IMG/VR virus record: IMGVR_UViG_3300023110_000105
Location: 1-34,770 of that record
DNA: 34,770 nucleotides
From: a virus
Strand: one strand, 5' to 3'
Numbering within the stretch: the stretch's first letter is position 1; each line of letters opens with the position of its first letter. The notes beneath the pieces were generated by a model. The model was not told where the DNA came from and did no database searches. It saw only the letters and a program-made list of their open reading frames with translations. This document shows positions 1-34,770 of the stretch, piece after piece. The translations under genes and the position numbers were made by a program.

Positions 1-3000
1 AACTTACAATCACTGCAACAGATCCCACAGCAGACAGAACTATAACATTTCCAGATGCTACAGGTACCGTTGCACTAACAAGTGATATTACAGGGATATC
101 TAATGTGGTTGAAGATACCACTCCACAACTGGGTGGTGATCTTGATTTAAACAGTAACAATATTACAGGTACAGGAAATATCAATACAACTGGTACTATC
201 ACAGCCACTGGTAACCTCACAATTGACACAAACACACTTTTTGTCAATGCTTCAAATAATAGAGTTGGTATTGGAACAACAAGTCCAGCATACCAAGTTG
301 AAATAGAAAACACCAGTGCAAACGCACTATTGGTATTAGATAGAACAGACGGTGCTGCTACTTTCATCGAAGGTGGTGCCAGTGATTCGGTGCTTGGTTC
401 TGTTGGTGCCAATGATGTAAAAATAGCCTACAATAGTACTCCAGTAGTCACAATTGGATCAGGTGGTGCTATTACAACATCAGGTACCATTACTTACGGA
501 ACATTAAATGATGGGACTACTGCACTAACATCAACAGTAGAAGAACTTAACTACTTGGATGGTGTTACTGGTATTACACTAGGCACTGCCAATGAACTAC
601 TTCTTGTTGGTGGAGACGGGTCTAGTATTGTAAGTGATAGTACACTAGCAGTTGATACTGGCAATAACTATATTGGTATCAACCAATCCTCACCTGAAGT
701 AACACTACATATGACAGGTGAAGGTGCTCAAACAGCACAGATTCGCATGGAGCAGTACAATGACAGTGCTGACGCTCCAGATGTTAGAACAAGAAGATAC
801 AGAGGCACGATTGCCTCACCAAGTGCTGTACAATCAGGCGATTATCTATTTAGAAGTAACCACGAATACTATAATGGTACATCACTGCTTGTAGGTGGTG
901 CGTTTGCTTTTGATAATACAAATAATGCTGCTAGAACACAGTTTTCGGTTGCTGTTGATACTGATGGTACAGGCGCAGATCCTCAAGGCACTAACGGACA
1001 GTTTAAGATTGATGGTAACGACGGTGGTGCAATCACATTCAACAACGCATACAAGTTTCCAACTAGTGATGGTAGTGCTAATCAAGTACTTCAAACAGAT
1101 GGCAGTGGAACACTTAGTTTTGCTAGTATTAGTTCTACTATTAATCTAGCAGGCGATAGTGGCACAGATGCATATACCACAGGAAGCACTCTTACGTTTA
1201 GTGGTACTGCTAATGAGATTACAACAGCAGTTACAGACGATACTGTAACTATCAGTCTACCAGATAATGTTACTATAGGACAAGATCTTACTGTAACAGG
1301 TAACTTGACTGTAAGTGGCACAACTACAACAATCAGCACTACAAATAGCGTTGTGAGCGACAGTTTAATAGAACTCAATACAGGAGCAGCAAGCAATGCC
1401 AATGACTTGGGTATTGTTATGGAACGTGGTAGCACAGGTGATAATGCAATTTTTGCCTGGGATGAGAGCGCAGATAAATTTATAGTTGGAACAACCACTG
1501 CAACAGGTGCAAGCACTGGCGATCTTACAATTACCACAGGAACACTTGTTGCAAACATTGAAGGCAATATTACAGGTGACGTAACAGGTGATGTTACCGG
1601 CAATGCTGACACTGCTACTGCACTTGCTACAGCAAGAAACATTGCAGGAAATAGTTTTGACGGTAGTGGGGATATTACCATTGCTAGTACAGACCTAAGT
1701 GATACATCTAATCTTGTACGCAACAATCAAAACAATACTATTACTAGCACAACAGCAGGCAGTGCGGCGGCTCCAGAGTTTGAACTGTTTAGAGATATCA
1801 CAGGCGCAGATGCAAACTACATTGGTCAGATAAAGTTTAGCGCAGACAATGATGCAAACAGTAAAACAGTGTTTGCCAAAATTACTGGTAAGATTGGCGA
1901 TGCAAGTGATGGCAGTGAAGATGGCATTATTGAAATAGCACACCAAAAAGCAGGTTCACAAAACATTAATGTACGCATGACCAGTACAGAGTTCAAGATT
2001 ATGAACGGTACTGACTTTGACGTCGAAACACATGATGGCTCAAGCACAGGACTAAGACTTGCTAACACTCTTGTTACTGCTACAGCCACAGAACTTAACT
2101 TGCTGGATGGTGTTACAGGTACATTAGTTACAGAAGCAGGCACACAAACTCTAACAAACAAAACACTTACAAATCCTACTATTAATGCATTTAGTGGTAC
2201 TGGAAATGGTACGATTACAGGTAATTTAACTGTTACAAGCACAGTAGATGCTGACACATATACTACCGACGGACTTACACTAGTTGATAACAATATTCAA
2301 TCTAACAGAAGTAATGATAACATTAACCTTATTCCTAGCGGTACTGGCACAGTAACAATTAATGGAAGTGCTTTTCCTACTGGATTTGGCACAGATGGTT
2401 ATGTGTTAACAACAGATGGCGCAGGTACACTAACCTGGGCAGAATCAAGTGGTGGATCTAGTGACGGAATCAATCATCGAAGCCTAGACGATATTTCCAG
2501 TGGATTTGATGGTTCTGAAACAGACTTCACGCTTCAAGTTAGTGGTAGTAACGTGACTCCGGGATCAACCACTGCGGTATTAATCAGTATAAATGGTATT
2601 ATTCAGGAACCTACAACAACATACACAATAAGTGGTAGCACAATTACTTTTACTACACCTCCTAGTTCAGGAGCAACTTTCTTTGGTATAGTTTATGGTA
2701 CTTTAAGTATTGGGGTTCCAGGAGATGGCACAGTTAGTTCTGCAAAATTAGATACCAATATTGCAGTAACAGGAACACTTTCTAGTGGTGGCACCCTAAC
2801 AGCAACTGGTGCGTTTACAGCAAATGGTGGTGCAGTATTCAATGAAAATAGTGCAGACGTAGACTTTAGAGTTGAATCAAACGGTAATGCTAATATGTTG
2901 TTTGTTGATGCTGGTAATGATCGTGTAGGTATTGCAAATGCTACGCCTTCTACTGCTTTAGATGTTACAGGCACTGTAACTGCTACTGCTTTCGCTGGAC

Positions 3001-3623
3001 CTCTCACAGGTGCTGTAACTGGTAACGCAGATACTGCAACTACTCTAGCAACTGCAAGAAATATTGCAGGACAATCATTTGATGGCAGTGGCGATATTAC
3101 TATTGCTAGTACTGATCTTAGCAATTCTAGTGCAATAACACTGTTGACTTCAACACAAACACTAACAAACAAGACACTAACAAGCGCACAAGTTACCACA
3201 GATATAAGACTCAATGCACAAGCAGAGTTAGAATTTTATGACAGCGATAGTAGTAATTATGTTGCGTTCAAAGCACCTGCAACTATTGCAAGTAATCTAA
3301 CCTGGACACTGCCAGCAACTGATGGTAATGCGGATCAAGTGCTTTCAACTAACGGAGCGGGCACACTTGCCTGGGCCGATGGCGGTGGCGGTGGAGGTAC
3401 CGGATCAAGTTATCCGAACAGTACATTCACCACAGTCCCAGGTACAGATGGTGATTTTGATATGAGTTATAATGTTGCACAGACATCCCAAGAGACACCA
3501 TTTGAAGCAAGTGGTACTGATGCTTTTGGTGTTAACTTGGGTAGTGTGTTCACTTTTATGGATCCAGTTGGTACGACAGAATCCATTGATTACGGATCTG
3601 GTGAAGCATATGTGGGTGCATAA
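1..3623 (+). CDS. Tail fibre protein, modular, 5' end outside window
   Basis: The reading frame is open to the left edge (frame from base 3), so the real start is upstream and at least 1,207 residues are present. It is Gly/Thr/Ser/Asn-rich and Cys-poor, as expected of a beta-structured trimeric fibre. It is built from phrases common in marine phage fibres: 'VGIGTTSP', 'ELNYLDGVTG' and 'ELNLLDGVTG', 'TLTNKTLTNP', 'LTVTGNLTVSGTTTT'. A 34-residue unit occurs twice (bases 1599-1700 and 3021-3122). A Gly-rich hinge near base 3380 leads to a C-terminal tip of about 70 residues. It probably binds the host surface at the distal tail. The stop codon lies inside a late-promoter motif serving the next gene. 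The fibre class is clear; its exact T4 counterpart (gp34/36/37) is not. Confidence 0.85.
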   Translation, partial: LTITATDPTADRTITFPDATGTVALTSDITGISNVVEDTTPQLGGDLDLNSNNITGTGNINTTGTITATGNLTIDTNTLFVNASNNRVGIGTTSPAYQVEIENTSANALLVLDRTDGAATFIEGGASDSVLGSVGANDVKIAYNSTPVVTIGSGGAITTSGTITYGTLNDGTTALTSTVEELNYLDGVTGITLGTANELLLVGGDGSSIVSDSTLAVDTGNNYIGINQSSPEVTLHMTGEGAQTAQIRMEQYNDSADAPDVRTRRYRGTIASPSAVQSGDYLFRSNHEYYNGTSLLVGGAFAFDNTNNAARTQFSVAVDTDGTGADPQGTNGQFKIDGNDGGAITFNNAYKFPTSDGSANQVLQTDGSGTLSFASISSTINLAGDSGTDAYTTGSTLTFSGTANEITTAVTDDTVTISLPDNVTIGQDLTVTGNLTVSGTTTTISTTNSVVSDSLIELNTGAASNANDLGIVMERGSTGDNAIFAWDESADKFIVGTTTATGASTGDLTITTGTLVANIEGNITGDVTGDVTGNADTATALATARNIAGNSFDGSGDITIASTDLSDTSNLVRNNQNNTITSTTAGSAAAPEFELFRDITGADANYIGQIKFSADNDANSKTVFAKITGKIGDASDGSEDGIIEIAHQKAGSQNINVRMTSTEFKIMNGTDFDVETHDGSSTGLRLANTLVTATATELNLLDGVTGTLVTEAGTQTLTNKTLTNPTINAFSGTGNGTITGNLTVTSTVDADTYTTDGLTLVDNNIQSNRSNDNINLIPSGTGTVTINGSAFPTGFGTDGYVLTTDGAGTLTWAESSGGSSDGINHRSLDDISSGFDGSETDFTLQVSGSNVTPGSTTAVLISINGIIQEPTTTYTISGSTITFTTPPSSGATFFGIVYGTLSIGVPGDGTVSSAKLDTNIAVTGTLSSGGTLTATGAFTANGGAVFNENSADVDFRVESNGNANMLFVDAGNDRVGIANATPSTALDVTGTVTATAFAGPLTGAVTGNADTATTLATARNIAGQSFDGSGDITIASTDLSNSSAITLLTSTQTLTNKTLTSAQVTTDIRLNAQAELEFYDSDSSNYVAFKAPATIASNLTWTLPATDGNADQVLSTNGAGTLAWADGGGGGGTGSSYPNSTFTTVPGTDGDFDMSYNVAQTSQETPFEASGTDAFGVNLGSVFTFMDPVGTTESIDYGSGEAYVGA
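1599..1700 (+). repeat. Intragenic direct repeat, copy 1
   Basis: Encodes a 34-residue unit starting GNADTATALATARNIAG and ending DITIASTDLS. The same unit is encoded at 3021-3122 with two amino-acid changes and mostly synonymous base changes. The conservation is at protein level, so this is an old module duplication within the fibre. Confidence 0.85.
3021..3122 (+). repeat. Intragenic direct repeat, copy 2
   Basis: Second copy of the 34-residue fibre unit at 1599-1700 (A to T and N to Q changes). Both copies are followed within about 60 residues by a 'TLTNKTLT' phrase, so the repeated block is longer and more diverged than this core. Confidence 0.85.
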
Positions 3624-3626
3624 ATA
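3620..3626 (+). promoter_or_regulatory. T4-type late promoter (ATAAATA)
   Basis: ATAAATA overlaps the TAA stop of the fibre gene (3621-3623). By the T4 rule (last A at -6) transcription would start near 3632, giving a 15-nt leader with AGGAG at 3636-3640 before the ATG at 3647. Confidence 0.7.
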
Positions 3627-3646
3627 TAGAATAGTAGGAGTATACA

Positions 3647-4210
3647 ATGCCAACAACCGTACAGTTTAGAAGAGGCACAACCTCACAGAACAATAGTTTC
3701 ACAGGCGCAGCAGGTGAATTAAGTATTGATACAGATAATGATAGTATCCGTGTTCATGATGGTTCTACAGCAGGCGGTTTTGAAACAAACGCTAAACAAG
3801 CACAATATGCTGACGTTGCAGAACGCTATTGGGCAGACGATGTTTATGAGCCAGGTACACTTTTAGTTTTTGGAGGACTTAAAGAAGTTACTGTCTCAAC
3901 AACTCCTTTAAGCAAACGTATTGCAGGTATTGTAAGTACAGATCCATACTGTGTTATGAATAGTCCACATCGTAAACCTGAACTTACAAACGAATATCAT
4001 CCACCTATGGCACTGTTAGGTCGAGTACCTGCTAAAGTTGTTGGCGAAATTAGCAAAGGTGATTTAATGGTTGCTAGTGATACTCCTGGACATGCATGTG
4101 CATGGCGCGAAGAAGGTTCACCACCAGCAGGTAGTATTGTAGGAAAAGCAATAGAAGATAAAACTGGCTTAGACGCCGGAGAAATAGAAATAGCAGTAGG
4201 AATCAACTAA
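3647..4210 (+). CDS. Fibre-associated protein with Peptidase_G2-like domain
   Basis: 187 residues. The N-terminus (PTTVQFRRGTTSQN, then GELSIDTDNDSIRVHDGST) matches the short domain that begins many phage fibre and tropism-determinant proteins. From about residue 53 (YADVAERYWADDVYEPGTLL) to the end it resembles the Peptidase_G2 / intramolecular-chaperone autocleavage domain at the C-terminus of phage appendage proteins: AGIVSTDPYCVMN, GRVPAKVVGEISKGDL and VGKAIEDK. That family trims or helps fold trimeric fibres. Here it is a separate gene between two fibre genes and has its own late promoter and Shine-Dalgarno. Assignment is by remembered motifs; the catalytic residues were not verified. 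Confidence 0.65.
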   Translation: MPTTVQFRRGTTSQNNSFTGAAGELSIDTDNDSIRVHDGSTAGGFETNAKQAQYADVAERYWADDVYEPGTLLVFGGLKEVTVSTTPLSKRIAGIVSTDPYCVMNSPHRKPELTNEYHPPMALLGRVPAKVVGEISKGDLMVASDTPGHACAWREEGSPPAGSIVGKAIEDKTGLDAGEIEIAVGIN

Positions 4211-4456
4211 ATGGCAGTAACCAAAGTAAAACTAGAAGCAGTGGACGGCGTGACTGCTACTGTAGCCGAACTTAATCAACTAGATGATACAAATGTAATT
4301 AAGGTTAGCGATAACGATACAACTGGTGGTAAATTATCAACAAAACTTGTACAAGGAACAGAAATTACAGTGGTAGTTGAAAATAGTGGTGGAAATGAAA
4401 CTTTAAAAGTTAATGCACCAAACATGGTAGCATATGCTATTGCACTTGGAGGTTAA
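4211..4456 (+). CDS. Small fibre-related protein, unknown function
   Basis: 81 residues, starting directly after the stop codon of the previous gene, so probably translated by coupling. It contains 'VDGVTATVAELNQLDDTNVI', a variant of the 'ELNxLDGV' phrase of the large fibre at 1-3623, which suggests a detached fibre fragment or small fibre accessory. No signal peptide or membrane segment. Its stop region carries the GGAGG that serves the next gene. Confidence 0.6.
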   Translation: MAVTKVKLEAVDGVTATVAELNQLDDTNVIKVSDNDTTGGKLSTKLVQGTEITVVVENSGGNETLKVNAPNMVAYAIALGG

Positions 4457-4462
4457 GTAGAT

Positions 4463-7400
4463 ATGGCAAAAAAATTGCTACAGTATTATACCTTTGATGC
4501 ATCAGCTCAATCAATTACTATTGATGGTATATATGGCCTAGATAGATTTTTGATGATTACTAATGTTACTGATAATATTATCATGTACATTTTTAGTAAT
4601 TCAGACTTTAACTTTTCCAGTTATTCAATTGACACTGCTGCTGAAACAACAACTGTTGTCTTAGATTATGACACTACTTCCATGTCTGATACTGATGAAC
4701 TTCAGATTTTTGTTGAAATGGAAGGACAAGAATTTAAACCTGCTGAACCATATCTTGATGCAGTTTCAAAAATGCGGGTTACAAATCCACAAAACCTTAT
4801 TGACACTGACTTTGAATATGGTCTTCAGTCTACAAAGTGGGAAACTCTTGAACTTGTAAAAAATATTCCTACATTTTTTAGTCGTAATGGTGATCAAGCA
4901 TTAGAACTTACGTCAATTACTAGGACTAATGGTAGTGATATTATTGATGTAGTAACATCTCAAATTCACGGACTGGCTTCAGGAAATCCAATTATTGTTC
5001 AAGGTACAGATAGCATTAGTGCAAATGGTGCGTTTGTTGTAACTAAAATTGTAAGCACTACTGAATTTCAATATAAGGCTAAATCAAATCAATCAGCAAC
5101 CGGAGATATTCTAGATACTTACTCACAAATATTTGTTGGCAGTGTGTATCAAGGCACAGAGTTTCAATTGAGTAATATTGATAGTATTACTACTGATGCA
5201 GCGAATCCATCAACTTTAACAGTAAAAACTGAGTCACCAACTGGCTTTGCGGTTGGTACAAGTTTCTTTTTAAGTAACAGTGTTGGTAGTAAAACTCTCA
5301 GTTTTGATTCATCTACAATAAATGTACAAGATGGTGGCTATAAAGTAGAAACTCATACAACTTCTGAATTGACTGATAGTGCAGACACAAGTGGCTGGGC
5401 AATGACTCAATTGCAACCATATAAGTGGACACCTAAAAAAGCCAAGTATTATGTGGGCGGAACTGATCCCGATGCAACTATTACTGTGGATGCTGGTGCT
5501 GATACTATGACATTTACAGACGGTGGCCACGGATTCACTGATGGCGATTGCGTAATGGCATATACTGGAACCGGTAATACTATACCCGGAGGTCTTAGCG
5601 AACGTTGGTACTATATAGAAGTTGTTGATTCCACAACTATTAAATTTTTTACATCTCAGGCTAATCATTCTGCAGGAACACCTGTAGTAAATTTGACTAG
5701 TGCTGGAGCGAATGGTGGTTATGCAAGAGGTTGTTTTGCTGAAGCCATTAAGCCAAGTTCTGTAGATACAGGAACTAATACAATTACTTTTGAACAAAAT
5801 GTACCCTATACAGATACGCCATATGCTGTGGGTTATACTACAGTTTCTAGTCTTCAAGCAAGTGTAGCATATACTACTGCTAATTTAACTGCTAATTATG
5901 ATGACAATGGAAATGGCCATGTTGTATATGCACTGTCTAGTGGAACTACGTCATCTACCTTTTCGAATACAGACGGCGGTGCTGTAAGAAACCTAACTAG
6001 CACTACTGTCAGCGGTTGTTTAGTTCCAATGTTACCATGGGCTGCTGATGCAGGCACAGATAGATTTAGTATCTATCTGCCAGACGGCGGCTGGGCAGCA
6101 GATGATTTAGTAGAATTTTTCCATAGTTCAACTTATCCAACTGGTCTTGCTAATAACGTTATATATAAACTTGAAGCATCGGGCACATCCTATCCAAATC
6201 GTTTTAGATTCGTCAACGCTGGAATAACATCTGCAAGCACGGATGTTGTAGAATTTACAACGTGGGGTGTGGTTGCAAACTCGAGCCATCATTATAAAGT
6301 TACTGAAGTTGCGGCAACGCTGCACGATGTAGACACTGGTGAAACAAGTGGATTTAACCATTGGCCATATGATGCATATTCGTTTAATTTTGATGAAGCC
6401 TTTTATTTTAAACCAATAACAGATGAAGTAACAGTTTCAAGTGGACAATTCACGTTTGCCTCAGAACATGGATTAACAAACGGTAAACCATATGTGTATT
6501 TTGATGGATATAACAACGGTACGGCTACTGGATTAACAGACTCAAGATGGTACTATATTAAAGTTGTTGATGCTAATACAATCGAATTTCACTTAAATGC
6601 AGATTTGAGTACTTCAAAAGTTAATGTTACAAGCATAGGTACTCATGGCGGTACATCGAGAGCCGCATTAGTTCGAGCATATATTGGAGACAGCATTGAC
6701 ATCAATTCAGATGAATTAACTTTTACAGAGGCTTTAGGCAATGCATCATCTGGTGGTTCTCAGGCTTACATTGCTTCTTACACCACAATGGGCGGACTGA
6801 ATTATTTGCAAAACAGTAATTACTTAGTTAATACTACCTATGAAAGTTATATTGTTTATGCTAAAAAAGTTACAAACAGTGGACAAACTGTTGTATTTTC
6901 ATCTACAGTTGGTGGATCGAATTATAATTTAAATAGCAGCACTATCAACGGCGCTGTAATGAGAGTCACCCTTAATCCTGTTAAAAATACTTTAAGAATA
7001 CCCAATCATAACTTTACAGCAGGTGATTTAGTGTACTATGTATCTAATTCCGTACCAACCGGAATGACCAGCGGAAATCAATATCATATTACTAATATAA
7101 ATGGTGATAGATTTGGATTTATACTGTATACTGATGCTACTGGAACGCCTATTAATATGACAACTCAAGGTGGCACAGCGTCAACTAATTATAGTTTTTT
7201 GCAGCCTAGATCAAGTTTTAATACAAATGCTAACTTTATTAGTTCAACTAGTCATGGGTTAAGTAATGGTGATCTTGTTGTATATGACAATGATGGTGGT
7301 ACAACTATTAAAGGCTTGACTGATGGTAACACATATTATGTTGCTAATTCTTCTGATAATAAATTTATGCTTGCAGATACTATTAATGGTTTTGATGGTG

Positions 7401-10400
7401 ATGCTTTAGAAATAACACAAAATGGCACTCAAATTACAAGCGATATTTATATATACGCCGGCACAGGGACAACTAATGCTCATGGTTTAAACAGTGGTGA
7501 TTTAATTCAATATTTAAGTGATACACCTCTGTTAGGTTTGCAAAATGGTGGATTCTATTATTTACAAGCAGTAAATGCAAATGCAATGTCACTTTATATG
7601 GATAAGCAAAGTGCCATACACGGCAATGCCGATTCTCTTATACGTTTCGGTAGAAGTCAAGTATCTGGAACAGCAACAATTCGAAAAGCAACAATGGTTG
7701 ATCTTAAAAGAGCAGGAACAGGTACTCAAACTTTGACTGCTAGTACAGTTGGATCTTCTGATGGTGTTTATACTATTGCTGCACTTGATGGTAGTGATAA
7801 TACACAGTTTACAATGTCTGCCTCATCTCAAATTAATGATAGAGTAGTTGGTTTTAACTCGGATAACGCAGTTTGGATAGAACAAGATGCAATTTACTTG
7901 CCGGATCACTATTTTGTAGATAAACAACCTGTTACATACGCCGCAGAAACCACTGTAGTAACAGGTTTGACAGATAGTACTGTATATTATATTATTAGAC
8001 AAAGTAGAAACTGGGTCAGATTAGCAACAAGTGAAGCCAATGCAGCAGCGGGCACATATATTAGTTTAACCGGAAAAGGAAGTGGAGCCCATACTTTAAC
8101 TGCAGATTCTGTAGCCGGTCAAATAATTGGTGAAGGCACAGTAAGTGTTGACTCTGGTAGTGCTGTAGTAACAGGTACTGATACTAACTTTACTTCATTC
8201 TTTAACACTGGTGATAGTATAACTTTATATCAAGCAGCAGACATTACAGATCTTGATGTGTCCAGTATTAATATCACTACAGATGTTTTTACTACAGCAA
8301 CACATAATCTTACAACTGAAGATATGCTAATAATGAATGCTGGAACTGCACCAGCAGGAACTACAAATGGATATATCTACTATGTTGCAGTAGTAACAAC
8401 CACAACATTTACTATTCATCCAACTGCTGCAGATGCTACTGCTGGTACAAATACTATTGATATTAGTGATGTTGGGTCTAGTGTTTCATTTCAAATATAC
8501 AATGATTTAGGAGCAGCCTATACACGAACTATTAAAACAGTTACTGGACCTGGTAACTTGGAGTTGACTGCTAATGCAGATTTCTCGCTTGACACACAAA
8601 ACTACGCAATTGGAACATCATTGCTAATTCGTGCAGATGGATTTGCAATACACAGACCATATGATGGCGGTGTTGATCTAGTACCTTCAAAGAACCCCGA
8701 TAGCACTATGATACGTCAAACTAGAAGATATTTTAGATATCAATCTGGTAAGAGTATTCAAGTTTCATTTGCTATAAATTTTAGTCCAACAACACAAATT
8801 GAAAAAATGGTTTATGATTCTGGTACAGATCTTGCCACAATAACTACTCGTCATCCTCATAGACTTGCTGACTCGCTTAGTGTAGTAGTTTCAAATGCTA
8901 CGACAACAAGCCCTTCAAATTATTGGAATGGAACTCATGCTATTGACAGTATTGTAGATGATTACAATTTCAAAGTAACTTTGAGCGGAGGAGATCCTAC
9001 AACGGATGCAGTTACAGGTGCTGGTGGATTACCAGAATTCTATGTATCAAGTTGGACAAACAGTGCTTTACGTTGTGGTTTATTTGATGATCAGAACGGA
9101 TTGTTCTTTGAATATGATGGATCAACTCTCTATTGTTGTAGAAGAAGTTCTATTACACAACTAAGTGGAACTGCATCTGTTGCGTTTAGAAGTGGACAAA
9201 TTACTGGAACCAATACTAGATTTACTAGTCAAGTTGCAGTTGGAGATAAACTTGTTATTAAAGGACAGACGCACGTTGTAACAAACATAGCAAGCGACAC
9301 TTCACTGTATATTATGCCTTCTTATCGAGGCGTAGATAATTCAAATGTAATCATTACAAAAACAGAAGTTACTCGAGTTGCACAGGCCAACTGGAACCTA
9401 GATCCATGTGATGGCACTGGGCCAACAGGGTTCTTCTTAAGGCCGTATCGTATTCAAATGGCGTATATTGATTATAGTTGGTATGGTGCTGGTAAAGTAC
9501 GGTTTGGATTTAAAGATCAAAGAGGACAGGTTGTCTATGTGCATGAATTTATACACAACAACCAGAATACCGAAGCATACATGCGTTCTGGTAACTTGCC
9601 TGCTAGATATGAAATTGAAAACATTGGTACACCGACTTATGTTCCTGCGCTTGCACACTGGGGTACTTCAGTTATTATGGATGGTAAATTTGATCCTGAT
9701 AATGCTTATCTATTCACTGCATCAAGTAATAACGTTCAGCTCACTGGTAGTAATGAAGTGACAGTCTCTGCTAGAGCAGAAACTACTAATTATTATTACT
9801 ATTTTTATAATAATAGATGGTACACATTGGGAAGAGCACTTCTCATTGAGACTCCTAGTTTTGTTTATAACTCTATTCCCGGCGGTGTTAGCATTACCGG
9901 AGCAAACCTCACAAGCACAAAAACTCAAAATCCAAGTACATTCTTTGGCTTGCCTAGTCAACCGTATCAAGTTAGTTTAAGAACAAGATACGGAAGCACT
10001 GGTGCATCTGCAACTGAAGAGATAAGAAATCTTTTGTTGCTTGACAGGGCTCCAACTGGAACTTCTGGCACTGATAGCGACTACACAGCAACAATATCAA
10101 CAACTGGTGCACCGGTAGTTTATGATGTACCTCTTATTAGTATTAGACTAGCACCTTCAGTTGATACAAATACTCCGGGATTCTTAGGTGAGAGAGAAAT
10201 TATCAATCGTATGCAGTTGATTCTTAATTCAGTTGGTATTCTTACAACACACAACTGTAGAATTACTTTACGATTGAATGGTCTCATAACAAATACTTCC
10301 TGGGAACGAGTACAAAACCCGAGCTTGAGTCAACTTATATATCATACAAACCAAGATAGTATTAGTGGAGGAATTGATATATTTGAATTTAGAGCACAGG

Positions 10401-10621
10401 GTGGAACGGGTGCAAGTGGCAGAAGTGCGGTTGTTACTGACCAAGATCTTGGAGAAATTGTTACGCTTGGTAATTCTATTCTCGGAGGCGACAACGTGTT
10501 CCCAGATGGTCCTGATGTACTAACAATTGTTGCTATACTATCAGAAGATCCCTCTACTGTGTCAACAAGTAATCCATTCAACGTAACAGGTAGAATATCA
10601 TGGTCGGAATCTCAGGCTTAA
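4463..10621 (+). CDS. Giant virion protein (2052 aa), fibre or baseplate-associated
   Basis: The largest gene here. GGAGG at 4448-4452 precedes the ATG. The first ~130 residues form a head region with 'DTDFEYGLQSTKW' (from residue 114), a phrase I associate with large marine T4-like virion proteins. The middle has about nine copies of a module starting 'HGLxxGDxVxY', then 'GLTDGxxYYV' and a beta-strand, at residues ~169, 356, 669, 849, 931, 1007, 1149, 1281 and 1466. Two further units follow the pattern 'TVSVDSGSAVVTGTDTNF'. The C-terminal third is non-repetitive, with 'QMAYIDYSWYGAGKVRFGF' from residue 1665. It is probably a long fibre or baseplate arm. No enzyme motif is visible. Its position among fibre genes supports a structural role. 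Confidence 0.75.
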   Translation: MAKKLLQYYTFDASAQSITIDGIYGLDRFLMITNVTDNIIMYIFSNSDFNFSSYSIDTAAETTTVVLDYDTTSMSDTDELQIFVEMEGQEFKPAEPYLDAVSKMRVTNPQNLIDTDFEYGLQSTKWETLELVKNIPTFFSRNGDQALELTSITRTNGSDIIDVVTSQIHGLASGNPIIVQGTDSISANGAFVVTKIVSTTEFQYKAKSNQSATGDILDTYSQIFVGSVYQGTEFQLSNIDSITTDAANPSTLTVKTESPTGFAVGTSFFLSNSVGSKTLSFDSSTINVQDGGYKVETHTTSELTDSADTSGWAMTQLQPYKWTPKKAKYYVGGTDPDATITVDAGADTMTFTDGGHGFTDGDCVMAYTGTGNTIPGGLSERWYYIEVVDSTTIKFFTSQANHSAGTPVVNLTSAGANGGYARGCFAEAIKPSSVDTGTNTITFEQNVPYTDTPYAVGYTTVSSLQASVAYTTANLTANYDDNGNGHVVYALSSGTTSSTFSNTDGGAVRNLTSTTVSGCLVPMLPWAADAGTDRFSIYLPDGGWAADDLVEFFHSSTYPTGLANNVIYKLEASGTSYPNRFRFVNAGITSASTDVVEFTTWGVVANSSHHYKVTEVAATLHDVDTGETSGFNHWPYDAYSFNFDEAFYFKPITDEVTVSSGQFTFASEHGLTNGKPYVYFDGYNNGTATGLTDSRWYYIKVVDANTIEFHLNADLSTSKVNVTSIGTHGGTSRAALVRAYIGDSIDINSDELTFTEALGNASSGGSQAYIASYTTMGGLNYLQNSNYLVNTTYESYIVYAKKVTNSGQTVVFSSTVGGSNYNLNSSTINGAVMRVTLNPVKNTLRIPNHNFTAGDLVYYVSNSVPTGMTSGNQYHITNINGDRFGFILYTDATGTPINMTTQGGTASTNYSFLQPRSSFNTNANFISSTSHGLSNGDLVVYDNDGGTTIKGLTDGNTYYVANSSDNKFMLADTINGFDGDALEITQNGTQITSDIYIYAGTGTTNAHGLNSGDLIQYLSDTPLLGLQNGGFYYLQAVNANAMSLYMDKQSAIHGNADSLIRFGRSQVSGTATIRKATMVDLKRAGTGTQTLTASTVGSSDGVYTIAALDGSDNTQFTMSASSQINDRVVGFNSDNAVWIEQDAIYLPDHYFVDKQPVTYAAETTVVTGLTDSTVYYIIRQSRNWVRLATSEANAAAGTYISLTGKGSGAHTLTADSVAGQIIGEGTVSVDSGSAVVTGTDTNFTSFFNTGDSITLYQAADITDLDVSSINITTDVFTTATHNLTTEDMLIMNAGTAPAGTTNGYIYYVAVVTTTTFTIHPTAADATAGTNTIDISDVGSSVSFQIYNDLGAAYTRTIKTVTGPGNLELTANADFSLDTQNYAIGTSLLIRADGFAIHRPYDGGVDLVPSKNPDSTMIRQTRRYFRYQSGKSIQVSFAINFSPTTQIEKMVYDSGTDLATITTRHPHRLADSLSVVVSNATTTSPSNYWNGTHAIDSIVDDYNFKVTLSGGDPTTDAVTGAGGLPEFYVSSWTNSALRCGLFDDQNGLFFEYDGSTLYCCRRSSITQLSGTASVAFRSGQITGTNTRFTSQVAVGDKLVIKGQTHVVTNIASDTSLYIMPSYRGVDNSNVIITKTEVTRVAQANWNLDPCDGTGPTGFFLRPYRIQMAYIDYSWYGAGKVRFGFKDQRGQVVYVHEFIHNNQNTEAYMRSGNLPARYEIENIGTPTYVPALAHWGTSVIMDGKFDPDNAYLFTASSNNVQLTGSNEVTVSARAETTNYYYYFYNNRWYTLGRALLIETPSFVYNSIPGGVSITGANLTSTKTQNPSTFFGLPSQPYQVSLRTRYGSTGASATEEIRNLLLLDRAPTGTSGTDSDYTATISTTGAPVVYDVPLISIRLAPSVDTNTPGFLGEREIINRMQLILNSVGILTTHNCRITLRLNGLITNTSWERVQNPSLSQLIYHTNQDSISGGIDIFEFRAQGGTGASGRSAVVTDQDLGEIVTLGNSILGGDNVFPDGPDVLTIVAILSEDPSTVSTSNPFNVTGRISWSESQA

Positions 10622-10637
10622 TAACAGGAACAAACTA

Positions 10638-11384
10638 ATGCCCCACGCTCGGTTTTATACCAGAGACTATTTGGGAGAGATGGTTAGCGCAAATACAAGT
10701 TGGAAAACACGCAATGATCCAGACAGTATGACCTGGGTTGAAAAAACTATTTTCAATGAAGAACATAATAGTGTTGCGCATGTTATAGGTAACAGCACAT
10801 CAAGAAAAGATTTTAATTTACCTTTACTAAAAGGACAACACGGTGGCGAAGGTGGCGTACAGAGTGTTGGACAAACTTATGGATGCAATTTACTCTACAA
10901 AGATTTTGCTCCGGATTTTTTAATTTGCACTAACAAAATTATTTGTAAAGAATTAGTAGACAGTGGTTATTGCGAAGATAATATTGTTTACTCCAATGTA
11001 AAAAATATACTACAACACCCAGGCCACTTTCATTTATATCCAAAATTATTTACAGCAAGCATAGGCAATTTAGCACTTAGACTAGCATGTGCTGATGGTC
11101 ATAAGACTGTTTTTATGTTGGGTATGACAACCTACAATACAGAAACAGATAATATATACTATGAACAACATGAAGTGTATAAAACTGTAAATCAGTCTGG
11201 TGCTAATAACAAACTAGTTAATGACAGTTGTAAAATATTTTTAACTTATCCAGATGTAAAATTTTATTATGTGTGTAAAGATCCTGGACTAATGCCGGAA
11301 GAATATAACTGGTGTCCTAATGTAGAAGAAATTACAGTACTACAGTATTATAATCTAGCACAGTTAGGTGCTATTGCACATTAG
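10638..11384 (+). CDS. DUF115/Maf-like protein, possible glycan-linked enzyme
   Basis: 248 residues, preceded by AGGAA eight bases before the ATG. The N-terminal half contains 'HVIGNSTSRKDFNLPLL' followed by 'YGCNLLYKDFAPDFLICTN', and the second half 'GNLALRLACADGHKTVFMLG'. This order (GNGPS-like loop, 'PDyl..tD' strand, then 'A...G.k.i.l.G') is the pattern of the DUF115 / MptE-like / motility accessory factor group, some members of which take part in flagellin glycosylation. Family membership is by eye and not certain. It follows the fibre genes, so modification of a fibre or of the host surface is a reasonable guess. Its last 21 bases overlap the convergent Nudix gene. Confidence 0.5.
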   Translation: MPHARFYTRDYLGEMVSANTSWKTRNDPDSMTWVEKTIFNEEHNSVAHVIGNSTSRKDFNLPLLKGQHGGEGGVQSVGQTYGCNLLYKDFAPDFLICTNKIICKELVDSGYCEDNIVYSNVKNILQHPGHFHLYPKLFTASIGNLALRLACADGHKTVFMLGMTTYNTETDNIYYEQHEVYKTVNQSGANNKLVNDSCKIFLTYPDVKFYYVCKDPGLMPEEYNWCPNVEEITVLQYYNLAQLGAIAH

Positions 11385-11831
11385 ATCTTCTATAGTTTGT
11401 ATTTTATCTATTATCTCATCAATTTTAAATGTAGTAAACACACCGGGATGTAATGGTTTAGGCCAACTGTCTAGTTTACTCCAAGCATAACCTTTGTGTT
11501 CTTTGTTAAGTTTTGGTACAAATTCTTCTTCTACTACACAAACATATGTGCTATAACAAAAGTTATTTTTACTATTGGTAAACTTTTCAACTGGGATAGT
11601 TTTAAGCACTAGTGGCATAAAGCCTATTTCTTCTACTATTTCACGTTGTAGTGCAGTGTATTCTGTTTCGTCTCGTTCAACTTTACCGCCAACAAATGCC
11701 CATGTACTGTCATACCGCGCACCGTTGCGCAGTACAAATAAATAACGTCCAGTTGTTTTGCTTAAGAACAGTGCGCCTACACTGCTATTAAATGACGATA
11801 CTCCAGTCGCCTGCTCGATATTCGCCTTCAT
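11364..11831 (-). CDS. Nudix hydrolase
   Basis: 155 residues with an exact Nudix box, GX5EX7REUXEEXGU, at residues 49-71 (GKVERDE ... REIVEEIGF). The family cleaves nucleoside diphosphates linked to another group X (dNTP cleaning, ADP-ribose, sugar nucleotides, RNA caps); the substrate cannot be told here. The Arg/Tyr-rich strand before the box and the 'YAWSKLDSWP' region after it fit the whole fold, so the gene looks intact. The ATG lies inside the end of gp15 in another frame (44-base overlap) with no good Shine-Dalgarno, so translation may be coupled to gp15. The 3' end overlaps the convergent gene. Confidence 0.9.
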   Translation of the reverse strand: MKANIEQATGVSSFNSSVGALFLSKTTGRYLFVLRNGARYDSTWAFVGGKVERDETEYTALQREIVEEIGFMPLVLKTIPVEKFTNSKNNFCYSTYVCVVEEEFVPKLNKEHKGYAWSKLDSWPKPLHPGVFTTFKIDEIIDKIQTIEDLMCNST

Positions 11832-13176
11832 AGGATTTTACCCATTCTGTGCCTGTATACTTGTATTGTAGTCCAGTATTACTATTTGTCATATAGTGTA
11901 TACCCTCTTCTGCACTACTGTCAAATGCTACTTGCCAGTCTGTACCGTTATACTCGATAATGTCATTTGCACCTGCAACTAAACTACCCCATGCATCAGG
12001 CCCATCTGTGTTACTTGAATTACCTATTGCATTAAGCACTAGATATCTTTGTCCTGTTGCGGCAGTGGCTAATCCTGCATCAGGTGCGCTACGCAAAGGA
12101 TTAATAATTTTGTCCACTGCAGATATGTCATTTGTTGGAATTGTATCACTTTGCACAGTCCATAGTAGTTTATATGGATCACTAGGATGGAAGGCAATTG
12201 TGCCTACTATTTCTGCAGAACCTCCTGTTTCTAATCGTATTTGACTAATACCGCTTTGTAGTTCACCATATTGGTTTATAAGTGCTGCCCAACTTACATC
12301 ATCTGTCCCTACTTTTTCTGGTGGATCATTTAATGGACTGTAATCAACTTTGTTTGTTGTAGATTCATTACGATCTAAAATTTGTATTGTATTACCAAGC
12401 ACAACAATGCCAAAGTTCATAGGCGTAAACTTCATACGTTCGCCTAACAGTATCTGGCCATCAATAACACCGTCTGCAATGCCACCTTGATCATCATATA
12501 TACTTGCAACAATTTTATTAATAACACCAAGTTTCTTAACTTTTGCAGGTGCAGTTAACCAAATTGGAACTGTAAACTGTAGTGTGCTTATGTCTATTTG
12601 TTCATCAACTCCTACAGGTACTGCTCTGCTTGACCATTGTGTAGCGGCAAGTTCTATATAACTTAAACTTGTCCAATCCAAATAATTATCTGTGCTTTGT
12701 ATTTCTAGTGCAGGATTAAACAATACAAGTATTTGTTCTAGTAGTTGTAGTTTTTGATTTGTATTGCTACTCCAAATATCTACACTCATCTGCAGTGTAT
12801 AAGGCACAGGCATTAAACGTTCAACTGTAAATGCATTTCCTTGTTGTGTAGTGTAACTGTTTGTATTAGGATCAAACTTTCTCATGCGAATATGTTTTTT
12901 GTCTACAAAACTAGGATCCTGTCTACGTTCTGGGTTGTACTCTAATCCAGTAATATAGCAACTAATCATTGGTGCTGGCTGTATTTTGTTTTCACTATTC
13001 TCACGAATAATACTGCTAACCATCCGTGTTGCATCTCCATACTTTACCGGCACAGTAAGCAGGGTGGTGTTGCCATCACGGTCTTTGCCATACTCAACTT
13101 GAAAGTTACTAAATGCACGAATAAACTGCAATAGAAAACGTCTTATTTGTTGGTCGTAGAAGAATTGCTGTGCCAT
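11788..13176 (-). CDS. gp15: Tail sheath stabiliser / tail completion protein gp15
   Basis: 462 residues, longer than T4 gp15 (272). The N-terminus 'FFYDQQIRRFLLQFIRAFSN' followed by 'LLTVPVKYGD' parallels T4 gp15 (FYNSSFRR...FSNIQI, then VPITY). The core 'QMSVDIWSSNTNQKLQLLEQ' with 'ILVLFNPALEIQ' and 'FTVPIWLTAPAKVKKLGVI' matches the gp15 fold. In T4, gp15 caps the tail tube and the last sheath ring and joins the tail to the neck. After about residue 300 there is an extra domain (GQRYLVLNAIG, DAWGSLVAGANDIIEYNGTD) absent from T4. The gene starts by an ATGA-type TAATG overlap with the end of gp14, so the two are a coupled pair. Confidence 0.85.
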   Translation of the reverse strand: MAQQFFYDQQIRRFLLQFIRAFSNFQVEYGKDRDGNTTLLTVPVKYGDATRMVSSIIRENSENKIQPAPMISCYITGLEYNPERRQDPSFVDKKHIRMRKFDPNTNSYTTQQGNAFTVERLMPVPYTLQMSVDIWSSNTNQKLQLLEQILVLFNPALEIQSTDNYLDWTSLSYIELAATQWSSRAVPVGVDEQIDISTLQFTVPIWLTAPAKVKKLGVINKIVASIYDDQGGIADGVIDGQILLGERMKFTPMNFGIVVLGNTIQILDRNESTTNKVDYSPLNDPPEKVGTDDVSWAALINQYGELQSGISQIRLETGGSAEIVGTIAFHPSDPYKLLWTVQSDTIPTNDISAVDKIINPLRSAPDAGLATAATGQRYLVLNAIGNSSNTDGPDAWGSLVAGANDIIEYNGTDWQVAFDSSAEEGIHYMTNSNTGLQYKYTGTEWVKSYEGEYRAGDWSIVI

Positions 13177-14357
13177 TAGTCTTCCCTAGGTTTCAGTGCG
13201 TCACTTAGACTTTGTCTACTTGTTGCTGTGGTATTATCGTCTGCAGTAAACGTGCTTGTGTTATTGATGAAGCCATCTCTCTGTGTATTTCCAGTGCCAG
13301 GTGTAAGAGCAGAACGTACATCATCTTCTACTTTTTGCCAACGTGAGCCACTGTAGCGGAAAAGTCTATTAGGTAAAAAGTCTAAACGCAATACATAATC
13401 TCCTTCTTGTGCTCCACTAGGAAAACTTGTACCCATACTAATTGGTTCTCCGTTTGGTGCAAGTCCGTCACCTACTAGATAGCCGCTATAACTTACACTG
13501 TTTAGTGGTGTAATACGTCTCATATCGGCACTAGCATCAGTATTATCAGCGTTTACAACTGTGTCGTCTGCGTTTATTCCTTTAGGTTCTAACGGTGCTC
13601 CTGTAATAGGATCTGTAGGCACAATGTAGTATTGACTTGTGTCATAACCACTTTCAGGAACCTCTACTTCTGCAGCTTCAACAACTTTATTTGTAATTTC
13701 TAGTTCTTTTTGATATGTACTTAATAGATCTCTTAGTGTACTATCTGTTTGATTACCGTCGGAATCCTCTTGAATAATGTTAAGGATATCGTTATATTCT
13801 TGTGCATCTACTAGTGGTGTACACTTCACACGCCACAAGTGACTCCACCAAGTTGGGCTAAATCCTTCACTAGGACGCGATCCTTCTTGTACTACATAGT
13901 AGCGTTTTAGGCTCAATTCTACACTTTCGTCTAGTGCGCTAAAATCTGTAAGGTGTGGCAATTCAATTACATCACCACTCATTAGTTTTCGTCCAAGATT
14001 GTTAACCATATCATTTTCGTGGAATGTAATGAATAACGTATCGTTTGCAAGGAACAAACCAAACTGTGATAGGTCAAAGTCTGTGTCACTTACACTGTAT
14101 ATACCACGCAAATTGTATACATCTTGGTCATAAATTCTATCTCTGTTTTCTAAAAATAGAAAATCCTGTATGCCAAGTGGATCTGGCTCTTGATAGTTAG
14201 GCTGACTAGGATCACTTCCGCCTTGACTTGCTACGCCAAGATATTTGTGAACATTTATTCCTGTGCCGCCAACTGTAAACATTTCTTTAATTCTTCTATC
14301 AAAGAATCTGTAGTCGTTGGTGTGAGCACCGTCTTTCCATAATGATATTCTTGGCAT
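13176..14357 (-). CDS. gp14: Neck protein gp14
   Basis: 393 residues from the ATG at 14357; the longer frame starts at 14405, but the ATG at 14357 has AAAGGA just upstream and gives the natural start PRISLWKDGAHTNDYRF. The region 'NVHKYLG', 'FLFLENRDRIYDQDVYNLRG', 'FGLFLANDTLFITFHENDM' and 'LMSGDVIELPHL' follows T4 gp14 (NPYVNFNHY ... FSNFGMQVQDEVTLSIN ... EGDLIYFP). gp13 and gp14 form the head-tail neck that closes the filled head. The protein is longer than T4's 256 residues because of a C-terminal module with 'GDYVLRLDFLPNRLFRYSGS'. A minus-strand late promoter lies 20 bases upstream. It is followed directly by gp15 with a TAATG overlap. Confidence 0.85.
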   Translation of the reverse strand: MPRISLWKDGAHTNDYRFFDRRIKEMFTVGGTGINVHKYLGVASQGGSDPSQPNYQEPDPLGIQDFLFLENRDRIYDQDVYNLRGIYSVSDTDFDLSQFGLFLANDTLFITFHENDMVNNLGRKLMSGDVIELPHLTDFSALDESVELSLKRYYVVQEGSRPSEGFSPTWWSHLWRVKCTPLVDAQEYNDILNIIQEDSDGNQTDSTLRDLLSTYQKELEITNKVVEAAEVEVPESGYDTSQYYIVPTDPITGAPLEPKGINADDTVVNADNTDASADMRRITPLNSVSYSGYLVGDGLAPNGEPISMGTSFPSGAQEGDYVLRLDFLPNRLFRYSGSRWQKVEDDVRSALTPGTGNTQRDGFINNTSTFTADDNTTATSRQSLSDALKPRED

Positions 14358-14377
14358 ACTTTTTCCTTTGTGCGTAG

Positions 14378-14384
14378 TATTTAT
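14378..14384 (-). promoter_or_regulatory. Late promoter for gp14-gp15-Nudix (ATAAATA, minus)
   Basis: Minus-strand ATAAATA, flanked as GATAAATAC. The predicted start is near 14372, a 15-nt leader that contains the AAAGGA ribosome site of gp14. It lies only 15 bases from the divergent sigma70-like promoter. Confidence 0.7.
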
Positions 14385-14398
14385 CAGTAAGAAAAAGG

Positions 14399-14426
14399 TT
14401 GACACATACTGTAACTATGCTATATT
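14399..14426 (+). promoter_or_regulatory. Sigma70-type (early) promoter, extended -10
   Basis: TTGACA at 14399-14404, a 16-base spacer and TATATT at 14421-14426, with TG at 14418-14419 forming an extended -10. No ATAAATA is present on this strand. It faces the three-gene operon at 14456 and would be read by unmodified host polymerase, so these genes are probably early. Confidence 0.7.
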
Positions 14427-14455
14427 AAGTAGTAAGTTGAAGTTAGGAGAGTTGA

Positions 14456-14680
14456 ATGAGTAAGCCAATTAGTAATGCAGCGTTTAAAAGATTTGTAGCA
14501 GATATGACACCAGAGCAACAACAGGATGTTGTAAGTCGTCAGTTGCGTGTTCTTCCGCGGATGATTATGGACGAGGTTGCTGGTCCTAACAAGCCAAAAG
14601 TAATTAAGTTTTTAGAGAGCCGCTTGAAGCAGGTGCGTTTGATGCAGAGCTCATTGTATGTAAACGGAAAGGTAGTGTAA
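14456..14680 (+). CDS. Conserved-looking small protein, unknown function
   Basis: 74 residues, TTAGGAG eight bases before the ATG. It is mostly helical and basic toward the C-terminus (KPKVIKFLESRLKQVRLMQ), with 'FKRFVADMTPEQQQDVVSRQ' near the front. No recognised domain, signal or membrane segment. It is first in an operon behind a host-type promoter, and its stop shares an A with the next start (TAATG), so it is co-translated with the 61-aa gene. An early regulatory or host-directed role is possible but unproven. Confidence 0.65.
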   Translation: MSKPISNAAFKRFVADMTPEQQQDVVSRQLRVLPRMIMDEVAGPNKPKVIKFLESRLKQVRLMQSSLYVNGKVV

Positions 14681-14865
14681 TGGTAGAACTATTTAAAGAT
14701 ATTCAAACACTAACTGCAGTAAGAAATGCAGTTGCTACCGGTGTTGAACGTGAAAAAACTATTGAACTGTTAGACAAAGTTATCGAACTTAAACAGTTGG
14801 AGATAACTACGTTTGAACAACAGATGGAAATGGAGTTTATGAACGATGGCATTGACTGCTCTTAA
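14680..14865 (+). CDS. Small helical protein, unknown function
   Basis: 61 residues, predicted as almost entirely helix (AVATGVEREKTIELLDKVIE, then LKQLEITTFEQQMEMEF), likely a coiled-coil hairpin. It overlaps the upstream gene by one base and the downstream gene by 20 bases, indicating translational coupling of all three. No family recognised. Confidence 0.6.
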   Translation: MVELFKDIQTLTAVRNAVATGVEREKTIELLDKVIELKQLEITTFEQQMEMEFMNDGIDCS

Positions 14866-16000
14866 AGGTAAAAAACTTGCTCGTAAAAAAGCACCTCGTG
14901 CTAGACGTAAAACAACTGGTGCAAACGCCGCTCCAATGGATGATTATCGTCGTGCAAAAGACTTTTTTCATTTTGATGTAGATAAAAAAGAATACATGCC
15001 TATTATCAAACAGTATGTAAAAAAGAAGTATGACAAAGCAACTGCACAGGCTATCTTTAAGAACAGTGATGGTGCGATTGCATACAGTCATGTAGCGGCA
15101 TTTTGCTTTTACATGAACAACGATAAAGCAGACTTGATTCCTGAAGACAGTGTAAACTGGATGCAGGGATTCTTTGTAGATCGTTTGGCAGAGAAAGGCA
15201 AGACTATTATTGCTGAAGTGAAAGCAGAAGAAAGTGCAAAGCCTAAGAATGTATATGTGCCAAGCATCCAAGAACGTATCAAGGAAGCAAGCGGAAACAT
15301 TATTGCAGAGATTGAAGAAGTAGTTGACGACTTTATCAATGATCCCGCTAAGTTTAAGAAGTTTGATGCTGTAAAGTTCTTTCGTAGCAAGCAAGTAAAT
15401 CAAGCACACGCAAGACATATTAGAGCCTTTTACGAAGGACCACTTGCAGAATATACAATGCTACAACAACCGGCTCGTGAGCAGGATGAAGATTTGCGTG
15501 AAGGATATGCACATCTAAGCAAAGCAGACATTAAAAAAGGTGTAGAACTTTTCAACAGTATTGTTGGTGCTTGTGATTTGATTACACAGGAAAGCAAAGC
15601 AACTCGTAAAACACGCACACCAAAGCCTAAGAGTGCTGACAAGTTGGTTGCTAAAATGAAGTATTGTAAAACCGACGAAAAGTATAAAGTAGCCAGCATT
15701 AATCCTGCAGATATTATCGATGCTACAGAAGTTTGGGTGTTTAATATTAAAACAAGAAAGATTGGCAAGTATATTGCAGAAGAGCATGCGACACTGCAAG
15801 TCAAAGGCACTACACTACAGTTCTTTGATGAAAAGAAAAGCATTGCTAAAACGCTTCGTAAACCCGAGGAACAGTTGCGTGAGTTTAACAAAAGCGGCAA
15901 AGTACAATTGCGTAAGTTTCTGGATAACATCAACGCAGTTGAAACTAAGATGAACGGACGCTTCAACACTGACACTGTGATCCTTAAAGCAGTAAAGTAA
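14846..16000 (+). CDS. Basic-tailed protein of unknown function
   Basis: 384 residues. The first 25 are strongly basic (KGKKLARKKAPRARRKTTG), which suggests nucleic-acid contact or a disordered tail. A helical middle follows (VPSIQERIKEASGNIIAEIE) with the phrase 'RHIRAFYEGPLAEY', then a second basic linker (KATRKTRTPKPKSADKLVAK) and a compact C-terminal domain with 'TEVWVFNIKTRKIGKYIAE' and 'LQFFDEKKSIAKTLRKP'. I do not recognise a family. Its place directly before gp13 and behind an early-type promoter leaves both structural and regulatory roles open. Its TAA stop overlaps the gp13 late promoter. Confidence 0.7.
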   Translation: MALTALKGKKLARKKAPRARRKTTGANAAPMDDYRRAKDFFHFDVDKKEYMPIIKQYVKKKYDKATAQAIFKNSDGAIAYSHVAAFCFYMNNDKADLIPEDSVNWMQGFFVDRLAEKGKTIIAEVKAEESAKPKNVYVPSIQERIKEASGNIIAEIEEVVDDFINDPAKFKKFDAVKFFRSKQVNQAHARHIRAFYEGPLAEYTMLQQPAREQDEDLREGYAHLSKADIKKGVELFNSIVGACDLITQESKATRKTRTPKPKSADKLVAKMKYCKTDEKYKVASINPADIIDATEVWVFNIKTRKIGKYIAEEHATLQVKGTTLQFFDEKKSIAKTLRKPEEQLREFNKSGKVQLRKFLDNINAVETKMNGRFNTDTVILKAVK

Positions 16001-16006
16001 TAAATA
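16000..16006 (+). promoter_or_regulatory. Late promoter for gp13-gp1 (ATAAATA)
   Basis: TAATAAATAG, where the TAA stop of the upstream gene supplies the first A of the motif. The predicted start is near 16012, a 16-nt leader with AAGG before the ATG at 16028. Confidence 0.7.
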
Positions 16007-16027
16007 GTGTATAGATAAGGATACACT

Positions 16028-16783
16028 ATGGCAACACTAGCATCACTAAGAGCAGACACAGTAGATTACATTCGCTATCGTTTGGGCGATGGCATGGTGG
16101 ATGTTGAACTTGATCCGGAACACTATGACAATAGTATTGACAAAGCAGTAAAACGTTTTCGTCAGCGCAGTCAAAATGCGTATGAAAGTTCATATGTATT
16201 TCTAAGTGTTGTCAAAGAACAGCAAGAGTATACACTACCGGACGAGATCGAAGAAGTTCGTCAAGCATTTAGACGCAGTGTTGGCAGTGGATCAAGTGAT
16301 ACTGGTACACAGTTCGAACCATTTGAGGCAGCATTTCAGAATACTTATTTGTTGCAAAGTGGACGCATCGGTGGTATGGCAACATATGAAATGTACTATC
16401 AGTATCAGGAACTAAGTGCAAGACTGTTTGGCGGCTTTATCAACTTTGAGTTTAATCCTGTTACTAAAAAAATTACACTGCTTCGCAAGTTTAGTGCAAG
16501 CGGAGAACAGATTGTACTATGGACTTATAACCTGCGTCCAGAAAGTAGACTACTACAGGACAGACACGCTGGACCATGGATCCAAGACTATGCACTAGCA
16601 CTTGCAAAATACACGCTAGGTGAAGCAAGAGGCAAGTTTACAACTATTGCTGGACCACAAGGCGGCACAAGCCTTAATGGTGATGCACTTAAAGCAGAAG
16701 CGCAAGTTGAAATAGACAAACTCGATGAAGAACTACGCAATTATGTAGATGGTTCTGACCCACTTTCATTTATTATTGGCTAA
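16028..16783 (+). CDS. gp13: Neck protein gp13
   Basis: 251 residues, close to the T4-like gp13 size. The N-terminal pattern 'LRADTVDYIRYRLGDGMVDV' with 'DNSIDKAVKRFRQRSQNA', the 'QEYTLPDEIEEVRQAFRR' strand and the late phrase 'PWIQDYALALAKYTLGEARGK' are the marks of T4-like gp13, which docks on the portal with gp14 to close the head and receive the tail. C-terminal helix 'DALKAEAQVEIDKLDEELRN'. It has its own late promoter and is followed after 12 bases by the dNMP kinase. In T4, gp13 stands next to gp14 on the same strand; here gp14 is on the opposite strand 1.6 kb away. Confidence 0.85.
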   Translation: MATLASLRADTVDYIRYRLGDGMVDVELDPEHYDNSIDKAVKRFRQRSQNAYESSYVFLSVVKEQQEYTLPDEIEEVRQAFRRSVGSGSSDTGTQFEPFEAAFQNTYLLQSGRIGGMATYEMYYQYQELSARLFGGFINFEFNPVTKKITLLRKFSASGEQIVLWTYNLRPESRLLQDRHAGPWIQDYALALAKYTLGEARGKFTTIAGPQGGTSLNGDALKAEAQVEIDKLDEELRNYVDGSDPLSFIIG

Positions 16784-16795
16784 TAAGAGGCTTAC

Positions 16796-17389
16796 ATGAT
16801 TATAGGAATTTGCGGACTGATCGGTTCTGGTAAAGGAACTGTCGCTGACATATTGGTTGATCAAGGCTTTAAAAAAGTAAGTTTTGCTGACAAACTCAAA
16901 GACGGTGTAAGCACAATCTTTGGTTGGGATAGAGCAATGCTAGAAGGAGACACAGATGAGTCAAGACAATGGCGAGAACAGCCAGACGACTTTTGGTGTA
17001 ATGAAACGCAAATGGAAGTCACTCCTCGTTTGGTGCTTCAGTTATTTGGTACTGATTGCATGCGTGATGGGTTTTATGATGGAGTCTGGGTAAGCCTACT
17101 TAAAAAAACTATACTGGATAATCCGGGCAACTATGTTGTGCCTGATGTGCGTTTTGAAAATGAAATAGAAATGATTCGCAGTATTGGCGGCGAAGTTTGG
17201 GAAGTAAAACGCAACGGTGATCCTGAATGGCTAATTGAATATGAAACAACAGGTGTAGAACCAACAACAGTACATCCTAGCGAATGGCGCTGGATCAAAT
17301 CTAAAAAAGATGAAGTAATTACTAATGATGGTACACTAGCCGATCTTAATCGTCAGGTGTTAAGTCACCTCGGCGCCATCCCGTACTAA
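16796..17389 (+). CDS. gp1: Deoxynucleoside monophosphate kinase, T4 gene 1-like
   Basis: 197 residues. A P-loop starts almost at residue 1 (GICGLIGSGKGT, G7 to T15), followed by 'VDQGFKKVSFADKLK', the typical start of T4 gene 1-type kinases. 'LQLFGTDCMRDGFYDGVWV' and 'DVRFENEIEMIRSIGGEVW' (Asp-Val-Arg-Phe) are further marks. The enzyme phosphorylates dNMPs, including modified ones in T4, to dNDPs for phage DNA synthesis. AAGAGG precedes the ATG. It sits in the gp13 late transcript, so it may be made late as well. The last 44 bases overlap the convergent zinc-protein gene. Confidence 0.85.
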   Translation: MIIGICGLIGSGKGTVADILVDQGFKKVSFADKLKDGVSTIFGWDRAMLEGDTDESRQWREQPDDFWCNETQMEVTPRLVLQLFGTDCMRDGFYDGVWVSLLKKTILDNPGNYVVPDVRFENEIEMIRSIGGEVWEVKRNGDPEWLIEYETTGVEPTTVHPSEWRWIKSKKDEVITNDGTLADLNRQVLSHLGAIPY

Positions 17390-17675
17390 CTAATTCTGCA
17401 TTACAATTTAAACACACAGTCTTAAGATTGCTAGAATCAATATTGTTTAAATTGCCGTCAACATAAAATATAGTAACCTGACTTCTGATTACAGGCTTAA
17501 ATCCACAAGCCTCACAAACACGTTTTACCCTATATCCACTATCAACCCATAATGGCTTTACAGGCTTGTGTAACTTTAAGCACTGTTCACATCTACGCCT
17601 ATAGTAAATCTTATCGTCTTTTCGATAGTTTACTGCTTTTGGACGTTGTCCGCATATCTCACAAACCGGTCTCAT
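17346..17675 (-). CDS. Zinc-binding protein with degenerate HNH-like core
   Basis: 109 residues with four CxxC pairs: C5/C8, C29/C32, C54/C57 and C88/C91. The last 45 residues follow the HNH layout: 'YVDGNLNNIDSSNLKTVCLN' ending in C91, in which DGN, NN and NL are all kept, but the His-His normally before DGN is Phe70-Tyr71. So it may be a zinc protein derived from an HNH endonuclease and probably not a cutter. A role in DNA or RNA binding or regulation is inference. No Shine-Dalgarno is seen; GTTAAATA just upstream may be a weak late promoter. Its 3' end overlaps gp1 by 44 bases. Confidence 0.7.
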   Translation of the reverse strand: MRPVCEICGQRPKAVNYRKDDKIYYRRRCEQCLKLHKPVKPLWVDSGYRVKRVCEACGFKPVIRSQVTIFYVDGNLNNIDSSNLKTVCLNCNAELVSTGWRRGDLTPDD

Positions 17676-17680
17676 ACATG

Positions 17681-17688
17681 TATTTAAC
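17681..17688 (-). promoter_or_regulatory. Possible weak late promoter (GTTAAATA, minus)
   Basis: GTTAAATA on the minus strand is one base from the ATAAATA core. Its position would put +1 exactly at the A of the ATG (17675). The gene has no Shine-Dalgarno, so a leaderless transcript is possible. Confidence 0.35.
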
Positions 17689-17739
17689 GCGGACCTTTAA
17701 AGGGATTTGGTAAAACAGGTGTTTTTTAGGGTGGTTAGG

Positions 17740-17746
17740 ATAAATA
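17740..17746 (+). promoter_or_regulatory. Late promoter for gp18 (ATAAATA)
   Basis: GGATAAATATT, predicted start near 17752 and a 35-nt leader containing GATAAGGA before the ATG at 17787. Confidence 0.75.
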
Positions 17747-17786
17747 TTATATATAAAAAATCTTGTGAGAGATAAGGAACACAAAC

Positions 17787-20700
17787 ATGGCACTAATATC
17801 ACCAGGCGTAGAAGTTACAGTAATTGATGAAAGTAACTACTCACCATCAGCATTAGGCACAGTTGCTGCTATTGTAGTTGCAACAGCCCAAGACAAAACA
17901 AGCGGTACAGGATCAGGTACAGCATCAGGAACTACGGCAGCAAACGCAGGTAAGACTTTCTTAATCGGAAGCCAAAGAGAACTTACAGCAACATTTGGCA
18001 ATCCTACATTTTATAATACTGCAACAGGCTCGCCAATTAATGGTTACGAACTTAACGAATATGGCTTATTGGCTGCATATAGTTTACTAGGTGTAAGCAA
18101 CAGAGCATATGTTACAAGAGCAGATATTGACCTTGCAGAACTTGTTGCAAGTTCAAGTCGTCCTACAGGTAATCCTACAAATGGTACTGTTTGGTGGGAT
18201 GTAAGTAGCGATACACGTTGGGGTATTTTTGAATGGAATAAGTCAACTGGCGTATTTACAAACAAAATACCAACTGTAATCACAAGTACAACAGATTTAG
18301 TAGGCGGTGTTCCAAAGACTTCAATCGGTGCTATTGGTGATTATGCATTGGTTGCTACAAACACTAGTAATCCAGTTTACTACAAAAACCGTAGTAATGC
18401 ATGGGTATTAGTAGGTAGTGCAAGTTGGCAGATTTCACATGCTACAATTGCAGGCACAGTTGCAAGTCCAAGATTTACTAATGGTAACAGTATTACTATT
18501 AACGGCACAACTGTAACAATGGTTGGTAGTACCGTAACTGATCTTAAGACTAGTATTAACAATGCAAGTATAACAGGTGTTACAGCAGATGTACACAGTA
18601 ATAAGATTGAAATCTATGCAGACAGTACAGCAGTTGGTGTAGACAGTGTTGCTGACGGTAAGATTGTACTGGCAAATGCTTCAGGAACTATCCTTACAGA
18701 TGCAGGTTTGACTGCAGGCACATATACGGCTCCGGTTATTGCACAAGATCCTCACTACACTGTTCCAGCATGGAAGTCAACAGACACAGTAACTGGTACA
18801 GTAAATGTAGGTCGCCCAACAGGCAGTGTATGGGTTAAAACAACAGCAAGTAACAATGGTTTCTTAGCAGATGTAAGTACATACAGTACAAGCAATGCAG
18901 CATTTACTTCAGGTAGTGCACCAGCATATGAAAACGATCAAACTGCACTAAAGAACTTGGATACAACAGGCGGTAAAGACATTCCAACAGGTAGTTTTTA
19001 TGTACAGTATGATGTAAGTGAAAATGACACAGTTACTTATAAGTTGTTTAAGCGTTACAGTACAGGTGCATTGCAAGTTACAGGTACAGTAAATGATGCA
19101 AACCCACTTACTTCAAGTGAATCATTTACTATCCAAGCAAGTGCGGCTAACAGTACAACACTAACAAGTGCAGTCACAGTAACACTTAGTGGAACAAGTC
19201 TAGCAGACATGGCAAGTGACATTAACGGTGCTAACGTTGCTAACGTAAGTGCAAGTGTTAACAGTGCAGGTTACTTGGTTATTCAACACAGTCTAGGCGG
19301 TGTAATTGTAATGAAAGATACAAGTGGCACACCACTTGTAGATGCTGGTATTACTACAAGCATTACAACAAAACAAGTCCGTGCTGGTAACAATAGCGAT
19401 ATTATCCTAAGTAACTGGATTGCAGACACATATACTGCAAGTACAAGTGCTCCTAGTTCAAATCCAAGCGATGAAACTTATTGGTATAGTAGTGGATTTG
19501 AAGCAGACATCCTAGTACACGATGGTACAACTTGGAGAGGATATCAAAACATCACTGATACACGTGGTTATGCTCTTGGCGATACAAGTCCAGGTGGTGT
19601 AATTTTTAGTACTAGTGAACCAACTCTACAAAGCGATGACACTGCACTAGTAAATGGTGATTTGTGGATTGACACAAGTGACCTGGAAAACTATCCTGCA
19701 CTATACAGACGTCAAACTGTAGACGGAGAAGCACGTTGGGTAGCAATTGACAAGACAGACAATACAACAGAAAACGGTATTATCTTTGGTGATGCACGTT
19801 TTATGGGAGACGGCACAACAGATGTAGTCACTGGTACTATCCCAACAACCATAACACTACTAACAAGTGATTACTTGGATATTGATCGCCCAGATCCAAC
19901 AATTTATCCACGTGGTATGTTGCTATTCAATACACGTCGTAGCACATATAATGTGGTAGAATTTAGAAGTGATTACTTCTCACGCACTAACTTTAGTGAC
20001 ACAACACTTTATCCAACACTTCCAACAGAAACGGATGCATGGGTAACTGCAAGTGGCGATACCTTTGGACGCAAATCAGTGCGTAGAATTGTTACTAATG
20101 CAATGAAGAGCGCATTGGATTCTAGTACAGAATTGCGTGAAGATGCAAGGACCTTCAATGTAATTGCAGCTCCTGGATATCCAGAACTAATTAGTAACAT
20201 GGTAAGTCTAAATAACGATAGACGTAACACAGCATTTGTTGTTGGTGATAGTCCAATTAGACTTTCAGGTAGCAGTACTGCTATTGAAAACTGGGCTACA
20301 AACACAGCATCAGCAACTGATAATGGCGAAGATGGATTAGTAACTAGTGATGCATACTTGGGTGTGTTTTACCCAAGTGGTACAACAAATGACCTAAGTG
20401 GAAACACAGTGGTTGTTCCACCAAGTCATGCTGTATTGCGTACAATTGCAAGAAGTGATGATATTAGTTTCCCTTGGTTTGCACCAGCAGGAACACGTCG
20501 TGGACTAGTAGATAACGTTACAAGCATCGGTTATGTTAACAGCACTACTGGCGCTTTTGTAGTAGACAATGTGCGTGAAAGTTTAAGAGATACACTTTAT
20601 TCAAACAGAGTAAATCCAATTGCATTCTTTAACGGAAGTGGCATTCTTAACTACGGTAACAAGACTCGCGCCACAACTACTAGTGCATTAGATCGTATCA

Positions 20701-21032
20701 ATGTTGCAAGACTAGTTGGTTATCTAAGACGTCAACTACAAACTATTGCAACAGGATTTGTTTTTGAACCAAACGATAAAATTACCAGAGATGAACTAAA
20801 ACAACAAGTAGAACAGACACTTAATGATTTAGTTGCAAAGCGTGGTATATTTGACTATTTGGTAGTTTGCGATGAAACTAACAATACATCAGATCGTATA
20901 GATCGTAACGAACTATATGTTGACGTTGCTATTGAACCTGCAAAGGCTGCGGAATTTATCTTTATTCCAATCAGACTTAAGAATACAGGTGAAATTGCAA
21001 GCGGTAACATAGCGGCAGCAAGCACAGTCTAA
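17787..21032 (+). CDS. gp18: Tail sheath protein gp18
   Basis: 1,081 residues, much longer than T4 gp18 (659). The N-terminus 'ALISPGVEVTVIDESNYSPS' is the signature of T4-like sheath proteins, and the C-terminal part (RDELKQQVEQTLNDLVAKRG, 'DYLVVCDETNNTSDRIDRNE', 'AAEFIFIPIRLKNTG') is the conserved sheath core that slides during contraction. Between about residues 120 and 640 lies inserted, repetitive, Thr/Ser/Gly-rich sequence with four related phrases 'P...GTVWWDVSS', 'PTGSVWVKTT', 'PSDETYWYSS' and 'NGDLWIDTSD', probably surface domains on the outside of the sheath. It has its own late promoter and is followed by a strong terminator, so it forms a single-gene transcript, fitting its high demand. 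Confidence 0.93.
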   Translation: MALISPGVEVTVIDESNYSPSALGTVAAIVVATAQDKTSGTGSGTASGTTAANAGKTFLIGSQRELTATFGNPTFYNTATGSPINGYELNEYGLLAAYSLLGVSNRAYVTRADIDLAELVASSSRPTGNPTNGTVWWDVSSDTRWGIFEWNKSTGVFTNKIPTVITSTTDLVGGVPKTSIGAIGDYALVATNTSNPVYYKNRSNAWVLVGSASWQISHATIAGTVASPRFTNGNSITINGTTVTMVGSTVTDLKTSINNASITGVTADVHSNKIEIYADSTAVGVDSVADGKIVLANASGTILTDAGLTAGTYTAPVIAQDPHYTVPAWKSTDTVTGTVNVGRPTGSVWVKTTASNNGFLADVSTYSTSNAAFTSGSAPAYENDQTALKNLDTTGGKDIPTGSFYVQYDVSENDTVTYKLFKRYSTGALQVTGTVNDANPLTSSESFTIQASAANSTTLTSAVTVTLSGTSLADMASDINGANVANVSASVNSAGYLVIQHSLGGVIVMKDTSGTPLVDAGITTSITTKQVRAGNNSDIILSNWIADTYTASTSAPSSNPSDETYWYSSGFEADILVHDGTTWRGYQNITDTRGYALGDTSPGGVIFSTSEPTLQSDDTALVNGDLWIDTSDLENYPALYRRQTVDGEARWVAIDKTDNTTENGIIFGDARFMGDGTTDVVTGTIPTTITLLTSDYLDIDRPDPTIYPRGMLLFNTRRSTYNVVEFRSDYFSRTNFSDTTLYPTLPTETDAWVTASGDTFGRKSVRRIVTNAMKSALDSSTELREDARTFNVIAAPGYPELISNMVSLNNDRRNTAFVVGDSPIRLSGSSTAIENWATNTASATDNGEDGLVTSDAYLGVFYPSGTTNDLSGNTVVVPPSHAVLRTIARSDDISFPWFAPAGTRRGLVDNVTSIGYVNSTTGAFVVDNVRESLRDTLYSNRVNPIAFFNGSGILNYGNKTRATTTSALDRINVARLVGYLRRQLQTIATGFVFEPNDKITRDELKQQVEQTLNDLVAKRGIFDYLVVCDETNNTSDRIDRNELYVDVAIEPAKAAEFIFIPIRLKNTGEIASGNIAAASTV

Positions 21033-21048
21033 TAGAAATAAAAAAGAT

Positions 21049-21076
21049 ATGGGGGGTTGAATGCCCCCCATTTTTT
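21049..21076 (+). terminator. Rho-independent terminator after gp18
   Basis: Stem ATGGGGGG / CCCCCCAT (21049-21056 with 21064-21071), loop TTGAATG, then a T run to 21076. An A-rich tract before the stem means it could also work on the opposite strand. Confidence 0.9.
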
Positions 21077-21090
21077 ATGACTGGAAACAG

Positions 21091-21097
21091 ATAAATA
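21091..21097 (+). promoter_or_regulatory. Late promoter for gp19 (ATAAATA)
   Basis: CAGATAAATACTT lies 15 bases after the gp18 terminator. The predicted start is near 21103, with a 24-nt leader carrying AGGAG before the ATG at 21127. Confidence 0.75.
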
Positions 21098-21126
21098 CTT
21101 TTATAATTATATAGGAGCGAAACGAT

Positions 21127-21744
21127 ATGTCAGTTTCATCATTAACAAAATTTACAGTCCCTATTGATGGTGATCAAAGCGCAGCAAGTCAAGGCTTGTT
21201 GATGCCAAAACTTAGATATCGCTTTAGAGCGAGTTTTGAAAACTTTGGTATCAGTACACCACGCACAGAGCTAACCAAGCAAGTTATGAATATTACTCGT
21301 CCTTCAGTAACATTTGAAGAACAACAGATTGATATCTATAACAGTAAGGTTTATATTGTTGGTAAGCACACTTGGGATATGGTCACAGTTAATCTACGTG
21401 ATGATGTTAACGGCGCAGTCACTAAGTTGTGTGGAGAGCAAGTACAGAAGCAGTTTGACTTTATGGAGCAATCCAGTGCGGCATCAGGTATTGATTACAA
21501 GTTTATTACACGCTTTGAAGTCTTAGATGGCGGCAATGGTGCAAATGCACCATCAGTGCTTGAGACTTGGGAACTTTACGGTTGCTTTGTACAAAATATT
21601 AACTATAATGAATTGGATTATGCATCACAAGAACCAGCAATGGTTACAATGTCTATTAGATTTGACAATGCTGTACAGACACCACTAGGTGACGGCATTG
21701 GAGCATCAGTAGCCAGAGGTGCCGGAATAACTGTTACTGGCTAA
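21127..21744 (+). CDS. gp19: Tail tube protein gp19
   Basis: 205 residues, slightly longer than T4 gp19 (163). It follows gp18 as in T4. The tube fold is visible: an Arg-rich first strand 'PKLRYRFRASFENFG', a long beta hairpin 'EEQQIDIYNSKVYIVGKHTW', the 'VTVNLRDDVNGAV' strand, and the closing 'ETWELYGCFVQNINYNELDY' with 'PAMVTMSIRFDNAVQT'. The hexameric tube it forms is the DNA channel inside the sheath. It is separately promoted and terminated from gp18 but runs on into the next gene after 12 bases. Confidence 0.88.
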   Translation: MSVSSLTKFTVPIDGDQSAASQGLLMPKLRYRFRASFENFGISTPRTELTKQVMNITRPSVTFEEQQIDIYNSKVYIVGKHTWDMVTVNLRDDVNGAVTKLCGEQVQKQFDFMEQSSAASGIDYKFITRFEVLDGGNGANAPSVLETWELYGCFVQNINYNELDYASQEPAMVTMSIRFDNAVQTPLGDGIGASVARGAGITVTG

Positions 21745-21756
21745 TAGGAGCATTCC

Positions 21757-23085
21757 ATGGCTAGTGTAAATCCACTACTCTCACCTATCACACAAGGCGA
21801 AACAGTGCGTGACTACAAACATGCGTCACGCACTTTTGTTGATAATAATTTTGAACTACAACCACGTTACAGCAATCTGTTTCATGTTGTGTTTGAGTTT
21901 ACGCCAGAAGCTGCTACACTTTTCGATACAGTAGAGCAACTAGAGATGCCATTGTTGGTGAAAAGTATTGACTTGCCGACATACAGCATAGATGTGCAAA
22001 CACATAATCAATATAATCGAAAGGTTCAAAGTCATCATAGTTGGAACTATACACCAGTAAATGTAGTGTTTCATGACGATGCAAAGGAACTTATCAGAAA
22101 TATGTGGCACAAGTATTATATCTATTATAATGCTGATCCTACATATGACCAGGGAACTAATGCATACACAGCATATGACAAGTACAGTGATCGTGTGCAA
22201 CAACAGTGGGGTTTACAGCGCGGCAATAAACGCTTCTTTAAGAGCATAAAAATATACAGTATGCATAACCATAGGTTTGCAGAGTACACACTTATTAATC
22301 CTATTATTACTGCTTTCAATCATGATACACATGCTTATGCAAACGGCAGTTTAATGCAACATACTATGCAATTGGCTTACGAGACTGTAAAATACGCTAC
22401 TGGATTTGTAAATGATATTACACCTCGAGGATTTGGTGATATACATTATGACGTAGAAACTAGTGATATAAGTGATCATCTAGATGATAATCAAGCATTT
22501 GTAAATGGTAGTTTGCAAGATATACAAGGTACAGTCCCTCAAGATTTATTTCAAGGCAATGTAATTGGTGTAATCAAAGATGCTGACGTTGTTTATAATC
22601 AAACTAAACCAATGACTGGTAGCAGTATATTACAGGACACATTTGGTATTGTGTTAAATAATGCTCTCACAGGCAAGAAACTAAGTAGCAATATTCTAGT
22701 GCCAGTTACTGGCAAAGTAGAACAAGTGTTTGCCGGTGTTAGTGGCGATATTACAGACGGTATTATCAATACAGTGGGCGGCTATTTGCCTAATAAACAA
22801 GGTAATACCGTTAGTGGGTATAATGGTGCAGTAAAACTAAACGCAGCAACTGGAGTAATAAAAACACAAAACCAAAGTATACAAGTTGTTAACAGTGCAC
22901 CAGAACCGGCACTAACTACAGATAAAGGAAATGCAACTAGTATTCCAAGTAAAACTGGAGCAATTAGTAATCCAAGTAAAATAAGTGATACAAAACAAAC
23001 TAAAGTAACAACATCACAAAGTGACACAAAGAAACAGTTTGGTTACAATCAAGATACATTTGGTTTTGAAACAGACACTCCGTAG
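21757..23085 (+). CDS. Second tail-tube-fold protein (tube or baseplate-tube junction)
   Basis: 442 residues, AGGAG before the ATG. The first ~230 residues repeat the gp19 layout: 'PRYSNLFHVVFEFTPEA', then 'LLVKSIDLPTYSIDVQTHNQ', 'HHSWNYTPVNVVFHDDAKEL' with 'MWHKYY', and 'AEYTLINPIITAFNHD' ending 'TMQLAYETVKY'. The C-terminal ~200 residues are low-complexity, Ser/Thr/Asn/Lys-rich (for example NPSKISDTKQTKVTTSQSD). In T4 the proteins with tube-like folds besides gp19 are gp48 and gp54, which start the tube on the baseplate, so this may be their functional counterpart; that assignment is inference. Transcribed with gp19. Confidence 0.65.
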   Translation: MASVNPLLSPITQGETVRDYKHASRTFVDNNFELQPRYSNLFHVVFEFTPEAATLFDTVEQLEMPLLVKSIDLPTYSIDVQTHNQYNRKVQSHHSWNYTPVNVVFHDDAKELIRNMWHKYYIYYNADPTYDQGTNAYTAYDKYSDRVQQQWGLQRGNKRFFKSIKIYSMHNHRFAEYTLINPIITAFNHDTHAYANGSLMQHTMQLAYETVKYATGFVNDITPRGFGDIHYDVETSDISDHLDDNQAFVNGSLQDIQGTVPQDLFQGNVIGVIKDADVVYNQTKPMTGSSILQDTFGIVLNNALTGKKLSSNILVPVTGKVEQVFAGVSGDITDGIINTVGGYLPNKQGNTVSGYNGAVKLNAATGVIKTQNQSIQVVNSAPEPALTTDKGNATSIPSKTGAISNPSKISDTKQTKVTTSQSDTKKQFGYNQDTFGFETDTP

Positions 23086-23093
23086 GATTAGAT

Positions 23094-23465
23094 ATGGCGC
23101 AATCAACAAACTTACCAATCATTAATCCGCAAGATAATTTTGATCAAAGAGTACAAGATTACTTTGCTAACTATTTCAACGATCCAATACAAATGACGGA
23201 TCAAGAATACGAATATGCGAAAGCATTCTTTGTAAAAAGAACAACAAACGAAGAAGCTGCGGCAGCACTCACAGCGGCTACTATTGAAGCCGCTAATAGA
23301 CTTAATGTATACATTGTAGATATAATTGAAGAGTTTGAAAACAGTACAAATTTAAAAAGTGCAATACCTACATTCTTAAACCTTAGTAGAAATTCAAGTA
23401 GTTTACTAGGTTACGAACAAAACATACAACCAAACGAAAACATCAAACGACAAGTGGAGGCTTAA
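23094..23465 (+). CDS. Small conserved-looking structural-region protein, unknown
   Basis: 123 residues. After an extended N-terminus comes 'VQDYFANYFNDP' and then a helical domain with 'AKAFFVKRTTNEEAAAALTA' and a closing 'LNLSRNSSSLLGY'. This outline (FF.KRT, A-rich helix, LN..R..SS.LG) is one I associate with short proteins lying beside tail and head genes in marine T4-likes; no function is known to me. Its end supplies the GGAGG for the next gene, only one base away, so the two are probably translated together. Confidence 0.65.
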   Translation: MAQSTNLPIINPQDNFDQRVQDYFANYFNDPIQMTDQEYEYAKAFFVKRTTNEEAAAALTAATIEAANRLNVYIVDIIEEFENSTNLKSAIPTFLNLSRNSSSLLGYEQNIQPNENIKRQVEA

Positions 23466-23466
23466 A

Positions 23467-23907
23467 GTGTTTAGCCGTAACAAATATGCAAACGGTTTAT
23501 ACACAGTAAAGAATCCAGGAAAGTATAGTGGTAATAAAGATCCTCGATATCGCAGTGCCTGGGAACATGCGTTTATGCGTTTCTGCGATAATCATCCTAG
23601 TGTTATAAGTTGGGCAAGTGAAGCAATACAAATACCTTATCGTAATCCTCTAACAGGTAAAGGTACTGTATATGTGCCAGATTTTGTTGTAGTATATCAA
23701 AACAAACAAGGTCAGAAACATGCCGAACTCATTGAAATTAAACCTAAAGCACAGACCGTGCTTACTGAAAAGACTCGAGAAAAAGAGAAACTTGCTATTG
23801 CAATTAACCATGCAAAGTGGGAAGCGGCAGCAAAGTGGGCAAAACACAAAGGTCTTCGCTTTCGTGTAGTCACCGAAGACGATATATTTCACAACGGAAA
23901 ACGCTAG
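23467..23907 (+). CDS. gp4: Head completion protein gp4, PD-(D/E)XK fold
   Basis: 146 residues, GTG start preceded by GTGGAGG at the end of the upstream gene. The core 'YRSAWEHAFMRFCDNHPSVI' followed by 'SWASEAIQIPYRNPLTGK', 'YVPDFVVVY' and 'HAELIEIKPKAQT' is that of T4 gp4 (gp50/65) head completion proteins. The residues E34, D72, E90 and K92 fit a TnsA/PD-(D/E)XK nuclease site, so nuclease action on packaged DNA ends is possible. In T4, gp4 acts with gp2 after packaging to make the head ready for tail joining. The gene is intact and of normal length. Confidence 0.82.
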   Translation: MFSRNKYANGLYTVKNPGKYSGNKDPRYRSAWEHAFMRFCDNHPSVISWASEAIQIPYRNPLTGKGTVYVPDFVVVYQNKQGQKHAELIEIKPKAQTVLTEKTREKEKLAIAINHAKWEAAAKWAKHKGLRFRVVTEDDIFHNGKR

Positions 23908-23919
23908 TACTAAGTACTA
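23905..23919. repeat. Short perfect inverted repeat at end of gp4
   Basis: TAGTACT-A-AGTACTA begins at the gp4 stop codon and lies 30 bases before the ATG of the next gene. The one-base centre makes it a poor RNA hairpin; it looks more like a dyad protein site or chance. Confidence 0.4.
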
Positions 23920-23949
23920 TTGCAATATTATTTTTAAGGAGTGTTGTCA

Positions 23950-24987
23950 ATGTTAATAGACATTGTGGCTAATAAACCATTTCATACATTTTATCTAGAG
24001 GATCTTAAAGAAAATAAGATCGACTTTGAGTTAGGCAAACAGTTTGATTTAGCAGAAGGCTGGTATAAACTTGTGATCGAGTATCCTGGAAGTAAACTTA
24101 AAATCCAAGATATACGCTTGAACGATATAGATTTAAGTTTTAATGGTATGCTATATACAGGCTGGTTTCAGCCCGTGTCAGGCGAAAGAACAAGTCCAGG
24201 TACTACACTTTATACCCAAGGTCAATATGAAATCTGGGTGCATACAAATACTGGAGTGCTTTACAGTGAAATATACGAAAGTATTCTAATAGAGGATATT
24301 GGAACGAACTTGTTTGAAAAATACATGCACACAGTAGACAAACCACTGAATATTATCGGCGAAGGCTATCCAAGTACTGTCAAAGGATTTTTTGAACATG
24401 GTCATGGTCCTAAATGGTGGAGGAAAGACAGCATTGTTACACCTTACAAAAGTCTAGACAGTAGTGTTATTGCAGATATTGATAAAAACAAAGTGCATGA
24501 AGAAATGCAAAGCATGTGTGAGTATATAACAGACAGTAAGTATTGGGCATTTCCTGCGCCCGGAGAAACTATCAAAGGCGGTAGAGTAAGTGCAAGAAGT
24601 AGTCCATATTTGCCTTACACAGAATTAGATGATGTGCCTGGAGAAGAACTTAAGAAACTATGTGAATGCATTGGACTAAAACGTTTGTTATGTATTACAT
24701 TACAAACGCAGTATCCAGGCGAAGCATTTCAACCGCATGTGGATGAACACAAAGAAATAGAAACCAAACACAATATGCAAGGTGCATGTAGTTTTGTATT
24801 GGATCTTAGCGACAACAGCGATGGTCATTGTTTTAAAGTTGCAAAAGCAGGACTAATTCCTATAGAACATGGTACGTTTTTCAACTTTAACTATTGTCAT
24901 GCAACATATAATAACAGCGAAATAGTTAGACCTTTGGCAATACTATTTGGAGAAAGGGACAGAGATATAAATTGGTATCTCAACTAG
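23950..24987 (+). CDS. 2-oxoglutarate/Fe(II)-dependent oxygenase-like protein
   Basis: 345 residues from the ATG at 23950; AAGGAG at 23936-23941 fits this start, while the in-frame GTG at 23941 overlaps that site. The C-terminal third has the iron and 2-oxoglutarate triad of the double-stranded beta-helix fold: His263-Val-Asp265 (QPHVDEH), His317 (NFNYCHATYNN) and Arg327 (VRPLAILFGE), ten residues after the second His as usual. The first ~150 residues form a separate beta-rich domain (LAEGWYKLVIEYPGSKLKIQ). Such enzymes hydroxylate proteins or nucleotides; the substrate here is unknown. It lies between gp4 and gp16, so a virion protein or DNA target is possible. Confidence 0.65.
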   Translation: MLIDIVANKPFHTFYLEDLKENKIDFELGKQFDLAEGWYKLVIEYPGSKLKIQDIRLNDIDLSFNGMLYTGWFQPVSGERTSPGTTLYTQGQYEIWVHTNTGVLYSEIYESILIEDIGTNLFEKYMHTVDKPLNIIGEGYPSTVKGFFEHGHGPKWWRKDSIVTPYKSLDSSVIADIDKNKVHEEMQSMCEYITDSKYWAFPAPGETIKGGRVSARSSPYLPYTELDDVPGEELKKLCECIGLKRLLCITLQTQYPGEAFQPHVDEHKEIETKHNMQGACSFVLDLSDNSDGHCFKVAKAGLIPIEHGTFFNFNYCHATYNNSEIVRPLAILFGERDRDINWYLN

Positions 24988-24996
24988 GAAAATATT

Positions 24997-25509
24997 ATGA
25001 CTAAAAAACTTGAAGAGCTTTTTGATTTAGAAGGTGCAAATAATGTAGATCTTACTCAAGAAGAAAATACAAATGTAGTTGAAACTGTAACTGCTAAAGA
25101 TTTGCCAGATATACAATCTGCACTTACTCAAGTTGATAAGATAGACGCTGCATTACCAAGTGTTCGAGAACTTGACACAAGTGATAAAGAAATGGACGAC
25201 ATTGCACAACTTGCACAAGACACATTCAAAGACTTGATGGACTTGGGAATGAACGTAGAAGCACGTTTTAGTGGAGAAATCTTCAATAATGCTAGTCGTA
25301 TGTTGGATACTGCACTTAGTGCAAAGAGTGCAAAGATCAATAAAAAATTGCGTATGGTTGATCTACAACTAAAAAAAGCAACACTAGATGCTAGACTAGC
25401 AAAGGAAGCGGCTGCAAGAGGAGAAGATACCGAAGATGGTGACGGGCAAACTGTTGATCGTAACCAACTTTTAATGGAAATTTTAGGCAGAAATACTGAA
25501 CAAAAGTAA
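24997..25509 (+). CDS. gp16: Terminase small subunit gp16
   Basis: 170 residues, near T4 gp16 (164). The layout agrees: an acidic N-terminal segment, a central helical pair 'DIAQLAQDTFKDLMDLGMN' and 'GEIFNNASRMLDTALSAKSA', then 'KINKKLRMVDLQLKKATLD' and a short C-terminal motif 'DRNQLLMEILG'. gp16 rings recognise DNA and stimulate gp17 during packaging. In T4 it overlaps gp17; here four genes and 3.5 kb separate them. AGGAAAAT precedes the ATG, nine bases after the oxygenase gene. Its stop overlaps the next late promoter. Confidence 0.75.
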   Translation: MTKKLEELFDLEGANNVDLTQEENTNVVETVTAKDLPDIQSALTQVDKIDAALPSVRELDTSDKEMDDIAQLAQDTFKDLMDLGMNVEARFSGEIFNNASRMLDTALSAKSAKINKKLRMVDLQLKKATLDARLAKEAAARGEDTEDGDGQTVDRNQLLMEILGRNTEQK

Positions 25510-25515
25510 TAAATA
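25509..25515 (+). promoter_or_regulatory. Late promoter for core-protein pair (ATAAATA)
   Basis: TAATAAATAC, in which the gp16 TAA stop supplies the first A. The predicted start is near 25521, a 20-nt leader with AAGGAA before the ATG at 25541. Confidence 0.7.
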
Positions 25516-25540
25516 CACTATTACAACAAGGAATACACCA

Positions 25541-26038
25541 ATGAAAAGTTTTAGAAGTTATCTTGTAGAAAGTGAACAAACATATAAGTTTCGTATTAAA
25601 ATGGCTGAAAAATGCGATGACGAAACAATGGATGCACTAGAAACTGCTCTGCAAAAATATGATATGAAAAGCATTAGCAAGCCTAAGAAAACTCCAATTC
25701 AGGAACATCCCATGGACTTTCAAACACTTAACAATGCTGAAGTGTTTATCATGGATACAGAACTACAGTATCCTGTAACTGCACATCAATTGTATGAATA
25801 TATAAGCCAGGTTGTTGGTGTGCCTGCTAGTCATTTAGTTATTATTAATCAGGATAACCCAGAAGAAATTGCTCGTGAAGAAGCACTGAAAGAAGAAGGT
25901 AAAGAATACACCGCACTACTTGACAGTGATTACGAGGATACAAAAGGTGACCCAACCTTTGGTGATGCATACAATGAAAATATGCTAAAAAGTTTAGAAA
26001 CACGCAAATATGAATTTGCTAAAGAAGGAGACAAGTAA
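25541..26038 (+). CDS. Putative prohead/virion core protein, unknown
   Basis: 165 residues. It begins 'MKSFRSYLVESEQTYKFRIK', a start I have seen on prohead-associated proteins of marine T4-likes, and has a compact middle (DFQTLNNAEVFIMDTELQYP, VTAHQLYEYISQVVGVPASH) followed by a charged C-terminus (DPTFGDAYNENMLKSLETRK). It overlaps the next, very acidic gene by one base (TAATG), which suggests two parts of one assembly. A role in the scaffold or as an internal head protein is inference from this pairing and the late promoter. Confidence 0.6.
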   Translation: MKSFRSYLVESEQTYKFRIKMAEKCDDETMDALETALQKYDMKSISKPKKTPIQEHPMDFQTLNNAEVFIMDTELQYPVTAHQLYEYISQVVGVPASHLVIINQDNPEEIAREEALKEEGKEYTALLDSDYEDTKGDPTFGDAYNENMLKSLETRKYEFAKEGDK

Positions 26039-26547
26039 TGGATATTGCTGAACTAAGAAGTAAACTAGACAATATCGCAGCGGAACTCGCTGAACAAGAC
26101 GTTCAGCAAGAAGACATTGCGATTGAAGAAGAGCAGGTTGAAGAAGTTGAACAGCCTGTAGCAGAAGAAGAATTTGCTGAAGAAGACAACCTTGAAGTTG
26201 AGGAAGCAGAAGAAGTTGCTGAAGAAGAAGTTGAAGAAACTGTTGAAATTCCTCTAGCAGAACTTAATGCTATTATGCAACTAGCAGGCTTTGATGGTTA
26301 CAAGCAGGTTGAAGAATATGCTAACGAACCAGAAGAAGAATACAGTGACACAGAAGATCAGTTGATTGGTCTAAGTGGCGGACTAAATGGTCCTAAGAAG
26401 GCTTATGCAGCAGCGGCAGGTGGCGATAATCCAATGAATCAAGAGCCAACTGAAATTGAAGAAGATGCTATTGCTAGTGTTGAAGAATCACTTTACAAAA
26501 GTTACAAAGACTTTTTAGAAGAAGCAGAAATCGCAGACGAAGAGTAA
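26038..26547 (+). CDS. Highly acidic protein, possible prohead core component
   Basis: 169 residues, with Glu/Asp making up most of residues 22-75 (long runs of E, V and A such as EEAEEVAEEEVEET). A short ordered stretch follows (PLAELNAIMQLAGFDGYKQV), then 'LIGLSGGLNGPKKAYAAAAG' and 'GDNPMNQEP', a conserved-looking C-terminal motif. The very high negative charge recalls T4 gp67, the acidic prohead core protein removed by the head protease; similarity is in composition only. It ends 20 bases before a terminator, closing the transcript that starts at 25521. Confidence 0.6.
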   Translation: MDIAELRSKLDNIAAELAEQDVQQEDIAIEEEQVEEVEQPVAEEEFAEEDNLEVEEAEEVAEEEVEETVEIPLAELNAIMQLAGFDGYKQVEEYANEPEEEYSDTEDQLIGLSGGLNGPKKAYAAAAGGDNPMNQEPTEIEEDAIASVEESLYKSYKDFLEEAEIADEE

Positions 26548-26566
26548 TTTATTTTACACTATAATC

Positions 26567-26598
26567 AAAGCGGCTATATACAAATAGTCGCTTTTTTT
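26567..26598 (+). terminator. Rho-independent terminator after acidic protein gene
   Basis: Stem AAAGCGGCTAT / ATAGTCGCTTT (26567-26577 with 26584-26594, one G-T pair), loop ATACAA, with a T run to 26598. It ends 11 bases before the next ATG. Confidence 0.88.
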
Positions 26599-26609
26599 AT
26601 GGATAAATT

Positions 26610-27272
26610 ATGTACAAAACTTTACATGCATTTGGTTGTAGTTTTACAAACTATAAATGGCCCACTTGGGCAGACTATTTGCATGTAGGTGGCATTGCAG
26701 AAAACTATCAAAATTGGGCATTGCCAGGCGGCAGTAATGATTTTATATTTCACAGTGTTGTGAACTGCGACATGCAAAACGCAATAACCAGCGAAGATCT
26801 AGTAGTTGTGATGTGGAGTCAAACACACAGACTCAGTGATTATACACAAGATCAAGGCTGGACACTGCTAGGCAATGCTTATTTGCATCAACCCAAAGAA
26901 CGCATGAAATACTACAGCGAAGACAAAGCCATACTTGAACAAACAAGTTACATACATGCTGTGAGTAAAATATGTAGTGCAAACGGCTGTGATCTAAGAA
27001 TGTTCAGCGTTGAGCCTATACAAGGATTAGAAAGTTTCGGTGATTTTTTAGGTTACACTAATCAACATGATTACTGGAGAGAAACACTGCCGGGTGATCA
27101 TCATCCGAGTCCACAAGAACATGCACGTTTTGCACAACACTATTTTGATTTAGACGCAGACAGTGTACAACAGTTGTTAGACAAGGCAAATCAAACGATA
27201 TTCGATAGTCCAAGTCCTCATAGACAACAGTATATCTATCGTCCAGAGAAATTAAATGTTCCAAGAATATAG
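26610..27272 (+). CDS. SGNH-type hydrolase-like protein
   Basis: 220 residues. The SGNH blocks can be read: block I 'HAFGCSFTNYKWPTWADYL' with Ser11 in GCS (GDS-like), block II/III 'NWALPGGSNDF' with Gly41 and Asn43, and block V 'GDHHPSPQEHARFA' with Asp163 and His165. The family comprises esterases and acetylhydrolases acting on acyl groups of sugars, lipids and cell-wall polymers. The length is normal for the fold. No signal peptide is present, so it would act in the cytoplasm or as a virion part. It starts just behind a terminator with no clear Shine-Dalgarno, and it overlaps the glycosyltransferase-like gene by 17 bases. Confidence 0.65.
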   Translation: MYKTLHAFGCSFTNYKWPTWADYLHVGGIAENYQNWALPGGSNDFIFHSVVNCDMQNAITSEDLVVVMWSQTHRLSDYTQDQGWTLLGNAYLHQPKERMKYYSEDKAILEQTSYIHAVSKICSANGCDLRMFSVEPIQGLESFGDFLGYTNQHDYWRETLPGDHHPSPQEHARFAQHYFDLDADSVQQLLDKANQTIFDSPSPHRQQYIYRPEKLNVPRI

Positions 27273-28299
27273 TTTAAGTAAACACAATCTGCACTATAAC
27301 AAGCCAACTCCTCAGGGAAGATTTCTAAAGTTGTTATTAGATAGACTAGGTCCAGTGCCCAACGTGTGGTACTGCGATACAATGGACATGCCTTATCTGC
27401 ATCATCTAAAACAATATTTTTCAGGCACACTAGTATTATACTGCTGGTGGGATCCGGCAAGAGATTTGCTAACTAGACACTTGAATGAAATGGATTTGCA
27501 TGCGATACTTGTAACATCTGATGTAGAGTATGCAGGTGTACATCCCAAACAAACTGTAATTGAATGGAAACATCAGTATGGATTACATCTGGATCTAATA
27601 CAACCCAGTCGCCCGGCTAAATTTACTACAGGTAATCGTTTTTTGTGTATGATGCGTAACCATAAAAGTGAGCGTATACAATTCCTACAACATCTGTGGG
27701 AAAATAATTTAATGGACAACTTAATCAGTTATCTTGGACAAGTCAATACCGAGGATAACGGCAGGACTGTGAGAGACATCAATAGTATTCTTAAACAGCA
27801 AAGGTTTATAGATTCAGAGTTTACACAAGATTTAAATCTCGACTTTGAACAATGGTGTAGGGATAATTTGCCGTTGGAGTTGCCCCAAGATATTACACAA
27901 ACCGAGGAACGTAATACAGACTTTTATACAGTTGGAAATATTGAATGGTATGATTGCACAGACTATAGTGTAGTACTAGAAACATACTGGGCTAAAACAC
28001 AGTTTCTAACTGAAAAAAGTTTTAAACCTATACTAGCACAACATCCTTTTGTAAACTTGGGTAACGAAACAACTGCACTGCTTAAACAACTTGGATTTGA
28101 TGTTTTTGAAGATGTGGTTAATATGGATTTAGATAAATTGCAAACAAATGAAAAGATTAAGCATTTTGAGTCTGTACAATTTGATATAGATCCAAGAAGA
28201 CTTGCTAATAATTTGATAAACATGTGTGAATTAAGACAACAGGCTATACAAGAGCAGATTTTTTTAGTTGACCGTTTGGTAGATAGTTTAACCAACTAA
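27256..28299 (+). CDS. Glycosyltransferase-like protein
   Basis: 347 residues. The C-terminal part contains 'FLTEKSFKPILAQHPFVNLG' followed by 'LLKQLGFDVFEDVVNMDLD', a phrase (TEKsfKPi..hPFv.lg...L..lGF..F) shared by phage and bacterial proteins akin to fucosyltransferase and other nucleotide-sugar-using enzymes. The middle has 'NRFLCMMRNHKSERIQFLQH', which fits the same group. The acceptor and sugar are unknown. It overlaps the SGNH gene by 17 bases, so the pair may add and trim a surface or virion glycan. Its last 56 bases overlap the convergent HNH gene. Confidence 0.55.
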   Translation: MFQEYSLSKHNLHYNKPTPQGRFLKLLLDRLGPVPNVWYCDTMDMPYLHHLKQYFSGTLVLYCWWDPARDLLTRHLNEMDLHAILVTSDVEYAGVHPKQTVIEWKHQYGLHLDLIQPSRPAKFTTGNRFLCMMRNHKSERIQFLQHLWENNLMDNLISYLGQVNTEDNGRTVRDINSILKQQRFIDSEFTQDLNLDFEQWCRDNLPLELPQDITQTEERNTDFYTVGNIEWYDCTDYSVVLETYWAKTQFLTEKSFKPILAQHPFVNLGNETTALLKQLGFDVFEDVVNMDLDKLQTNEKIKHFESVQFDIDPRRLANNLINMCELRQQAIQEQIFLVDRLVDSLTN

Positions 28300-28783
28300 C
28301 ATGTCTTACCTGAAATGGAAAACGGCTCCTAAGAGCCGCCATGCGATAGTAGTCAGGTGCCTCGGGTTTCCGCCGCGGGGAGAGTAACTTGCTGCCTTTA
28401 GCAACATTACAATGCTTACAAGCAATCACACAGTTAGTCCAGTGTGTTTTACCTCCTGCACTACGTGGTAATACATGGTCAATAGTTAAATTGTCATACT
28501 TGTGTTGTTCTTCACAGTACTGACATCTAAATTCGTCACGCAATGCTAAATTGTATCTATTGAAACATACATGGTGCTTGGGTCTGTAGTAGTCTTTAGT
28601 AATTACAGTGGCAGGTACTGGCATGCTAAAACTAGGACTATTAATGTCCCAATCTTCATATGATTCTAAGATGTCGACTTTATCTAAGAAGTATAATTTG
28701 ACCGCACGTTGCCAACTAATTGTACTTACAGGAAAACTGCTGATAGGATTACCGCATGCATTTAAAAGTAGTGTATCACTCAT
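28244..28783 (-). CDS. HNH endonuclease
   Basis: 179 residues. The HNH domain is complete: C87xxC90 (RCQYCEEQ), Asp102-His103 in 'LTIDHVLPRSAGGKTHW', Asn117 and C122xxC125 with 'CKHCNVAKGSK'. This is the HNH class with a structural zinc, common in free-standing phage endonucleases and near terminase genes. It may cut host or competitor DNA, act as a homing enzyme or help in DNA packaging. The N-terminal ~80 residues precede the domain (NPISSFPVSTISWQRAVKLY). A minus-strand ATAAATA lies nine bases before the ATG, and no Shine-Dalgarno is present. The 3' end overlaps the glycosyltransferase-like gene. Confidence 0.88.
   Translation of the reverse strand: MSDTLLLNACGNPISSFPVSTISWQRAVKLYFLDKVDILESYEDWDINSPSFSMPVPATVITKDYYRPKHHVCFNRYNLALRDEFRCQYCEEQHKYDNLTIDHVLPRSAGGKTHWTNCVIACKHCNVAKGSKLLSPRRKPEAPDYYRMAALRSRFPFQVRHVSWLNYLPNGQLKKSALV
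28323..28338 (-). terminator. Weak hairpin inside HNH gene, possible minus-strand attenuator
   Basis: CGGCTC / GAGCCG with a 4-base loop. On the minus strand it is followed by TTTTCC. It lies within the HNH coding sequence (Arg-Ser-Arg region), 24 bases past the stop of the convergent gene. The T run is short, so activity is doubtful. Confidence 0.3.
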
Positions 28784-28791
28784 TGTAAAAC

Positions 28792-28798
28792 TATTTAT
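28792..28798 (-). promoter_or_regulatory. Late promoter for HNH gene (ATAAATA, minus)
   Basis: Minus-strand AAATAAATAG. The predicted start is 28786, only three bases before the ATG at 28783, so the mRNA would have almost no leader. Confidence 0.65.
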
Positions 28799-28805
28799 TT
28801 GCTCA

Positions 28806-28813
28806 TATAAATA
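28806..28813 (+). promoter_or_regulatory. Late promoter for usg-like gene and gp17 (TATAAATA)
   Basis: The only intergenic perfect match to the full T4 late consensus in the window. With the last A at -6, +1 is 28819, the A of the start codon. It is divergent from the HNH promoter, seven bases apart. Confidence 0.75.
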
Positions 28814-28818
28814 TTAAT

Positions 28819-29070
28819 ATGATTAAACGATTTGACAGAGACAAACTAGTCTCTATCCAAGTTTATTACCATATGCCAGATCATGTACATCTGATACAAG
28901 AATTTATCTGGCAAACACATGATAATATACCTGATTTTCCTCGTAGTGTCAAGTTTATTCGTTACTGGCATAAACATATAGACGCTGTCATACAGGAAGC
29001 ATATTTGTATCACACAAACTATTGGGGTGGTACAGAGTATATAGATTTAAAAGGCGTATACGAAGTTTAA
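28819..29070 (+). CDS. Usg-like family protein
   Basis: 83 residues. 'YYHMPDHVHLIQEFIWQTHD' followed by 'NIPDFPRSVKFIRYWHKHID' matches the core I recall for the Usg-like family (PF06233: YrMPDhp.lLQ.FvWQ.yD.aPdFP.l.kFL.fW). It covers the whole family length. Usg proteins are known mainly from alphaproteobacteria, named for a gene upstream of trpF in Caulobacter; their function is not established. Here it is directly before the large terminase with a TAATG overlap and shares its late promoter. No Shine-Dalgarno is present. The presence suggests gene capture from an alphaproteobacterial host. The alternative is a phage lineage that is the family's own source. Confidence 0.75.
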   Translation: MIKRFDRDKLVSIQVYYHMPDHVHLIQEFIWQTHDNIPDFPRSVKFIRYWHKHIDAVIQEAYLYHTNYWGGTEYIDLKGVYEV

Positions 29071-30635
29071 TGGCTAAGTCACTTGATGGTGTGCTGATTA
29101 AGAAAGCATACAAAAGAGAAACATTTACTCGCGAACAACTCACAGAGTTTGCCAAGTGTGCAGACCCTGTTAATGGTGTCAAATACTTTATGAACAATTA
29201 TTTCAACATACAGCATCCTACTCGTGGACGTATGACCTATAAAGCATTTGAATATCAAGACAAATTACTAGACACTTATCACAACTATCGCTTTAACATT
29301 AATATGTTGCCTAGACAAACAGGCAAATCAACAACAGCCGCAGGCTACTTGCTATGGTATGCCATGTTTGTGCCTGACAGTATTATCCTTATTGCCGCAC
29401 ACAAATATGCAGGTGCGCAGGAGATTATGCAACGTGTAAGATATGCATATGAACTATGTCCTGACCACATTCGTGCAGGTGTTACAAGTTACAATAAAGG
29501 CAGTATAGACTTTGACAATGGTAGCCGTATTGTAGCACAAGCAACTACAGACAACACTGGACGAGGTATGAGTATTACACTGCTATACTGTGACGAGTTT
29601 GCGTTTGTGCGTCCTAGCATTGCCCGTGAGTTTTGGACAAGTATTTCACCTACACTAGCAACAGGTGGTAAGGCTATTATTACAAGTACACCAAACAGTG
29701 ACGAAGACCAGTTTGCTACTATTTGGCGTGATGCCAACAAAACATTTGATGAAGATGGTGCTGAAACAGATATTGGTGTTAATGGTTTCAAAGCATACCG
29801 CAGTTATTGGTGGGAGCATCCAGACAGAGATGATACTTGGAAACAAGAAGAACTAGGACGCATTGGTGAAGAACGTTTTAGACGAGAGCATGATTGCGAA
29901 TTTATTATCTACGACGAAACACTAGTTGATAGCATGCACCTTACAAATATGTATGGCACAGATCCACTTTTTAGACACGGCAAAGTACGTTGGTATAAAC
30001 AGCCCGAGAAGGGTAAAACATATCTAGTAGGATTAGATCCTAGTTTAGGCACAGGCGGCGATCCTGCTGCTATTGAAATTTTTGAAGTACCAAGCATGAT
30101 ACAAGTAGGCGAATGGAGTCATAACAAAACTCCTATACCTCAACAAATTCGCATATTGATTGATATTAACAAGTATCTTGCAGAAGAATGTGGCGACAAT
30201 AATAGTGTGTATTACAGTATAGAAAATAACACAATTGGTGAAGCAGCACTGCAGAGTGTAGCAGAAATAGGCGAAGAAAACATACCTGGTATTTTCCTAA
30301 GTGAGCCAAAAAGTCACGGCAATGCAAGAGTGTATAGACGAGGCTTTAACACAACACACCGCAGTAAACTTGCTGTATGTGCTAAGTTCAAAACACTAGT
30401 AGAAACAGACAAAGTAAAAATCAACAGTAAAATGCTTATTAGTGAAATGAAAAGTTTTATTGCTAGTGGCAATAGTTATAGTGCAAAAGTAGGCGATACA
30501 GATGATCTAGTAATGGCAACACTACTAGTAATGCGCATGGCTCAAACACTGAAAAGTTATAACCCTGAACTAGACAGTCATATTCGTGACGGAGACGACT
30601 TTGACATAGAACCGATGCCTTTTGTGATGATTTAA
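29070..30635 (+). CDS. gp17: Terminase large subunit gp17
   Basis: 521 residues from the ATG at 29070, which overlaps the usg-like stop (TAATG); the frame extends to 29022 inside that gene, but the conserved region begins with 'AKSLDGVLIKKAYKRE'. ATPase: Walker A PRQTGKS (residues 81-87) and Walker B 'LLYCDEFAF' with Asp175-Glu176. The RNase H-type nuclease has Asp323 (GLDPSLGTGGDP), Glu385 (YSIENNT) and Asp478/Asp479 (GDTDDLVMA), matching T4 Asp401, Glu458 and Asp542. It is the motor that cuts concatemers and pumps DNA into proheads. All key residues are present. It is shorter than T4 gp17 (610), lacking part of the N-terminal region. Confidence 0.96.
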   Translation: MAKSLDGVLIKKAYKRETFTREQLTEFAKCADPVNGVKYFMNNYFNIQHPTRGRMTYKAFEYQDKLLDTYHNYRFNINMLPRQTGKSTTAAGYLLWYAMFVPDSIILIAAHKYAGAQEIMQRVRYAYELCPDHIRAGVTSYNKGSIDFDNGSRIVAQATTDNTGRGMSITLLYCDEFAFVRPSIAREFWTSISPTLATGGKAIITSTPNSDEDQFATIWRDANKTFDEDGAETDIGVNGFKAYRSYWWEHPDRDDTWKQEELGRIGEERFRREHDCEFIIYDETLVDSMHLTNMYGTDPLFRHGKVRWYKQPEKGKTYLVGLDPSLGTGGDPAAIEIFEVPSMIQVGEWSHNKTPIPQQIRILIDINKYLAEECGDNNSVYYSIENNTIGEAALQSVAEIGEENIPGIFLSEPKSHGNARVYRRGFNTTHRSKLAVCAKFKTLVETDKVKINSKMLISEMKSFIASGNSYSAKVGDTDDLVMATLLVMRMAQTLKSYNPELDSHIRDGDDFDIEPMPFVMI

Positions 30636-30663
30636 CCTTTGAACCATTCATTATGGTGTAGGC

Positions 30664-30670
30664 ATAAATA
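30664..30670 (+). promoter_or_regulatory. Late promoter at start of 728-aa gene (ATAAATA)
   Basis: GCATAAATAC. The predicted +1 is 30676, exactly the A of the ATG, so the transcript would be leaderless. No Shine-Dalgarno is near. Confidence 0.7.
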
Positions 30671-30675
30671 CATAC

Positions 30676-32862
30676 ATGAGATCAGTAGAAAACATATCAC
30701 AAGAACTTTTTGACAAGATCCGTAGTCGTGTTAGCACACTTAGGTTGGGGGACCAAAATGGCGCTATTACAACAGATCCTAGTCAAGCAAAGTTTTTTGA
30801 ATTTCAATTCAAACACAAAAGTTTACCAGTTGGTGCAGTAACAATAAGCCTTAACGAAGAAGGTATTCTACAAGTATACTTTCCTAATAGTATGGTAGAG
30901 GATGCAGATAGCAGTACTGCAGATGCTTGGTATGGATTTTTAAAAGAACTGAGTAAATTTAGTGCTAGAAATATGTTAAACTATGAAACTCATAATGTAA
31001 CAAAAGAAAGACTGGACAAAAAAGATTATCAGTTTTTAACACAACGTAGCCAGGACGAAGTGATGGAAAACAAACTACACGGAACAAGCCAAAAAAGTTT
31101 CTTAGAAACAGGCACAGCAAAACTTATTATTCAACATAGTAAGACAGTAGACGAAACAAAGATGGGTGCGAGAAGTCGCAATATCAGTGCTATCTACATT
31201 GAGAATGCAGAAGGCGAACGCTTTAAATTTGCTAACAACTACCTGCCAGGAGCGCGAGCAATGGCACGCCATGTTAGCAACGAAGGGCACACTCGTGATG
31301 ATCGTGGCAAGCACATTGTAGAGATTATGACAGAAATGCAGAATCTTAAGACATTTGTCCGTGCAATTAAACGTGAAGATTATGCTACAGATGAACAGAA
31401 TGAAATTATTGAAGCGGCAACTGATCGCTACTATGGACTAAAGGATACCCTAAAGACACTGGCGTCTGCAAACGGGTATGCAGAATATTTTGAAAACTGG
31501 AGTCCACAAGAAGTTGAAGAAGAAGGTGACTTAGAAGATCTTAAAACAAAACTAACTCGTGAAGTTTACGACGAACGCCTCACAGATAGTTTACCTAGTG
31601 TGAGACGAGCAATGAAAGAACGTGCAAAAGTTCAGGAAGCAAATATGCAAGACCTAATTGATTTTGCTAACAGCGATGAACCTATTGAAGTATATGATAA
31701 TCCAGCAGATATTGCTGAACTTGACAACTATATGCAATTTATGAAGAACAGTGATATGGATGCAGGCAGAAAGAATCGCAGTATTCTAGTTGCTATTATG
31801 AAATACTTGTCAAACAATATGACAAATGATGCTGCAGCAAATGCACTTAGTGACATTGAACTTGACGATTCAGCACAGCAGGTAATGGCTTTCAAAATTG
31901 CAAAGAAGTATTTACAGGGTAAGATAGCAAAGAAGGCACCCAAGGCTAAGAAAGATTTATACGGCAAAGATAAAACTGAAGGCATAACATTTGAGTCATA
32001 TGCACAGCGTATGGACATGATTTCAGAAGGCACATGGGCACTACCTGAAACAGAAGCAGATGCAATGAAAATTGCTGGAATGATGGCTAATCCTGTTGCA
32101 CTAGGCGATGGCGGTGAAGATGCTATTAATGCACTAGGTGGACTAATAGGCGATGATGAATTATGGGATGACCTGGGTGTTGCAGGTGACAAAGATCCAG
32201 AAGGTGATGCTAGACCAATTATTATTGGTTGGATGATGGATCACACTGATTGGGAAAATCCAAAGTACAGTGAAACAATTAAAATGGCACTAGACAAAAT
32301 TAAGTCTGATGGCAATGACAGCGAAATGACTATTCCAAGAACATTTGGTAACAAGCGTGAAGATGTTGAAGTAACAGAAGGCATGATGACACTTAAATGC
32401 AAGCACTGTGGTGATATGCTAGGACAACCTACAACAGATTGTCCTTGTGATAGCATGGATCCAAAAGGTGATAACTGGATGATGGTTGACATTGACGGTG
32501 ACGGTGATTCAGATATCGCTGTACAGAACGAAGGCAAAATGAGAGACCTTGCAATGCACATTGAAGATATGATTAGTGACGGTGCAAGTAATGAAGAAAT
32601 TAAAAAGATGCATCCAATGGTAAGTGATAGTGATATTGATAGCATCCGTAGGGATATGCAGGAAAGTGTAGAAGAGACAACAGAAGAATTACCAGAGGCA
32701 GACGAAGTGGCGGAAAGCATTGCGAAAATGAAGGCAATGGCAGGCGTAGGGTCAAAATTTAAGAGCAACCACGGCATACATGAAGGCGAAGAGGGATACC
32801 AAATCACACCAAGAAGTATTGTTGCAAGACAGTTACGCAAACTACAAGACTTAGAAAAGTAA
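30676..32862 (+). CDS. Large protein of unknown function with zinc-like and Ca-like motifs
   Basis: 728 residues, no family recognised with confidence. The N-terminal ~200 residues form a mixed domain (FFEFQFKHKSLPVGAVTISL). A long, charged, helical middle follows with a repeat-free 'DAGRKNRSILVAIMKYLSNN' segment. Near residue 440 a new domain begins: 'ISEGTWALPETEADAMKIAG', then 'DPEGDARPIIIGWMMDHTDW'. Residues 575-591 hold CxxC ... CxC (C575, C578, C589, C591), a possible zinc ribbon, followed by 'DIDGDGDSD' (605-613), an EF-hand-like calcium loop. The C-terminus is acidic, then basic (RSIVARQLRKLQDLEK). It lies behind gp17 in late transcription and ends at a terminator, so a virion or prohead role is likely. 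Confidence 0.65.
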   Translation: MRSVENISQELFDKIRSRVSTLRLGDQNGAITTDPSQAKFFEFQFKHKSLPVGAVTISLNEEGILQVYFPNSMVEDADSSTADAWYGFLKELSKFSARNMLNYETHNVTKERLDKKDYQFLTQRSQDEVMENKLHGTSQKSFLETGTAKLIIQHSKTVDETKMGARSRNISAIYIENAEGERFKFANNYLPGARAMARHVSNEGHTRDDRGKHIVEIMTEMQNLKTFVRAIKREDYATDEQNEIIEAATDRYYGLKDTLKTLASANGYAEYFENWSPQEVEEEGDLEDLKTKLTREVYDERLTDSLPSVRRAMKERAKVQEANMQDLIDFANSDEPIEVYDNPADIAELDNYMQFMKNSDMDAGRKNRSILVAIMKYLSNNMTNDAAANALSDIELDDSAQQVMAFKIAKKYLQGKIAKKAPKAKKDLYGKDKTEGITFESYAQRMDMISEGTWALPETEADAMKIAGMMANPVALGDGGEDAINALGGLIGDDELWDDLGVAGDKDPEGDARPIIIGWMMDHTDWENPKYSETIKMALDKIKSDGNDSEMTIPRTFGNKREDVEVTEGMMTLKCKHCGDMLGQPTTDCPCDSMDPKGDNWMMVDIDGDGDSDIAVQNEGKMRDLAMHIEDMISDGASNEEIKKMHPMVSDSDIDSIRRDMQESVEETTEELPEADEVAESIAKMKAMAGVGSKFKSNHGIHEGEEGYQITPRSIVARQLRKLQDLEK

Positions 32863-32881
32863 ACCAACACACTACTAACTA

Positions 32882-32906
32882 AACAGGGCTCAGGCCCTGT
32901 TTTTTT
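32882..32906 (+). terminator. Rho-independent terminator before gp32
   Basis: Perfect 8-bp stem AACAGGGC / GCCCTGTT (32882-32889, 32894-32901), loop TCAG, with T's through 32906. It separates late genes from the replication genes gp32 and uvsX. Confidence 0.92.
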
Positions 32907-32932
32907 ATGTCAAAAAAATCACAAAAAAGTTA

Positions 32933-32961
32933 TTGACTTGATAAATAAAAATGCATATACT
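32933..32961 (+). promoter_or_regulatory. gp32: Sigma70-type promoter for gp32
   Basis: TTGACT (32933-32938), 17-base spacer, TATACT (32956-32961): one mismatch in each box and ideal spacing. The start would be near 32968. An ATAAATA lies inside the spacer (32941-32947) and could add late expression. Confidence 0.85.
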
Positions 32962-32974
32962 GTATCTACAGTAT
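32957..32974. repeat. Inverted repeat over gp32 promoter -10/+1 (operator-like)
   Basis: ATACTGTA-TC-TACAGTAT, a perfect 8-bp dyad covering most of the -10 box and the predicted start. Its place is that of a repressor operator. It may be bound by a phage or host regulator; no binding protein is visible in the window. Confidence 0.6.
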
Positions 32975-32977
32975 GTG

Positions 32978-32989
32978 AATAGGCACATA
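32978..32989 (+). repeat. gp32 leader direct repeat, copy 1
   Basis: AATAGGCACATA, repeated exactly at 33002-33013 with a period of 24 bases. CACATAC at 32984-32990 pairs with GTATGTG at 32971-32977 (7-bp stem, 6-base loop). Confidence 0.75.
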
Positions 32990-33001
32990 CAAGGCTAAAA
33001 A

Positions 33002-33013
33002 AATAGGCACATA
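33002..33013 (+). repeat. gp32 leader direct repeat, copy 2 (runs into ribosome site)
   Basis: Second AATAGGCACATA, running straight into the TAGGAG Shine-Dalgarno (33013-33018) of gp32. CACATAT here could compete with copy 1 for pairing to GTATGTG. The arrangement fits translational self-control as known for T4 gp32. Confidence 0.75.
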
Positions 33014-33027
33014 TAGGAGAAAATATT

Positions 33028-34020
33028 ATGGCAACATCTTTGGCAGAAATTAGAGCAAAACTAAAGTCTCAAGAAACACGCGGTGAGCGTACAGGCGGCG
33101 GCGACAACGCAATTTTCCCACATTGGAATATCCCAGAAGGCAGTACTGCAGCAGTGCGGTTCCTACCTGATGGCGATCCTAACAACACATTCTTTTGGGC
33201 TGAAAGGCTAATGATTCGTTTACCCTTTAACGGTGTTAAGGGCGATATGAATAGCAAGCCAGTAGTGGTTCAAGTCCCATGTGTTGAGATGTGGAATGAA
33301 ACCTGTCCAATCCTCACAGAAGTGCGTGGATGGTTCAAAGATTCAAGTCTAGAAGAAATGGGTCGCAAGTACTGGAAGAAGCGTAGTTACATCTTCCAAG
33401 GCTTTATTAATGAAAACCCAATGGCAGAAGATAACACACCTGAGAATCCAATTCGCAGATTTGTTATCTCACCAAGTATCTTTAACTTGATTAAAGATGC
33501 ACTTATGGATCCGGATATCCAGGAACTTCCAACTGATTATACCAATGGATTGGATTTCCGTATCACAAAGACTACTAAGGGTCAGTACGCAGATTATAGC
33601 ACATCAAAGTGGGCTCGTAAGGAAACTGCACTAACTGAGTCGCAAATGGCGGCTATTGAGACACATGGTCTTAATACACTTAGTGACTTCCTTCCTAAAA
33701 AACCTACTGAAGTAGAATTGCAGTGCATTAAAGAGATGTTCGAAGCAAGTGTAGATGGACAACCTTACGACGTAGAACGTTGGGGTCAATACTATCGTCC
33801 ATACGGCGTTGATGCTCCTGCTGGCTCCTCAAAAACAGATACGTCTGCGGCAGTCACACCAACAGAAACACCTGCTCCGGCACCAACTCCTGCACCAGTA
33901 GCAGAGACTCCTGCTCCTGCTCCACAAACTGAAACTGTGGCAGCACCTGCAGAAGCACCTGCTGGTGAAAGTAAGCGGGCAGAAGACATCCTTGCGATGA
34001 TCCGTAACCGCCAATCATAA
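33028..34020 (+). CDS. gp32: Single-stranded DNA-binding protein gp32
   Basis: 330 residues (T4: 301). N-terminal 'TSLAEIRAKLKSQETR' is the helical, basic self-association segment; the OB core has 'NAIFPHWNIPEGSTAAVRFL', 'FFWAERLMIRLPFNGVKG' and 'YWKKRSYIFQGFINENP'. It coats ssDNA during replication, recombination and repair and binds partner proteins through its C-terminus. In T4 a Zn site (His64, Cys77, Cys87, Cys90) lies inside the core; here only Cys85 and Cys93 are seen near that place, so the zinc finger seems lost or changed. Residues ~262-318 form a Pro/Ala/Thr-rich linker (TPTETPAPAPTPAPVAETP) instead of T4's acidic tail, ending with 'KRAEDILAMIRNR'. Own host-type promoter and structured leader. 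Confidence 0.93.
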   Translation: MATSLAEIRAKLKSQETRGERTGGGDNAIFPHWNIPEGSTAAVRFLPDGDPNNTFFWAERLMIRLPFNGVKGDMNSKPVVVQVPCVEMWNETCPILTEVRGWFKDSSLEEMGRKYWKKRSYIFQGFINENPMAEDNTPENPIRRFVISPSIFNLIKDALMDPDIQELPTDYTNGLDFRITKTTKGQYADYSTSKWARKETALTESQMAAIETHGLNTLSDFLPKKPTEVELQCIKEMFEASVDGQPYDVERWGQYYRPYGVDAPAGSSKTDTSAAVTPTETPAPAPTPAPVAETPAPAPQTETVAAPAEAPAGESKRAEDILAMIRNRQS

Positions 34021-34031
34021 GGCATAAGTAA

Positions 34032-34059
34032 GGGCGAGCAGTATATATACTGCTCGTCC
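34032..34059 (+). promoter_or_regulatory. Strong hairpin between gp32 and uvsX
   Basis: A 22-base perfect palindrome at 34035-34056 (CGAGCAGTA / TACTGCTCG arms) extends with G-T and G-C pairs to 34032-34059. No T run follows, so it is not a normal terminator. It may protect the gp32 mRNA end, mark an RNase cut, or set the gp32:uvsX ratio. Confidence 0.6.
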
Positions 34060-34082
34060 ATTCTACAAGGAAAGGTAATTCT

Positions 34083-34770
34083 ATGGCAAAGCCGTTTGAC
34101 GTAAGCAAATTTAGAAAAGATATTACAAAAAGCATTGATGGATTAAGCATTGGCTTTAATGATCCTACTGATTGGATCAGCACAGGCAGTTATGCACTTA
34201 ACTATCTTATTAGTGGGGATTTCCGTAAAGGTGTGCCTATGGGCAAAGTTACTGTGTTTGCTGGTGAATCTGGCGCAGGTAAAAGTTATTTTGCAAGTGG
34301 CAACATTGTTAAAAATGCACAAGAGCAAGGAATCTTTGTAGTACTAATTGACAGTGAGAACGCACTTGACGAAGCATGGCTACAAGCACTGGGTGTGGAC
34401 ACAGACGAAAGCAAACTGCTTAAACTTAGTATGAGCATGATTGATGATGTTGCTAAAACAATCTCAACATTTATGAAAGACTACAAAGCCATGGCAGAAG
34501 AAGAACGCCCTAAAGTCTTGTTTGTAGTTGATAGTTTGGGTATGTTGCTAACACCTACTGATGTTGATCAGTTTGACAAAGGCGACATGAAAGGTGATAT
34601 GGGTCGTAAGCCTAAAGCACTAACTGCACTTGTTCGTAATACAGTTAACATGATTGGTAGTTACAATGTAGGCATGGTGTGTACTAACCACACATATGCA
34701 AGTCAGGATATGTTTGATCCAGATGATAAGATTTCAGGTGGTCAAGGCTTTATCTATGCTAGTAGTATTG
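34083..34770 (+). CDS. uvsX: Recombinase UvsX (RecA/Rad51 family), 3' end outside window
   Basis: 229 residues are present; the frame runs off the right edge. Start ATG at 34083 with AAGGAAAGG upstream. The N-terminal 'DWISTGSYALNYLISGDFRK' leads to Walker A GESGAGKS (residues 61-68), then 'FVVLIDSENALDEAWLQALG' and Walker B 'VLFVVDSLG', and loop 1/2 region 'GDMGRKPKALTALVRNTVNM', with 'MVCTNHTYASQDMFDPDDKI' near the cut. This is the T4 UvsX pattern. It forms filaments on ssDNA for strand exchange and recombination-driven replication, displacing gp32. It follows gp32, with which it works, and is likely on the same transcript through the hairpin at 34032. Confidence 0.95.
   Translation, partial: MAKPFDVSKFRKDITKSIDGLSIGFNDPTDWISTGSYALNYLISGDFRKGVPMGKVTVFAGESGAGKSYFASGNIVKNAQEQGIFVVLIDSENALDEAWLQALGVDTDESKLLKLSMSMIDDVAKTISTFMKDYKAMAEEERPKVLFVVDSLGMLLTPTDVDQFDKGDMKGDMGRKPKALTALVRNTVNMIGSYNVGMVCTNHTYASQDMFDPDDKISGGQGFIYASSI

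Follow-up and report, generated by a model that had tools for sequence, protein, structure and literature searches.

A very long phage virion protein with repeated predicted beta-barrels and a predicted lectin fold, probably a sugar-binding fibre

Introduction

The endosialidase barrel of phages K1F and phi92 is represented in Pfam by PF12195 (End_beta_barrel), a family that PMC9230537 lists among the domains typical of receptor-binding proteins. According to a K1F study (PMC12632334), the barrel of that tailspike is one of three polysialic-acid binding sites, its loops discriminate between hosts, and it was largely permissive in a mutational scan. These enzymes have one barrel beside a catalytic propeller, whereas the protein described here has ten copies in one chain. 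The FCCH domain of ubiquitin E1 enzymes (PF16190) has a similar fold. The BACON repeats of crAssphage (PMC6949934) are tail-associated tandem domains, carbohydrate-binding by name, that grew via duplication and are stable within a lineage. Growth by duplication and stability within lineages are common to those repeats and the present barrels; BACON is a different domain family, with several single-domain duplications there against at least one duplication of a two-copy block here.

Relatives of the protein have been deposited under uninformative names. Cyanophage-type names (Synechococcus, Cyanophage, Prochlorococcus) were borne by 161 of 170 matching records, and in those opened the product is named only structural or hypothetical protein; the S-RSM4 record is annotated as 'similar to structural protein in S-PM2'. 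The S-PM2 and S-RSM4 protein (phrog_5838; 'T4-LIKE GC: 863' in the S-PM2 record) has N-terminal, lectin and C-terminal regions as in our protein (33-42% identity in the main segments). It is 1,095-1,108 aa long and has three barrels (four to five at looser limits); its ends are 158-170 aa apart (1,237 here), and its C-terminal part is longer by about 240 residues. Among named relatives the best full-length one is UOF81037.1 of MW202722 (Manatee Spring), which aligns over the whole length (ends 65% and 62%, middle 36%). Its 39.9-kb genome is filed as Podoviridae and is of the short-tailed type: among 42 annotated features, tail tubular protein A is present and a sheath absent. Searches of open-licence PubMed Central papers for the barrel in phage fibres yielded nothing on the present protein. 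We describe here its predicted anatomy, and conclude that this very long virion protein is probably a sugar-binding fibre.

Results

The DNA analysed (the window) is IMG/VR virus record IMGVR_UViG_3300023110_000105, positions 1-34,770 (34,770 nucleotides), and it encodes a contractile sheath. The 2,052-aa protein proposed from the sequence was confirmed: the frame has an ATG start and no internal stops, and matched the phrog_5838 profile (virion structural protein; PHROG category head and packaging) in four stretches (E 4.6e-181, 605 bits). A tail-fibre-type open reading frame, an Mtd_N protein and an 81-aa open reading frame lie upstream. ARAGORN reported a tRNA, without assigned amino acid, at 8331-8420 (- strand) inside the gene, which was set aside. 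The features, all on the + strand, are as follows.

4463..10621, + strand: open reading frame of the 2,052-aa virion structural protein, phrog_5838 (ORF list and PHROG match)
4463..5290, + strand: conserved N-terminal region, residues 1-276, with the IDTDFEYG...TKWE motif and including barrel copy 1 (alignments)
4943..5107, + strand: barrel copy 1, residues 161-215, structurally matched over 141-227 (HMM; block pLDDT 81-91)
5510..5686, + strand: barrel copy 2, residues 350-408 (HMM; block pLDDT 82-94)
5528..6148, + strand: copy A of the doubled block, aligned over residues 356-562 (protein alignment to copy B)
6071..6250, + strand: barrel copy 3, degenerate, residues 537-596, absent from the sequence-only reading (HMM; block pLDDT 52-71)
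6446..6628, + strand: barrel copy 4, residues 662-722 (HMM; block pLDDT 78-95)
6467..7066, + strand: copy B of the doubled block, aligned over residues 669-868 (protein alignment to copy A)
6986..7153, + strand: barrel copy 5, residues 842-897 (HMM; block pLDDT 74-85)
7232..7405, + strand: barrel copy 6, residues 924-981 (HMM; block pLDDT 80-93)
7466..7630, + strand: barrel copy 7, residues 1002-1056 (HMM; block pLDDT 73-91)
7886..8062, + strand: barrel copy 8, residues 1142-1200 (HMM; block pLDDT 91-94)
8282..8452, + strand: barrel copy 9, residues 1274-1330 (HMM; block pLDDT 91-96)
8627..9685, + strand: predicted concanavalin-A-like lectin/glucanase jelly roll, residues 1389-1741 (AF2 model and VIA-align)
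8834..9013, + strand: barrel copy 10, an insertion within the lectin domain, residues 1458-1517, structurally matched over 1440-1530 (HMM, 11.7 bits in the left-out profile)
9686..10618, + strand: conserved C-terminal region, residues 1742-2052, final residues SWSESQA (alignments)

Repeat copies were sought with a profile HMM built from 280 copies of other proteins, leaving out the window, the loci L013 and L014, and MW202722; the test is not wholly independent, since the profile used to collect the 280 copies had itself been started from six copies of the window. It detected nine copies at i-E < 0.01 (11.7 to 47.3 bits), exactly those claimed in the sequence-only reading, where the positions given (169, 356, 669, 849, 931, 1007, 1149, 1281 and 1466) each fall on a copy's conserved His. 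The top domain among 1,000 shuffled versions of the protein scored 10.2 bits; at least one domain at i-E < 0.01 occurred in 77 of them and more than two in none. The claimed motif HGLxxGD is present letter for letter only in the copies at 931 and 1007, the remaining copies being variants. The fuller consensus, from 44 copies selected among 124 non-redundant ones, is HGxxxGxxVxY, then GGLTxGxxYYV, then NxFxL. The tenth, degenerate copy (residues 537-596) is without the His; it had an i-E of 2.2e-9 in the first profile, scored 9.3 bits in a larger one and was not detected by the left-out profile. The image of a bead-like chain between unique ends holds in part: the copies are real, and the ends are unique and also conserved in relatives, but the spacing is uneven (neighbouring His residues 76 to 313 apart), copy 1 is part of the conserved N-terminal region, and the last copy lies within the lectin domain.

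Two structural models, both of monomers, were predicted. Whole-model pTM was 0.49 and 0.46, values from which nothing firm can be said about the relative placement of the beads. Copies 1, 2 and 4-10 sit in well-predicted beta domains (block pLDDT 71-96), and the degenerate copy 3 has only 52-71. In the N-terminal region the block pLDDT is 91-97 over residues 11-80 and <50 at 97-102 and 106-136. Foldseek returned weak matches (model 1, top PDB match E 2.4e-4 with TM 0.07; model 2, nothing in the PDB at E 0.001), and the fold assignments rest on a second aligner. By structural alignment, predicted copy 1 matched the phi92 endosialidase (Z 11.5, 84 residues, 2.0 A), the K1F endosialidase endoNF (Z 10.3-10.6; best 81 residues, 1.9 A) and UBA6/UBA1 (Z 7.1-8.6; UBA6 Z 8.6, 79 residues, 2.5 A). 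Copy 10 matched UBA6 (Z 10.5, 77 residues, 1.9 A) and the phi92 endosialidase (Z 10.2, 81 residues, 2.1 A). The repeat copy is thus predicted to be a small beta-barrel of the phage endosialidase and ubiquitin-E1 FCCH fold, as matched for copies 1 and 10.

Sequence matches to these families were weak. PF12195 matched 9 of the 44 single copies at E up to 10 (best E 6.7e-4); its best score in the window was 20.8 bits (copy 5), below the curated 35-bit cut-off, and at the same loose limit 8 of 14 control genomes matched too. PF16190 matched 2/44 copies (best E 0.0044, below cut-off) and none in the window at E up to 10 (curated cut-off 29.5 bits), and no E1 domain was matched in the protein. A copy-profile match to the phi92 endosialidase 4hiz (E 0.11) was rejected as evidence by itself because antibody chains, necessarily chance matches, scored slightly better (E 0.064). 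Only single-copy searches and structure comparison proved informative for fold: a Pfam scan of the whole protein gave no family at E up to 1, so that neither endosialidase propeller nor C-terminal chaperone was matched in a search that misses the barrels too, and phmmer against PDB sequences gave no match at E up to 10. The 44 copies matched 14 families, BACON not among them, and BACON was also absent from this insensitive whole-protein scan. For the C-terminal region (1742-2052), Pfam gave nothing at E up to 5.

Residues 1389-1741 form, in the predicted model, a concanavalin-A-like lectin/glucanase jelly roll, with matches (AF2 model and VIA-align) to 1umz (Z 12.4, 165 residues, 3.1 A), to several plant lectins (Z about 10) and to the receptor-binding domain of TM4 gp23 (Z 9.7); residues 1387-1402, at its start, have pLDDT under 50. 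Barrel copy 10 lies inside this domain, outside the chain. The catalytic motif of GH16-type glucanases is ExDxE; the pattern E[ILVMF]D.?E was found in the lectin domain of 0/34 sequences, across which the region has 64 invariant residues.

A contig scan confirmed at least 585 loci, of which 80 were kept, 63 with a complete ORF end and 17 lacking it. Eight of the 63 were removed, six because they lacked the conserved C-terminal end and two because they did not start at the match, and L013 alone was retained from the 17; with eight named phages or the window, the comparison set comprised 55 + 1 + 8 = 64 proteins. Among the matches listed, the distance between the ends ranged from 158 aa (S-PM2) to 1,981 aa (window 1,237, S-BM3 1,363), and HMM barrel counts from 3 to 11 in 63 proteins, with 21 in DSL-LC01. 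The last had no match to window residues 1-276 and may, from these alignments, lack the N-terminal region. In distant proteins the HMM counts are too low (L033 and L036, although equal in length, have 3 and 6 copies), so chain length is the better measure. Two of the 2,016 protein pairs were lost for too few shared columns, the remainder forming sets of 9, 37, 814 and 1,154. Among the matches listed, all nine pairs at least 90% identical had equal counts and lengths within 2 aa (five groups; four pairs 100% identical at the rounded ends), as had 27/37 pairs at 70-90% identity for counts. Chain length therefore changes slowly, and differs among distant relatives, not near ones. Neither finding that the sequence-only reading had named as contrary to it, units that do not fold as independent domains or a constant copy number in all relatives, was obtained, given the well-predicted copies and the differing chain lengths and counts.

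A block of about 313 residues that holds two barrel copies is doubled in the window, L013 and L014 and single in MW202722 and 12 contig relatives (among the matches listed), copy A being the missing one. Blocks A and B are 31% identical in protein over 220 columns (E 4.6e-21, 78.6 bits; none of 200 shuffles exceeded 24.3 bits). Among direct DNA repeats, the best (42 nt, 79%, at 5606 and 6548) has the offset of the doubled block, 942 nt; a tandem DNA array was sought and none was found. As read from the alignments, this in-frame doubling of a two-copy block shows change by whole-domain steps. The anchor tree paired L014 with L025 (support 94) and the window with L013 (95), the latter pair having MW202722 as its neighbour (92), so at least two changes of the doubled block are needed. 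In the block tree, the A blocks of the window and L013 were joined (98/98) and the L014 blocks were placed nowhere firmly. Recent recombination between repeats was considered and rejected: the blocks are 31% identical, the DNA repeats short and close relatives equal in length. Of the proposal that the chain varies by recombination, variation in length and copy number by whole-domain steps is retained; recent or frequent recombination is not.

Discussion

We put at roughly 55% the probability that the protein is a large phage fibre or adhesin, in which conserved ends are joined by a chain of barrels and the C-terminal part is a lectin-like head. The N-terminal region would be linked to the head by domains of the endosialidase-barrel/FCCH fold, interspersed with further beta-rich segments. 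One end would be attached to the virion and the lectin-fold head would contact glycans on the host surface, with the barrels keeping it away from the particle and perhaps contributing glycan contacts; chain length may set the reach. Over long times the chain would grow and shrink by duplication and loss of whole-domain blocks. The barrel fold, the K1F sugar site, the lectin fold, phrog_5838, the tail-fibre neighbours and the whole-domain change count for a fibre or adhesin, and the near relative on a short-tailed phage favours a self-contained one. Counting against it are the head-and-packaging category, the permissive K1F barrel (PMC12632334), the weak Foldseek matches, the cyanophage-type records with a product named only structural or hypothetical, and the supposed head, which is among the best conserved parts (identity to the five near relatives is 59-70% in the C-terminal part), as a typical receptor-binding tip is not.

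Alternatively, the barrels would themselves be the receptor-contact surface, the conserved ends being structural and the fast-changing exposed middle adapting to host glycans, which we regard as possible at rather low odds. The ends are 53-70% and the middle 31-38% identical to the five nearest relatives checked (S-BM3, 43-48% and 23%), and the same barrel in the K1F tailspike is a sugar site and a hotspot of host discrimination (PMC12632334). However, the window barrels have no identified binding residues, fast divergence fits a loosely constrained spacer too, and for a lectin fold at the conserved end the role of binding head is the simpler reading.

A head or neck decoration or whisker, a Hoc-like domain chain with weak general adhesion, is doubtful. 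The PHROG category agrees with it, as do the neighbourhoods: in S-BM3 and S-CAM3 the relative's gene immediately precedes neck genes of the gp13/gp14/gp15 type, S-BM3 has a 'putative hoc' gene close by, and in the window gp15-type and gp13-type genes (PHROG) are found within 12 kb. In these two phages and MW202722, the gene also directly follows a tail fiber gene, and in the podovirus-type genome of MW202722 it stands between this gene and holin/endolysin genes. The neck neighbours are, moreover, inconstant, the window's gp15-type protein being matched in 12/87 loci and the gp13-type in 2/87, many loci being short. We consider similarly doubtful a polyvalent sugar ladder, in which each barrel would be its own glycan site, number and sequence would be tuned to the host polymer, and the lectin-fold end would be structural.

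A component of the baseplate wedge is very improbable. The protein does match phrog_2885, named 'baseplate wedge subunit' in PHROG (E 5.5e-18), but the best stretch of this match is at residues 1077-1234, around barrel copy 8, and so it may reflect shared barrels only; a relative is carried by a podovirus-type genome, and podoviruses are not known to have such a baseplate. Least credible is a passive spacer whose copy number is often changed by recombination between repeats: the range of counts and the 942-nt offset agree with it, but near relatives have equal counts and long DNA repeats were not found.

For the fibre or adhesin that we favour, a family known in databases only as 'structural protein' gains a testable anatomy, namely a repeated barrel of known tailspike fold and a lectin-fold domain with an inserted barrel. 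Structure and database labels tie phage fibre repeats to the E1 FCCH fold; if the sugar ladder were true, the eukaryotic E1 FCCH domain and the phage fibre barrel would be one old domain family, of which phage fibres would hold a large and diverse share. The protein is found in phages with contractile tails as well as in short-tailed ones, its chain varies twelve-fold in length between conserved ends, and so it offers a natural series on fibre length and barrel number in adsorption.

Genomic context

The gene of the repeat protein, whose family is already known as virion structural protein (phrog_5838), lies downstream of an ORF of the tail-fibre type and of the gene for an Mtd_N protein. The window, a virus record of 34,770 bases, encodes a contractile tail sheath, a terminase and a T4-type single-strand DNA-binding protein; terminase (52% identity) and sheath (46%) had their nearest matches in large PA5oct-type phages of Pseudomonas. 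The features were as follows.

105-3623: tail-fibre-like ORF, upstream
2100-2270 (+): weak endosialidase-barrel match inside that ORF (13.2 bits, under cut-off); no match to our copy profile
4463-10621 (+): window protein, open reading frame throughout, 2,052 aa
8331-8420 (-): ARAGORN tRNA call of unknown type within the coding sequence of the window protein, probably false
11364-11831 (-): NUDIX hydrolase (E 2.9e-14), immediately 3' of the fibre operon and in opposite orientation; 51% identical to a protein in each of three loci with relatives of the window protein (L053, L056, L064)
23467-23907 (+): TnsA-like endonuclease N-terminal domain (PF08722, E 2e-22), in a stretch of tail and head genes
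28819-29070 (+): Usg-like protein (PF06233, E 4.2e-18), immediately before the terminase gene; the family is known to occur in bacteria

Repeat copies

The nine HGLxxGD positions proposed in the sequence-only reading were all real copies. A profile built on 280 copies taken from other proteins recovered these nine and no others, a test that is not fully independent because the training search was seeded with six window copies. With the same profile, 1,000 shuffles of the window protein gave at most 2 copies per shuffle, and at least one copy in 77. A degenerate tenth copy (residues 537-596) was backed by the first profile only; it scored 9.3 bits in a larger profile and was missed by the 280-copy profile.

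Residues 356-562 and 669-868 are two copies of one block (31% identity, E 4.6e-21; 78.6 bits versus a maximum of 24.3 bits in shuffles). The block occurs twice in the window and in two contig relatives (L013 and L014), and once in the podovirus-type genome MW202722 and 12 other contig relatives. It is one readable event, either a gain or a loss of the block.

Fold of the copies

An alignment of 44 copies was taken from 124 non-redundant copies. Pfam endosialidase barrel matched 9 of these as single copies (best E 6.7e-4) and E1_FCCH matched 2 (best E 0.0044), all below the curated cut-offs. The copies were predicted as beta domains in two AlphaFold models, one covering residues 1-1130 (37 sequences, mean pLDDT 76.8, pTM 0.49) and the other 1130-2052 (37 sequences, mean pLDDT 81.3, pTM 0.46). 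Foldseek on its own gave weak hits (best E 2.4e-4, at a TM of 0.07). With a second structure aligner, applied to copies 1 and 10 of the ten, copy 1 superposed on the phi92 endosialidase barrel (Z 11.5, 84 residues, 2.0 A) and also aligned to endoNF (Z 10.6) and the E1 FCCH domain (Z up to 8.6); copy 10 aligned to UBA6 (Z 10.5) and phi92 (Z 10.2). In the available text of a K1F mutational scan, the endosialidase barrel counts among three sites for polysialic acid and is a hotspot of host discrimination, yet mostly mutation-tolerant (PMC12632334).

Ends and lectin-like domain

Residues 1389-1741 were predicted as a concanavalin-A-like jelly roll, broken up by barrel copy 10, with matches to xyloglucan endotransglycosylase (Z 12.4), several lectins (near Z 10) and the TM4 gp23 receptor-binding domain (Z 9.7). 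A GH16-type catalytic motif was found in none of 34 sequences, and 'lectin-like' is therefore the preferable name. No family was assigned to residues 1-95 or 1742-2052.

BFVD matches of the 1130-2052 model were cyanophage fibres and phage proteins labelled concanavalin-A-like or E1 FCCH, the FCCH name being already on some phage proteins in databases. The model also matched haloarchaeal tailed viruses and giant viruses (Bodo saltans virus, Mimivirus AB-566-O17, Pithovirus LCPAC304). These matches may point to wide sharing of the lectin-type domain. In three contig loci (L088, L090, L091) the N-terminal and lectin regions are split over two adjoining ORFs, which represents either a fibre divided into two parts or errors in the sequence.

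Variation of the chain

Chain length, taken as possibly variable in the sequence-only reading, and copy number both differed among relatives. Among the matches listed, the distance between the conserved ends in 64 proteins ranged from 158 aa (phage S-PM2) to 1,981 aa (L053), with 1,237 in the window, and proteins carried 3 to 11 copies, or 21 in phage DSL-LC01, whose N-terminus had no match to that of the window protein. Count and chain length were correlated (r 0.76). Near relatives do not differ in chain length: among the matches listed, all 9 pairs at least 90% identical had equal counts and lengths at most 2 aa apart. At 70-90% identity, counts were equal in 27 of 37 listed pairs and lengths differed by at least 60 aa in 5; at 50-70%, 576 of 814 listed pairs differed by at least 60 aa. 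Evolution is faster in the middle than at the ends: in the five nearest relatives checked, the middle was 31-38% identical and the ends 53-70%.

In L013 (within 3336-3800), the barrel equivalent to window copy 8 carries an insert of about 120 residues. The Cys-x2-His-x2-Met pattern of this insert resembles a cupredoxin copper site and marks a candidate for one; the sole Pfam match of the insert was CE2_N, sub-threshold (E 0.067).

Likely role

In MW202722, filed as Podoviridae, the relative adjoins a tail fiber gene and precedes holin and endolysin genes. Its presence on a podovirus-type genome speaks against a contractile-tail part and favours a fibre or adhesin that is self-contained. We favour, with a probability of roughly 0.55, a fibre in which the chain of barrels would carry the lectin-fold head. 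The opposite assignment, with the barrels meeting the host, fits a strongly conserved head and a divergent middle and is considered unlikely. A neck or head whisker, suggested by the neck-gene neighbourhood in phages S-BM3 and S-CAM3, is less likely still.

Tandem tail-associated domains are known from the BACON repeats of crAssphage, as described in the available text of PMC6949934, whereas the tandem units of the window protein are predicted to be endosialidase-type barrels. An anatomy of repeated endosialidase-type barrels together with a lectin domain into which a further barrel is inserted was not found in the open-licence PubMed Central literature. What appears to be new is that anatomy, borne by both tail types, the contractile-tailed window and the podovirus-type relative.
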